45,526 nucleotides of DNA, from positions 1-45,526 of the forward strand of contig JAAXXZ010000011.1 in assembly GCA_013334245.1 (NCBI GenBank), given 5' to 3'. How positions within the stretch are numbered: position 1 is the first letter of the stretch; every line of letters begins with the position of its first letter. The notes beneath the pieces are model-generated. The model did no database searches. It saw nothing but the letters and a program-made list of their open reading frames with translations, and was not told where the DNA came from. Below are positions 1-45,526 of this stretch, one piece after another. Source of the stretch: Candidatus Moraniibacteriota bacterium. Lineage in GTDB: Bacteria; Patescibacteriota; Minisyncoccia; Moranbacterales; UBA1568. The position numbers and the translations under genes were made by a program.

Positions 1-87
1 AATGACGGTCATCGACTCTCCTTTTTCCAACCCGAGGCTGATCTCCTCGCGCTCAGCATCGGACAGGCGCGTATATGATGTTTGCAT
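1..87 (-). CDS. IS30-family transposase, N-terminal 29 residues (partial)
   Basis: The ATG is at 87-85 on the - strand and the frame is open to the contig edge. The peptide starts MQTSYTRLSDAEREEISLGL and continues EKGESMTVI. This is the helix-turn-helix start typical of IS30 transposases (an L-S-x-x-E-R-E-E-I pattern, then a short loop). The catalytic DDE domain lies outside the window. The same 28 residues are encoded at the other end of the contig on the + strand. Confidence 0.75.
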   Translation of the reverse strand, partial: MQTSYTRLSDAEREEISLGLEKGESMTVI

Positions 88-127
88 ACGGACAGGGTAT
101 CCGTTGCGTTAGATTCTGGAAACCGCC
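1..127 (-). mobile_element. IS30-family element, left end fragment
   Basis: Positions 4-127 are an exact inverted copy of 45403-45526. The segment holds a non-coding IS end (127 down to 88, including AGATTCTGG next to TAACGCAACGG on the opposite strand, similar to IS30-family terminal repeats) followed by the start of a transposase gene that runs out of the window. The inner boundary is 127/128, where the two copies stop matching. Only the end of the element is present, so the full IS, its other terminal repeat and any target duplication cannot be seen. Confidence 0.8.
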
Positions 128-128
128 G

Positions 129-353
129 ATGAAAAAATACGCCGGGAAACGGTTGTACTTTTCATCGACAGCGGAGATCTTCTCGACCGACCAGGTCGGC
201 TGCATCCTTTGTGTCCGGGTCGGACCCGACGGGATGATGTCTTTGCCTGAACTGGTGGAACTTGACGGCCTTGTTCTCGATGCGGGAAGCTTCCTGGTTT
301 TGTCGAAGCCTCAGCTGCCGCCTCTGAAGAGCGGGACAACGATTTCCGGGTAA
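129..353 (+). pseudogene. Gene remnant cut by the IS at its 5' side
   Basis: An open frame runs from the IS boundary to a TAA at 351-353 and is followed by a good intrinsic terminator, so the 3' end of a real transcript is likely here. The ORF track starts it at 75 inside the IS end; an ATG at 129, just outside the IS, could start a 74-residue peptide, but there is no visible ribosome site. I read it as the tail of a gene split by the IS. The product (MKKYAGKRLYFSSTAEIF...) has no motif I recognise. Confidence 0.4.
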
Positions 354-367
354 TCCGAAAACCAACG

Positions 368-395
368 AAGGCCCTGTGTGAACCACGGGGCCTTT
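368..395 (+). terminator. Intrinsic terminator after the truncated gene
   Basis: AAGGCCCTGTG and CACGGGGCCTT form an 11-bp stem (one G-T pair) with a short loop, followed by a short T run. It lies 15 bp after the remnant's stop and before the ferritin promoter. Confidence 0.65.
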
Positions 396-412
396 CGAAA
401 TTCCCGCCGTGG

Positions 413-418
413 TATACT
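413..418 (+). promoter_or_regulatory. Promoter -10 box for the ferritin-like gene
   Basis: TATACT lies 26 bp before the ATG at 445. No clear -35 box is seen at 16-18 bp upstream. The predicted 5' leader is under 25 nt. Confidence 0.5.
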
Positions 419-444
419 GGTGGCGTAATCCGTAGAAAAAAACT

Positions 445-867
445 ATGGCGATCACCAAAGAGGCGTTCATCGCGGAACTCAATCACGACCTGGCATACGA
501 GTTCGGCGCGGCGGTGCAATATGTCCAGCATGCGGCGACCGTGACGGGCGCCGAGTACGACGCGATATCCAAGGAGCTCATCATCCACTCCAACGAGGAG
601 ATGATGCACGCGGTCTCGCTCTCGAACATGATTTGCGACCTGGGCGGGGTGCCGGGAGTCGACGTGGAGGAACGGCAGACATCCTCGGTATCCAAGGAAA
701 TGCTTGAGCAGGACTTGGCCGGTGAGGAGTTGGCCATTTCACGGTACAAGGAGCGTATCGCACAGGCGGAGGCGCTCGGTGAGTACGGCGTCCGTCGGTT
801 GCTCGAGGATATCCTCATGATGGAGGAGGAACACCGTCGTGACCTGGCAAACACGTTGGGGAAGTAG
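445..867 (+). CDS. Ferritin-like diiron protein (bacterioferritin/DPS-like)
   Basis: A 140-residue all-helical protein with the ligand pattern of a ferritin-like diiron site: E19 in helix 1, E52-x-x-H55 in helix 2, E94 in helix 3 and E127-x-x-H130 in helix 4. This family binds two irons between four helices and serves iron storage, peroxide detoxification or related oxidase roles in the cytoplasm. The length is near that of bacterioferritin (about 155), and no haem-binding Met is obvious. It is a single-gene transcript: its own -10 box upstream and a strong terminator downstream. The exact subfamily is uncertain. Confidence 0.8.
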   Translation: MAITKEAFIAELNHDLAYEFGAAVQYVQHAATVTGAEYDAISKELIIHSNEEMMHAVSLSNMICDLGGVPGVDVEERQTSSVSKEMLEQDLAGEELAISRYKERIAQAEALGEYGVRRLLEDILMMEEEHRRDLANTLGK

Positions 868-887
868 GGTACTAAAAAAAGGGGGAG

Positions 888-916
888 AAAACGGGAGATG
901 ACTCCCGTTTTCTTTT
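888..916 (+). terminator. Intrinsic terminator of the ferritin-like gene
   Basis: AAAACGGGAG and CTCCCGTTTT form a perfect 10-bp stem with a 4-nt loop (ATGA), then TCTTTT. It starts about 20 bp after the stop codon. Confidence 0.85.
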
Positions 917-1200
917 CGCTCAATACCATGTCCAAGCTCGGGTAATGTAAGAAGATGCCGCATTTTTCGTCTCCGCGAGCCCAGGCCTTCATGAGGGGCG
1001 GTCCGGGATTCTGGAATATGAACGGATGACGTTTTGGCGCGAACAATGACTGGATTGCCGTGATATGAATACGGTCCCGTATTCATATCTCACAAAGACG
1101 GAATGAATGTTAGATACTTTCGGGATGGCGATTGCGCCTGGAGGGAAAGTATGCGTAGAATGAGGAAAAGCGTTTGTTTACCAATAACCGTTATCCTCAA
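917..1200. other. Intergenic stretch with a 13-bp inverted repeat
   Basis: No convincing gene is seen between the ferritin terminator and the small membrane protein; the ORFs listed here are short or antisense. The main structure is a perfect inverted repeat at 1062-1074 (GATATGAATACGG) and 1077-1089 with only 2 nt between the arms. It has no T run on either side, which fits a dimeric-repressor operator or cruciform-like site better than a terminator. A weak promoter-like pair (TTGCGC, 18 bp, TAGAAT) lies near 1130-1160. Confidence 0.45.
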
Positions 1201-1211
1201 AGGGGGTGGAT

Positions 1212-1466
1212 ATGGCTGTCGTACTTTCGATATCGGCCATCGTGATCCTGTTTGGTGCGCAGATCGATGCCTCGCTCGCGATACTGATTGTGGCGGCAGT
1301 CGTTGCCTGTATCGCCCTCGGGTTCCTCGGGCTGCAGGAACGCGCGGGAGGGCTGGACAAGTCCGTCGGTACGATCGTGTTTTATGCCATCGTGGTGATG
1401 TATGTGATCGCTTCGGCGATCGCCATCGGCATCATGGCATACATGACACCGAAACCGATCGTCTGA
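1212..1466 (+). CDS. Small membrane protein of unknown function
   Basis: An 84-residue hydrophobic protein (MAVVLSISAIVILFGAQI...) with two or three predicted membrane helices, roughly residues 2-17, 22-41 and 55-76. I start it at ATG 1212, not the GTG at 1206, because AGGGGGTG ends 3 nt before the ATG and acts as a Shine-Dalgarno, which is unusual in this window. It stands alone between two intergenic gaps and has its own terminator. I recognise no family. Confidence 0.6.
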   Translation: MAVVLSISAIVILFGAQIDASLAILIVAAVVACIALGFLGLQERAGGLDKSVGTIVFYAIVVMYVIASAIAIGIMAYMTPKPIV

Positions 1467-1483
1467 TCGGAAAGAGAAAAGAA

Positions 1484-1511
1484 GCAGGCTGTCAATTTCG
1501 CGGCCTGTTTT
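1484..1511 (+). terminator. Intrinsic terminator of the small membrane protein gene
   Basis: GCAGGC and GCCTGT pair around a 13-nt loop, followed by TTTTCTTG. It lies 18 bp after the stop. Confidence 0.6.
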
Positions 1512-1591
1512 CTTGTGTTGAAATCCAAAAAACCCGCAACCTTCCATTTTCCTTCCGGAACCGCTACCATATATACAGGAGGAGGGGGGGT

Positions 1592-1639
1592 ATGAATATG
1601 CTTCTAATCCGGTTTATCGTTCGGTATGTTCAATGGTGA
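1592..1639 (+). CDS. Possible 15-residue leader peptide overlapping the next gene
   Basis: A strong Shine-Dalgarno (AGGAGGAGG, about 1578-1586) precedes ATG 1592, which opens a 15-codon frame MNMLLIRFIVRYVQW ending in TGA at 1637-1639. The stop lies inside the start region of the kinase-like gene (ATG 1626), so ribosomes ending the peptide could re-initiate there (translational coupling). The alternative is that the Shine-Dalgarno simply marks the mRNA leader and the short frame is chance. Confidence 0.35.
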   Translation: MNMLLIRFIVRYVQW

Positions 1640-2399
1640 ACTTGCGCAGTTAAAGTCATCATCCGAAATTGAGCGCGCAGTCCGGTATGACGGAAAATCG
1701 AATTCTCTTCGGATTGGCCATAGGACGCATATCGCCGATGGCGCGTGTGGCAGTATTTACCGGATTCGTGATGCCGACCTTATCGGGGCGGATGGGAGGT
1801 CTCGTCGTATTCCCGGAGCATTCGTCATCAAGGAATATCGACTTGTCACGCGGGACGACATTCGCGAATTTCTGACGCTCCATGAAACATTGAAAAAATC
1901 CGGAGCCGATACCTGGCGTTCTTTCCGTCTGATCGATGGAAGGAACATGGCGATCATGACCGATGGAGAGGCCGACGATTCGGAGACCGTCTCACGGTCA
2001 AACGTTTCCGAAAGTTCGAAAAGGCTGCTGTCTGAGGGGGTAGATGATTTCTTTGGTGTGGAGCTTTCGGTCCGGAAAGCGACAGAGAGCGCAGTTCGCG
2101 CGGGAAGGTTTGGCGTCGTCGTCCCGGGCGATTCCTGGTTCGCAAACATTTCAACGGGATCAACTCCAGAAAATGTAGGGAAAAGTCGCGAGTTAAAACG
2201 GATATTTATCGGGGATTACGATACGCTGTACGTGAAACAAGATGAAGTGAATGCGGTCATTCAACGAAACCTCAAGGAATTGCTGGAATTCCTCGAAGAT
2301 CTCATCACCCGATTCGTAGCTTCGAAAGAGCACGGGGATCGATTGAAGGAACTGGTGAGAGAACAGGTTGGGAAAGCTGATTCGAACGACATTGACTGA
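1626..2399 (+). CDS. Divergent protein-kinase-like/phosphotransferase-like protein
   Basis: A 257-residue protein I cannot assign to a named family, but its motif order matches the protein-kinase-like fold. It shows a glycine-rich loop G39-A-C-G42-S-I-Y, a lysine in a beta strand (FVIK69EY), a helix with E81/E87 that could be the C-helix glutamate, a hinge-like MAIMTDGE (108-115), a catalytic-loop-like GD169SWFAN174I, and a metal-site-like IGD197YD199. These resemble the GDLHxxN and IDFD motifs of aminoglycoside/choline-kinase-type enzymes. The C-terminus (207-257) is helical and charged. The fold is inferred from motifs; substrate unknown. A short leader peptide overlaps its start. Confidence 0.6.
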   Translation: MFNGELAQLKSSSEIERAVRYDGKSNSLRIGHRTHIADGACGSIYRIRDADLIGADGRSRRIPGAFVIKEYRLVTRDDIREFLTLHETLKKSGADTWRSFRLIDGRNMAIMTDGEADDSETVSRSNVSESSKRLLSEGVDDFFGVELSVRKATESAVRAGRFGVVVPGDSWFANISTGSTPENVGKSRELKRIFIGDYDTLYVKQDEVNAVIQRNLKELLEFLEDLITRFVASKEHGDRLKELVREQVGKADSNDID

Positions 2400-2417
2400 A
2401 CTTGTTTTTATATTCCT

Positions 2418-3209
2418 ATGACCAAACGTCGCGACGTCACCATCGTCTCGTGGAACGTGAACGGGCTTCGGGCCGCCGGCCGGAAGGGATTTTCGGAATG
2501 GATCGGCAAGGGGGAATACGACATCGTATGCATCCAGGAAACGAAACTGCAGAATGTCGATCAGCTGCCGGACGAGCTCCAGGGGCCGGACGGGTACTAT
2601 GCCTATTTTCATTGTGCCACTGAGAAGAAGGGGTACAGCGGGACGGCCATCTATACCAAGGAGGAACCGCAGGTCGTTCGGACACACTTCGGTGACGAGT
2701 CGCTGCTGTCAAAGGAAGGGCGTATCATCGAGATGGAATTTCCGGAGTTCACCCTGCTCAACATCTATTTCCCGAACGGCGGAGCAAGCGACGAGCGGCT
2801 CGACTTTAAGCTGCGATTCTACGACGAGTTTCTCATACATGTGTCAGCTCTGGTCGCATCTGGCAAGAAAGTCATTTTTTGCGGTGACGTGAATACGGCG
2901 CACAACGAGATCGACCTCGCGCGGCCGAAAGAGAATATGAACAACACGGGTTTTCTCCGTATCGAACGGGATTGGATGGACCGGCTTGAACCGGCAGGGT
3001 TTCATGATACATTCCGGACATTGCATCCGGACGAGGTCGCCTATACGTGGTGGGACCTGAAGACGTGGGCGCGTTCGCGGAACGTCGGATGGCGGCTCGA
3101 TTACTTTTTCGTGAGCTCGAACCTGTCCGACTCCGTGCGGGACGCGTTCGTGTTGCCTGATATTCAGGGTTCCGACCATTGTCCGGTCGGCGTGACGCTT
3201 TCGGTATGA
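2418..3209 (+). CDS. xth: Exodeoxyribonuclease III (AP endonuclease)
   Basis: A 263-residue exonuclease-endonuclease-phosphatase family protein. It repairs abasic sites by cutting 5' to the lesion and has 3'-5' exonuclease and phosphatase activity. Diagnostic motifs run in order: SWNVNGLRA (substrate and metal), IQETK (metal-binding Glu), GYSGTAIY, GDVNTAH (catalytic Asp and Asn), ARPKENMNNTGFL, RLDYFFVS and GSDHCPV (catalytic Asp-His). Length and motif order are normal for the family. Its stop overlaps the ATG of the acylphosphatase gene (ATGA), so the two are probably co-translated. No Shine-Dalgarno; start chosen at the first ATG before the first motif. Confidence 0.93.
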   Translation: MTKRRDVTIVSWNVNGLRAAGRKGFSEWIGKGEYDIVCIQETKLQNVDQLPDELQGPDGYYAYFHCATEKKGYSGTAIYTKEEPQVVRTHFGDESLLSKEGRIIEMEFPEFTLLNIYFPNGGASDERLDFKLRFYDEFLIHVSALVASGKKVIFCGDVNTAHNEIDLARPKENMNNTGFLRIERDWMDRLEPAGFHDTFRTLHPDEVAYTWWDLKTWARSRNVGWRLDYFFVSSNLSDSVRDAFVLPDIQGSDHCPVGVTLSV

Positions 3210-3490
3210 ACCAAGGGGAAATCATCCGAGTCCGTTTTCAGATAACCGGCCTGGTGCAGGGAGTGAACTTCCGTTCTTCAACGTGCCGTGAGGCGGAGCG
3301 TCTCGGCGTGGTCGGGTTCGTCAGAAACGAGCCGGATGGCAGTGTCCGTATCGAGGCGGAGGGAAGTCGGGAAGCGGTTGAAGAACTGCTCGCCTTCGCG
3401 GCTCATGGACCATCGCACGCTCGGGTGGATCGGACGGAGCGTGAGATGATTCCGGTACTTCGGGAACATTCGTTTCGTATTCTTCGGTGA
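3206..3490 (+). CDS. acyP: Acylphosphatase
   Basis: A 94-residue protein that hydrolyses acyl phosphates such as carbamoyl phosphate or acetyl phosphate. The signature GLVQGVNFR contains the catalytic Arg of the phosphate loop, and GFVRNEPDGSVRIEAEG carries the catalytic Asn. The ORF track begins at 3179 inside the preceding gene; the ATG at 3206 gives a normal-length protein and the usual one-base ATGA overlap with the xth stop. Confidence 0.9.
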   Translation: MNQGEIIRVRFQITGLVQGVNFRSSTCREAERLGVVGFVRNEPDGSVRIEAEGSREAVEELLAFAAHGPSHARVDRTEREMIPVLREHSFRILR

Positions 3491-3503
3491 TGTCTGTCGC
3501 GAT

Positions 3504-4094
3504 ATGAAAAATGTCACAGTATCCAAGGCGGCTGATCTTGTCCGGTCGGGCGCAGTCGGTGTCATTCCGACGGATACGCTGTACGGTATCGTCGCTTCCG
3601 CGTTCGATACTGATGCGGTGGAACGGGTCTACCGGATTCGCGGACGCGACACGCGAAAGCCGTGTATCGTGCTGCTCGCCGACATGGCCGATCTTACCCG
3701 GTTCGGAATCGATCCGGACGAAGTGTCTCGGAAACGACTCTCCGAGGTCTGGCCCGGTCCTGTCAGCGTCGTATTGCCGTGCTCTGGGTCGGAATGGGAA
3801 TATCTCCACCGAGGCACCGGTACGATCGCTTTCCGGGTTCCGGATGATCTGGAGCTTCGTGTGTTTCTTGCTTCCGCCGGTCCGGTCATCGCACCCTCGG
3901 CGAATCCGGCGGGTGAACGTCCGGCGGAAACCGCCGACGAGGCGAGACAGTATTTTTCGGATATGACGGACTTCCTCGTCGATGGAGGGAGGCGTTCCGG
4001 CGAACCCTCGACCGTTGTGCGGCTTGGTGATGACGGACGATGGAACGTGCTCCGCCCGGGACCGGGACTGCCCGATCAGCTTCCCGCCGAGTGA
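3504..4094 (+). CDS. tsaC: L-threonylcarbamoyladenylate synthase (Sua5/YrdC/YciO family)
   Basis: A 196-residue single-domain YrdC-type protein. It makes threonylcarbamoyl-AMP from threonine, bicarbonate and ATP, the first step of the t6A37 tRNA modification. Seen: the N-terminal IPTDTLYGI strand-loop, RGRDTRKPCIVL (the usual KxRP-like basic substrate loop), RPGPVSVVL-type segment, IAFRVPDD, and PVIAPSANPAGE (the SxN nucleotide-binding motif). The C-terminus EPSTVVRL...VLRPGPG is also typical. It lies 13 bp after the acylphosphatase gene and is probably in the same transcript, ending at the terminator at 4114. The other t6A genes are not in this window. Confidence 0.88.
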   Translation: MKNVTVSKAADLVRSGAVGVIPTDTLYGIVASAFDTDAVERVYRIRGRDTRKPCIVLLADMADLTRFGIDPDEVSRKRLSEVWPGPVSVVLPCSGSEWEYLHRGTGTIAFRVPDDLELRVFLASAGPVIAPSANPAGERPAETADEARQYFSDMTDFLVDGGRRSGEPSTVVRLGDDGRWNVLRPGPGLPDQLPAE

Positions 4095-4113
4095 TTTGTC
4101 GTTGGTGATGACG

Positions 4114-4146
4114 CAAAAACGACCTCTTTACAAGATGTCGTTTTTG
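4114..4146. terminator. Terminator after tsaC
   Basis: CAAAAACGAC and GTCGTTTTTG form a perfect 10-bp stem with a 13-nt loop. The stem itself supplies the A and T runs, so it may work in both directions. It starts 19 bp after the tsaC stop. Confidence 0.7.
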
Positions 4147-4226
4147 TGAAATAATATGAAGTCGCGTTCCGGATGTGTCGGTACGAATCCGGAGACTCCG
4201 ATGCCATATTTCTTATCCGTTTTTTT

Positions 4227-4736
4227 ATGAGTACGAACGAATATCAGGATCTTATCGACAAGGAACGGTATCAGGTGTTCATTTTTCATTGTCCGGTGAC
4301 CTTCCCGCTCAACTTCGCGTCGCATCCCTGGTTCGTCTGCAACGAGAAGGGGAACATCACGAGATGGGAGGTATTGGACCGGTTGAACGGGAACAAGGAG
4401 TGGGCGTATCTGCACAAGGATTATTTCCCGACGTTTTCCGGCATCGAGATCATCCCGTTCACTCGCACTGAACCTCTGTGGAAGGGCGAGTTATTGAAGC
4501 GAGTCGATGGCGAATTGGCGAAACGGATGATCGACGTGATCACCTCGAGCCATGAGCATTACCCCATCAAGGAATATTCGCTTATCGGGACGAACAGCAA
4601 TACCTACGCGCAGTGGGTGTTGGATCACTTCGAGGAACTAGATTTCAAACTTCCCTGGAACAGCTTCGGCAAGAACGCGGCAAAGTCTCCGGTTCGTGAA
4701 TTCGTGCTTCGGTTGCGCGACGGTTTGAAGGGGTAA
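4227..4736 (+). CDS. Conserved hypothetical protein, resembles DUF3750
   Basis: A 169-residue soluble protein. The pattern ASHPWFVCNEKGNITRWEV near the N-terminus and GTNSNTYAQWVL...LPWNSFGKNA near the C-terminus resembles DUF3750 proteins, which carry a PGPNSNTF motif; no function is known for that family. Recognition is from memory and moderate. I start it at ATG 4227 (T before the ATG, as in most genes here); the track's 4173 adds 18 residues unlike the rest. It is monocistronic, with hairpins on both sides. Confidence 0.55.
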   Translation: MSTNEYQDLIDKERYQVFIFHCPVTFPLNFASHPWFVCNEKGNITRWEVLDRLNGNKEWAYLHKDYFPTFSGIEIIPFTRTEPLWKGELLKRVDGELAKRMIDVITSSHEHYPIKEYSLIGTNSNTYAQWVLDHFEELDFKLPWNSFGKNAAKSPVREFVLRLRDGLKG

Positions 4737-4771
4737 AGGTGCGATATGGGTTCTGAAATCGAATATCTTGA

Positions 4772-4798
4772 AAAACCCGCTTTACAGGCGGGTTTTTT
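4772..4798 (+). terminator. Intrinsic terminator, CCCGCTTTACAGGCGGG type
   Basis: AAAACCCGC and GCGGGTTTT form a perfect 9-bp stem with a TTTACAG loop and a T run. A slightly decayed copy of the same sequence, including loop and T run, ends the last transcript before the AT-rich patch at 44481-44506. Confidence 0.85.
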
Positions 4799-4843
4799 GG
4801 TGCGAAAATGAGAGAGTTGAGAAAAATCGGCTGAGCATCATAT

Positions 4844-5353
4844 ATGAAGCAGGACAAGAATCTCGCATTCATAGACGGACAAAACCTGTATATGGGGACT
4901 GCTAAGCGGGAACGCGATCCGTGGAGAATCGATTTGCGCCGGTTCCGCGTCTATTTGGAACAGAAATACGGTGTCGTGAAAGCGTTCTACTTTCTCGGAT
5001 ACGTGCAGGAGGAACGCCAAGATCTTTACGAGGAAATACAATCTGCCGGATTCGTGTTGATTTTTCGTGAACATAATGCCGCCATGGCGGGCAAAAAGAA
5101 GGGAAACGTGGATTCCGATATCATTTTTAATGTGATGAAGAAACTGTACAAGCATGAGGTATTCGGAAAAATATTTCTCGTATCAGGTGACGGTGACTAT
5201 AAAATGTTTGTCGATTTTCTTGTCGAAGAGGGGATTTTTGGAAAGGTGCTCTTTCCGAACCGACAGTATGCATCGTCGCTGTATAAAAAGCTTGGATCGG
5301 AGTATTTCGATTATCTGGAATCGCCAGCGGTCCGAAAAAAAATCGGCGGATAA
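4844..5353 (+). CDS. NYN-domain (PIN-like, LabA/DUF88) putative ribonuclease
   Basis: A 169-residue NYN-domain protein. The family has a PIN-like fold with a cluster of acidic residues that bind Mg and is thought to cut RNA. Conserved acidic sites visible here: FIDGQNLY near the N-terminus (first Asp and the Asn), GNVDSDI in the middle and LVSGDGDY (two Asp) after it. There is no second domain, so the target is not indicated. It lies alone; a strong antisense promoter and hairpin (candidate small RNA) directly follow its stop codon, converging on it. Confidence 0.8.
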   Translation: MKQDKNLAFIDGQNLYMGTAKRERDPWRIDLRRFRVYLEQKYGVVKAFYFLGYVQEERQDLYEEIQSAGFVLIFREHNAAMAGKKKGNVDSDIIFNVMKKLYKHEVFGKIFLVSGDGDYKMFVDFLVEEGIFGKVLFPNRQYASSLYKKLGSEYFDYLESPAVRKKIGG

Positions 5354-5406
5354 AAAGAAAAGGGCTCCTTAGGCAGTGAGCCGTTCGGATCCCTTCTCGT
5401 CTGAAT
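5353..5406 (-). ncRNA. Candidate ~55-nt small RNA with its own promoter and terminator
   Basis: The start is predicted about 7 nt after a strong - strand promoter, and the end is an intrinsic terminator on the same strand: GGCTC-ACTGCCTAAG-GAGCC followed by CTTTTCTTTTT. No open frame with a start codon fits between them. The RNA converges on the 3' end of the NYN nuclease gene. Expression is inferred, not shown. Confidence 0.5.
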
Positions 5407-5412
5407 ATTGAC

Positions 5413-5440
5413 AGTATAGCAGAAAACGGGTCAGTGTCAA
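5413..5440 (-). promoter_or_regulatory. Strong sigma-70-type promoter on the - strand
   Basis: TTGACA (5440-5435), a 16-bp spacer and TATACT (5418-5413), with TG one base before the -10 (extended -10). It is one of the best promoters in the window, yet no protein gene lies downstream of it on that strand; a terminator follows about 25-55 bp later. Confidence 0.7.
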
Positions 5441-5509
5441 GCGGTAATGAGCGTGGAGTTGCCGGGCCACGATGAGACATTCGGTAAGACATGAATCTTT
5501 GGCCGAGTT

Positions 5510-6745
5510 ATGAAAAAGAACGTGAAACACAATCGGACAAGGCCGCTCGCGGATCGGATGCGGCCGCGGACGCTCGAGGAATTCCTCGGGCAATCTTCGC
5601 TTGTCGGTGAGGGAACTTTTTTGCGCAAGGCGATCGGGAGCGATGCGGTGCCGTCAATCATATTGTGGGGTCCGCCGGGAAGCGGGAAGACGACTTTGGC
5701 GACGATCATCGCGCACGAAACGCGGGCGGAATTTTTGGCACTTTCTGCGGTAACGAGCGGTATCAAGGAATTGCGCGACGTGATCGCGGCAGCGGAGCGG
5801 TCCCGCGCCGAGGGAAAGAGGACGATACTGTTCCTCGACGAGATCCACCGATGGAACAAGTCGCAACAGGACGCGTTGTTGCCGCACGTGGAACACGGGA
5901 CCGTGACGCTTATCGGAGCGACGACCGAGAACCCGAGTTTCGAGGTCAACGCGGCGCTCTTGTCGCGGGCACGAGTGTTCATCCTGGAAAAATTGTCAGA
6001 CGAAGCGATCGAGGAGATAGTCCGGAAGGCGCTTTCCGATACCGAACGGGGATTGGGTGGCGGTGACATCGAGGTGACCGAAGAGGCGGTCGCCATCATC
6101 GTACGATTCGCCGGAGGTGATGCCCGTATGGCGCTCGGCACGCTCGAGGCGGCCGCGTCCGAATCCTCTCATATCGCGGCGGAAACGGTGAAGGAAATCC
6201 TGCAGCGGCCGAATCTTCTCTATGATAAGACCGGCGAAGAACACTACAATATCATTTCCGCCTTGCATAAGTCCCTAAGAGGAAGTGACGCTGACGCGGC
6301 GCTCTACTGGCTCGGCAGGATGCTCGAGTCGGGGGAGGACCCGCTTTACGTCGCGAGGCGGCTGGTGCGGTTCGCGTCCGAAGACATCGGCCTCGCCAAT
6401 TCGTTCGCACTGCCGCAGGCCGTCGCTGCGTATCAGACGTGTCAGTTCATCGGAATGCCGGAGTGCGAGCTTGCGCTCGCACAGGCTGTCGTCTATCTGG
6501 CGAAGTCCAAGAAATCGAACGCGCTGTATGTCGGATACGGACATGTGAAAGACGATATCCGCGAACTGCCGAACGATCCGGTTCCGCTCCATCTGCGAAA
6601 CGCGCCGACCAAGCTGATGAAGACGGTCGGGTACGGGAGGGGATACAAATACACTCCCGATTTTGAAAGTCCGGAAGACGCACGACAGGACTATTTTCCC
6701 GAACGGCTCAGGGGAAGGAAGTACCTGAAATTCGGGGAAGAATAG
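5510..6745 (+). CDS. rarA: Replication-associated recombination protein A (AAA+ ATPase)
   Basis: A 411-residue RarA/MgsA (YcaJ, Mgs1/WRNIP1 family) protein. It acts at stalled replication forks and is related to clamp-loader subunits. Order of motifs: LADRMRPRTLEEFLGQ (N-terminal clamp-loader-like box), GPPGSGKTT (Walker A), FLDEIHRWNKSQQDALLPHVE (Walker B and sensor region), GATTENPSFEVNAALLSRARVF (sensor 1 and arginine finger), then the C-terminal MgsA tetramerisation region with YLAKSKKSNALY and GYGRGYKYTPDF. The length is normal. The gene follows a 155-bp gap with the antisense small RNA; no clear + strand promoter was found. Confidence 0.95.
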   Translation: MKKNVKHNRTRPLADRMRPRTLEEFLGQSSLVGEGTFLRKAIGSDAVPSIILWGPPGSGKTTLATIIAHETRAEFLALSAVTSGIKELRDVIAAAERSRAEGKRTILFLDEIHRWNKSQQDALLPHVEHGTVTLIGATTENPSFEVNAALLSRARVFILEKLSDEAIEEIVRKALSDTERGLGGGDIEVTEEAVAIIVRFAGGDARMALGTLEAAASESSHIAAETVKEILQRPNLLYDKTGEEHYNIISALHKSLRGSDADAALYWLGRMLESGEDPLYVARRLVRFASEDIGLANSFALPQAVAAYQTCQFIGMPECELALAQAVVYLAKSKKSNALYVGYGHVKDDIRELPNDPVPLHLRNAPTKLMKTVGYGRGYKYTPDFESPEDARQDYFPERLRGRKYLKFGEE

Positions 6746-6776
6746 ATAAAAATGTGATCTGATAACACGTATCCGT

Positions 6777-8021
6777 ATGCCGATGTCGAAATCGTTCGAG
6801 GAACGGCTGACGCCGTTACTGCCCGGTATAGTCGCCCAGTTCGGATCGCCCTTTCATCTGTACGATGAGCAGGGGATGCTCGATGCTATCGGAACACTGA
6901 AAAATAACCTGTTCGTGGTTGAGGGTGACCGTAATTTCTACGCGGTGAAGGCGAATCCGAACCTGGCGATTCTGCGACTCATGCTCGCGAACGGATTCGG
7001 ACTGGATTGTTCGTCGCCGTTCGAGCTTTCACTCGCTCAGCGTGCGGGCGCGCCGCCGGAGCGGGTCATGTTCAGCTCGAACGATACGTCGCGCGAATCG
7101 CTACGACTGGCGCTCGAGTACGGATGCATCCTGAATCTCGACGATGTCACACTGATCGAGAAGCTTCCGAAGATGCCCGAGTTGATCTCGTTTCGGTACA
7201 ATCCGGGCGAACTTCGACAGGAAGGAACCAATAGCATCATCGGTGATCCGCCGAACCAGAAGTTCGGGGTGCGTCGCGATCAGATTTCCGATGCCTATCG
7301 GATGGCGCGCGACTCGGGCGCCACGCGGTTCGGCATCCACACGATGTACGCCTCGAACCAACGCGATGCGTCCAACCTTGCCGGGACACTCGAAATGGTA
7401 CTCGAACTGGCCGGAGCGCTCGGCAAGGAACTGGGAATCCGATTCGAGTTCGTGAACGTCGGCGGCGGTCTGGGTATCCCGTACCGACCCGGTGAAGAGC
7501 CGCTCGACGTCGTCCATCTTGGGAAAGAGTATGCGAGACTGTTCGCCGCGTTCGAAACCGAAAACGGGTACCGCCCGAAACTGTATGCCGAATCCGGGCG
7601 TTACCTGGCGGGACCGCACGGCATCATCGTGGGGACGGTGATCAACGTCATGGACAAATATCGGAAGTTCGTCGGGGTGGATTTTTCCGAACTCGCGAAT
7701 ATTCCGCGGGCGGCGATCTATCCCGCGTATCATCATCTTACCGTGTTCGGCAAGGACGATATGTCGACCGGCGAGACCGTTGATGTGGCCGGGCCGCTCT
7801 GCGAGAACTTCCGCCTCGCGAAGGACCGCGTTTTGCCGCATGTGGAAGAAGGCGACTTGATTATCGTGCACGATACCGGCGCGCACGGGGTCGCCATGGC
7901 GTCACAATATAACGGGTGGCCACAGGCACAGCAATTGTTGCTTTGCGCGGACGGGTCGGTCCGCGTCGTCGCCCGCGCGACGTCTTTCGAAGATTATATC
8001 CGTACGCAGATCGAATGCTGA
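6777..8021 (+). CDS. lysA: Diaminopimelate decarboxylase (PLP, fold type III)
   Basis: A 414-residue member of the Orn/Lys/DAP decarboxylase family. LysA converts meso-diaminopimelate to lysine plus CO2. Visible: YAVKANPN with the PLP Lys, GLDCSSPFEL, GIHTMYASNQ, the phosphate-binding VNVGGGLGIPY, LYAESGRYLAGPHG (PLP-contacting Glu and the substrate site), and GPLCENFRLAKD carrying the active-site Cys-Glu. It resembles LysA more than ornithine or carboxynorspermidine decarboxylases, but the substrate is inferred and no other lysine gene is here. It starts 31 bp after rarA. Confidence 0.8.
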   Translation: MPMSKSFEERLTPLLPGIVAQFGSPFHLYDEQGMLDAIGTLKNNLFVVEGDRNFYAVKANPNLAILRLMLANGFGLDCSSPFELSLAQRAGAPPERVMFSSNDTSRESLRLALEYGCILNLDDVTLIEKLPKMPELISFRYNPGELRQEGTNSIIGDPPNQKFGVRRDQISDAYRMARDSGATRFGIHTMYASNQRDASNLAGTLEMVLELAGALGKELGIRFEFVNVGGGLGIPYRPGEEPLDVVHLGKEYARLFAAFETENGYRPKLYAESGRYLAGPHGIIVGTVINVMDKYRKFVGVDFSELANIPRAAIYPAYHHLTVFGKDDMSTGETVDVAGPLCENFRLAKDRVLPHVEEGDLIIVHDTGAHGVAMASQYNGWPQAQQLLLCADGSVRVVARATSFEDYIRTQIEC

Positions 8022-8160
8022 GTCTCCTTGTCCGAATGAGACCGGTGGTCGTTTTGATGCTGTTTCAAAAAACAGTTGACAAATTTCATTTTCGTGTGTT
8101 AGTGTTTTTACAATCAAATGTTCTCGGTTCATCTTATTTAACAATGCAAACTTCAGATAT

Positions 8161-8493
8161 GTGAAACACATCGTTACATGTGCCTTCTGGCTTGCGGTGG
8201 AACAACTTTTCAAGGAAAATCCCGATTTGAAAACCATGTTCTATCAGGCGACAGTCATGAAAAAAGGCATGAAATCGAAATGGCCGCACGTCGATCTCAG
8301 ATACAACTTCGACAAGCGTGAAATTTCCGTTTCGCAGGGGAAGCTTCTCGTGCTCGGCCATTTTACTCCCGGAAAAGACGACTGTTTGTTCTGCTTTTCC
8401 GCGAAGGAGCTGTTGGAAAACGGTTCCCAAGAACATATCTCTTCATTTTTTTGCTGGGCCCCGTATCATATAGCGGAAAACCCGGCATCATAG
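8161..8493 (+). CDS. Hypothetical protein
   Basis: A 110-residue protein with no recognised domain. Many Lys, Phe and His residues; the middle (KWPHVDLRYNFDKREISVS) looks like beta strands, and the C-terminus (FFCWAPYHIAENPAS) is aromatic. The frame opens with a GTG at 8161; the overlapping ATG at 8159 is out of frame and stops at once. A TTGACA at about 8075-8080 may mark a promoter, but the -10 is poor. A terminator follows, so it is probably its own transcript. Confidence 0.45.
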   Translation: MKHIVTCAFWLAVEQLFKENPDLKTMFYQATVMKKGMKSKWPHVDLRYNFDKREISVSQGKLLVLGHFTPGKDDCLFCFSAKELLENGSQEHISSFFCWAPYHIAENPAS

Positions 8494-8506
8494 GATGAAC
8501 GACTTC

Positions 8507-8540
8507 GGCGGCCTGCGCTCCAGGTCGCCGCTATTTTTTT
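8507..8540 (+). terminator. Intrinsic terminator before leucyl aminopeptidase
   Basis: GGCGGCCTG and CAGGTCGCC pair (one G-T) around a short loop, followed after 4 nt by TTTTTTT. It separates the hypothetical gene from the aminopeptidase promoter. Confidence 0.7.
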
Positions 8541-8547
8541 CGTATCA

Positions 8548-8577
8548 TTGCCATGTTTCCGTTTCCGTAGGTACAAT
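8548..8577 (+). promoter_or_regulatory. Promoter of leucyl aminopeptidase
   Basis: TTGCCA (8548-8553), 18-bp spacer, TACAAT (8572-8577). It lies 25 bp before ATG 8603 and downstream of the 8495 start given by the ORF track, which argues that 8495 is not the real start. Confidence 0.6.
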
Positions 8578-8602
8578 GGGCAGGTACCATTATCGAAACG
8601 TT

Positions 8603-9997
8603 ATGAAATTCACCGTGCTTGGGAAGGGGAAAGCCGTACCGGTCGGGGCGGCTCGGATCATTCTTATCGACGGGAAAGACGACGACGTCGTCCGTTTGTC
8701 CGATGGTTCCATCGAGATCGGATTGGCGATCGGTGAGCGAAAGATGATGACACGAAGAAAACTGCTGCTTTTGTCCCGGCGGGCGGTCATGGCGGCCAAG
8801 CTGAGGAAGGTGTCGCGGCTCGTCGTTGATTTCGATGCGTTCCGTTTCCCGCAGCTTTCGATGACTGATGCCGAGATTGCCGAGGCGTTCGCGACCAATG
8901 CCGAGATGGCGGGATATGATCATTCTGAATTCCTTTCCGATGCCAAGGTACGGTTCGGCGAAGTGAAGGAAATCGTTTTCACGAACGCCGATACGAAAGA
9001 GGTGAAGGACGGACTTGTCCGGGGAAAGATCGTCGGTGAAGAAACGAACGCGTGCCGTCGGCTTGCGAACCTGCCGGGAAGCGACGTGGTGCCGAAGACG
9101 CTTTCGGACGAGGCGAGAAAGATCGCGAAGCGGATCGGTGAAAAGGCGAAGGTGAAAGTGCTCGGCGTGCCGGAGATGAAGAAGCTCGGTATGGGCGGCG
9201 TGCTCGGTGTCGGTCAGGGTTCTTCCGAGGAGCCGCGTTTCATCGTGCTCGAATTTGCCGGAGGGAAGAAAGGGGACAAGCCGCTCGTGCTGGTCGGCAA
9301 AGGGGTCACGTTCGATACCGGCGGTCTGAACCTGAAACCGGACGCATCCATTTCCGACGGGATGAACATGGATATGTCGGGGGCGGCGGCGGTGCTGCAT
9401 ACGGTCGCGGCGGCCGCCCGGACCGGTATCAGGCGGAATATCGTGTCGCTTGTGCCGGCGGTCGAGAATATGCCGTCCGGTTCGAGTTATCGTCCCGGCG
9501 ATATTCTGCGTTCCATGTCGGGAAAGACGATCGAAGTGAAGAACACCGACGCGGAAGGGCGGATCATTCTCGCGGACGCACTGACGTATGCGAAGCGATA
9601 CGACCCGGTGATCGTCGTGGATGTGGCGACCTTGACCGGCGCGGCGATGGTCGCGCTCGGGGAGCGGGCCTCGGCGATTTTCACACAGGATGAACAGACG
9701 GAACATCGGTTCAGGGCCTGGGGCGAGGAGAGCGGCGATTTCGTCTGGCCGCTTCCTTTGTGGGAGGAATACGATGCGGAAGTCCAAGGGACATTCGGGG
9801 ATGTGGCAAACCTTGGTCGCGCGCGGTGGGGCGGGGCGATTACCGCGGCCGCGTTTCTGAAACAGTTCGCGGACGGATACCCATGGGTGCATATCGATAT
9901 GGCGCCGCGTATGACGGCGGTCGAAGACGAATTTCTTGCCAAAGGTGCGGCCGGCGCCCCGGTACGACTTTTGGTGCGCATGCTGCGAGAATTCTAA
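8603..9997 (+). CDS. pepA: Leucyl (cytosol) aminopeptidase, M17 family
   Basis: A 464-residue di-zinc aminopeptidase that removes N-terminal residues from peptides. The catalytic domain is unmistakable: VGKGVTFDTGGLNLKP (metal-binding Lys and Asp), DGMNMDMSGAAAVL (Asp ligand), and NTDAEGRIILADAL (the M17 signature with Asp, Glu and the bicarbonate-binding Arg). The N-terminal macro-like domain is residues 1 to about 160. I moved the start from 8495 to 8603: the 36 extra residues overlap a terminator and a promoter. In E. coli PepA also binds DNA; nothing here shows that role. Confidence 0.92.
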   Translation: MKFTVLGKGKAVPVGAARIILIDGKDDDVVRLSDGSIEIGLAIGERKMMTRRKLLLLSRRAVMAAKLRKVSRLVVDFDAFRFPQLSMTDAEIAEAFATNAEMAGYDHSEFLSDAKVRFGEVKEIVFTNADTKEVKDGLVRGKIVGEETNACRRLANLPGSDVVPKTLSDEARKIAKRIGEKAKVKVLGVPEMKKLGMGGVLGVGQGSSEEPRFIVLEFAGGKKGDKPLVLVGKGVTFDTGGLNLKPDASISDGMNMDMSGAAAVLHTVAAAARTGIRRNIVSLVPAVENMPSGSSYRPGDILRSMSGKTIEVKNTDAEGRIILADALTYAKRYDPVIVVDVATLTGAAMVALGERASAIFTQDEQTEHRFRAWGEESGDFVWPLPLWEEYDAEVQGTFGDVANLGRARWGGAITAAAFLKQFADGYPWVHIDMAPRMTAVEDEFLAKGAAGAPVRLLVRMLREF

Positions 9998-10012
9998 TCC
10001 GTCATCACCGTC

Positions 10013-10720
10013 ATGTCTTCGACGGCAATTATAAAACGGTTGAAGTCACTCGGAACGCCGGACAAGGCGGAGCTCTTGTCGGGATTTTTCAAGACGGGCA
10101 AAGGACAGTACGGCGAAGGGGACCGGTTTCTCGGCGTCGTCATGCCGGAACAGCGGAAGATCGCGAAGGAATTCCGGGATCTTGCGTTTTCGGAAATCGA
10201 AAAACTCCTGTCGAGTCCGTACCACGAAGCTCGGATGACGGGGCTTCTCATCCTGACGTACGCGTATGAACGGGCCGACTCGAACGCGCGGGCAACGATA
10301 TACGATTTCCTGTTCGCGCACCGCGGTGCGATGAACAACTGGGACCTCGTCGATGTGATCGTTCCGAAGATCATCGGTGATCATTTGCTGACGCGACGAA
10401 GCGGGCGGAGCGTCCTTCGGAAACTTTCGAAGTCGGATAATCTGTGGGAGCGGCGTATCTCCATCATTTCGACGGCGGCATTCATCCGTGCGGACGAATT
10501 CGATGATACGCTTTCGATATGCGAGACGTTGCTCGGCGACAGACATGACCTGATCCATAAGGCGACCGGCTGGATGCTTCGGGAGGTCGGGAAGCGTGAC
10601 GAGTCGGTACTGCGAACATTCCTGGATGCGCATGTCAAACGTATGCCGCGCACGATGCTCCGGTATACGATCGAACGGTTTTCGGAAGTGGATCGAAGGC
10701 ACTATCTGGCCATTCGGTAA
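10013..10720 (+). CDS. DNA alkylation repair protein, AlkD-like
   Basis: A 235-residue all-alpha protein of the AlkD/AlkC HEAT-like repeat family, which includes glycosylases for N3- and N7-alkylated purines. Family features seen: LSSPYHEARMTGLLIL, the NNWDLVDV motif containing the Trp and the catalytic-region Asp, LWERRISIISTAAFIR, and DLIHKATGWMLREVGK. It lies 15 bp downstream of the aminopeptidase gene, probably in one transcript that ends at the terminator at 10746. Glycosylase activity is inferred from family. Confidence 0.82.
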   Translation: MSSTAIIKRLKSLGTPDKAELLSGFFKTGKGQYGEGDRFLGVVMPEQRKIAKEFRDLAFSEIEKLLSSPYHEARMTGLLILTYAYERADSNARATIYDFLFAHRGAMNNWDLVDVIVPKIIGDHLLTRRSGRSVLRKLSKSDNLWERRISIISTAAFIRADEFDDTLSICETLLGDRHDLIHKATGWMLREVGKRDESVLRTFLDAHVKRMPRTMLRYTIERFSEVDRRHYLAIR

Positions 10721-10745
10721 TCTGCCTGTTTCAGAGCGGAATGGG

Positions 10746-10767
10746 ACGGCTTTTATAAGCCGTTTTT
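10746..10767 (+). terminator. Intrinsic terminator after the AlkD-like gene
   Basis: ACGGCTT and AAGCCGT form a 7-bp stem with a TTAT loop, followed by TTTTTGTTTT. Confidence 0.8.
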
Positions 10768-10807
10768 TGTTTTATTCAAGCGATTTCGCGTGAAGTCACC
10801 CGGAGTG

Positions 10808-10837
10808 TTGACACGGTATGGATGAGTGGAGTAGAAT
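10808..10837 (+). promoter_or_regulatory. Promoter of the mraZ division/cell-wall cluster
   Basis: TTGACA (10808-10813), 18-bp spacer, TAGAAT (10832-10837), 40 bp before the mraZ ATG. It follows directly after the previous terminator. Confidence 0.7.
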
Positions 10838-10857
10838 GGCATCGAAGTGCCAATAAG

Positions 10858-10872
10858 TGGGGAATTGTGGTG
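10858..10872 (+). promoter_or_regulatory. MraZ-binding box (two TGGNG repeats)
   Basis: TGGGG, 5 nt, TGGTG: two direct repeats with a 10-bp period, just after the predicted transcription start and before the mraZ ATG. MraZ is known to bind TGGGN repeats with 5-bp spacers in front of its own gene. The position fits autoregulation of the cluster. Confidence 0.55.
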
Positions 10873-10877
10873 AGCCT

Positions 10878-11312
10878 ATGTTCATCGGTGAATACTCACA
10901 TAGCATCGATCCGAAACGGCGTCTCGCGCTGCCATCGAAGTTCCGCGGGGAGCTTGGCAGTCGGGTGGTCGTGACCCGCGGTTTGGACCGTTCGCTCTTC
11001 GTGTACCCGATGAAGGTGTGGGAGGAACTGGCGGAGAAACTCGGTACGATGCCGGTGGGCGAGGCGGGAACGCGCAGTTTCATCCGTTTGCAGCTCGCGG
11101 GTGCGACGGACGTGGAGCTTGACAGCCAGGGTCGCGTACTCATCCCGGACTATCTCAAGGAATACGCGGGACTCGGTAAGAATGTGGTCGTGGTCGGGTT
11201 GTTCAATCGTCTCGAGATCTGGGGAGAGGATACGTGGAAGACGTACAAGGCGGAGGCGGAGAAGAACACGGACGGGATCGCGGAAGAACTTGGGAAGCTC
11301 GGAGTTTACTAA
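10878..11312 (+). CDS. mraZ: MraZ, transcriptional regulator of the dcw cluster
   Basis: A 144-residue MraZ with two AbrB-like swapped-hairpin repeats. The first begins MFIGEYSHSIDPKRRLALPSKFR and the second VELDSQGRVLIPDYLKEYAGL; both hold the DxKGR-like core. It binds DNA as a ring-shaped oligomer and controls the division/cell-wall genes. The ORF track's start 21 bp upstream runs through the TGGNG box; ATG 10878 gives the family-typical N-terminus. The following rsmH, ftsL, ftsI and murF genes match the canonical dcw order, but mraY, murD, ftsW, murG, ftsQ, ftsA and ftsZ are not here. Confidence 0.93.
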   Translation: MFIGEYSHSIDPKRRLALPSKFRGELGSRVVVTRGLDRSLFVYPMKVWEELAEKLGTMPVGEAGTRSFIRLQLAGATDVELDSQGRVLIPDYLKEYAGLGKNVVVVGLFNRLEIWGEDTWKTYKAEAEKNTDGIAEELGKLGVY

Positions 11313-11313
11313 T

Positions 11314-11395
11314 AACTGACAACATACAACTGACAACTTACAACATTGAATGGATTTCTGGTTGTGAGTGGTGAGTTGTCGGTTGTGGGTTGAGG
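11314..11395. repeat. Heptamer array, two inverted arms, between mraZ and rsmH
   Basis: Five left units at exact 7-nt steps (AACTGAC, AACATAC, AACTGAC, AACTTAC, AACATTG; 11314-11348), a 12-nt middle, then five right units (GTTGTGA, GTGGTGA, GTTGTCG, GTTGTGG, GTTGAGG; 11361-11395). The right units are near the reverse complement of the left, so the RNA can fold into a long imperfect hairpin ending 2 nt before the rsmH ATG. Confidence 0.8.
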
Positions 11396-11397
11396 TT

Positions 11398-12357
11398 ATG
11401 ACGAGACACATTCCAGTGCTCCTGGACGAGGCTATCGAAGCGATGGACCTTCAAAAGGGCGACACGGCGGTGGACGCGACCCTCGGCGGCGGTGGGCATA
11501 CGAGAGCCATACTCTCGCACGTGCTCCCCGGTGGGAGGGTGGTCGCGTTCGACGCCGATGAGAGGGCGATCGGGCGTTTCCGGCGCTCCGCGGAAGCGGA
11601 TGCCGGATTGCGGGAAGCGATGGAGAAGGGATCGCTTACCGTGGTCGGGGAGAATTTTTCCCGGATCGCGGAAACGCTTCGATTTCTCGGGATAGAAACG
11701 GTGGACGCGATACTCGCGGACTTCGGGTTCTCGTCGGACCAGATCGACGATGCGGAACGAGGGTTCTCGTTCCGTGCCGACGGACCGCTCGACATGCGGC
11801 TTGACGGACGGACGGAGCGGACCGCGGCCGATATCGTGAACGGTTGGGATGACGAGGCGCTCGCGAAGCTCTTCCGTGAATACGGCGACGAGCCGAAGGC
11901 ATGGAAGATCGCGCAGGCGATCGTCGCGAGACGGGGTGAGAAGCCTTTCACCCGGACGGCGGAGCTTGCGGAGACCGTATCCGGATGCTTCTCGGACGTG
12001 GAACGCAGGAAGATGGGAATACATCCGGCGACGAAGGTGTTTCAGGCGATACGTATAGAGGTGAACGGGGAATTGTCCGCCATCGGGACGTTCCTGCGGG
12101 AGGGCATCTCCGTACTGGGCAAAGGGGGGAGGATCGCGGTCATCACGTTCCATTCCGGCGAAGACGCTCTCGTGAAGAGGATGTTCGCCGAGATGTCTCG
12201 TGGGTGTGTCTGCCCGGCCGAGTTTCCGAAGTGCGTCTGTGGGCGGAAGGCCGTCATACGGACACTCTCTCCGAAATTCATCGTTCCGAGCGCGAAAGAA
12301 ATCAGCGAAAACCCGCGGTCGCGGAGCGCGAAGCTTCGGGTCGCCGAGAAAGTTTGA
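11398..12357 (+). CDS. rsmH: 16S rRNA (cytosine-1402 N4) methyltransferase
   Basis: A 319-residue RsmH (MraW). It methylates N4 of C1402 in the 16S rRNA P-site using S-adenosylmethionine. Features: MTRHIPVLLDEAIEAM at the N-terminus, DATLGGGGHTRAIL (SAM motif I), VVAFDADERAI, ADFGFSSDQIDDAERGFSF (motif with the substrate-contacting Asp), KVFQAIRIEVNGEL, and GGRIAVITFHSGEDALVK. Length is usual. ATG 11398 directly follows the heptamer array; the ORF track's start at 11368 would run through the array and is rejected. It is the second gene of the dcw cluster. Confidence 0.95.
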   Translation: MTRHIPVLLDEAIEAMDLQKGDTAVDATLGGGGHTRAILSHVLPGGRVVAFDADERAIGRFRRSAEADAGLREAMEKGSLTVVGENFSRIAETLRFLGIETVDAILADFGFSSDQIDDAERGFSFRADGPLDMRLDGRTERTAADIVNGWDDEALAKLFREYGDEPKAWKIAQAIVARRGEKPFTRTAELAETVSGCFSDVERRKMGIHPATKVFQAIRIEVNGELSAIGTFLREGISVLGKGGRIAVITFHSGEDALVKRMFAEMSRGCVCPAEFPKCVCGRKAVIRTLSPKFIVPSAKEISENPRSRSAKLRVAEKV

Positions 12358-12362
12358 AATCC

Positions 12363-12451
12363 GACTGACAACGAATAACTGACGACTTACAACACAGGCG
12401 GGATCTCGTTCTCGATGTTGCGGGTTATCAGTTGTGAGTTGTCGGTCAAAA
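12363..12451. repeat. Heptamer array, two inverted arms, between rsmH and ftsL
   Basis: Left units at 7-nt steps (GACTGAC, AACGAAT, AACTGAC, GACTTAC, AACACAG; 12363-12397), a 19-nt middle, then right units (GTTGCGG, GTTATCA, GTTGTGA, GTTGTCG, GTCAAAA; 12417-12451). It is the same design and the same unit family as the array before rsmH, so rsmH is bracketed by two such elements. Confidence 0.78.
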
Positions 12452-12480
12452 AAATAAACACAAACAGGGGGCGAAACGAT

Positions 12481-12822
12481 ATGTCTAAAGATTACGGAGT
12501 TCAGAAACAGCATGGTTCACGCGGAAAGACGCGTTTTTTCGCGGGCTCGGTGCATCCCGTGGCGCTTGCAGGATTGTTCGTTTTCTTCCTGTCGAGTATT
12601 GCCTACGTGTACGCGCTCAATCTTGGAGCGGTGCAGGGGTACGAGGCGCGGAAAGTCGAATCGGATATCGCCACACTCAAGGAGGAGAACCGCAAGTTGA
12701 AGATATCGGAGGCGCAGGCCCTTTCGCTTTCGCGTATCGAGGAGGCCGCGAAGGGGAGAGAGATGGATCGGACCGCGGAGATACGGACGATCGGCGGACG
12801 CGGAGCGGTCGCTCTCCGATAG
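12481..12822 (+). CDS. ftsL: FtsL/DivIC-like division protein
   Basis: A 113-residue bitopic membrane protein by position and shape: a short charged N-terminus (1-21), one membrane helix (about 25-45, VALAGLFVFFLSSIAYVYAL), then a coiled-coil-prone segment (about 52-85, with LKEENRKLKISEAQALS). FtsL scaffolds the septal synthase with FtsB/DivIC and FtsQ. Sequence similarity in this family is low, so the call rests on its place between rsmH and ftsI and on the topology. GGGGGCG about 8 nt before the ATG may act as a ribosome site; the track's earlier start is inside the heptamer array. Confidence 0.7.
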   Translation: MSKDYGVQKQHGSRGKTRFFAGSVHPVALAGLFVFFLSSIAYVYALNLGAVQGYEARKVESDIATLKEENRKLKISEAQALSLSRIEEAAKGREMDRTAEIRTIGGRGAVALR

Positions 12823-12877
12823 GAAACACTGACGGGGAGGTGCCGGTTTCCGCACCTGGAAGCATGTCCGCATACGT

Positions 12878-14662
12878 ATGGTGAAAAGAAAAACGAATCC
12901 GGCTTCGGGAGCGGAACGGTCGGGGCGGATGGCGCCGCCGGCTTCGGGAAGGGTGAGAGCCCTTCTTTTTTTCGTGTTCGTCGTCGGCATCTTGATCATG
13001 ACGCGTCTTTTCGTCCTTCAGTTCGTCGGCGCGGACAAGTGGAGGGCCTTGGCGGAAAATCAGCAATCGGTTTCCGCCGAACTCGTTCCGGACCGTGGCG
13101 AACTCTATTTCCGCGAAGGGGAGGCGATGTATCCCGCTGCCGTGAATCGCGAATACCCGTTGCTCTATCTGGTTCCCGGAGAAATCGAGAACGTCGCCGC
13201 GACTGCGGAAGCGCTTTCCGGAGCCGTCGGTATCCCGTCGTCGGATATCCGTGAAAAGTGCCAGAACCTCGACAACCGTTTCGCGCCGATCAAGAAAAAA
13301 CTTACCGATGACGAGGCTTCACGCGTCGCCGAGCTCGGACTCAAGGGAGTGTATCTTCGGAAAGAGAAGGTGCGGTATTATCCTGGCGGAAGTCTTGCCG
13401 GGCAGGTGGTCGGATTCGTGAGTCCGGGAGATCCCGGTAAGGGAGACAAAGGGCGGTATGGGCTCGAGTCGTGGCTCGACGATCTGTTGCGCGGCAAACC
13501 CGGAATGGTGGAGCAGAAGCGTGACGCCGGCGGTCGTTGGATCTCTACGGACGATCGGGTCATGATACCGGCAGAAGAGGGGCCCGACGTCGTGTTGACC
13601 ATCGATCACGTCATACAACACGAGGCCGAGGAGATATTGCGCGACTCGGTCGAGAAGTACGCGGGGGACGGCGGAAGTATCGTCGTCATGGAGCCGTCGA
13701 CGGGAAGGATCCTGGCGATGGCGTCCGATCCGTCGTTCGATCCGAACGAATACGGCAAAACGGAAGACTATGCCCGTTTCCTGAACCCGACCGTGAGCAT
13801 GACCTATGAGCCGGGATCGACGATGAAGCCGATCACCATGGCGATCGGTATCGACGAAGGAAAGGTCGAACCCGATACCGCCTTCTTCGATCCCGGGTCC
13901 GTGAGCATTTCCGGGTATACGCTGAAGAACGCCGAGGGAAAGACGTATGGCAAGACCGACATGTACGGGGTGCTCGACAATTCCATCAATACGGGAGTCA
14001 TCCATGTGGAGAGCCTGGTGGGGAATGCCCGTTTCGCGGATCGGATGTCCCAGTTTGGTTTCGGTCAGAAGACCGGTATCGATTTGCCTGCGGAGCTTGG
14101 GGGGAATATGCGGAATCTTTCGGATATCCGGCGCGATATCCAGTTCTATACCGCCTCGTTCGGTCAGGGAATCACGACGACGCCGCTTCAACTGATTGAC
14201 GCGTATGGGGCGCTTGCGAACAAGGGTGTTCTCATGAAGCCGCGGATCGTGGAGAAGTACGTGTACGGTGACGGCCGGGAAGAAGTCGTGGAGCCGGAAG
14301 AGGTGCGGCCCGTGGTAAGTTCGGAAACGGCCGAGAAAATGGGAAAGATGCTCGAAGATGTCGTTTTGCGCGGACATGGAAAACGTGCGGCGGTGCCGGG
14401 ATATCGGGTCGGCGGGAAAACGGGAACGGCACAGGTCGCGAAGGAGGGGGGAGGTGGATATGAGGACGGACTGTCCATCGGGTCATTCGTCGGATATGCG
14501 CCGATCGGCGATCCGAAGTTTGTCGTGCTGACCAAAGTCGACAATCCGAAAAATGTGGAATGGGCTGAATCGAGTGCTGCGCCGATGTTCGGGTCGATGA
14601 TGAAGTTCCTCCTGTCCTATGCCAAAGTCGAACCTACGGAGCTGATTCCGGCCCAGAAATGA
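12878..14662 (+). CDS. ftsI: Penicillin-binding protein 2/FtsI-type peptidoglycan transpeptidase
   Basis: A 594-residue class B penicillin-binding protein that crosslinks peptidoglycan at the septum. It has a cytoplasmic N-terminus, one membrane helix (about residues 28-50), a dimerisation/pedestal domain (about 55-230) and a transpeptidase domain. The active site is complete: S314-T-M-K317 (SxxK), S369-I-N371 (SxN) and K514-T-G-T517. No PASTA domains. It follows ftsL by 55 bp. The identity as the division enzyme, not an elongation PBP2, rests on the dcw position. Confidence 0.92.
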   Translation: MVKRKTNPASGAERSGRMAPPASGRVRALLFFVFVVGILIMTRLFVLQFVGADKWRALAENQQSVSAELVPDRGELYFREGEAMYPAAVNREYPLLYLVPGEIENVAATAEALSGAVGIPSSDIREKCQNLDNRFAPIKKKLTDDEASRVAELGLKGVYLRKEKVRYYPGGSLAGQVVGFVSPGDPGKGDKGRYGLESWLDDLLRGKPGMVEQKRDAGGRWISTDDRVMIPAEEGPDVVLTIDHVIQHEAEEILRDSVEKYAGDGGSIVVMEPSTGRILAMASDPSFDPNEYGKTEDYARFLNPTVSMTYEPGSTMKPITMAIGIDEGKVEPDTAFFDPGSVSISGYTLKNAEGKTYGKTDMYGVLDNSINTGVIHVESLVGNARFADRMSQFGFGQKTGIDLPAELGGNMRNLSDIRRDIQFYTASFGQGITTTPLQLIDAYGALANKGVLMKPRIVEKYVYGDGREEVVEPEEVRPVVSSETAEKMGKMLEDVVLRGHGKRAAVPGYRVGGKTGTAQVAKEGGGGYEDGLSIGSFVGYAPIGDPKFVVLTKVDNPKNVEWAESSAAPMFGSMMKFLLSYAKVEPTELIPAQK

Positions 14663-14733
14663 TTTCACCGGAATAATTTCCCTTATATGAGCCAGAATAT
14701 GTAAGGATTGTCGATTTCAGCTGAAAATGAGGA

Positions 14734-14739
14734 TATACT
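14734..14739 (+). promoter_or_regulatory. Promoter -10 box almost touching the murF start
   Basis: TATACT ends 6 bp before ATG 14746 and 12 bp before ATG 14752. Transcription would start at or within a few bases of the start codon, so the mRNA would be leaderless or nearly so. No -35 box is evident. Confidence 0.45.
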
Positions 14740-14745
14740 GTGTGA

Positions 14746-16083
14746 ATGCGTATGGACAGAAATGAAGGGAAAAGCGGAAGACTGCTGGTCGCCGAGCGCG
14801 TGCTCGGATGTATGGCGCGCGCGGTTCTTCGGAAATATCGTCCGCTGGTCGTGGGAGTGACCGGTTCGGTCGGGAAGAGCTCGGCCAAGGAGGCGGCAGC
14901 GCTCGTCTTATCAGAAACGATGCGGGTCCGGAAGAGCGAGGAGAACTACAACAACGAAATCGGAGTGCCACTCACGGTGCTCGGCGTCGGTACCGGCGGA
15001 TCGGCGGTGACGCGGATGCTCTCTGCCATGGTCAGGTTCCCGTATCTCATGGTATGGCCCGTATCGTATCCGGAGACGCTCGTGCTTGAACTGGGAGTGG
15101 ATCGTCCCGGGGACATGGCCGCATTGCTCGAGGTCGTAACGGTCAAAGTCGGCGTCGTTACCCGGGTCGGTGAAAGCCACTTGGAGTATTTCGGATCCGT
15201 CGGAAACATAGCGAAGGAGAAAGGACGTTTGATATCCTCGTTACCGTCGGACGGTTTTGCCGTTTTGAATGCCGATGATAGCCGTGTCCTGGGAATGGGG
15301 AAGAAATCGAAGGCGGTCATCTTGTCCTACGGATTCGCGTCCGGTGCGGCCGTTCGGGCGGATAATGTACTGTTGCAAGAGACCGACGGCGGGATCGGGT
15401 CGAGTTTCAAACTCAACTACGCGGGGAAATCGATCCCGGTACGTCTTCCGGGAGTCGTTGCGCGTCACCATATTTCGGACGCGCTCGCCGGTGCGGCGGT
15501 CGGCATCGCCGCAGGCATGAATCTGGTCGACATCGCGAAACGACTTGAGGGATTCGCTCCGCTTCCGGGTCGGCTCCGTTTTCTGAACGGTCGGAACGGG
15601 ATAGGCATACTCGATGACACGTATAACGCGTCGCCGGCTTCCGTATCGGCGGCACTCGAAACGCTTCGGGAGATTCCCGCGAGACGAAAGCTGGTGGCGC
15701 TCGGCGACATGCTCGAGCTTGGGACGATATCCGAGGAGGCGCACCGCGGCTTGGCCGATGGCGTGCTTTCGGCACAGGTCGGATTGGTGATATGTGTCGG
15801 TAGGAATATGAGCGTGCTCGCGGATGAACTATTGCTCCGTGGAATGGAACACGGAAACGTTCTTTGTTTCCCGGACCCGGATTCAGCCGCGTCTACCATA
15901 CGTGATCTGGTCCGCGAAGGCGATCTTGTTCTAGTGAAGGGTTCACAGGCACTTCGAATGGAAAAAGTATCCGAAGCGTTATCGCGAAATGTTGAGGAAG
16001 CACGTAGACTGCTTTGTAGACAGTCGGAATCCTGGCGGGCGAAGCCGTTTTCTCCGCCGACGGAATGGGGAACGGATAGTTGA
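14746..16083 (+). CDS. murF: MurF-like Mur ligase without the usual N-terminal domain
   Basis: A 445-residue Mur-ligase family protein, most like UDP-MurNAc-tripeptide:D-Ala-D-Ala ligase. The P-loop T39-GSVGKSS46 lies only about 40 residues from the N-terminus, whereas classical MurF has a domain of about 100 residues before it that binds the UDP part. Then follow RKSEENYNNEIGVPLT, ELGVDRPGDMAAL, GESHLEYFG, DDTYNASPASVSAALETL and the C-terminal KGSQALRMEKV. The second P-loop Ser replaces the more common Thr. The gene is last in the dcw-type run. Start is 14746 or 14752; the latter has the T-ATG context. Confidence 0.8.
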   Translation: MRMDRNEGKSGRLLVAERVLGCMARAVLRKYRPLVVGVTGSVGKSSAKEAAALVLSETMRVRKSEENYNNEIGVPLTVLGVGTGGSAVTRMLSAMVRFPYLMVWPVSYPETLVLELGVDRPGDMAALLEVVTVKVGVVTRVGESHLEYFGSVGNIAKEKGRLISSLPSDGFAVLNADDSRVLGMGKKSKAVILSYGFASGAAVRADNVLLQETDGGIGSSFKLNYAGKSIPVRLPGVVARHHISDALAGAAVGIAAGMNLVDIAKRLEGFAPLPGRLRFLNGRNGIGILDDTYNASPASVSAALETLREIPARRKLVALGDMLELGTISEEAHRGLADGVLSAQVGLVICVGRNMSVLADELLLRGMEHGNVLCFPDPDSAASTIRDLVREGDLVLVKGSQALRMEKVSEALSRNVEEARRLLCRQSESWRAKPFSPPTEWGTDS

Positions 16084-16090
16084 CACCTCG

Positions 16091-16120
16091 TTGACAGTCA
16101 TTGGTGCGGATAGGTATACT
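16091..16120 (+). promoter_or_regulatory. Promoter of the KH-domain gene
   Basis: TTGACA (16091-16096), 18-bp spacer, TATACT (16115-16120), 35 bp before ATG 16156. It begins 8 bp after the murF stop and marks a new transcription unit. Confidence 0.75.
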
Positions 16121-16155
16121 TGACTCGGATGGATTCGGTTTCATAATCCCGTGTA

Positions 16156-16581
16156 ATGGCAAGAGATATGTCTGAAAATTTCAAAGATCAGGAGTTCATC
16201 GAATATGTCGTGAAGGCGCTCGTGGATCATCCAGAGGATGTGAAGGTCGCGCGGAAGGTGGACGAGATGGGCGTGCTCATCACGCTTGACGTGCATCCCG
16301 AGGATATGGGCATGGTAATCGGTCGCGAGGGTATGACGGCGAAGTCGCTTCGGACGCTTCTGCGCGTCATCGGTGCGAAGAACAACGCCCGCGTGAACCT
16401 GAAGATTAACGAACCGGAAGGATCGACGCGGGGAGCGCGTCGCGAGGAGGTTGCGGCCGAGCCTGTCCGCGCGGAGCAGCCGGCGGAGGAAGTCGCCGCC
16501 GCTCCGGTCGCGTACGAGGCACCGAAGCAGCCCGAGGCGAAGCGCACGCTCGATGACGTGATGAACGATATCCGGCTGTAG
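16156..16581 (+). CDS. khpA: KH-domain RNA-binding protein, KhpA-like, with long C-terminal tail
   Basis: A 141-residue protein. Residues about 12-92 are a KhpA-type KH domain (EFIEYVVKALVDHPEDV then GMVIGREGMTAKSLRTLL; the GxxG RNA loop is GREG). KhpA normally has 75-80 residues. Here about 45 more residues rich in Ala, Glu and Pro follow, a flexible tail that ends in a possible helix (RTLDDVMNDIRL). Known KhpA pairs with KhpB/Jag to bind RNA and affects cell-wall growth. ATG 16168 (GATATG context) is a plausible alternative start. Confidence 0.8.
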   Translation: MARDMSENFKDQEFIEYVVKALVDHPEDVKVARKVDEMGVLITLDVHPEDMGMVIGREGMTAKSLRTLLRVIGAKNNARVNLKINEPEGSTRGARREEVAAEPVRAEQPAEEVAAAPVAYEAPKQPEAKRTLDDVMNDIRL

Positions 16582-16609
16582 GAAGGAGTTCGTAGAGAAT
16601 CTTGCTGTC

Positions 16610-16637
16610 GTAGAGACGGGGCATGCCCCGTCTCTAC
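16610..16637. repeat. 28-bp perfect palindrome (GTAGAGACGGGGCA and mirror)
   Basis: GTAGAGACGGGGCA is followed immediately by its exact reverse complement, then CGTTTTC. The GTAGAGACG...CGTCTCTAC type is, from memory, a dispersed palindromic repeat in several phyla, including cyanobacteria. It lies 29 bp after khpA and may also act as its terminator. Another CGTAGAGA copy sits about 20 bp upstream. Confidence 0.8.
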
Positions 16638-16704
16638 CGTTTTCTAGTCCATTTCAGATATTTCTGATAGAGTGGAAATGATTTGAAGCAGTATTTTCTT
16701 GCCT

Positions 16705-17280
16705 ATGAACGTTATCGAAACGGAGATTTCCGGCGTCATTATCATTGAACCTGACGTGTTCGGGGATGAACGCGGCTATTTCGAGGAAACCTACCGTCTT
16801 GAACGCTATCGCGAGCTCGGTCTGCCCGATTTCGTGCAGGACAATATCTCGTTTTCCAAGCCCGTCGGTACGCTACGGGGACTTCACTATCAGATCGCGC
16901 CCTTCCCGCAGGGGAAACTGGTTTCCGTCATCGCGGGAGAAGTGTTCGACGTGGCCCTCGATATCCGCCGTGGTTCGCCGACGTTTGGTAAGCACGTATC
17001 CGTCACGCTGTCCGCGGAAAATCATCGTCAATTCTACATTCCGGAAGGGTTCGCACATGTCATGCTCACGACGAAGCCAGATACTATCTTTTCGTACAAG
17101 TGTACCAACGTCTATTCGAAGGAGAACGAGCGGGGCATTATCTGGAACGACCCGGCGCTTGGTATCGATTGGCCACTCCGCGAAGGACTGATCCTTTCCG
17201 AGAAAGACAAAACTCATCCGACGCTCTCGTCTCTCGAATCCGACCCGGCGCGGTGGGAGGAACTCCTGTTTGTTTCTTGA
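16705..17280 (+). CDS. rmlC: dTDP-4-dehydrorhamnose 3,5-epimerase
   Basis: A 191-residue cupin-fold enzyme, third step of dTDP-L-rhamnose synthesis. Motifs: VFGDERGYFEETY, FVQDNISFSKPVGTLRGLHYQ (active-site His), GEVFDVALDIRRGSPTFG (catalytic Asp nearby), IPEGFAHVML and YKCTNVYSKENERGIIWNDP, the last with the conserved Tyr and Asp-Pro end. Start is ATG 16705; the TTG at 16699 only adds two residues. The nudix gene begins 2 bp after its stop. The other pathway genes (rmlB, D, A) follow downstream with unrelated genes between them. Confidence 0.94.
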   Translation: MNVIETEISGVIIIEPDVFGDERGYFEETYRLERYRELGLPDFVQDNISFSKPVGTLRGLHYQIAPFPQGKLVSVIAGEVFDVALDIRRGSPTFGKHVSVTLSAENHRQFYIPEGFAHVMLTTKPDTIFSYKCTNVYSKENERGIIWNDPALGIDWPLREGLILSEKDKTHPTLSSLESDPARWEELLFVS

Positions 17281-17282
17281 GT

Positions 17283-17852
17283 ATGCCGACAGATCGGAAT
17301 GGAATGACAGGAAGTGAACCGTGGACGACTCTCTCGGCGGAGGAAGTTCATAAGAATCCGTGGTTTTCCGTGACGCAGGAGGAATTCGTAACTCCGAAAG
17401 GGAATGTCGGGAATTACTACGTCGTTCATACGAAGGAGCGGAGTCGGTCGGTCATGGTCGTTCCAGTCGACGGCGACGAGATTCTGTTCGTGCGGCAGTA
17501 TCGGTATCCGACAAAGCGATGGAGTCTTGAGGCTCCGGGAGGTGCAGTGGAAGGGGATGATGCATCCGAGAAAACGGCCCGGAAGGAGCTCAAAGAAGAG
17601 CTCGGGTTTACCGGGATCTTACGTAAGATCGGTGAGTATTGCCCGTGGAGCGGGCCGACCGATGAGCTCTGCTCGGTCTATCTCGCGACCGATCTCCGGA
17701 ATGTCGGCGGAAATCCGGAAGAGACCGAAGACCTATCGCTTGTCCGTCTGAAAGTCGACGAGGCGTATCGGATGCTTGACGACGGTGCGTTCACGGAAGG
17801 GCAGACGATCGCAGCGCTTGCTTTGGCAAGGAAATTGCTGCTTACGGAGTAA
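17283..17852 (+). CDS. NUDIX hydrolase, ADP-ribose pyrophosphatase-like
   Basis: A 189-residue NUDIX protein. The Nudix box reads GGAVEGDDASEKTARKELKE then ELGF: the metal-binding REUxEE part is present as KELKEELGF (Lys in place of the usual Arg), with two extra residues in the first loop. Preceding strands FVRQYRYPTKRWSLEAPGG match ADP-ribose/nucleoside-diphosphate-sugar pyrophosphatases. The gene is coupled to rmlC (2-bp gap), so a nucleotide-sugar substrate is a fair guess but not shown. The track's start at 17100 is inside rmlC and is rejected. Confidence 0.85.
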   Translation: MPTDRNGMTGSEPWTTLSAEEVHKNPWFSVTQEEFVTPKGNVGNYYVVHTKERSRSVMVVPVDGDEILFVRQYRYPTKRWSLEAPGGAVEGDDASEKTARKELKEELGFTGILRKIGEYCPWSGPTDELCSVYLATDLRNVGGNPEETEDLSLVRLKVDEAYRMLDDGAFTEGQTIAALALARKLLLTE

Positions 17853-17884
17853 CGGCAAGGTTACCGTTTTAAGTCTTATTTAAG

Positions 17885-17990
17885 TTATTAACCCGCTCCC
17901 CAAATACCCAACACTCCATCCTTGACTATTCGCTAAACAAGGGATTTTTGTTTTAGCGAAAACAGAAGGAATTGCGAGGCGGGTTAATAA
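17885..17990. repeat. Nested inverted-repeat element between nudix and rmlB
   Basis: The outer arms are a perfect 12-bp inverted repeat: TTATTAACCCGC (17885-17896) and its complement (17979-17990). Inside lies a second hairpin, TTCGCTAAACAA (17929-17940) with TTGTTTTAGCGAA (17948-17960), loop of 7 nt. Total about 106 bp, lower in GC than its surroundings, with no ORF. It could be a MITE-like remnant, a structured RNA or a terminator complex. Confidence 0.7.
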
Positions 17991-17995
17991 TGCTC

Positions 17996-18024
17996 TTCAT
18001 TCATGTATACTGTAAATGAATGAA
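17996..18024 (+). promoter_or_regulatory. rmlB promoter -10 inside an inverted repeat (operator-like)
   Basis: TTCATTCAT (17996-18004) and ATGAATGAA (18016-18024) are perfect inverted arms that flank the -10 box TATACT (18006-18011). A dimeric repressor binding here would block the promoter. No consensus -35 is seen; the outer arm of the nested repeat lies there instead. Confidence 0.5.
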
Positions 18025-18052
18025 GAAGTCCGGAAAAGACGGTTTCCGGATT

Positions 18053-18073
18053 GTTGTAAGTTGTTAGTCGGAA
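18053..18073 (+). repeat. Short heptamer array before rmlB
   Basis: GTTGTAA, GTTGTTA, GTCGGAA at 7-nt steps, ending 4 nt before the ATG. The units match the GTTGTGA-type units before rsmH and ftsL. Confidence 0.5.
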
Positions 18074-18077
18074 CCAT

Positions 18078-19082
18078 ATGAAACTACTTGTCACTGGCGG
18101 GGCGGGGTTTATCGGATCGAATTTCGTGCATCATGTCCTGCGGGAACACCCGGAGGACGAAGTGGTCGTGCTCGATCTCCTGACCTACGCGGGGAACCTC
18201 GAGAACCTGAAAGAGGCCGAAAGGAATCCGCGGTATCGATTCGTGAAAGGTGACATCGCCGATTCGGAAGTGGTCGACCCGCTCGTCGCTGAATGTGACG
18301 CGGTCGTGCACTTCGCGGCGGAGTCGCACGTGGACCGTTCGATCATAGAGCCGGCGGCATTCGTAAGGACGAACGTGATCGGGACGCAGGTCTTGTTGGA
18401 CGCGGCGCGAAACCATCGCGGGAAGCGGTTCCATCATGTTTCGACGGACGAGGTGTTCGGCGCGCTCGGGCCGAACGATGCGCCGTTCTCGGAGGTGACC
18501 CCGTACGATCCGCGCAGCCCGTACAGCGCGTCGAAGGCCGGTTCGGACCATCTTGTCCGCGCCTACTTCCATACCTACGGTCTGCCGGTGACGATTTCCA
18601 ACTGTTCGAACAATTACGGACCGTATCATTTTCCGGAAAAACTTATCCCGCTTTCGATCACGAACCTGTTGGAAGGGAAGAACGTGCCGGTATACGGTGA
18701 TGGAAAACAGGTCCGCGATTGGCTCCACGTGGAGGATCATTGCCGGGCGATAGACCTCGTACTTCGCAAGGGGGGGATCGGGGAGACGTATTGTGTCGGC
18801 GGCAACGGCGAACGCGAGAATATCGATATCGTACGGACGTTGCTCGACATTCTGGGACAGAGCGAGGACAGGATCGAATACGTGAAGGACCGTCCCGGGC
18901 ACGATCGTCGATATGCGATCGATTTCTCGAAAATCAGGAACGAACTCGGCTGGGAGCCGTCCGTCACGCTCGACGAGGGGCTCCGGCAGACAGTCGAATG
19001 GTTCAAGGCGCACGAGGAATGGTGGAAGGACGTGAAGAGCGGGACGTATCGGGAGTATTATGATCGTCAATATGGCGAGTGA
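18078..19082 (+). CDS. rmlB: dTDP-glucose 4,6-dehydratase
   Basis: A 334-residue extended short-chain dehydrogenase, second step of dTDP-rhamnose synthesis. TGGAGFIGSN binds NAD near the N-terminus; AAESHVDRSI is typical of RmlB; the catalytic triad is in STDEVFGAL (Thr, Asp, Glu region) and YSASKAGSDHLVRAY (Tyr-x-x-x-Lys). NNYGPYHFPEKLIPL and RDWLHVEDHC follow, all RmlB-typical. Length is normal. It has its own promoter with an operator-like repeat. The stop overlaps a short GTGA-rich heptameric stretch (19076-19097). Confidence 0.95.
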   Translation: MKLLVTGGAGFIGSNFVHHVLREHPEDEVVVLDLLTYAGNLENLKEAERNPRYRFVKGDIADSEVVDPLVAECDAVVHFAAESHVDRSIIEPAAFVRTNVIGTQVLLDAARNHRGKRFHHVSTDEVFGALGPNDAPFSEVTPYDPRSPYSASKAGSDHLVRAYFHTYGLPVTISNCSNNYGPYHFPEKLIPLSITNLLEGKNVPVYGDGKQVRDWLHVEDHCRAIDLVLRKGGIGETYCVGGNGERENIDIVRTLLDILGQSEDRIEYVKDRPGHDRRYAIDFSKIRNELGWEPSVTLDEGLRQTVEWFKAHEEWWKDVKSGTYREYYDRQYGE

Positions 19083-19225
19083 AGTGAGATGTGAGAGTAT
19101 CAACATGGGTGATGATGTCGTTGAGGGTTTCTGTACAATTCCCTATCGGCAAAAATTGTGAGCGGCCAGGAAAATATCAAGAATGAGAAAAATTGATTTC
19201 TAATGTTTGAAGTTTAAATGCATCT

Positions 19226-20095
19226 ATGCACAAAAAAATACTCATACTTGGATCGAAAGGCATGTTGGGGCAAGAACTCGTCCGTGTTTTCGTCGATGGC
19301 GGGCACGAGGTGACCGGATGGGACTTTGGCGATATCGACGTGACGGATCGGGACGTGGCGCGGGAAAAAATTTTCGCCTTGCGTCCGGATGTCATTATAA
19401 ATGCCGTCGGGTACAACGCCGTCGATCTCTGCGAATCGGACGCATCGGAGTCCGCGAAGGCATGGAGGATCAACGCCGAAGTGCCGGGAGAACTATCGAA
19501 GGTCGCGAAGGAGCTTGGAGCGATCTTCGTTCATTATTCGACCGATTATGTGTTCGATGGCGGACAGCAAGGGGATGGATATGAGGAGGACGCCGAGCCG
19601 AATCCCGTATCCAAATACGGCGAGAGCAAGCTCGGAGGGGAAAGGTCTACCGCTGCGGTCGGCGGGACATATTATGTTATCCGTCTTGCGAAACTTTTCG
19701 GTGTGCCGGCGATCTCCGCGGGAGGGAAGCAGAGTTTTTTCGCGAAGATGGAGGAAATTGCCCGTGAGAAGGGCGTAGTATCGGCTGTTGATGATGAGAA
19801 CGGTTGCTTTACGTATGCGCCGGACCTGGCTTCCGCGACCCTTTCACTCGTGCTTGATTCCGCTCCGTCGGGGGTGTACCATCTGGTAAATGAGGGGGCG
19901 GCCACGTGGTATGGGGCGCTTCGGTCGTATTTCGGTATCGTCGGAGTGGAAGCCGAGGTGAATCCGGTTTCCGGCGACGTGTTCCCGCGGCCCGCACGCA
20001 GGCCGAAGGACTCGACCCTGCGAAACACCAAGCGTCCGAAGCTTCGGAGTCTACAGGATGCGTTGGGCGCGTTCGCGGAGTCGCGTCGGTCATAA
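19226..20095 (+). CDS. rmlD: dTDP-4-dehydrorhamnose reductase
   Basis: A 289-residue short-chain dehydrogenase, last step to dTDP-L-rhamnose. GSKGMLGQELV is the nucleotide-binding loop, VIINAVGYNAVDLCE with A/E contacts and FVHYSTDYVFDG and KYGESKLGGE (Tyr-x-x-x-Lys) form the catalytic site. The C-terminus RRPKDSTLRNTKRPKL is RmlD-like. A 143-bp gap separates it from rmlB and contains AT-rich, weakly 7-periodic sequence right before the ATG. It is followed 30 bp later by the TerC-like gene. Confidence 0.93.
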   Translation: MHKKILILGSKGMLGQELVRVFVDGGHEVTGWDFGDIDVTDRDVAREKIFALRPDVIINAVGYNAVDLCESDASESAKAWRINAEVPGELSKVAKELGAIFVHYSTDYVFDGGQQGDGYEEDAEPNPVSKYGESKLGGERSTAAVGGTYYVIRLAKLFGVPAISAGGKQSFFAKMEEIAREKGVVSAVDDENGCFTYAPDLASATLSLVLDSAPSGVYHLVNEGAATWYGALRSYFGIVGVEAEVNPVSGDVFPRPARRPKDSTLRNTKRPKLRSLQDALGAFAESRRS

Positions 20096-20125
20096 GCGGA
20101 GACATAAGTTCCAGACGCAACCGGT

Positions 20126-21073
20126 ATGATTTTCTCAATCATCCTGACGGTCATCGGCCTTGCCTTGTTCGAGACCGTATCGAGCATCGACAATGCCGTC
20201 ATCAATGCGGAGGTCCTTTCGACGATGGGGAAGAAAGCGAGACGATTTTTTCTGACGTGGGGCATTTTCCTCGCGGTGTTCGTCGTCCGGGGTATCCTTC
20301 CGTGGCTCATCGTGTGGGCGACGGTTCCGGAACTCGGTTTCATCGGCTCGTTTACCGCGACATTCTCGAACGATCCGTCGGTCGCCCATGCCATCGAGAC
20401 TTCGGCTCCCGTACTGCTTATCGGGGGAGGGGTGTTTCTGCTCTTTCTTTTTTTCCACTGGCTGTTTCTCGAACAGAAGCATTTCGGGTGGAACGGGGTG
20501 GAAAGTTTCTTCATACGACAGGGGGCGTGGTTTTATGCGACCATCTCCGTCGTGCTTGCGATCATCGTCTGGTATGCGCTCAAACAAAGTTCCATGCTCG
20601 GATTCGGGGCGGTGGTCGGTTCGACGGCGTTCTTCATCACACACGGATTCCGACAGCATGCGGAGGCAATCGAACATGAGATGGCGGGAGGAACATCGAA
20701 ACTGTCAGATCTGAGCAAAGTGCTCTTTCTTGAGGTCATCGACCTGTCGTTCTCGATCGACGGGGTGCTCGGCGCGTTCGCCTTCACGCTTTCGGTCCCG
20801 CTCATCCTCTTGGGAAACGGCGTCGGTGCCGTAATCGTACGCCAACTGACGGTGGCGAACGTGGAACGGGTGAAGAAATATCTCTATCTCAAGAACGGGG
20901 CGATGTATTCGGTCGCGATTCTCGGTGCCGTCATGGTTGCGGACGCGTTCGGTGCCGAAGTGCCGCAGTGGTTTTCACCGCTCTCGACGGTCGCGATTGT
21001 CGGATATTTTTTCTGGAGATCTCTGCGAACGGACGACGCGGTTTCATCCGAACATGTTTGTCCGACGACATGA
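20126..21073 (+). CDS. TerC/DUF475-type integral membrane protein
   Basis: A 315-residue protein with eight or nine predicted membrane helices. The two family motifs are present: ETVSSIDNAVINA near residue 15-28 and LSFSIDGVLGAFAF near 205-220, each with Asp in a membrane segment. This is the pattern of DUF475, a branch of the TerC superfamily in which members are linked to metal (often manganese) export, sometimes coupled to secretion. It sits between rmlD and glyA with short gaps, but nothing ties it to sugar synthesis. Ion specificity cannot be told. Confidence 0.82.
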   Translation: MIFSIILTVIGLALFETVSSIDNAVINAEVLSTMGKKARRFFLTWGIFLAVFVVRGILPWLIVWATVPELGFIGSFTATFSNDPSVAHAIETSAPVLLIGGGVFLLFLFFHWLFLEQKHFGWNGVESFFIRQGAWFYATISVVLAIIVWYALKQSSMLGFGAVVGSTAFFITHGFRQHAEAIEHEMAGGTSKLSDLSKVLFLEVIDLSFSIDGVLGAFAFTLSVPLILLGNGVGAVIVRQLTVANVERVKKYLYLKNGAMYSVAILGAVMVADAFGAEVPQWFSPLSTVAIVGYFFWRSLRTDDAVSSEHVCPTT

Positions 21074-21107
21074 CGGAGATTCGCACTCAGTCAACATCGA
21101 ATATCAT

Positions 21108-22352
21108 ATGAATACCTATACATCACTGCGTAAATCGGATTCGGCTGCCTATGACGCACTCCGCGGCGAGATGAAGCGCGAGGAGGAGGGGCTTGAGCTT
21201 ATCGCTTCGGAGAATGCCGTTTCCGAGGCCGTGCTCGACGCGCTCGGTTCCGTGTTCACGAACAAATATTCCGAAGGATATCCGGGTAATCGCTATTATG
21301 GCGGACAGGACTTTACGGACGTCATCGAGACGCTTGCGATCGATCGCGTGAAGCGGCTGTTCGGCGCGGAGCATGCCAACGTGCAGCCGCTTTCGGGAGC
21401 GTCGGCGAACCTGGCGGCCTATGCCGCGACTCTGTCTCCGGGAGATACCGTGCTCGGCATGGATCTCTCTCATGGCGGCCATCTGACCCATGGGCACCCG
21501 GTCACGCTCCCCGCGAAAGTGTTCAGGTTCGTACGGTACAAGACGGAGGCGGACGGAACCATCGACTATGACAAGCTTGAGGCGCTCGCGAAAAAGGAGA
21601 AGCCGAAACTTATGCTCGCGGGATTTTCCTCGTATACGCGGCAGCTCGACTATGAACGCTTCGCCTCGATCGCGAAGAAGGTCGGGGCGATCTCGATGAT
21701 GGACATGGCCCATATCGCGGGTATGATCGCGGGCAAGGCGTTGCCGAGTCCGGTACCGTTCTTCGATATCGTCACGGCGACGACGCACAAGACGCTCCGC
21801 GGTCCGCGTGGGGGATTGATCCTCTGCAAGGAGGCGTATGCGAAGGCGATCGACAAGGCGGTATTCCCGGGAGTGCAGGGCGGTCCGCATATGCATATGA
21901 TACTGGCGAAAGCGGTCGCATTCGGTGAGGCGTTGCGTCCCGAATTCCGCCGATATGCCAAGCAGGTCCTCGTGAACGCGAAAGCGCTCGAAAAGGAATT
22001 CCTGAAACTCGGATACGAGATCGTCTTCGGAAAGACGGAGAATCATATGCTCCTTATCGATACGGTGAAGAGTCGGAATGTCACCGGAAAGGAGGCTCAG
22101 GCATGGCTCGACCTGGCGGGAATCTCGCTCAACAAGAACGTGCTGCCCGACGACCCCCGAGGTCCGCTCGATCCGTCGGGTATCCGTGTCGGCGTCCCGG
22201 CGGTGACGACGCGCGGCATGAAGGTGCCCGAGATGCGGACGATCGCGAGGCTTATCGATGCCGCGCTCCGTTCGGGCGGCGATGAGAAGACACTTTCCGG
22301 TATCCGCAGGCAGGTGAAGATGCTTTGTAAGACATTTCCGATTTATCGCTGA
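21108..22352 (+). CDS. glyA: Serine hydroxymethyltransferase
   Basis: A 414-residue PLP enzyme that interconverts serine and glycine with tetrahydrofolate. Motifs: ELIASENAVSEAVL, NKYSEGYPGNRYYGG, NVQPLSGASANLAAY, DLSHGGHLTHG, MDMAHIAGMIA, and TATTHKTLRGPRGG with the PLP-binding Lys. Length is standard. The ORF track starts it at 20925 inside the upstream gene; ATG 21108 (CATATG) gives the family-typical N-terminus. It lies between the TerC-like gene and rmlA. A heptamer array fills its gap to rmlA. Confidence 0.96.
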   Translation: MNTYTSLRKSDSAAYDALRGEMKREEEGLELIASENAVSEAVLDALGSVFTNKYSEGYPGNRYYGGQDFTDVIETLAIDRVKRLFGAEHANVQPLSGASANLAAYAATLSPGDTVLGMDLSHGGHLTHGHPVTLPAKVFRFVRYKTEADGTIDYDKLEALAKKEKPKLMLAGFSSYTRQLDYERFASIAKKVGAISMMDMAHIAGMIAGKALPSPVPFFDIVTATTHKTLRGPRGGLILCKEAYAKAIDKAVFPGVQGGPHMHMILAKAVAFGEALRPEFRRYAKQVLVNAKALEKEFLKLGYEIVFGKTENHMLLIDTVKSRNVTGKEAQAWLDLAGISLNKNVLPDDPRGPLDPSGIRVGVPAVTTRGMKVPEMRTIARLIDAALRSGGDEKTLSGIRRQVKMLCKTFPIYR

Positions 22353-22363
22353 GCATTCCTTCG

Positions 22364-22405
22364 TTTGATTCTTGATTCATAATTCCCAATTCTTTATTCT
22401 TCAAA
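22364..22405 (+). repeat. Heptamer array directly before rmlA
   Basis: Six units at exact 7-nt steps: TTTGATT, CTTGATT, CATAATT, CCCAATT, CTTTATT, CTTCAAA, with consensus CNNNATT. The array ends 2 nt before the rmlA ATG. The same unit type abuts the lepA start. Confidence 0.75.
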
Positions 22406-22407
22406 GT

Positions 22408-23205
22408 ATGAAAGGTATCATTCTCGCGGGCGGAACCGGTACGCGGCTCCTGCCGCTCACGGCGGTGCTGACGAAGCAGCTTCTGCCGGTCTACGATCGG
22501 CCGATGATCTTCTATCCGCTCAACACGCTCATTCAGGCGGGTATCCGCGACATACTGATCATCGTCGCGCCGGAATATTCCGGAAGCTATCTCAACTTGC
22601 TCGGTTCGATGTTCCGTAAACACGGCGTGAATATATCGTTCGTCGTGCAGAAACGTCCAGGCGGGTTGCCCGAGGCGTTCATTCTCGGCGAGGATTTTCT
22701 CGACGGCGGACCGTCCGCACTCGTGCTCGGGGACAATATCTTCGAGGATGATTTTTCCGAGGCGATCGGGAGCTTCGTTTCCGGCGGCCGTGTCTTCGCC
22801 AAGGAGGTGCCGGACCCGGAGCGGTTCGGAGTCGTGGAGTTCGACGCGGAAAGCGGGAAAGTGATATCCATCGAGGAAAAACCGGCCGAACCGAAAAGCA
22901 ATTTCGCGATTCCCGGACTGTATCTGTATGACGGAAAGGCACCGGAGATAGCGAAGAACGTCAAGCCGTCGGTTCGCGGCGAGCTCGAAATCGTGGACAT
23001 GCATCGGGCCTATCTCGGGCTCGGTGAACTTGACGTGCGGGCAATCAAGGGCGCGTGGTTCGACGCGGGTACGCACGACTCGCTGCTTGAGGCGTCGAAT
23101 TACGTGAAGGAACGGGACTTCAGGAGTAGGTTCCATCCCATCGCGAACGACGCGATCGCCGAGTTCAATATCGAGTTCAAGCGGCTTGTTTCTCTCGTCA
23201 AGTGA
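22408..23205 (+). CDS. rmlA: Glucose-1-phosphate thymidylyltransferase
   Basis: A 265-residue nucleotidyltransferase, first step of dTDP-rhamnose synthesis (glucose-1-P + dTTP). GGTGTRLLPLTAVLTKQLLP is the nucleotide- and Mg-binding loop with its Lys, followed by YDRPMIFYPL, LVLGDNIFEDDF (metal Asp), GVVEFDAESGKVISIEEKP, NFAIPGLYLYD and KGAWFDAGTHDSLLEAS. It is about 20 residues shorter than the E. coli enzyme at the C-terminus, where the allosteric helices lie. Start is ATG 22408; the track's earlier ATG lies in the heptamer array. Confidence 0.94.
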   Translation: MKGIILAGGTGTRLLPLTAVLTKQLLPVYDRPMIFYPLNTLIQAGIRDILIIVAPEYSGSYLNLLGSMFRKHGVNISFVVQKRPGGLPEAFILGEDFLDGGPSALVLGDNIFEDDFSEAIGSFVSGGRVFAKEVPDPERFGVVEFDAESGKVISIEEKPAEPKSNFAIPGLYLYDGKAPEIAKNVKPSVRGELEIVDMHRAYLGLGELDVRAIKGAWFDAGTHDSLLEASNYVKERDFRSRFHPIANDAIAEFNIEFKRLVSLVK

Positions 23206-23211
23206 CGATGG

Positions 23212-23217
23212 TATACT
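23212..23217 (+). promoter_or_regulatory. Promoter -10 box for galU
   Basis: TATACT, 29 bp before ATG 23247 and only 6 bp after the rmlA stop. No good -35 at the right distance. Confidence 0.45.
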
Positions 23218-23246
23218 GTGGGTGTCGTAATCCTTCATGAAAACGT

Positions 23247-24134
23247 ATGGGTAGGGAGCCAATGGAGATCAAGAAAGCGATATTTCTGGTCGCCGGATTC
23301 GGTACCAGGTTTTTGCCGGCGACGAAGGCGCAGCCGAAAGAGATGCTTCCGATAGTCGACAAACCGGTGGTGCAGTATCTCGCGGAGGAGGCGGTCGCAT
23401 CGGGCATCAAGGAGATCATCTTCGTGACCGGTCGCGGGAAACGTGCGATCGAGGATCACTTCGACGTCTCCTACGAGCTTGAAGACACGCTCGTGGAGAA
23501 AAACAAGCACGATCTGCTGGAAAAGGTCCGTGCCATATCCGGGCTCGCGAAATTCTCGTACGTGCGTCAGCCCGCCCCGCTCGGCGACGGGCACGCGCTT
23601 TTGCAGGCCGCACACCTCGTGGACGATGACGAGCCGGTGCTGGTTTTTTTCGGCGACTGTATCTACGACAGCGAGGTGCCTGCGGCGAAGCAGCTCATCG
23701 AGGCGTATAAGCGACTCGGTACGCCGATCATCGGAGCGGCGGAAATAGCGTTGGAGGACGTATCGAAGTTCGGTGTGGTCGCGGGGGAGGCCGTCGGAGA
23801 CCGCGATATCCGGGTCACGAAGATGGTCGAAAAGCCGAAGCCGGAAGAGGCTCCAAGCCGGGCGGTCGCCGTCGGGAAGTATGTCATCACCCGCGAAGTC
23901 TTCGATATCCTTTCGGGGATGGAAAGCGGGAAGTCGGGAGAGATACGCCTGACGGACGCCTTCGAAATCATGATAGACAAGGGGTCTCCGATCCACGCAC
24001 ACATGCTCGAAGGGGAGTGGCTGGATACCGGCGACAAGTTCAATTTTCTCAAGACGACTATTCATTACGGACTCAAACATCCCGAAGTCGGTGAACGGCT
24101 CAGAGCCTTCTTAAAGCAACTTCCGCTTTCATAA
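23247..24134 (+). CDS. galU: UTP-glucose-1-phosphate uridylyltransferase
   Basis: A 295-residue GalU that makes UDP-glucose for surface glycans. VAGFGTRFLPATKAQPKEML is the signature nucleotide-binding loop; DKPVVQYLAEEAVASGI, PAPLGDGHALLQA, VFFGDCIYDSEVPA (metal Asp), MVEKPKPEEAPSRAVAVGKY and GEWLDTGDKFNFLKT complete the GalU pattern. Two starts are possible: ATG 23247 (CGTATG context, as in most genes here) or ATG 23262, which has AGGGAG 5-10 nt before it and gives the usual N-terminus. It follows rmlA, so dTDP- and UDP-sugar supply are grouped. Confidence 0.94.
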   Translation: MGREPMEIKKAIFLVAGFGTRFLPATKAQPKEMLPIVDKPVVQYLAEEAVASGIKEIIFVTGRGKRAIEDHFDVSYELEDTLVEKNKHDLLEKVRAISGLAKFSYVRQPAPLGDGHALLQAAHLVDDDEPVLVFFGDCIYDSEVPAAKQLIEAYKRLGTPIIGAAEIALEDVSKFGVVAGEAVGDRDIRVTKMVEKPKPEEAPSRAVAVGKYVITREVFDILSGMESGKSGEIRLTDAFEIMIDKGSPIHAHMLEGEWLDTGDKFNFLKTTIHYGLKHPEVGERLRAFLKQLPLS

Positions 24135-24149
24135 GCGCGGTCGATAAGC

Positions 24150-24187
24150 GGGCCCACGCGTTCCCGTCAGGGGCACGCGCGGGTCCC
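24150..24187. repeat. GC-rich imperfect hairpin after galU
   Basis: A 38-nt three-block hairpin: GGGCCC with GGGTCCC, GCGT with ACGC and CCC-GTCA-GGG at the tip. There is no T run, so a simple terminator is unlikely. It ends 8 bp before the next start codon and may be a dispersed palindromic repeat. Confidence 0.4.
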
Positions 24188-24195
24188 AGAACGGG

Positions 24196-24915
24196 ATGTA
24201 TTGGATATTCTTCATTCTTTTCATTCTCGCCGCGTTGACTCCCGAAGCCGTCCAGCGCGGTCTATTCGGGCTGAGTGAAGAGGGGGCGGAAACGCTCCTG
24301 GTCTTTTTTCTCGGCGCGACGGGGTTCCTACTCTTCTTCGCCAAGGAGAAATCGCTGTTGCGACAGGTCCGCGAAAAGCTGCGGCTTCAGCGTGAAAAGT
24401 CGGATATAACGAAAGACCTTTCCGCGTCGTATTCGTATATCGGTGAGACGAACCGGAAGCTCGACCTCATGGAAAATCTGATCCTTTCCCTGCCCGAGGC
24501 GGCGGAGAGTTTTCGGAAAGGGGAGACGCGGAAGGCGTATCGGGCCTTCGAACGCTCCGTCCTCATGTCCTGCAAGTCGGAATCGTTCCTGGTCCGGATC
24601 GTCGATATCGACCGCGGGGTCGTGGAAAAGGAGATGCGTAACGGGAAGGTGTCCAAGTGTACCGCGATTCCGGTCGAGACGCTCATCGCTTCCGGAAAGA
24701 AGGTCACCGAAGAGAACGATTGCGTCATCGTCCGCTCGCCGGGAATGATGGGTTCGCTCGTCGCCTTCCTGATTTTCCCCAAAACGATGAATCGGATCGA
24801 AGACCCGGGCATGCTGAAGGCACTCGCTACCCAGGGACTCGTCCTGTATCTTCTCGAGCGGGAGACTCCGGCGGCAATTTCGGAAAAAACCCTCGAAAAA
24901 AAGAAAAAAAGATGA
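24196..24915 (+). CDS. Membrane-anchored coiled-coil protein of unknown function
   Basis: A 239-residue protein: two membrane helices (about 2-14 and 31-50), a basic coiled-coil-prone region (52-85, KSLLRQVREKLRLQREKSD), then a soluble domain (about 95-225) whose alternating strands and length could be a GAF-like sensor fold; this is a guess. The C-terminus is Lys-rich (KTLEKKKKR). Its stop overlaps the ATG of the glycosyltransferase (ATGA), so the two are co-translated and probably act together at the membrane. Confidence 0.6.
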   Translation: MYWIFFILFILAALTPEAVQRGLFGLSEEGAETLLVFFLGATGFLLFFAKEKSLLRQVREKLRLQREKSDITKDLSASYSYIGETNRKLDLMENLILSLPEAAESFRKGETRKAYRAFERSVLMSCKSESFLVRIVDIDRGVVEKEMRNGKVSKCTAIPVETLIASGKKVTEENDCVIVRSPGMMGSLVAFLIFPKTMNRIEDPGMLKALATQGLVLYLLERETPAAISEKTLEKKKKR

Positions 24916-26072
24916 GAATCGGAATCGATGCCCGCTTCTACGGACCGGTCGGGAAGGGTCTGGGGCGCTATACGGAAAAACTGGTCGAGTATCTCGAGCA
25001 GGCCGCCGAAGGGGACGACCGTTATTTCGTGTTTCTTCGGAGGGAGAATTTCGACCGATATGTTCCGAAGAACCCCGGGTTTACGAAAGTGCTCGCCGAT
25101 TATCCGTGGTATTCGTTTCGGGAGCAGTTCCTCTTTCCATGGATTCTTCGGAAATACCGTCTCGATCTGGTTCACTTCGCGCACTTCAACGTTCCGGTGC
25201 TGTATCGCGGGCGTTTCATAGTGACGATCCATGACCTCATACTGCTGCACTTCCCGACCGTCCGGAACACGACGAAAAGCCGATTGACATACGGAATGAA
25301 ATATCTTGCCTATCGCCTTGCCATCTCGTCCGCCATACGCAGGGCCGTCGTCGTGCTGACCGTATCCCGATTCACGGAACGGGATATCCTTTCGTCGTTT
25401 CCGGGAGCTGCGGGAAAGACGGTCGTGACGTACGAAGGTTGCGATTTCGACGCAGGCTCCGTCGCGGAAACCGGTTCGGAAGCTCCCGGGAGCCGTGCTA
25501 TACTGGAGCCATACTTCCTGTACGTGGGGAACGCGTATCCGCACAAGAATCTCGACGCGTTCGTACCGTTGGCCGCCTTGTTCCCGGAGGTGCGGTTCGT
25601 CCTCGTCGGGAAAGAAGATCATTTTTATCGGCTGCTTCGGGAGAAGGCGGAATCCACCGACGTCGGCAATGTCGTCTTCACGGGGTTCGTGCCGGATGGC
25701 GAGCTTGCGGAACTGTATCGGCATGCGATGGGATACGTTTTTCCTTCCCTGTACGAGGGATTTGGACTGCCGCCGCTCGAGGCGATGCGATTCGGGATAC
25801 CCGTCATCGCCGCCGATCGCGGATCGTTACCGGAGATACTCGGCGATGCGGCGATATTTTTCGATCCCGACGATCCGGAGAGCCTTCCGGAGAAAGTCCG
25901 GAGTGTCCTGGAAGACCGGGACCTGGCCCAAGAGTTCGCCCGACGGGGAAGGGAACGCTCGGGGATGTTTCGATGGAAGGACATGGCCGTGTCGACGCTT
26001 GCGGCGTATCGACGGGCATTTCCGGTAGCGGATGCCGTATCATCAAAAAAGAAACAGGAACGTCTCACATGA
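24912..26072 (+). CDS. Glycosyltransferase, family 4 (GT-B fold)
   Basis: A 386-residue retaining glycosyltransferase. The N-terminal acceptor domain starts MRIGIDARFYGPVGKGLGRY; the C-terminal donor domain holds YFLYVGNAYPHKNLDAFVPL, FTGFVPDGELAELYRHA and the family signature PSLYEGFGLPPLEAMRFGIPV with the E-x7-E motif that contacts the nucleotide-sugar. The sugar is unknown; dTDP-rhamnose or UDP-glucose supply genes are just upstream. ATGA overlaps on both sides link it to the membrane coiled-coil protein and to the DUF4012 protein, so three genes form one coupled unit. Confidence 0.9.
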   Translation: MRIGIDARFYGPVGKGLGRYTEKLVEYLEQAAEGDDRYFVFLRRENFDRYVPKNPGFTKVLADYPWYSFREQFLFPWILRKYRLDLVHFAHFNVPVLYRGRFIVTIHDLILLHFPTVRNTTKSRLTYGMKYLAYRLAISSAIRRAVVVLTVSRFTERDILSSFPGAAGKTVVTYEGCDFDAGSVAETGSEAPGSRAILEPYFLYVGNAYPHKNLDAFVPLAALFPEVRFVLVGKEDHFYRLLREKAESTDVGNVVFTGFVPDGELAELYRHAMGYVFPSLYEGFGLPPLEAMRFGIPVIAADRGSLPEILGDAAIFFDPDDPESLPEKVRSVLEDRDLAQEFARRGRERSGMFRWKDMAVSTLAAYRRAFPVADAVSSKKKQERLT

Positions 26073-28603
26073 CACCGAAACCGATACAGCATGTCATCCC
26101 GCAGATGTTCGACGTCCGACCGGTGGATCGGTCGGGCGATTTGGATTGGGAACGTATCGGTTCCGTAGGCTCCCTGAGGAGTGGGGCGGGCGTAGCCGAC
26201 CCGGTGGATCGATCCCAATCGTCCTCGAAGGTCGGTGCCGGTTATGCGGAAGAGATGTCGGGATTCGGCCGTCCGGACGCGATTCGGGGAAACGATCGCG
26301 TATATAGGCCTCTGTTCGATTCTGAAATCGATTCGTCTCCGGTTGTCGACGAACCTCGCCATCCGGAGCGTTTGGGGGAAGACTGGGATTCGATATCGGA
26401 TTCGTATCGGAATGAAGCGGCATTTTTCGGTTCGGAGACGTCCGATGATTCGCAGGTCGAAAGCCGCGAATCGTACCCGGAAGAATACGGACTCGGCACG
26501 GAAACGTTTCAGGAAGTGCCGGCAGAGCCGTCCGTCCGTAGCCGAAGTGCGGTATCGGGTGCCGTGCCGATGGCTATCGCTGAGTTTTTCCGATCGCACC
26601 GTTTTCCCGTACTTCCATATCGGTTGGAGCCCGTGGCGGTATCCCGGGAAACGTTTCGCGGCACGATGTTCCTGTCCGTATTTCTCCTTATCCTTTTCGG
26701 CGGGGTCTGGTCCGTTCAGCGGCTGTTTTCGTTCAAGGCCGAGGTGATGAAGGGGAGCGTCGCGGGCGTATCGTATGCGTCCCAGGCGGTTGATGACCTG
26801 ACGTCCGCCGATTTCAACGGATCCTCGAAGAATTTCAATGCGGCCTACAAGACATTTTCGGAAACGTCCGCGTCGCTCGGAACCGTCGGCAACGAACTCG
26901 CGAAAGCGACGAGATTCATTCCCGGTCTTTCGAAGGTATCTTCCGGTCAGGGTCTTTTGGAGGGGGCGAAACATCTTTCCGCGGCCGGCGTGTCCCTGAG
27001 CAGGATGCTTTCGCTTCTGCCGTCATCCTCTTCCGGAAACGGGGGAAGTCCGCGGAACGATGTCTCGTTTCTCGATCTGGTCGATCAGGCGGAAAAGGAA
27101 TCCGTCACCGCTTCCAAGGAAATCGAGGCTGCCCGGTCGGCGTTCGAACGGGTCCGACCGGAAGATGTTCCGGAGAAACAGCGGGACATGTTCCTTTCCA
27201 TGAAAGAAAAATTGCCGGTCATCGCGACCGCTCTGGAGGGATTCAACGGGAATTCCGATCTCGCGAGGGAACTCCTCGGTGCGAACGGTCCCCGGTTGTA
27301 CCTCTTCCTTTTCCAGAACAACGCGGAGCTTCGTCCGACCGGAGGATTCATCGGCAGCTACGGATTGCTGGAAGTGAAAAGCGGGCATATAGGAAAATTT
27401 TTCGTCGACGGGATTTTCAATCCGGACGGGCAGCTCAGGGAGAATATCGTTCCGCCGACCCCGATCCAGAAGATAAGCACGGCATGGAGCCTGCATGACA
27501 GCAATTGGTGGCCGGATTTCCCGACGTCGGCGGAGAAGGCGATGTATTTCTACGAAAAGACCGGAGGTCCGACCGTCGACGGCGTAATCACGTTGACGCC
27601 GACCGTCATACGGGAACTGCTCAGATTGACGGGTCCGATCGATATGCCCGAGTACGGTGTCACGATCGATGCGGATAATTTTTCCCAGGTGGTGCAGGAG
27701 GAAGTGGAGGAGAAATACGATCGGGATCTGAACCAGCCGAAAAAAATCCTGTCCGACATGGCTCCGATCATGCTCGACCGTCTCTTCTCGCTGCGAAGTG
27801 CGGCGGGTTTGGCGACGCTCGCCGATACACTCTCGCGATCCCTCGACGGCAAGCAGGTGCTGCTGTATTCGCGCAATGCCGGTGTCGAATCGCTTATCGA
27901 CAAGGCGGGATGGTCCGGAAGGATGCTTGTGACGCCACGCGATTATCTGAGCGTTATCCATACGAACCTCAACGGATTCAAGACGGATGCCGTCATCAAG
28001 GAGTCGATAGATCATTCCGCGACCGTGCAGGCGGACGGGTCCGTCCTTGACACGGTCAGGATAACGAGGAAACATACCGGGGGAAACACTCCATACGATT
28101 GGTTCAATCGGGTAAATTCGGACTATCTGCGGGTATATGTGCCGGAGGGGTCGGAGCTCATCTCCGCATCGGGGCAGACGTACGAGTTTCCGAAGGCCCC
28201 GGTCGATTATGATGCGCTCGGGTTCCGTCGCGACGAGGACGTGAAGCGCGACGAGGGTACGATGAAGATCGACAAGGGTGGCACCCGTATTTCCATCGAA
28301 ACCGGCAAGACGGTTTTCGGGAACTGGGTCTATGTGAGTCCCGGGGAGAGCGTGACGGTCGAGTATACGTACAAACTTCCGTTCCGGGTCGCTCCGCAGG
28401 CGGCCGATCCGGCGTCCTACTCCGTGTTATTCCAGAAACAATCGGGGACCGAGGGGAGCGCACTTCATTCTCGGCTCTCCGTTCCCGACCGGTATCATGC
28501 CGATTGGCGGTCCGACGGACTGGAACAGTCGCGTAACGGGTACTCGTTCGACGCCACCCTATCGACGGACGCGTATTACGGGGCTGTTTTCTCAACGCAA
28601 TAA
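26069..28603 (+). CDS. DUF4012 envelope protein
   Basis: An 844-residue protein. Residues 1-190 are a polar, low-complexity cytoplasmic part; a single membrane helix is near 200-220 (GTMFLSVFLLILFGGVW); a helical stretch follows, then the DUF4012 domain with its hallmark FQNNAELRPTGGFIGSYG at about residues 416-433. Such proteins are frequent in CPR bacteria and Actinobacteria, often beside glycosyltransferases and MurJ-like flippases, and are thought to act in surface glycan assembly; function is not established. The start overlaps the glycosyltransferase stop (ATGA), so the track's start at 25439 is rejected. Confidence 0.88.
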   Translation: MTPKPIQHVIPQMFDVRPVDRSGDLDWERIGSVGSLRSGAGVADPVDRSQSSSKVGAGYAEEMSGFGRPDAIRGNDRVYRPLFDSEIDSSPVVDEPRHPERLGEDWDSISDSYRNEAAFFGSETSDDSQVESRESYPEEYGLGTETFQEVPAEPSVRSRSAVSGAVPMAIAEFFRSHRFPVLPYRLEPVAVSRETFRGTMFLSVFLLILFGGVWSVQRLFSFKAEVMKGSVAGVSYASQAVDDLTSADFNGSSKNFNAAYKTFSETSASLGTVGNELAKATRFIPGLSKVSSGQGLLEGAKHLSAAGVSLSRMLSLLPSSSSGNGGSPRNDVSFLDLVDQAEKESVTASKEIEAARSAFERVRPEDVPEKQRDMFLSMKEKLPVIATALEGFNGNSDLARELLGANGPRLYLFLFQNNAELRPTGGFIGSYGLLEVKSGHIGKFFVDGIFNPDGQLRENIVPPTPIQKISTAWSLHDSNWWPDFPTSAEKAMYFYEKTGGPTVDGVITLTPTVIRELLRLTGPIDMPEYGVTIDADNFSQVVQEEVEEKYDRDLNQPKKILSDMAPIMLDRLFSLRSAAGLATLADTLSRSLDGKQVLLYSRNAGVESLIDKAGWSGRMLVTPRDYLSVIHTNLNGFKTDAVIKESIDHSATVQADGSVLDTVRITRKHTGGNTPYDWFNRVNSDYLRVYVPEGSELISASGQTYEFPKAPVDYDALGFRRDEDVKRDEGTMKIDKGGTRISIETGKTVFGNWVYVSPGESVTVEYTYKLPFRVAPQAADPASYSVLFQKQSGTEGSALHSRLSVPDRYHADWRSDGLEQSRNGYSFDATLSTDAYYGAVFSTQ

Positions 28604-28610
28604 CGGATGT

Positions 28611-30278
28611 ATGATCAAGACGATCAAAGGAAAGACGGCGGTATTCCGAAGGCTCGCTGACGCGACTTCGGAAACGATCGGCGGAGCGGCATTCGTCATC
28701 GCCGCTTCCGGCATAGCGAGTCGTCTGCTCGGGTTCCTGAGGGATCGGATGCTCGCTGGGCGGTTCGGAGCGGGTGATACGCTCGACGCGTATTATGCGG
28801 CCTTCCGCATTCCCGATACCCTGTACAACCTGCTCGTGATGGGCGCACTCTCGGCCGCGTTCGTTCCGGTATTCACGGAATTCCTGTCGAAGAAAAAGAA
28901 GCAGGAGGCGTTGGAGCTCGCCGCGGGCGTCCTTGAGTGGATACTTGTTTCGTTGGGCGGGCTCTCGCTTCTGGCAATTATCATGGCTCCGGCGATCGTT
29001 GCCGTACTCGCGCCGGGTTTTTCGGAGGAAAAGCGCGCCGTCACGGTCGAACTTACAAGGATCATGCTGCTCTCGCCATTGTTTCTCGGCGCGAGCGCGG
29101 TCTTCGGCGGGATGCTGCTCTCGTTCCGTTGTTTTACGGCGTATTCGCTTGCTCCCATTCTCTACAACGTGGGAATCATCGTCGGTGTGACGGTATTCGT
29201 ACCCGCGTTCGGAATGTCCGGTCTGGCCTGGGGGGTCGCGCTCGGCGCATTGCTCCATATGGCGGTTCAGATTCCCTCGGTGAAGAACCGGGGATTCTTT
29301 CCATCCCTGTTCCATCATCCGCTCCGCTTCGACGGGCCGGTCCGACGGGTCGTGACGTTGATGATACCCCGGACACTGGGTATCGCGGCGAACCAGCTGA
29401 GTCTTTTTCTGACGACCGTCTTCGCGTCGCTGCTCCTTCCGGGGAGTCTCGCGATCTTCACGCTCGCGTCGAATATCGGCGCGATTCCCATCGGATTGTT
29501 CGCGGTCTCGTTCTCGCTCGCGGCGTTCCCGACGCTCTCGTTTTCCGCTTCGGAAAAACGGAACGGCGAATTTTTCGACACCCTTTCCCGTACGACGAAA
29601 CGGATCCTGTTTTTCGTCGTTCCGGTCTCGATGCTGTTCATCGTATTCCGGGCGCAGGTCGTCCGGGTCATTCTCGGGAGTGGACAGTTCGATTGGGACG
29701 ATACGATCTCGACCTTTAACGTGCTTGCCTGGCTTTCGGCAAGCCTGTTCGCACAGGGACTGATACCGCTGTTCGCCCGCGCGTTCTATGCGCTGCAGGA
29801 TACGAAGACCCCGCTCTATATAGCCGTCCTCGGCGAGGCCACGTATGTTGTTTCCGTCATCGCACTCATGCCGAAATACGGGACCAATGCCCTGGCGATG
29901 GCCTTTTCGCTCGGGAGCGTCGTGAATTTCCTCCTGCTCCTGTTCGCGTTGCGGAAACGGATCGGCGAGTGGAACGACACGCAATTTTTCCGCGAGAACG
30001 CGCTTATCTTCCTGGCCGCGATCCTCGCCGGCGCGGTATCCCAGTTGTCGAAGTCGGTATTCGCGTTTTTCTCGCTTTCACCGCTCGACACGTTCCTCAA
30101 GGTCTTTCTTCAGCTCGGTTTCGGAAGCGTGCTCGGTCTGGGAACGTTTTTCCTGTTATGTAACTGGTTCAAGATCGAGGAATACCACTCGCTTCGCCGC
30201 TTCATCCTCTCCAAGGTGCTCCGTACGCCAGAAGCCATCTCTTCGGTCGAGGGTCATCCGGAGAAAGGGGAATGGTAG
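28611..30278 (+). CDS. murJ: Lipid II flippase MurJ (MviN family)
   Basis: A 555-residue polytopic protein with about 14 membrane helices. MurJ moves lipid II across the cytoplasmic membrane. Family features: GIASRLLGFLRDRMLAGRFG near residue 32-51, GDTLDAYYAAFRIPDTLYNLL, GALSAAFVPVFTEFL, and later ARAFYALQDTKTPLY, a MurJ hallmark. The start is ATG 28611, 8 bp after the DUF4012 gene, and the track's start within that gene is rejected. Because it is coupled to the DUF4012 and glycosyltransferase genes, it could instead move another lipid-linked glycan. Confidence 0.92.
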   Translation: MIKTIKGKTAVFRRLADATSETIGGAAFVIAASGIASRLLGFLRDRMLAGRFGAGDTLDAYYAAFRIPDTLYNLLVMGALSAAFVPVFTEFLSKKKKQEALELAAGVLEWILVSLGGLSLLAIIMAPAIVAVLAPGFSEEKRAVTVELTRIMLLSPLFLGASAVFGGMLLSFRCFTAYSLAPILYNVGIIVGVTVFVPAFGMSGLAWGVALGALLHMAVQIPSVKNRGFFPSLFHHPLRFDGPVRRVVTLMIPRTLGIAANQLSLFLTTVFASLLLPGSLAIFTLASNIGAIPIGLFAVSFSLAAFPTLSFSASEKRNGEFFDTLSRTTKRILFFVVPVSMLFIVFRAQVVRVILGSGQFDWDDTISTFNVLAWLSASLFAQGLIPLFARAFYALQDTKTPLYIAVLGEATYVVSVIALMPKYGTNALAMAFSLGSVVNFLLLLFALRKRIGEWNDTQFFRENALIFLAAILAGAVSQLSKSVFAFFSLSPLDTFLKVFLQLGFGSVLGLGTFFLLCNWFKIEEYHSLRRFILSKVLRTPEAISSVEGHPEKGEW

Positions 30279-30290
30279 GAAGACGGTCTT

Positions 30291-30318
30291 AAGTGAAAAG
30301 TTGAAAGTCAAAAGCACG
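30291..30318 (+). repeat. Heptamer array after murJ
   Basis: Four units at exact 7-nt steps: AAGTGAA, AAGTTGA, AAGTCAA, AAGCACG. The same AAGTCNA-type units occur after mltG and after rnhA. Confidence 0.7.
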
Positions 30319-30404
30319 CTTTGTAGACGGACTCTCGAGGAGTATGAGCAAGAGCGCAATCCAAACCGTAGTGCAGGGGTTTGCTAATCCGACAACGGAA
30401 ACAT

Positions 30405-31007
30405 ATGGCAGAGGTGCGGATCCTGATAGAGGGATATGCGAAGGAGGTCGATGGCGTGGAATACGCGTGTTCGTCGGTCACGTTGGTTCGGGCTGGGCAG
30501 TCGAATATTCTTGTCGATACGGGTTCGAACCGGGAGCTCCTTCTGGAAGCCTTGCGGAAAGAAGGTCTTCGTCCGTCGGATATCGGCATCGTCGTACTGA
30601 CGCATACCCATCTCGATCATTGTATGCTCGTCGGCATATTCGAAAACGCCGTGATTCTTGATGGTGACTCCGTCTACTCGTTCGACGGAAAAATCTCAGG
30701 TCACGAAGGAAAGGTTCCCGGTACCGACATGGAAATCGTTCCCACTCCCGGCCACGACCAATTCCATTGTGCCGTCTTCGTCGATACAAAGGAATACGGA
30801 AAGGTGGTCGTCGCTGCGGACGTGTTCTGGTGGCCGGAAGGGGCATCGCAGTCGACCGATGAGGCAAGTGTCCTGTCGCTTGAAGACCCGTACGTGAAAG
30901 ATCCTAACGCATTGCATGCCAGCCGGAAAACGATTCTCGACAGCGCCGACTATATCGTTCCCGGCCACGGAAAGCCGTTCGTCTTCAACCGCGATACCAT
31001 AGCGTAG
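30405..31007 (+). CDS. Metallo-beta-lactamase-fold hydrolase
   Basis: A 200-residue MBL-fold protein. The metal motif THTHLDH is at about residues 72-78; PTPGHDQFHC carries the next His, VVAADVFWWPEG the bridging Asp and VPGHGKPF the last His, so the two-metal site looks complete. It resembles the short MBLAC1-like/hydroxyacylglutathione-hydrolase-like group; the substrate is unknown. Start is ATG 30405 (CATATG). The gap from murJ (126 bp) holds a heptamer array. Confidence 0.82.
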   Translation: MAEVRILIEGYAKEVDGVEYACSSVTLVRAGQSNILVDTGSNRELLLEALRKEGLRPSDIGIVVLTHTHLDHCMLVGIFENAVILDGDSVYSFDGKISGHEGKVPGTDMEIVPTPGHDQFHCAVFVDTKEYGKVVVAADVFWWPEGASQSTDEASVLSLEDPYVKDPNALHASRKTILDSADYIVPGHGKPFVFNRDTIA

Positions 31008-31028
31008 CAATCATGGGTGAAATACGAT

Positions 31029-31056
31029 CACTACCATATTACGTAATATGGTAGTG
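31029..31056. repeat. 28-bp perfect palindrome centred on TACGTA
   Basis: CACTACCATATTAC is followed directly by its exact reverse complement. It lies between the MBL gene and a TTGACA (31063-31068) that probably belongs to the next gene's promoter. There is no T run, so an operator for a dimeric regulator is more likely than a terminator. Confidence 0.7.
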
Positions 31057-31062
31057 TCGGCT

Positions 31063-31091
31063 TTGACAGTCGAGCGTCAGTCATGCTTTAT
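31063..31091 (+). promoter_or_regulatory. Possible promoter of the 270-residue hypothetical gene
   Basis: TTGACA (31063-31068), 17-bp spacer, CTTTAT (or TTTATT one base later). The -35 is perfect, the -10 is poor. A perfect palindrome lies 7 bp upstream. Confidence 0.4.
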
Positions 31092-31131
31092 TTGCTTCAG
31101 TCATATTTTACAACTTAGACATGGGGGCGCT

Positions 31132-31944
31132 ATGAAAAAATTCCTATTTCAACGTTCATTTCCGCTGGACTACGAGTTCCGGGTGGTCGAAGATCCGCTG
31201 TCCATCCATCTCTCCATCGCTCCTCAAGCATTCGAATTCTTCCGTTCAATCAAGGAACAATGGTTACGGAACTGTGAAGAGGACGGATTGGTATTCACGA
31301 CATCCGATCGCGAATTCGGATACGGCGGTATCCTGAAGGTGTGCGAGCCGCATCCATCACTTCCTCTTTTCCAGACGTACTCCTTCACGATCCCGAAGGG
31401 AATGAAGGAGCTAAGGAAACTGCAGTTGTTTTCCAGTTCGATTTCCAAATTCGTCAATCTGATGAGGATTATGGAGGATTCGCCGACGGACGCCGAAACT
31501 GGAGGATGGAAACAACTGATGACATTCGACTATATAGGTCATCCACATGGTGAGCTGGGCGAAGCAGGATTCGTGTTCACGTTCGCGCCGGAGGTGCTTG
31601 ATTTCAACGGAACGAAACTCTGGACAGATGTGAACGTCGAGTCGGTATTGAATGTCATGAGGGAGTCTTATTTCAGGATGCTTGTCATCGGAAAACGGGA
31701 GAGGCGGAACTATAGGTCTTTGGGCTTTCATTTCGGATGGTGCTACGGTAGCAAGGAGTTCATCAATCTGCGGGTTCCCGGGAATTGCGCATGCATAGGG
31801 ACGTACGAAGACAGGATCCCGGGTTGCGGACATGCGTTTTCGCCACATAATGTCGACAACTATTTCCAGCAGATTTCGCTCATGATGGGGGTCATCAAGA
31901 TAGCGAATCTGGCGCGGGAAGCATTGAGCGAAGGGCGGACTTGA
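31132..31944 (+). CDS. Hypothetical protein
   Basis: A 270-residue soluble protein that I do not recognise. It is rich in aromatic residues and mixes strands and helices; there is no signal peptide or membrane helix. The second half holds five Cys/His-bearing spots (FHFGWCYGS, GNCACIGTYEDRIPGCGHAF) that could bind a metal, but the spacing matches no known finger. GGGGGCG just before the ATG may act as a ribosome site. It has its own probable promoter and terminator. Confidence 0.55.
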   Translation: MKKFLFQRSFPLDYEFRVVEDPLSIHLSIAPQAFEFFRSIKEQWLRNCEEDGLVFTTSDREFGYGGILKVCEPHPSLPLFQTYSFTIPKGMKELRKLQLFSSSISKFVNLMRIMEDSPTDAETGGWKQLMTFDYIGHPHGELGEAGFVFTFAPEVLDFNGTKLWTDVNVESVLNVMRESYFRMLVIGKRERRNYRSLGFHFGWCYGSKEFINLRVPGNCACIGTYEDRIPGCGHAFSPHNVDNYFQQISLMMGVIKIANLAREALSEGRT

Positions 31945-31981
31945 ATGCACATGGCCGGAATGATCGATAAATCAACGCTTT

Positions 31982-32010
31982 GCGCGGTCGATTAATGGCC
32001 GCGCTTTTTT
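31982..32010 (+). terminator. Intrinsic terminator before lepA
   Basis: GCGCGG and CCGCGC form a GC-rich stem with an 11-nt loop, then TTTTTT. Confidence 0.75.
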
Positions 32011-32111
32011 GTGGAAACATGAGGAATAATCCTGTAGAATGGCTTGGAAGCGGAGCCATCTTGATTCTTTCCGTATTCACGGGTATCATTCCCTTTCCTT
32101 CCCGATCGTAG

Positions 32112-32146
32112 CTAGATTCATGCTTCCGCATTCCTGATTCTCCTCC
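32112..32146 (+). repeat. Heptamer array abutting the lepA start codon
   Basis: Five units at exact 7-nt steps: CTAGATT, CATGCTT, CCGCATT, CCTGATT, CTCCTCC. The last base touches the ATG of lepA. Unit consensus CNNNATT is the same as in front of rmlA. Confidence 0.7.
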
Positions 32147-34069
32147 ATGGACCAGCGACTTATCCGAAATTTCTGCATCATCGCGCATATCGACCACGGG
32201 AAATCGACCCTGGCCGACCGGCTTATCGAATTCACGCACACGGTGGAGGACCGGAAAATGAAGGAGCAGCTGCTTGACCAGATGGACCTGGAGCGCGAGC
32301 GCGGCATCACGATCAAGCTGCAGCCAGTCCGGATGCGGTACCGGAAGCAGATAGCAGATAACAGGGAACAGGTAACGGGGAGCGGGGAGCAGATAACAGA
32401 TAACAGTGAACAGAGAACGGGAGCGAAAACGAATGACAGCGGGCAGCCGGATATGAAGGAAGTGCAGTCGGATGCCGATTACATACTGAACCTGATCGAC
32501 ACGCCCGGACATGTGGATTTCCATTACGAGGTCTCACGTTCCCTTGCCGCCGTGGAAGGGGCGGTGTTGCTCGTCGATGCGACGAAAGGCGTGCAGGCGC
32601 AGACGCTTGCGAACCTGTATCTCGCCATCGAGCAGGGGCTGGAAATCATTCCGGTCGTGAATAAGATCGATCTGCCGAACGCACAGGTGGACAAGACGAA
32701 GAAGGAGATCGTGCACATCCTCGGTTGTTCGGAAGACGATATCCTGCTCGCCTCGGGGAAGACGGGAATCGGCGTGCGCGAAATCCTGGACCGTATCGTG
32801 GAACGCGTTCCGTCTCCGAAGGGCGATGCCGGCAAACCGCTTCGCGCCCTCATTTTCGACTCCGTCTACGATACCTACAAGGGGGTCGTCGCATATGTCC
32901 GTCTGGTCGATGGGACCGTCTCCCGGGATACGTCCCTTCATATGATCGGCACCGGGGAGGGGAGTCTCGCGATCGAGGTCGGAACCTTTCATCCGCAGCT
33001 CGTGACCGCGAAGGAACTTTCGGCCGGGGATATCGGCTATATCGCGACGGGCCTGAAGGAAGTCGCCCATTGCCGCGTCGGCGATACCGTCACGGTGCGT
33101 CCGAGGGAACGAGAGAAGCTTGCCGTGGAAGCGCTGCCCGGATATCGCGAGATGAAGCCGGTCGTGTATGCGAGCTTTTATCCCGTCGAGGGTGACGAAT
33201 ACGGTCTCATGCGCGACGCACTCGACAAGCTTCGGCTCAACGATGCCGCGTTCGTGTTCGAGCCCGAATCGAACCAGGCGCTCGGTCGCGGATTCCGTTG
33301 CGGATTTCTGGGTCTCCTGCATATGGAGATCATCCAGGAACGTCTCCGGCGCGAGTTCGGCATGGAGCCGACCATCACGACCCCGTCGGTCGTGTACGAG
33401 CTGCAGCTTCGGGGAGGGGACCGCGTGCCGATGTACGCCCCTTCGGACATGCCGGACCCGGCGGGCATCGAGAAGATATTCGAACCGTACGTCGAGCTTT
33501 CCATCGTCGTGCCGAGCGAGTACCTCGGGAACGTCATGAACCTTTCCCAGTCCATCCGTGCGGAGTATAAGAATACGGAGTACATAGATGCGGAGCGCGT
33601 CCTCCTCGTCTTTCACGCCCCGCTCATGGACGTGATCGTCAACTTCCACGATGAACTCAAAAGCGCCACGGCGGGCTATGCTTCCATGAACTACGAACCG
33701 ATAGGCTATCGGGAAAGTGACGTGGTCAAGCTTGATATCCTGGTCGCCGGTGATCGTGTGGACGCGTTTTCCCGGATGATACCCAAGGCGCGCGCGTTCG
33801 ACGAGGGGAAGCGGACGACCGAGAAGCTCAAGGACGCGATTCCGCGTCAGAACTTCGCGGTAGCGATTCAGGCGACCATCGGTGGCAAAGTCATCGCCCG
33901 GTCGACGATTTCGGCGTTCCGAAAGGATGTGACCGCCAAGCTCTATGGCGGTGACTTCTCACGAAAAAAGAAGCTGCTCGAGAAGCAGAAAAAAGGGAAA
34001 AAACGCATGGAGTCCCTTGGTCGCGTTTCCATCCCGTCCGAGGCCTTTCTGGCCATCCTGAAGAAATGA
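32147..34069 (+). CDS. lepA: Elongation factor 4 (LepA) with a repeat-derived insertion
   Basis: A 640-residue translational GTPase (usual length about 600). Motifs: AHIDHGKST (G1, residues 13-21), RGITIK (G2), DTPGHVDF (G3), NKID (G4), then the EF-G-like domains and the LepA-specific C-terminus. LepA acts on the ribosome in translation or assembly. Odd: between Y65 and Y112, where E. coli has about 8 residues, there are about 46, made of four 7-residue repeats (KQIADNR, EQVTGSG, EQITDNS, EQRTGAK) and a polar tail. The insert is encoded by an in-frame heptamer array. All catalytic motifs are intact, so the protein is probably functional. Confidence 0.95.
   Translation: MDQRLIRNFCIIAHIDHGKSTLADRLIEFTHTVEDRKMKEQLLDQMDLERERGITIKLQPVRMRYRKQIADNREQVTGSGEQITDNSEQRTGAKTNDSGQPDMKEVQSDADYILNLIDTPGHVDFHYEVSRSLAAVEGAVLLVDATKGVQAQTLANLYLAIEQGLEIIPVVNKIDLPNAQVDKTKKEIVHILGCSEDDILLASGKTGIGVREILDRIVERVPSPKGDAGKPLRALIFDSVYDTYKGVVAYVRLVDGTVSRDTSLHMIGTGEGSLAIEVGTFHPQLVTAKELSAGDIGYIATGLKEVAHCRVGDTVTVRPREREKLAVEALPGYREMKPVVYASFYPVEGDEYGLMRDALDKLRLNDAAFVFEPESNQALGRGFRCGFLGLLHMEIIQERLRREFGMEPTITTPSVVYELQLRGGDRVPMYAPSDMPDPAGIEKIFEPYVELSIVVPSEYLGNVMNLSQSIRAEYKNTEYIDAERVLLVFHAPLMDVIVNFHDELKSATAGYASMNYEPIGYRESDVVKLDILVAGDRVDAFSRMIPKARAFDEGKRTTEKLKDAIPRQNFAVAIQATIGGKVIARSTISAFRKDVTAKLYGGDFSRKKKLLEKQKKGKKRMESLGRVSIPSEAFLAILKK
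32346..32422 (+). repeat. Eleven-unit heptamer array inside the lepA coding region
   Basis: Eleven consecutive 7-nt units fit the pattern A-[AG]-C-[AG]-G-N-N without a break: AGCAGAT twice, AACAGGG, AACAGGT, AACGGGG, AGCGGGG, AGCAGAT, AACAGAT, AACAGTG, AACAGAG, AACGGGA. Three units equal seven codons, so the array encodes a heptapeptide repeat without changing the frame. Confidence 0.88.
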
Positions 34070-34172
34070 TGCGACCGCCGTGTCGGATGAACACGGATTT
34101 CTTCGTCGTCCCCGTTCGGAATACGGCTTCGGATACCGTCTTGGTGTCCTTGTTTGGCCGTCGCGAACCGTT

Positions 34173-34200
34173 TTGACCTTTCCATGCCCGGGGGTATAAT
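34173..34200 (+). promoter_or_regulatory. Promoter of thioredoxin
   Basis: TTGACC (34173-34178), 16-bp spacer, TATAAT (34195-34200), about 67 bp before the trxA ATG. The leader contains a modest GC-rich hairpin (CCGCGGTCTCCCGAAGCGGG). Confidence 0.7.
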
Positions 34201-34267
34201 GGAGTCGTAAACATTTGAACGGTGTACCGCGGTCTCCCGAAGCGGGCGTCCTGGTCCGATCATCCTT

Positions 34268-34579
34268 ATGGAATTGAATCTTACCGACAAGAATTTCGAG
34301 ACGGAAGTCATCAAGAGCGACGTTCCGGTCCTCGTCGATTTTTTCGCGCCGTGGTGCGGTCCGTGCCAGATGCTTGGGACGGTCGTTGACAAGCTCGCGG
34401 CAGAGGTGTCGGGAGCGAAAGTCGCCAAACTGAATGTCGATGAGAATCCCGATACGGCCGCGGCATACGATATCATGTCCATTCCGACCATAAAGATCTT
34501 CAAGGGTGGCAAAGTGGTGAAGGAGTTCAACGGCGTCCAGTCCAAGGACAAGCTGAAGGAGGAGTTGGAAAGCGCGTAA
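34268..34579 (+). CDS. trxA: Thioredoxin
   Basis: A 103-residue thioredoxin with the active site W29-C-G-P-C33, FFAPWCGPCQML before helix 2, KLNVDENPDTAAAYDIMSIPTI with the conserved cis-Pro, and a normal length. It reduces protein disulfides in the cytoplasm. It has its own promoter. No thioredoxin reductase is in the window. Confidence 0.95.
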   Translation: MELNLTDKNFETEVIKSDVPVLVDFFAPWCGPCQMLGTVVDKLAAEVSGAKVAKLNVDENPDTAAAYDIMSIPTIKIFKGGKVVKEFNGVQSKDKLKEELESA

Positions 34580-34643
34580 AGCCCGTCGGTTCCGTCCGAT
34601 GCGTGCATACCTGTTTCGAAGCGGAGAAACATAAAACAATCAT

Positions 34644-35084
34644 ATGAAGATATTCCGAGAGAGGATCGAGTTCGAGACCAAGACGCAGATCGAGTTCGTG
34701 AACATCACGGACAAGGTGTCGGAGGTCATCGACAAGTCGGGAGTCCGGGAGGGTGTCGTCATTATCTTCTCGCCGCATACGACGATGAGCGTGACGATCA
34801 ATCATGACGAGCCGCTGCTCCTGCAGGACTTCATGCGCGTGCTGTACAAGGCGGCTCCGGTCGACGATCAGTATACGCACGACCTGTTCGAGCTTTCGCG
34901 GGGAACGAAATCCGACGGACGATCGAACGGACACTCGCATTGCAAGGCGCTCCTGCTCGGAGCGAGCGAAACGATTCCGGTGGAGCGGGGGCACTTGCTG
35001 CTTACCGAGCTTCAGACGGTTTTCGCGGTCGAGTTCGACGGATCGCGGAAGCGTGACGTGATCGTTCAGGTCATGGGCGAGTAG
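34644..35084 (+). CDS. yjbQ: YjbQ family protein (UPF0047)
   Basis: A 146-residue member of the UPF0047/YjbQ family. Hallmarks: GVVIIFSPHTTMSVTINHDEP and the histidine-containing region GHSHCKALLLGASETIPVERGHLLL, with the C-terminal VFAVEFDGSRKRDVIVQVMG. Members form trimers with a metal-site-like His cluster and some have weak thiamine-phosphate-synthase activity, but the true role is unknown. It lies 64 bp after trxA. Confidence 0.88.
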   Translation: MKIFRERIEFETKTQIEFVNITDKVSEVIDKSGVREGVVIIFSPHTTMSVTINHDEPLLLQDFMRVLYKAAPVDDQYTHDLFELSRGTKSDGRSNGHSHCKALLLGASETIPVERGHLLLTELQTVFAVEFDGSRKRDVIVQVMGE

Positions 35085-35159
35085 GCCGCCCGGTCCCTCC
35101 CGGAAAATGGATTCGGTTCCGTGGGTCGTTTCCGATGTTTCATGTTTTTGGCACCCGCT

Positions 35160-35789
35160 ATGAGTCGTCTCATCAACATGCTTATCACGCAGGGATATCT
35201 CAAGTCCGATGCCCTGATCGAAGCGTTCAGTCATATCCGCCGCGAGGATTTCGTTCCGGAAGAGCTTGCAGCCGAGGCGGAAACGAATATTCCTCTTCCG
35301 ATAGGCTACGGCCAGACGATTTCCCAGCCGCTTACGGTCGCGGTCATGTTGGAGCTTCTCGACGTGAAGGCGGGCCAGAAAGTCCTTGATGTCGGCAGCG
35401 GTTCCGGCTGGTCCTCGGCCCTTTTGGGGTACGCCGTCGGGGAAGAAGGACTTGTCGTCGCCATCGAGCGGATACCGGAACTGTACGATTTCGGAAAAAA
35501 GAATATCGACAAGTTCGGATTCGTAAGTCTCAAGCGGGTGAAGTGCGTCCTTGGAAACGGAGCGGACGGGTATCCGGAGGAAGCGCCGTATGATCGCATA
35601 CTCGTCTCCGCTTCTTCGGAAGAGATTCCCGAAGCGTACAAGAAGCAGCTTGCCGTCGGCGGGAAGATGGTCATCCCGATATACAACTCGCTCGCGTATA
35701 TCGAAAAGCGCGGCGAGGACGATTTTTACATCGAACGGTTTCCCGGATTCGTGTTCGTCCCGCTCATCGAGAACTCGTCGTCCATCTGA
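35160..35789 (+). CDS. pcm: Protein-L-isoaspartate O-methyltransferase
   Basis: A 209-residue SAM-dependent methyltransferase that starts repair of isoaspartyl residues in aged proteins. Signature segments: HIRREDFVPEELAAEAETNIPLPIGYGQTISQP (the Pcm-specific substrate loop), VLDVGSGSGWSSALL (SAM motif I), VVAIERIPEL, and APYDRILVSASSEEIPEAY. The start is ATG 35160; the track's start 39 bp earlier adds residues unlike the family. It is in line with yjbQ and mltG. Confidence 0.88.
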   Translation: MSRLINMLITQGYLKSDALIEAFSHIRREDFVPEELAAEAETNIPLPIGYGQTISQPLTVAVMLELLDVKAGQKVLDVGSGSGWSSALLGYAVGEEGLVVAIERIPELYDFGKKNIDKFGFVSLKRVKCVLGNGADGYPEEAPYDRILVSASSEEIPEAYKKQLAVGGKMVIPIYNSLAYIEKRGEDDFYIERFPGFVFVPLIENSSSI

Positions 35790-35831
35790 ACGGGGCGTCC
35801 GTACGAACGGTAATTTCTGAAACATCGAGTC

Positions 35832-36896
35832 ATGGAACAGTCGGATTCCGCATCGGAAACGGTCGTCAAAAAGAAAGGCATGTCGCGGACGATCGGGATG
35901 GTTGCGGTTTTTTTTGTCGCGATAGCCGTTGTCATCGTCGTCGGATTCCTTTCGTTGAAACGCAGTGTCGATACATTCCGCGGAAGTCGCCAGGATGCCG
36001 TCGTCGTAACGTTCGGTGAACGGGAGAGCGCGGTCGCGCTCGCCACCGAACTTCGGAAGGCCGGGATAATCCGATCCGAACTCCCGTTCCTGTATTACCT
36101 GTTCCGCGAAGACCTTCGGACGAAACTGAAAGCGGGAAACTATTCGTTGAGCGGGACCATGCCGATACGGGATATCGTCGCGAAGATCGTCCGTGGGGAG
36201 ACGGTCGAGAAGGGGATCAAGGTTACGTTTCCCGAGGGTATGACCGCGGCGGAGATGGCGGCACGTCTTGATGCGAACGGATTGCCCGGAGCGGCGTTTC
36301 TCAGTCTGGTCACGTATCCCGATGCCGCGCTTCGGGGCCGATATCCGTTTCTCGCGAGTCTTCCTGTCAGCGCGACGCTCGAGGGGTTTCTCTTCCCGGA
36401 CACGTACTTCTTCGACCCGAAGCTCGGGGCGGATGCGATCATCGCGAAAATGCTCGACGGATTCAGGGCTCGCGCGGCGCCGATGTTGTCCGGAGTGACC
36501 GTCGACAAGCGGTATGCGTCGCTCATACTCGCGAGTATCGTCGAGATGGAAGTGCGGACGGACGCGGACCGGAAAACGGTCGCGGACCTGTTTCTTCGCC
36601 GCATCGCCTCGGGCATGCCGCTTCAGAGTGACGCGACGGTGCGATATGCGCTCGGCGAGACAAAGGTGAAGCACTCGCTCGAGGATATCGCCATCGATTC
36701 CCCATACAATACGTACCAGTACAAGGGGCTTCCTCCTGGACCGATCTCGAACCCGGGTGTTTCCTCGATCGGGGCGGTTCTCGATCCTACGCCGAACCGG
36801 TATCTGTATTTTCTCAACAATCCCGATACCGGCCAGACCATATTTTCCGAGACGTTCGAAGAACATGTCGCGAACAAGGCGAAAAACGGACTTTGA
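35832..36896 (+). CDS. mltG: Endolytic murein transglycosylase MltG
   Basis: A 354-residue YceG/MltG protein: cytoplasmic N-terminus, one membrane helix (about 20-42), a LysM-like region, then the transglycosylase domain. Motifs: LEGFLFPDTYFFDP, ASIVEMEV with the catalytic Glu, PLQSDATVRYAL and SPYNTYQYKGLPPGPISNPG. It cuts nascent glycan strands to end peptidoglycan chains. The catalytic loop reads EMEV where EKEA/EKET is usual, but the Glu is kept. A heptamer array follows its stop directly. Confidence 0.93.
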   Translation: MEQSDSASETVVKKKGMSRTIGMVAVFFVAIAVVIVVGFLSLKRSVDTFRGSRQDAVVVTFGERESAVALATELRKAGIIRSELPFLYYLFREDLRTKLKAGNYSLSGTMPIRDIVAKIVRGETVEKGIKVTFPEGMTAAEMAARLDANGLPGAAFLSLVTYPDAALRGRYPFLASLPVSATLEGFLFPDTYFFDPKLGADAIIAKMLDGFRARAAPMLSGVTVDKRYASLILASIVEMEVRTDADRKTVADLFLRRIASGMPLQSDATVRYALGETKVKHSLEDIAIDSPYNTYQYKGLPPGPISNPGVSSIGAVLDPTPNRYLYFLNNPDTGQTIFSETFEEHVANKAKNGL

Positions 36897-36897
36897 A

Positions 36898-36933
36898 CAG
36901 TCACAAGTAGAAAAGTCAGAAGTCAAAAAGAGG
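36898..36933 (+). repeat. Heptamer array after mltG
   Basis: Units spaced 7 nt with an AGT core (AGTCACA, AGTAGAA, AAGTCAG, AAGTCAA, AAAGAGG), with a one-base phase slip in the middle. It starts at the mltG stop codon and matches the AAGTCNA family after murJ and rnhA. Confidence 0.6.
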
Positions 36934-36954
36934 TTTTGAATTTTTGAAATGGCG

Positions 36955-37005
36955 GGAAACAGAAAACCCGCTACACGTATGCAGAGGATTCTCTGTGTAG
37001 CGGGT
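36955..37005 (-). terminator. Terminator of the - strand gene
   Basis: ACCCGCTACAC (36966-36976) and its exact complement (36995-37005) form an 11-bp stem with a small inner AGAG/CTCT hairpin. On the - strand it is followed by TTTTCTGTTT, and it lies 4 bp after the - strand stop codon. Confidence 0.8.
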
Positions 37006-37008
37006 GCG

Positions 37009-37353
37009 TTACATGACGATGTCGTCGGGATGCGTCGCGGAGATAAAGAGCTGCACGTTCGGACGAGTTTTCCCAGAGCGCTCGAGAGCGTCGCAAACCG
37101 CGGTCCGGACCAGGTCACCAAGCATCCGGCGTTCGAAGGGCTGCATCCTTTCTGGGAGATGCATGATTTCGACGTAAACCTCATCCCCCAATCCGTAAGA
37201 CATCATGTCGGAAGGGAAGAGGTTTAGCATGTCTCTTTCCGATTGCACGCCAGAACTCGGCGTCGACACGACCGCCTTCACGATCGAATTGTGCAAGTCG
37301 TTCAGCGCCCGCTCATCGAGCGGGGGCAGGCACCATGTTCTGTTGACGATCAT
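37009..37353 (-). CDS. Small conserved-looking protein, possibly tautomerase-like
   Basis: A 114-residue protein, the only convincing protein gene on the - strand. It has a full set of signals: consensus promoter, AAAGGAG 9 nt before the ATG, and a strong terminator. The sequence (NRTWCLPPLDERALNDLHNSIVKAVV, SERDMLNLFPSDMMSYGLGDEVYVEI, LPERMQPFERRMLGDLV) resembles small CPR proteins with a 4-oxalocrotonate-tautomerase/MIF-like strand-helix-strand pattern; this is from memory and weak, and the N-terminal catalytic Pro of tautomerases is not at residue 2. It is divergent from dnaJ across a CIRCE site, so it may be a stress gene. Confidence 0.7.
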   Translation of the reverse strand: MIVNRTWCLPPLDERALNDLHNSIVKAVVSTPSSGVQSERDMLNLFPSDMMSYGLGDEVYVEIMHLPERMQPFERRMLGDLVRTAVCDALERSGKTRPNVQLFISATHPDDIVM

Positions 37354-37430
37354 TTTTTCTATCTCCTTTGCTGACGAAGTGATTTCTGCAGCATTAATGT
37401 TTTGAAGTTACTTGTCCACTTTTCAAGTAA

Positions 37431-37459
37431 ATTATAATACAGAATTAAATAAATGTCAA
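37431..37459 (-). promoter_or_regulatory. Perfect consensus sigma-70 promoter for the - strand gene
   Basis: TTGACA (37459-37454), exactly 17 bp, TATAAT (37436-37431) on the - strand. It is the only promoter in the window that matches both consensus boxes fully at the ideal spacing. It lies 18 bp from the CIRCE element. Confidence 0.85.
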
Positions 37460-37460
37460 A

Positions 37461-37466
37461 TATACT
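37461..37466 (+). promoter_or_regulatory. Promoter -10 box for dnaJ
   Basis: TATACT on the + strand, just before the CIRCE element; a start near 37473 would place CIRCE at the beginning of the transcript, the usual arrangement for HrcA repression. The -35 is not clear and the region overlaps the divergent promoter. Confidence 0.45.
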
Positions 37467-37477
37467 GATAAAGGAGA

Positions 37478-37504
37478 TTAGCACTCTCTTGTTGGGATTG
37501 CTAA
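37478..37504 (+). promoter_or_regulatory. CIRCE element (HrcA operator)
   Basis: TTAGCACTC, 9 nt, GATTGCTAA. This matches the CIRCE consensus (TTAGCACTC-N9-GAGTGCTAA) at 17 of 18 arm positions with exact spacing. HrcA binds CIRCE to repress groE and dnaK operons. It lies 56 bp before the dnaJ ATG and between the divergent promoters. hrcA is not in the window. Confidence 0.85.
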
Positions 37505-37560
37505 TCTTTTCATTTCGCGTTACAGTAGAGGGGATTCAATTCTTCCAAAGATGACGACGT

Positions 37561-38652
37561 ATGGCGAACAAGGACTATTATTCCATTCTCGGTGTGCCGA
37601 GAGACGCGTCTTCGGACGATATTAAGAAAGCGTTCCGGAAACTCGCGCACAAGCACCATCCCGACAAACAGGGTGGCGACGAGGCGAAGTTCAAGGAGGC
37701 GAACGAAGCCTACGGAGTGCTATCTGATCCGGAGAAGCGTAAGCGATACGATCAGTTCGGGTCGGCGGAAGGGCCGGCCGGTTTCGGGGGTTTCAATGGT
37801 AACGGCGCCGGCGGTTTCGATTTCGGAGATTTCCAATTCGGCGGGGGCGCCGGCGGATTCGAGGATCTCTTTTCGGACATATTCAGCGGCGGTTATTCGG
37901 GCGCGCGGTCACGTGGTCCCCGCGCCGGATCCGATATCCAGGTGGATGTCGAGATCCCTTTCATGGATATGGTAAGCGGAACCGATAGGACGGTGCGACT
38001 TCGCAAGACCGTATCCTGTTCGGACTGTGACGGTTCCGGGGGGAAGAAGGGTTCGAAAGAGATTTCCTGTAAGGAATGCGGAGGGTCCGGCCAGGTCCGG
38101 CAGACGGTGAGGAGCATACTCGGGACATTCGCCCAGGTGACACAGTGTCCGAAGTGTCATGGGAAAGGCAAATGGTACGAGGAAGATTGTCAGAGGTGTC
38201 ACGGATCGGGACGGGTGACCGGTGAAGAGGAAGTGCTGGTCAGGATTCCAGCGGGTATCGATGACGGGCAGGTCATATCCGTCCCCGGAAAGGGTGCGGC
38301 CGGTGAACCCGGAGCACCTGCCGGAGATCTCTATGTCGCCGTACACGTGATCCCACATCCTTCTTTCGAACGTCGAGGGGAGAGCATCCTCTCCAGACTT
38401 CAAATCTCGTTCGCGCAGGCGGCGCTTGGGGATACCGTGTCCGTCGAAACGGTCGGCGGTCCGGTACGGATGAAAGTGCCCGCCGGAACGCAGCCCGGCG
38501 AAGTGTTCCGTATAAAAGGAAAAGGCCTTCGGAGTGTCAGGGGATTCGGACAGGGCGACCATCTGGTGACGGTCTCCGTCGTTGTCCCGAAGCATGTCTC
38601 CGGCAAGGAAAAGAAACTGATTGAGGATCTCCGCGGTCTTGAGCGGAAGTGA
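37561..38652 (+). CDS. dnaJ: Chaperone DnaJ (type I Hsp40)
   Basis: A 363-residue type I Hsp40 co-chaperone of DnaK. The J domain (1-70) has the HPD motif in [10 protein letters not shown]; a Gly/Phe-rich linker follows (about 75-115); the zinc-binding domain has four CxxCxGxG repeats ([32 protein letters not shown]); then the client-binding C-terminal domains. All parts are intact. dnaK and grpE are not adjacent. Control by HrcA through CIRCE is expected, and a strong terminator ends the transcript. Confidence 0.96.
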
Positions 38653-38685
38653 TAGTGGCGTGAACGCGACTTCGGTTATCGCTTG

Positions 38686-38714
38686 AACCGGCCCATGAAA
38701 CGGGCCGGTTTTTC
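38686..38714 (+). terminator. Intrinsic terminator of dnaJ
   Basis: AACCGGCCC and GGGCCGGTT form a perfect 9-bp stem with a 7-nt loop (ATGAAAC), followed by TTT. Confidence 0.88.
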
Positions 38715-38731
38715 CATCCGTCGTCCTTTTC

Positions 38732-38740
38732 TGATATAAT
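38732..38740 (+). promoter_or_regulatory. Extended -10 promoter of the receiver-like gene
   Basis: TGATATAAT, a perfect -10 with the TGn extension, 28 bp before ATG 38769. The -35 region is weak, as is common with extended -10 promoters. Confidence 0.6.
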
Positions 38741-38768
38741 CTACCCGTAAGCGCTTTCATCGTTGCGT

Positions 38769-39320
38769 ATGGAAAATGTGAAAAAAAGCGTCGTCGTCAT
38801 TGACGATGATGAGGAAACGCGGACCCTGTTCGCGGAGATTCTTCGTTCTGAAGGGTTCGACGTCCGGGAAGCGGTCGACGGGCTCGACGGATTGGAAAAG
38901 ATAACCCAGATGGTTCCCGACGCCGTGCTTTCCGGAATCATCATGCCTCGGATGGACGGTTTCGCGTTGGTGGAAGGGTTGAAGCGAAACGTGATCACGG
39001 CGCAGGTACCGGTGATTTTCCTGTCGCACATGGGTCGCGAGGAAGACCGGGTGCGCGCCCAGGCGATGGGCGTGTCCGATTTCTTCGTCACGACGATGAT
39101 GCCGCCGCGCGACATTCTCAGCCGTATCGGCGCGCTGTTCTCTCATTCGCAGTACCTCGTCATTCCGAATCCGTACGAGCTTGACGCGCAACGGCTCGCG
39201 CAGGACCTGAATCTCAACCGCGATTTTCTCTGTTCCGAAGGTGGGGAGAAGCTCGCGATACGCCTCACGGTCAAGGACGCCGCAAACCGTCGTTTCGAGG
39301 CCGAGCTCGTGTGTATCTGA
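38769..39320 (+). CDS. Receiver-domain protein lacking the phospho-acceptor Asp
   Basis: A 183-residue protein. Residues about 6-120 match a response-regulator receiver fold: acidic D12-D13-D14 at the end of strand 1, IIMPRMDGF after strand 3 and VIFLSHMG at strand 4. The residue that should be the phosphorylated Asp (LLDxxMP) is G56 (LSGIIMP), and the conserved Lys of strand 5 is replaced by Thr (FFVTTMMPP). It therefore cannot be a normal phospho-switch. The 60-residue C-terminus is not a known DNA-binding domain. No histidine kinase is nearby. Start is ATG 38769. Confidence 0.8.
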   Translation: MENVKKSVVVIDDDEETRTLFAEILRSEGFDVREAVDGLDGLEKITQMVPDAVLSGIIMPRMDGFALVEGLKRNVITAQVPVIFLSHMGREEDRVRAQAMGVSDFFVTTMMPPRDILSRIGALFSHSQYLVIPNPYELDAQRLAQDLNLNRDFLCSEGGEKLAIRLTVKDAANRRFEAELVCI

Positions 39321-39404
39321 GCCGAGGCGTAATCGATGCGTCGCGATCCGGGTTTCATCGGGAATCCGGACGGTTTAGCGGTCGTTCCCGATATCTCATA
39401 CGTT

Positions 39405-41105
39405 ATGTCCCCAGTCTGGTCACTGAAATCGGTTGAAGGATCCGAAGACGGACCCGAATCGGTCGAAGCCGCGATCGACGCGTTGCTTTCGTTGCGAGGC
39501 ATAGCGACCGCCGAAGGGCGTGCGAGTTTTCTTGAGCCTGATTATGACCGGGACCTTCACGATCCGTTCCTGTTCTCGTCGATGGAGCGCGTTATGGAAC
39601 GTTTCCGCGAAGCGCGGGACAAGGGCGAGCGCGTCGGGCTGTTCGGGGATTTTGACGCCGACGGAATAACGTCGACGGTGCTTCTTCATGAGGCGCTTTC
39701 GAAGCTCGGCATCCCGGTATCGGTCTACCTTCCCGACAAGCATGTCGAAGGCCACGGACTTTCCGTGGCCGCGCTCGACACCTTCGAACGTGACGGGGCG
39801 ACGCTCGTGGTCACGGTCGATTGCGGCATGACGGATCACGAACCGATCGCCGATGCGCGGATGCGGGGAATGGACGTCATCGTCATCGATCATCATCATG
39901 TTCCTCCGGTCCTGCCGGATGCGTACGCGTTCGTCAATCCGCGGCTGCCCGGCGAGTCATATCCGTTCAAGGAACTCTGCGGTGCGGGCATATCGTTCAA
40001 GGTGCTTCAGGCGGTCTATATGACGTTCTTTCCGGATGAGCGGGAGCAGCTCAAGTGGTTTTTGGATGTCGCCGCGGTCGGGACGGTCGCGGACGTGATG
40101 CCGCTCATCGGCGAGAACCGTACCATCGTCACGTACGGCCTCGTCGTACTGTCGAAGTCGAAGCGGCACGGATTCCGGGAGATGATTTCCCGTGGCCGTA
40201 TGCGATCTTCCGGTGGTAAGGCGCCGGTCGCCCGCGATATCAGTTTCCAGATCGCGCCGCGCCTCAACGCGGCAAGTCGCATGGCGCATGCCAAGGCGGC
40301 GCACGATCTCCTCATCGAGCCCGATGCCGACCGCGCGAAAGAGCTGGCCGAAATACTCGAATCATACAACACGGACCGGCAGAAAGTGAGTGCCGAGATC
40401 GCGAAATCCGTCCAGAAGATCGCCGTGTCGAGGCCGGAACGCCGTTTCGTGTTCGCGGCTCACGAGGATTTCCATTTCGGAGTGGTCGGGTTGGTCGCCG
40501 GCAAGATCGCGAACGAGTTTCGAAAACCGACGATCGTCCTGACGAAAGGTTCCGAAATAAGCCGTGGGTCTCTTCGGAGTATCCCGGAACTCAATATCAT
40601 CGAAGTGATCGAAGCATGCGGCGATCTGTTGGAGCGCTTCGGCGGACATGCCCAGGCGGCGGGACTGACGGTCCGAAACGAGAACCTCGACGCGCTCGAA
40701 GAACGGCTTGAACGGCTTGCCGCGGAACGCATGATCGGCGAGCGTCTCGAGCCCGAGACCGTCGTCGATATGCGCCTTCCGCAGTCGTTGCTTACGCTTG
40801 ATTTCGCCCGGCGGGTCAAGCGGCTGGCTCCGTTCGGGGAAGGGAATCCGGAGCCGATATTCCTGTTCGAAGGTGTCAGGGTCGAGGAGGTCCGGCCGGT
40901 AGGCTCCGACGGGAAACATCTCAAGTTTGCCCTTTCGGTGCCCGGGGGACGCGTCTATGATGCCATCGGTTTTTCCCTCGCGGAAAAGATTCCGGGTCTC
41001 GTTTCGGGTGACATGCTTGATATCCTGTTCCAGCTCGATGAGAACGAGTGGAACGGTTCGGTAAATCTGCAGCTCAAGCTCCTCGATATGCGGCCAAGCG
41101 CGTGA
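39405..41105 (+). CDS. recJ: Single-stranded-DNA-specific exonuclease RecJ
   Basis: A 566-residue DHH-family 5'-3' exonuclease used in recombination and mismatch/base-excision repair. Motifs: GLFGDFDADGITSTVLL (motif I, metal Asps), VTVDCGMTDHEPI, VIDHHHVPP (DHH), NPRLPGESYPFKELCGAG, then the DHHA1 part with ERFGGHAQAAGLTV and the C-terminal OB domain with FGEGNPEPIFLFEGV. The track's start at 39336 adds 23 residues unlike RecJ; ATG 39405 (GTTATG) gives the usual start MSPVWSLKS. The length is usual for CPR-type RecJ. Confidence 0.93.
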   Translation: MSPVWSLKSVEGSEDGPESVEAAIDALLSLRGIATAEGRASFLEPDYDRDLHDPFLFSSMERVMERFREARDKGERVGLFGDFDADGITSTVLLHEALSKLGIPVSVYLPDKHVEGHGLSVAALDTFERDGATLVVTVDCGMTDHEPIADARMRGMDVIVIDHHHVPPVLPDAYAFVNPRLPGESYPFKELCGAGISFKVLQAVYMTFFPDEREQLKWFLDVAAVGTVADVMPLIGENRTIVTYGLVVLSKSKRHGFREMISRGRMRSSGGKAPVARDISFQIAPRLNAASRMAHAKAAHDLLIEPDADRAKELAEILESYNTDRQKVSAEIAKSVQKIAVSRPERRFVFAAHEDFHFGVVGLVAGKIANEFRKPTIVLTKGSEISRGSLRSIPELNIIEVIEACGDLLERFGGHAQAAGLTVRNENLDALEERLERLAAERMIGERLEPETVVDMRLPQSLLTLDFARRVKRLAPFGEGNPEPIFLFEGVRVEEVRPVGSDGKHLKFALSVPGGRVYDAIGFSLAEKIPGLVSGDMLDILFQLDENEWNGSVNLQLKLLDMRPSA

Positions 41106-41109
41106 CTTG

Positions 41110-41118
41110 TGATATAAT
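41110..41118 (+). promoter_or_regulatory. Extended -10 promoter 6 bp before the RNase HI start
   Basis: TGATATAAT ends only 6 bp before ATG 41125, so transcription should begin at the start codon and the mRNA should be leaderless. It lies 4 bp after the recJ stop. Confidence 0.55.
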
Positions 41119-41124
41119 TCCCGT

Positions 41125-41562
41125 ATGGAAACGATCGTGATGTACTCGGACGGGGGATCGAGGGGAAACCCGGGGCCGGCGGCCCTAGGTGTCTTCATAG
41201 AGACCTTGGATAAGCGATTCGGCGAATATCTCGGGGAGAAGACGAACAACGAGGCGGAATATGCCGCCATAGTCGCCGGACTCCGCAAGATCAAGGCGAT
41301 CGTCGGCAAGGAAAAGGCGAAAAGGACACATGTGGAATGCCGAATGGATTCTGAACTGGCGTGCCGACAATTGAATCACGTGTACAAGATAGAGAACGCG
41401 AAACTCCAGCCGCTCTTTTTCGAGGTATGGAACCTGATGCTCGATTTCGGACAGGTTTCGTTTTCGCATGTCCCGCGCGAGCAGAACACCGTGGCGGACG
41501 CGGAGGCGAACAGGGCTATGGACGAGGCGGCGACGGCCGCTCGGCAGAAGAGGATGTTTTAG
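41125..41562 (+). CDS. rnhA: Ribonuclease HI family protein
   Basis: A 145-residue RNase H-fold protein. Catalytic carboxylates appear in order: D9 in YSDGGSRGNPGPA, E45 in TNNEAEY, the Asp in CRMDSELACRQL and the last Asp in REQNTVADAEAN. This matches the bacterial/plant RNase HI-like group that degrades RNA in RNA-DNA hybrids. The gene is probably read from a leaderless mRNA. A heptamer array follows its stop. Confidence 0.9.
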   Translation: METIVMYSDGGSRGNPGPAALGVFIETLDKRFGEYLGEKTNNEAEYAAIVAGLRKIKAIVGKEKAKRTHVECRMDSELACRQLNHVYKIENAKLQPLFFEVWNLMLDFGQVSFSHVPREQNTVADAEANRAMDEAATAARQKRMF

Positions 41563-41570
41563 GCGGCCGC

Positions 41571-41598
41571 GAGTCGAAAGTGTAAGGCTGAAAGTCTA
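41571..41598 (+). repeat. Heptamer array after rnhA
   Basis: Four units at 7-nt steps: GAGTCGA, AAGTGTA, AGGCTGA, AAGTCTA. Same unit family as the arrays after murJ and mltG. Confidence 0.6.
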
Positions 41599-41651
41599 TC
41601 GGGCTGACGGGGTTCGGAAGCGATGCGGTAATGAAGTATCGAGTGAGTCAT

Positions 41652-42659
41652 ATGAAAAAGAAAACGAAAATCGTCTGGATAGTCATACTCGTGATTTTGA
41701 TCGGTGGGACGACCGCCTGGTTTTCGACGCGGCCGCCGAAGAAGCTGTACGAGACGGAAAAGGTGTCGCGAACGACCGTCGCGCAGACCGTTTCGGTAAC
41801 CGGCGAACTGGTGCCGCGGGAGTATGCCGACCTTTCATTTACGGGAGTCGGAACCGTGGAAAAAGTGCTCGTTTCCCGTGGTGACGCGGTGAAGGCGGGG
41901 CAGGTAATCGCCACGCTCGATACGTCAGTGCTCCGTTCACAACTTACCAACGCGAACCTGGCTCTTTCCGTGGCGGTCGAGAACGAACGCCTTGCCCGTC
42001 GCGGCAGGGTCACTCCGTGGGAGAAACTTGCTCCGGAAGAGCGCGAAGCGAAGAGGCTGGCGACCGAACAGGCACGCCAACAGGTCCGAACGCTTGCGAC
42101 TCAGATCGCGCAGACCTCGGTCGTGTCGCCCATCGACGGAATCGTGACGAAACTCGATATCAGGGAAGGGGAGACCGGTCTTGCCGGCAGTGTTTTTGGG
42201 CGGGTATCGAAGGGCGATGATTTGGTTCTCGAATCGCGCGTCCCGGAAGCCGATATCACGAAGCTTAAGGTCGGTTTGGAGGCGACCGTCACGTTCGACG
42301 CGTTCACGAAGGACGATATTTTCCGGGCCGGCGTGTATGAGATTGAGCCGTCATCGACGGTTGTCCAGGACGTCGTCTCGTATGTCACGCGATTTAAGCT
42401 CATCGATACCGATCCGCGGCTCAGGGAAGGCATGAGCGCTACTAATGACGCGATTACGGCCAAGTCCGAGAACGTGCTTGCTGTTCCGTTCCGTGCGGTC
42501 ACCCGCGAGGGGGGCAAGGCGTTCGTGGATGTCTCTCCGGACGGTATTTCGTCGAAGCGGCGCGAAGTCGTTCTCGGTCTCGAGGGCGACGAGGGAATGA
42601 TCGAGGTGAAAAGCGGACTTTCCGAGAGCGATTATGTCGTGACCGCGAAGGTCAAATGA
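41652..42659 (+). CDS. HlyD/MacA-type periplasmic adaptor protein
   Basis: A 335-residue membrane-fusion protein: short basic N-terminus, one membrane helix (about 8-26, IVWIVILVILIGGTTAWF), a biotinyl-lipoyl-like half (GVGTVEKVLVSRGDAVKAGQVIATLD), an alpha-hairpin (about 95-145), the second lipoyl half (VVSPIDGIVTKLDIREGETG) and beta-barrel domains. Such adaptors link an inner-membrane ABC or RND pump to an outer channel or, in organisms with one membrane, to the outside. No pump gene is adjacent in the window. Start 41652 (CATATG) is preferred over ATG 41631. Confidence 0.85.
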   Translation: MKKKTKIVWIVILVILIGGTTAWFSTRPPKKLYETEKVSRTTVAQTVSVTGELVPREYADLSFTGVGTVEKVLVSRGDAVKAGQVIATLDTSVLRSQLTNANLALSVAVENERLARRGRVTPWEKLAPEEREAKRLATEQARQQVRTLATQIAQTSVVSPIDGIVTKLDIREGETGLAGSVFGRVSKGDDLVLESRVPEADITKLKVGLEATVTFDAFTKDDIFRAGVYEIEPSSTVVQDVVSYVTRFKLIDTDPRLREGMSATNDAITAKSENVLAVPFRAVTREGGKAFVDVSPDGISSKRREVVLGLEGDEGMIEVKSGLSESDYVVTAKVK

Positions 42660-42732
42660 TTTTGGCCGGATTAACGTTTTTTGTCGAATCGTTTCGGTCG
42701 AATGCCGTCTTACGCTGGATAAACTCAAGAAC

Positions 42733-43257
42733 ATGATCGAACTCGAACGGACTTATCTTGCGAAACGTTTGCCGGAAGGACTTTACGAGTGCCCGAGTCG
42801 GGAAATGCTTGATATCTATCTACCGGTCTCGTCGCGGCATCCGGTTCTCCGTGTTCGCCGGAACGGCGACAAGCTGGAAATGACCAAGAAAACCCACGTT
42901 GAGGGAACGGATTCCTCCAAGATGGAAGAGCAGACGATTCGTCTCTCCCGGGAGGAGTACGAGGCGCTCACTGGCATCGAGGGGAAGTGCGTCGGCAAGA
43001 TCCGGTATCTCTATGAAATTGACGGCCGTACTGCGGAGGTGGATGTGTTCGTCGGCGCGCTGTCGGGACTCGTCCTCGTCGATTTCGAGTTCGAAACGGA
43101 AGCGGAGAAGGGCGCGTTCCCGATGCCGGAGTTCTGTCTCGCCGAAGTCACTCAGGAAGAGTTCATCGCCGGAGGGTTCCTTGCCGGCAAGTCGTACGAC
43201 GACATCGCTCCCGGCCTCGCTCGCTTCGGGTACGAACGGATCACGGCTTCCATATGA
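42733..43257 (+). CDS. CYTH-domain protein
   Basis: A 174-residue protein with a CYTH (triphosphate tunnel) pattern: the N-terminal signature reads MIELERTYLAK, where the usual ExExK has Thr in place of Lys at that spot. Further conserved positions: VLRVRRNGDKLEMTKK, KIRYLYEIDGRTAEVDVFVGALSGLVLVDFEFE (the inner-tunnel Arg, Asp and Glu residues). Family members act on triphosphates (thiamine triphosphatase, polyphosphatase, class IV adenylate cyclase); which applies is unknown. The stop overlaps the ATG of the next gene. Confidence 0.75.
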   Translation: MIELERTYLAKRLPEGLYECPSREMLDIYLPVSSRHPVLRVRRNGDKLEMTKKTHVEGTDSSKMEEQTIRLSREEYEALTGIEGKCVGKIRYLYEIDGRTAEVDVFVGALSGLVLVDFEFETEAEKGAFPMPEFCLAEVTQEEFIAGGFLAGKSYDDIAPGLARFGYERITASI

Positions 43258-43859
43258 GCGGATTCGGAAGCATGTTTCAATATCTGGTTTTCGTAGGCGT
43301 TTTCGTGAACGTGATCGGAGCGTCTGCTTATATCAGGGATACGCTCCGTGGCGAGACGCAACCTAACCGCGTTACCCGGTTGTTGTGGTCGTTCAGTACC
43401 TTTATCGCGGCCTTTGCCGCTCTTCAGGACGGGGTAGGTCTGGCAGCGCTTCCCGTGTTCGCTTCCGGATTCGTTCCGTTTCTTATTTTTCTCGCGTCAT
43501 TCGTGAATCCCAAGGCATACTGGGAGTTGCGTCCGTTTGATTACATATGCGGTGTTTTTTCAGTATTGGCACTGATACTTTGGTACCTGACAAAAGATCC
43601 GAATATAGCCATCGTATTCGCGATATTGAGCGACGGCTTCGCTTTGATTCCGACCTTGGTAAAATCATGGAAATATCCGGAATCCGAATCGGTCGTCGCC
43701 TATTCGACCGGGTTGTTCAGCGCGATAACGAGTTTTGCCGCCATGAAGGCTTGGAATTTTTCCGAACTTGCGTTTCCGACGTATCTTGTCATTTCTTGTG
43801 CGGTGCTCGTATACGCGATTGAGCGGAAACGTTTCAAAAAGGCTGAAAGACCGATATGA
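43254..43859 (+). CDS. Six-helix membrane protein of unknown function
   Basis: A 201-residue protein with six or so membrane helices. The stretch YIRDTLRGETQPNRVTRLLWSF near the N-terminus and ILSDGFALIPTLVKSWKYPESES in the middle look like a membrane family common in CPR genomes (a PnuC- or SWEET-like repeat arrangement is possible but unproven). It overlaps the CYTH gene by ATGA and is thus co-translated with it. Confidence 0.65.
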   Translation: MSGFGSMFQYLVFVGVFVNVIGASAYIRDTLRGETQPNRVTRLLWSFSTFIAAFAALQDGVGLAALPVFASGFVPFLIFLASFVNPKAYWELRPFDYICGVFSVLALILWYLTKDPNIAIVFAILSDGFALIPTLVKSWKYPESESVVAYSTGLFSAITSFAAMKAWNFSELAFPTYLVISCAVLVYAIERKRFKKAERPI

Positions 43860-43880
43860 ATTTCTGATTACATTTTTCGT

Positions 43881-44390
43881 ATGAACGTGACGCTTTACAT
43901 GGCGGTGAGCGCGAACGGGTTCATTGCACGCAGCGATGATTCAACACCGTGGTCGGACGAGGAGTGGTCAGCGTTTCTTTCGGAGGTCAATTCCGTCGGG
44001 AATATGATTATCGGCAGACGGACCTACGAGAAGATCGCCTCCGATACGGGGTTCGGCGAGTATGGGGATGCGACGGTCGTAGTCGTTTCCCACGCATTGT
44101 CGGCTGGTGACATAACCGGCATCACATTCGTTTCCTCACCCGAGGAGGCTCTGCACTTTTTTGAGGACAAGGGATTCTCCGAAGCGCTTATCGCCGGAGG
44201 CGCAACGCTGAACGCCTCCTTCCTGAAAGCGGGTCTCGTCGACCGGTTGGTGCTTGATGTCGAGCCAAGACTCCTCGGCTCCGGTTTTCGTTTGTTTTCG
44301 GGCGAGGTGCCGGAGCGTGACCTGAGGCTGGATGAGGTCCGCAATCTTTCTGACCAGTCCGTCCAACTTCGTTATTCGGTTGTGAAGTAG
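43881..44390 (+). CDS. Dihydrofolate-reductase-like protein (RibD C-terminal family)
   Basis: A 169-residue protein of the RibD_C/DHFR-like fold: MNVTLYMAVSANGFIARSDD at the N-terminus, MIIGRRTYEKI (NADPH-binding region), EALIAGGATLNASFLKAGLVD (the GG loop) and LLGSGFRLF near the end. These small stand-alone proteins are often annotated as dihydrofolate reductase, but the substrate is not proven. A possible -10 (TACATT, 43867-43872) lies 8 bp before the ATG, again giving an almost leaderless mRNA. Confidence 0.82.
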   Translation: MNVTLYMAVSANGFIARSDDSTPWSDEEWSAFLSEVNSVGNMIIGRRTYEKIASDTGFGEYGDATVVVVSHALSAGDITGITFVSSPEEALHFFEDKGFSEALIAGGATLNASFLKAGLVDRLVLDVEPRLLGSGFRLFSGEVPERDLRLDEVRNLSDQSVQLRYSVVK

Positions 44391-44410
44391 GGCGGTACGA
44401 TGAATCTCAA

Positions 44411-44468
44411 ATTTAAGCCGAACTTGAAAAACGTCTATATCTATGGCTTAAATGAGCCATAAAGTTCG
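44411..44468 (+). promoter_or_regulatory. Structured leader-like element with competing hairpins
   Basis: Three inverted repeats interlock. ATTTAAGCC (44411-44419) pairs with GGCTTAAAT (44445-44453); ATGGCT (44443-44448) pairs with AGCCAT (44455-44460), and the two cannot form together; CGAACTT (44419-44425) pairs with AAGTTCG (44462-44468). A terminator-like hairpin follows at 44481. This is the layout of an attenuator or riboswitch-type switch, but it matches no class I know. AT-rich composition begins here. Confidence 0.4.
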
Positions 44469-44480
44469 AACGAAATCTAG

Positions 44481-44506
44481 AAACCCGCTTTACAGGCGGT
44501 TTTTTC
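44481..44506 (+). terminator. Terminator, decayed copy of the one at 4772
   Basis: AACCCGC and GGCGGTT pair with one bulged C around a TTTACA loop, then TTTTT. The sequence AAACCCGCTTTACAGGCGG is shared with the terminator at 4772-4798. Confidence 0.7.
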
Positions 44507-44579
44507 GGTGGGAGAATGACTTAGGAATCGTGTTCGTGGAGATTCTAAAACGATTGAGATGCGGGCTGACTTGTGATAT

Positions 44580-45005
44580 ATGGATTTCAAGACTTTGAAA
44601 AATCTGGTTGATTGTTATGTAGTCAACAAATTCCATAAGATAACAGCACTGCTTGTTATTTTTTTCGTTTCTTTTTTTGTAATGCTATTCATCCACGGAA
44701 ACATTCGTAACGATTTTAATTACGAATGGTATTTATATACGTTGATTTTTTTTATTGAATTATTGATCTGGGTATATTATAGATTTCGGCCGCTTCCAAA
44801 AAATAAAATTAAACAAAATAATGGTCGACGAAAGATTGGTCTTGTCATCGCGATTTTTTCAGAGGACTATGAAGGAGAAAAGATAAAGAAAAAGTTTATC
44901 AAGGAGCTTGACCGGCAAATAAATGAGAAAGGTCTTGGTGATTACATAAATCTTATAGAACTACCGAATCATCGTGTTAAAAAATTAAAAAACCGAAAGA
45001 TATAG
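44580..45005 (+). CDS. Membrane-anchored protein, first ORF of a frameshift pair
   Basis: A 141-residue product if read in frame 0: two membrane helices (about 19-39 and 50-67), then a soluble part with RRKIGLVIAIFSEDYEGEKIKKKF. The coding sequence is AT-rich and Lys/Asn/Ile-rich, unlike the rest of the window, which suggests horizontal gain. The frame ends three codons after TTA AAA AAC, which contains the slippery heptamer A AAA AAC in the correct phase; a -1 shift there continues into the next ORF. No family is recognised. Confidence 0.6.
   Translation: MDFKTLKNLVDCYVVNKFHKITALLVIFFVSFFVMLFIHGNIRNDFNYEWYLYTLIFFIELLIWVYYRFRPLPKNKIKQNNGRRKIGLVIAIFSEDYEGEKIKKKFIKELDRQINEKGLGDYINLIELPNHRVKKLKNRKI
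44987..44993 (+). other. Slippery heptamer A AAA AAC (possible -1 ribosomal frameshift site)
   Basis: In the reading frame of the 44580 ORF the codons are TTA-AAA-AAC, so the heptamer A-AAA-AAC has the X-XXY-YYZ phase. Frame 0 stops at 45003-45005; the -1 frame continues CCG AAA GAT to the end of the 45023 ORF. I see no strong downstream stem. A one-base deletion in the A run would look the same. Confidence 0.5.
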
Positions 45006-45421
45006 AGAGTGTTCACGTTCGAGTGGGAGGTGACATATATTTCTACGGTGATGTGCAGAAAGCTAAAGATGGAGATGGATATAAGTACTTCCTTAATATC
45101 GATGGCTACGTAAAACATCTTCCGGTTCCGATTCAGGTGAGCAAGGAGCTATCATTTGATTTCAGGACAGTTCTTCCAAAGGAGATACAGTTTAGCGAAT
45201 TTTTTGAGATGCGGGGATGTAAGGCAACCGCTAAAATTATGTATCTAACAACAAAATATGTTGTTGGAATTGTTGCTTTAATATCAGGTGACCCACTATT
45301 TGCATATGCAGCGCATAAAGACCTTGTTACAGAAATGGAGAATTATAAAAAAATCGACCAAGATAGAAACCTTTCAGGCATATCGGAGTTTGATTTTAAA
45401 AAGGCGGTTTCCAGAATCTAA
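44993..45421 (+). CDS. Continuation of the membrane-anchored protein, cut by the IS
   Basis: The frame is open from 44981 to a TAA at 45419-45421, and the track's start is a weak internal GTG (45023). As a -1 continuation it adds about 142 residues (PKDIESVHVRVGGDIYFYGD...), which would give a protein of about 280 residues with an N-terminal membrane anchor. The last residues (AVSRI) and the stop are encoded by the IS end that begins at 45403, so the true C-terminus is lost. It is AT-rich like its partner; function unknown. Confidence 0.5.
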   Translation, partial: PKDIESVHVRVGGDIYFYGDVQKAKDGDGYKYFLNIDGYVKHLPVPIQVSKELSFDFRTVLPKEIQFSEFFEMRGCKATAKIMYLTTKYVVGIVALISGDPLFAYAAHKDLVTEMENYKKIDQDRNLSGISEFDFKKAVSRI

Positions 45422-45526
45422 CGCAACGGATACCCTGTCCGTATGCAAACATCATATACGCGCCTGTCCGATGCTGAGCGCGAGGAGATCAGCCTCGGGT
45501 TGGAAAAAGGAGAGTCGATGACCGTC
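45403..45526 (+). mobile_element. IS30-family element, end fragment (inverted copy of 4-127)
   Basis: All 124 bases are the exact reverse complement of 4-127. It interrupts the AT-rich ORF at 45402/45403 and runs out of the contig. Both IS copies point outward, their transposase start regions facing the contig ends. Confidence 0.8.
45443..45526 (+). CDS. IS30-family transposase, N-terminal 28 residues (partial)
   Basis: ATG at 45443, frame open to the contig edge: MQTSYTRLSDAEREEISLGL then EKGESMTV. It is the same helix-turn-helix start as at the left end. The remainder, including the DDE catalytic core, is outside the window. Confidence 0.75.
   Translation, partial: MQTSYTRLSDAEREEISLGLEKGESMTV

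Follow-up and report, generated by a model that had tools for sequence, protein, structure and literature searches.

In the 45,526-nucleotide stretch analyzed here (the window), a dnaJ unit under HrcA control and a separate, laterally mobile gene independent of HrcA quite probably share one intergenic region, the second gene coding for a tautomerase-fold protein that lacks the N-terminal catalytic proline (Pro1). According to the structural models, the best reading of this 114-aa protein is a new tautomerase-fold member without Pro1, invisible to Pfam, in a variable slot beside dnaJ (Table 1).

Table 1. Features of the mltG-dnaJ region, in window coordinates.
Feature	Coordinates	Strand	Evidence
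mltG/yceG, bordering the variable slot on the left	35832..36896	+	Pfam YceG, 3e-74
Intrinsic terminator of the divergent gene	36956..37005	-	Hairpin, -22.2 kcal/mol, z -3.8 (GC-rich stem about 37005-36966)
Divergent gene, 114 aa (MIVNRTWCLP...)	37009..37353	-	ORF; predicted tautomerase-superfamily fold
Shine-Dalgarno AAAGGAG	37363..37369	-	Read from the sequence, 9 nt before ATG
Divergent sigma-70 promoter	37431..37459	-	TTGACA 37459-37454, N17, TATAAT 37436-37431; 12/12 consensus; expected start near 37424
CIRCE, dnaJ operator (predicted HrcA site)	37478..37504	.	Pattern search, 1 mismatch; family-wide conservation
dnaJ promoter	37498..37526	+	TTGCTA 37498-37503, N17, TACAGT 37521-37526
dnaJ, 363 aa	37561..38652	+	Pfam DnaJ, DnaJ_C, and DnaJ_CXXCXGXG, all above cut-off

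A preliminary description of this DNA had placed a CIRCE operator between dnaJ and a divergent minus-strand promoter, and this operator is real. The site reads TTAGCACTC-TCTTGTTGG-GATTGCTAA, departs from the consensus TTAGCACTC-N9-GAGTGCTAA at one position, and is the sole match in the window when up to three mismatches are allowed, with no match in 100 shuffles. Its position before the -10 box of dnaJ also stood, with the refinement that the right arm GATTGCTAA itself supplies the -35 box. Upstream of dnaJ, CIRCE was found in 24 of the 27 family genomes with a readable dnaJ start, and the right arm GATTGCYA runs into TTGCYA-N17-TANNNT, the -35 and -10 boxes of dnaJ, in 18 of 19 scored upstream regions. 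The asymmetric arm GATTGCYAA is fixed across the family (loci L029-L055), a departure from the palindrome that the embedded -35 box explains. This layout holds whatever gene stands upstream, be it the unrelated 190-aa gene of genome G002 or, in several others, a gene of 330-350 aa that probably codes for a membrane protein. Overlapping the -35 box and conserved family-wide, CIRCE is, on sequence grounds, the operator of dnaJ and not of the divergent gene.

The genome, assigned to Ca. Moranbacteria (Patescibacteria), contains six CIRCE elements, located at hrcA, dnaK, groEL, groES, clpB, and dnaJ, where the genes behind the sites were assigned by reading translated ORFs. It also encodes HrcA (PF01628, above cut-off), and a perfect CIRCE precedes the hrcA gene. 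The earlier suggestion to look for hrcA and for CIRCE before groE and dnaK was therefore borne out, and the existence of an HrcA/CIRCE regulon that includes dnaJ is supported by these sequence matches. At hrcA, dnaK, and groES, the -35 box TTGAC sits inside the CIRCE spacer, unlike at dnaJ, where it lies in the right arm. HrcA bound to the dnaJ CIRCE would cover the -35 box and block the polymerase, and heat shock would release it, as in the canonical HrcA circuit. We infer that HrcA represses dnaJ by combining the anatomy of operator and promoter, which was observed, with repression as it is understood from known biology.

The divergent gene carries a full set of expression signals of its own. 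Its minus-strand promoter, Shine-Dalgarno, and terminator had all been described as perfect or strong, and each withstood closer analysis (Table 1). A simple terminator scan did not report the hairpin, which is followed on the minus strand by the T-rich sequence TTTTCTGTTT; no dispersed repeat of the terminator block was found in the genome. Equivalent promoters, and hairpins of the same form in the same place, occur in the three other genomes of the genus that hold the gene (G005, G003, and G001), and AAAGGAG is kept in all four. The view that this is the only clear minus-strand gene is consistent with ten long minus-strand ORFs, a nonexhaustive selection, which had no Pfam match and were read as antisense frames. 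Directly before the Shine-Dalgarno (window positions 37354-37424, minus strand), a small hairpin is present in the same four genomes and forms a perfect palindrome, CTCGGAATTCCGAG, in G001. Reading it as a thermosensor was rejected because its folding energy was no better than that of shuffles.

The preliminary description further proposed that HrcA bound at CIRCE could control both directions, which would make the 114-aa protein a new member of the heat-shock regulon. Under such control, HrcA would block the upstream contacts of the polymerase at the divergent promoter or act by looping. In its favor, the divergent pair with CIRCE between its members occurs in all four genomes of the genus that hold the gene, and CIRCE is the only recognized operator in the shared intergenic region. 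Moreover, in two genomes, it ends just 18 to 21 bp upstream of the divergent -35 box. However, this distance is not conserved, being 18 bp in the window genome (G000), 21 bp in G005, 85 bp in G003, and 75 bp in G001. The divergent promoter and CIRCE do not overlap in any of the four, and the center of CIRCE is 68 to 135 bp upstream of where divergent transcription should start (about 68-71 bp in the window and G005). Thus, at no conserved position does CIRCE overlap the promoter of the 114-aa gene or lie just downstream of it, and the layout, read from the sequence, is not that of a repressor site for this promoter. The asymmetry of CIRCE, in turn, is accounted for by the dnaJ promoter.

Comparison with relatives points the same way. 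Within the family, the divergent gene was not found outside the genus; since CIRCE is kept family-wide where the gene is absent, the dnaJ CIRCE is independent of the divergent gene. The expectation that relatives would keep the pair together with CIRCE held in the four genomes of the genus and failed beyond it, where no relative of the gene was seen near CIRCE or dnaJ. Control of both directions by one CIRCE is therefore unlikely, and membership of the 114-aa protein in the heat-shock regulon is not supported. Because its strong consensus promoter stands outside CIRCE, the divergent gene is most likely free of HrcA control and probably not under heat-shock control, with some effect of HrcA conceivable in the two short-spaced genomes (window and G005).

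The history of the slot between mltG and dnaJ favors a mobile gene. A dnaJ-adjacent copy is confined to four of the six genomes of one genus, and the four proteins form one group (support 86/88). Of the remaining two genomes, G002 has a different, unrelated 190-aa gene in the slot, on the dnaJ strand (L034, reverse strand 742-1314), and the contig of G004 extends no more than about 250 bp beyond CIRCE on the upstream side, with no copy elsewhere in that genome. In the 190-aa product, a signal peptide and membrane segments are apparent. When G001 (locus L028) was compared with the window, the flanking DNA proved 92-96% identical on both sides (92-99% where it runs up to the slot), and the slot protein just 37%. 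Right after the mltG stop codon, identity drops to about 0.5 from a level of about 0.97, and the divergent segment reaches from there to the dnaJ start (window positions 36897-37560), the dnaJ promoter region included. Such similar flanks around such dissimilar slot proteins indicate that the slot was exchanged between lineages. Furthermore, when G000 is compared with G005, dS is 0.48 for the slot gene versus 1.72 for dnaJ, so the slot gene appears younger than dnaJ in this pair, and near-identity begins abruptly within the terminator.

It is important to consider that the G001 version could instead reflect an assembly error or the very fast evolution of a single gene. G001 is a metagenome bin, and its protein has a long branch within the group of dnaJ-adjacent members. 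Nevertheless, its reading frame is intact, its own promoter, Shine-Dalgarno, and CIRCE are in the expected places, and both flanks retain their high identity up to the slot. In addition, the too-young slot gene of the G000-G005 pair is an independent observation. We thus regard error or fast evolution as improbable, and the simplest account of the sequences is a single-gene unit that was exchanged between lineages, presumably by recombination. The divergent gene would then have probably arrived by lateral transfer, as a single gene with its own transcription that entered the slot between mltG and dnaJ in an ancestor shared by some members of the genus.

The 114-aa protein had no match in Pfam, NCBIfam, PHROGs, or PDB sequences. 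The structure prediction that the preliminary description had recommended, made with AlphaFold2 and seven homologues, gave a model of pLDDT 86 and pTM 0.81 with the order E-H-E-E-H-E. In Foldseek searches with this model, tautomerase-superfamily structures (cis-CaaD, fused 4-OT, MIF, CHMI, and MSAD), along with designed cages, occupied the top ranks throughout (E about 1e-4, probability 1.00). A second model, built for a relative with a Met-Pro start (G361), reached a pLDDT of 81 and also matched the superfamily (E about 1e-5). For both models, the probability was 1.00 and E values ranged from 1e-5 to 1e-3, with moderate TM-scores (0.5-0.7). The beta-alpha-beta fold of the superfamily, in its single or double form, is therefore present as a prediction, and the N-terminal catalytic proline is absent, as the window protein starts MIVN. 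The segment LFPSDMMSYGLG presumably resembles the MIF segment VVPDQLMAFGG, a resemblance that we did not use as evidence. Between G000 and G005, the dN/dS of about 0.21 fits a protein under purifying selection.

The tautomerase and MIF profiles of Pfam matched no family member scanned, and membership in the superfamily is suggested by the predicted fold together with the Met-Pro starts of relatives. Since about 3% of accepted superfamily sequences have no Pro1 (PMC5818174), its loss alone does not exclude membership. Ile, which the window protein has in this place, is among the commoner replacements (PMC5818174), and a tautomerase-fold structure from A. baumannii has Ser there (PMC9813972). 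The 114-aa protein would consist of two beta-alpha-beta units from which Pro1 has been lost. Members of the superfamily form trimers; by analogy, this protein would most likely be a trimer whose ligand or substrate is a small polar metabolite, with any turnover relying on chemistry not based on Pro1.

Relatives were detected in 18 of 384 genomes of the class and 4 of 380 of the phylum, counting the window genome. About half of these scattered patescibacterial proteins start with Met-Pro behind a good Shine-Dalgarno (e.g., MPVIKVWCLP and MPIIKVWCLP, compared with the Met-Ile start of MIVNRTWCLP in the window), and consequently the family includes Pro1 forms; these were found in G361, G681, G610, G742, G029, and G776. 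A candidate Pro1 start in G114 (ATA-CCT) was rejected, as the Shine-Dalgarno points to an upstream ATG. No viral relative of the protein was confirmed. Some individual loci showed further peculiarities. In G088 (L012, 1145-1489), a separate 114-aa ORF beginning MPLIQLYY lies on the same strand 12 bp upstream of the homologue and has a weak match to the Pfam Tautomerase profile (E 0.08); the two genes may form a pair in which one tautomerase-fold protein has Pro1 and the other does not. A single in-frame TAA interrupts the G467 homologue (L088, about 1155-1535) near codon 22, which probably points to a pseudogene or to an error in the sequencing. The G660 member (L105) has no ATG, GTG, or TTG near its start, where an ATA directly before a Pro codon and 9 nt after AGGAG may serve as the start codon.

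The predicted fold raises the question of whether adjacency to dnaJ is meaningful after all, with the protein acting as a small ATP-independent chaperone (holdase) in the manner of a catalytically dead MIF. Human MIF P2A, which has no tautomerase activity, still suppresses misfolded SOD1, so the chaperone activity of MIF does not depend on the catalytic proline (PMC5833700). A MIF/tautomerase fold without Pro1 and the grouping of the dnaJ-adjacent members would suit this role. On the other hand, the distribution of relatives outside the genus, away from dnaJ and CIRCE, speaks against it, and chance landing in a variable slot can explain the adjacency. The MIF family PF01187 likewise matches neither the protein nor, above cut-off, anything in 124 genomes of the order. 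A holdase role is possible by analogy, and we judge it very unlikely. Least credible of all is the fuller version, in which a catalytically dead tautomerase/MIF-fold protein was recruited in this genus as a holdase of the HrcA response and shares CIRCE with dnaJ.

These results emphasize that the locus is best seen as two independent units, of which the heat-shock side is ordinary. For the other, the predicted fold gives an identity to a scattered patescibacterial family unseen by Pfam and NCBIfam models. In this family, forms with and without Pro1 coexist and offer a usable set for asking what function follows the loss of Pro1. Moreover, a slot next to dnaJ appears to be exchanged among close relatives.

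As in the known class I heat-shock regulon, the system described here has the CIRCE palindrome, hrcA, and sites at dnaK, groE, hrcA, and dnaJ. Unlike in that regulon, dnaJ and clpB each have their own CIRCE, and one arm of the dnaJ site, invariably asymmetric, also serves as the -35 box; these differences add nothing beyond the known HrcA/CIRCE principle. With the long-chain tautomerases (cis-CaaD, Cg10062, fused 4-OT, and MIF), the protein shares two predicted beta-alpha-beta units in about 114 residues and, in about half of its wider family, the N-terminal proline. It differs from them in its own missing Pro1, in matching no tautomerase or MIF model of Pfam or NCBIfam, and in its identity of only 8-22% to solved members. 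Further parallels are the non-Pro1 tautomerase folds of AbTFM from A. baumannii (PDB 7yxv), the Nostoc protein 4lkb, and NJ7 (PDB 9c4l, its V1P mutant), all three of them among the Foldseek matches, whereas the window protein, for which no connection with type VI secretion or the malonate semialdehyde decarboxylase subgroup was seen, represents a different sequence family.
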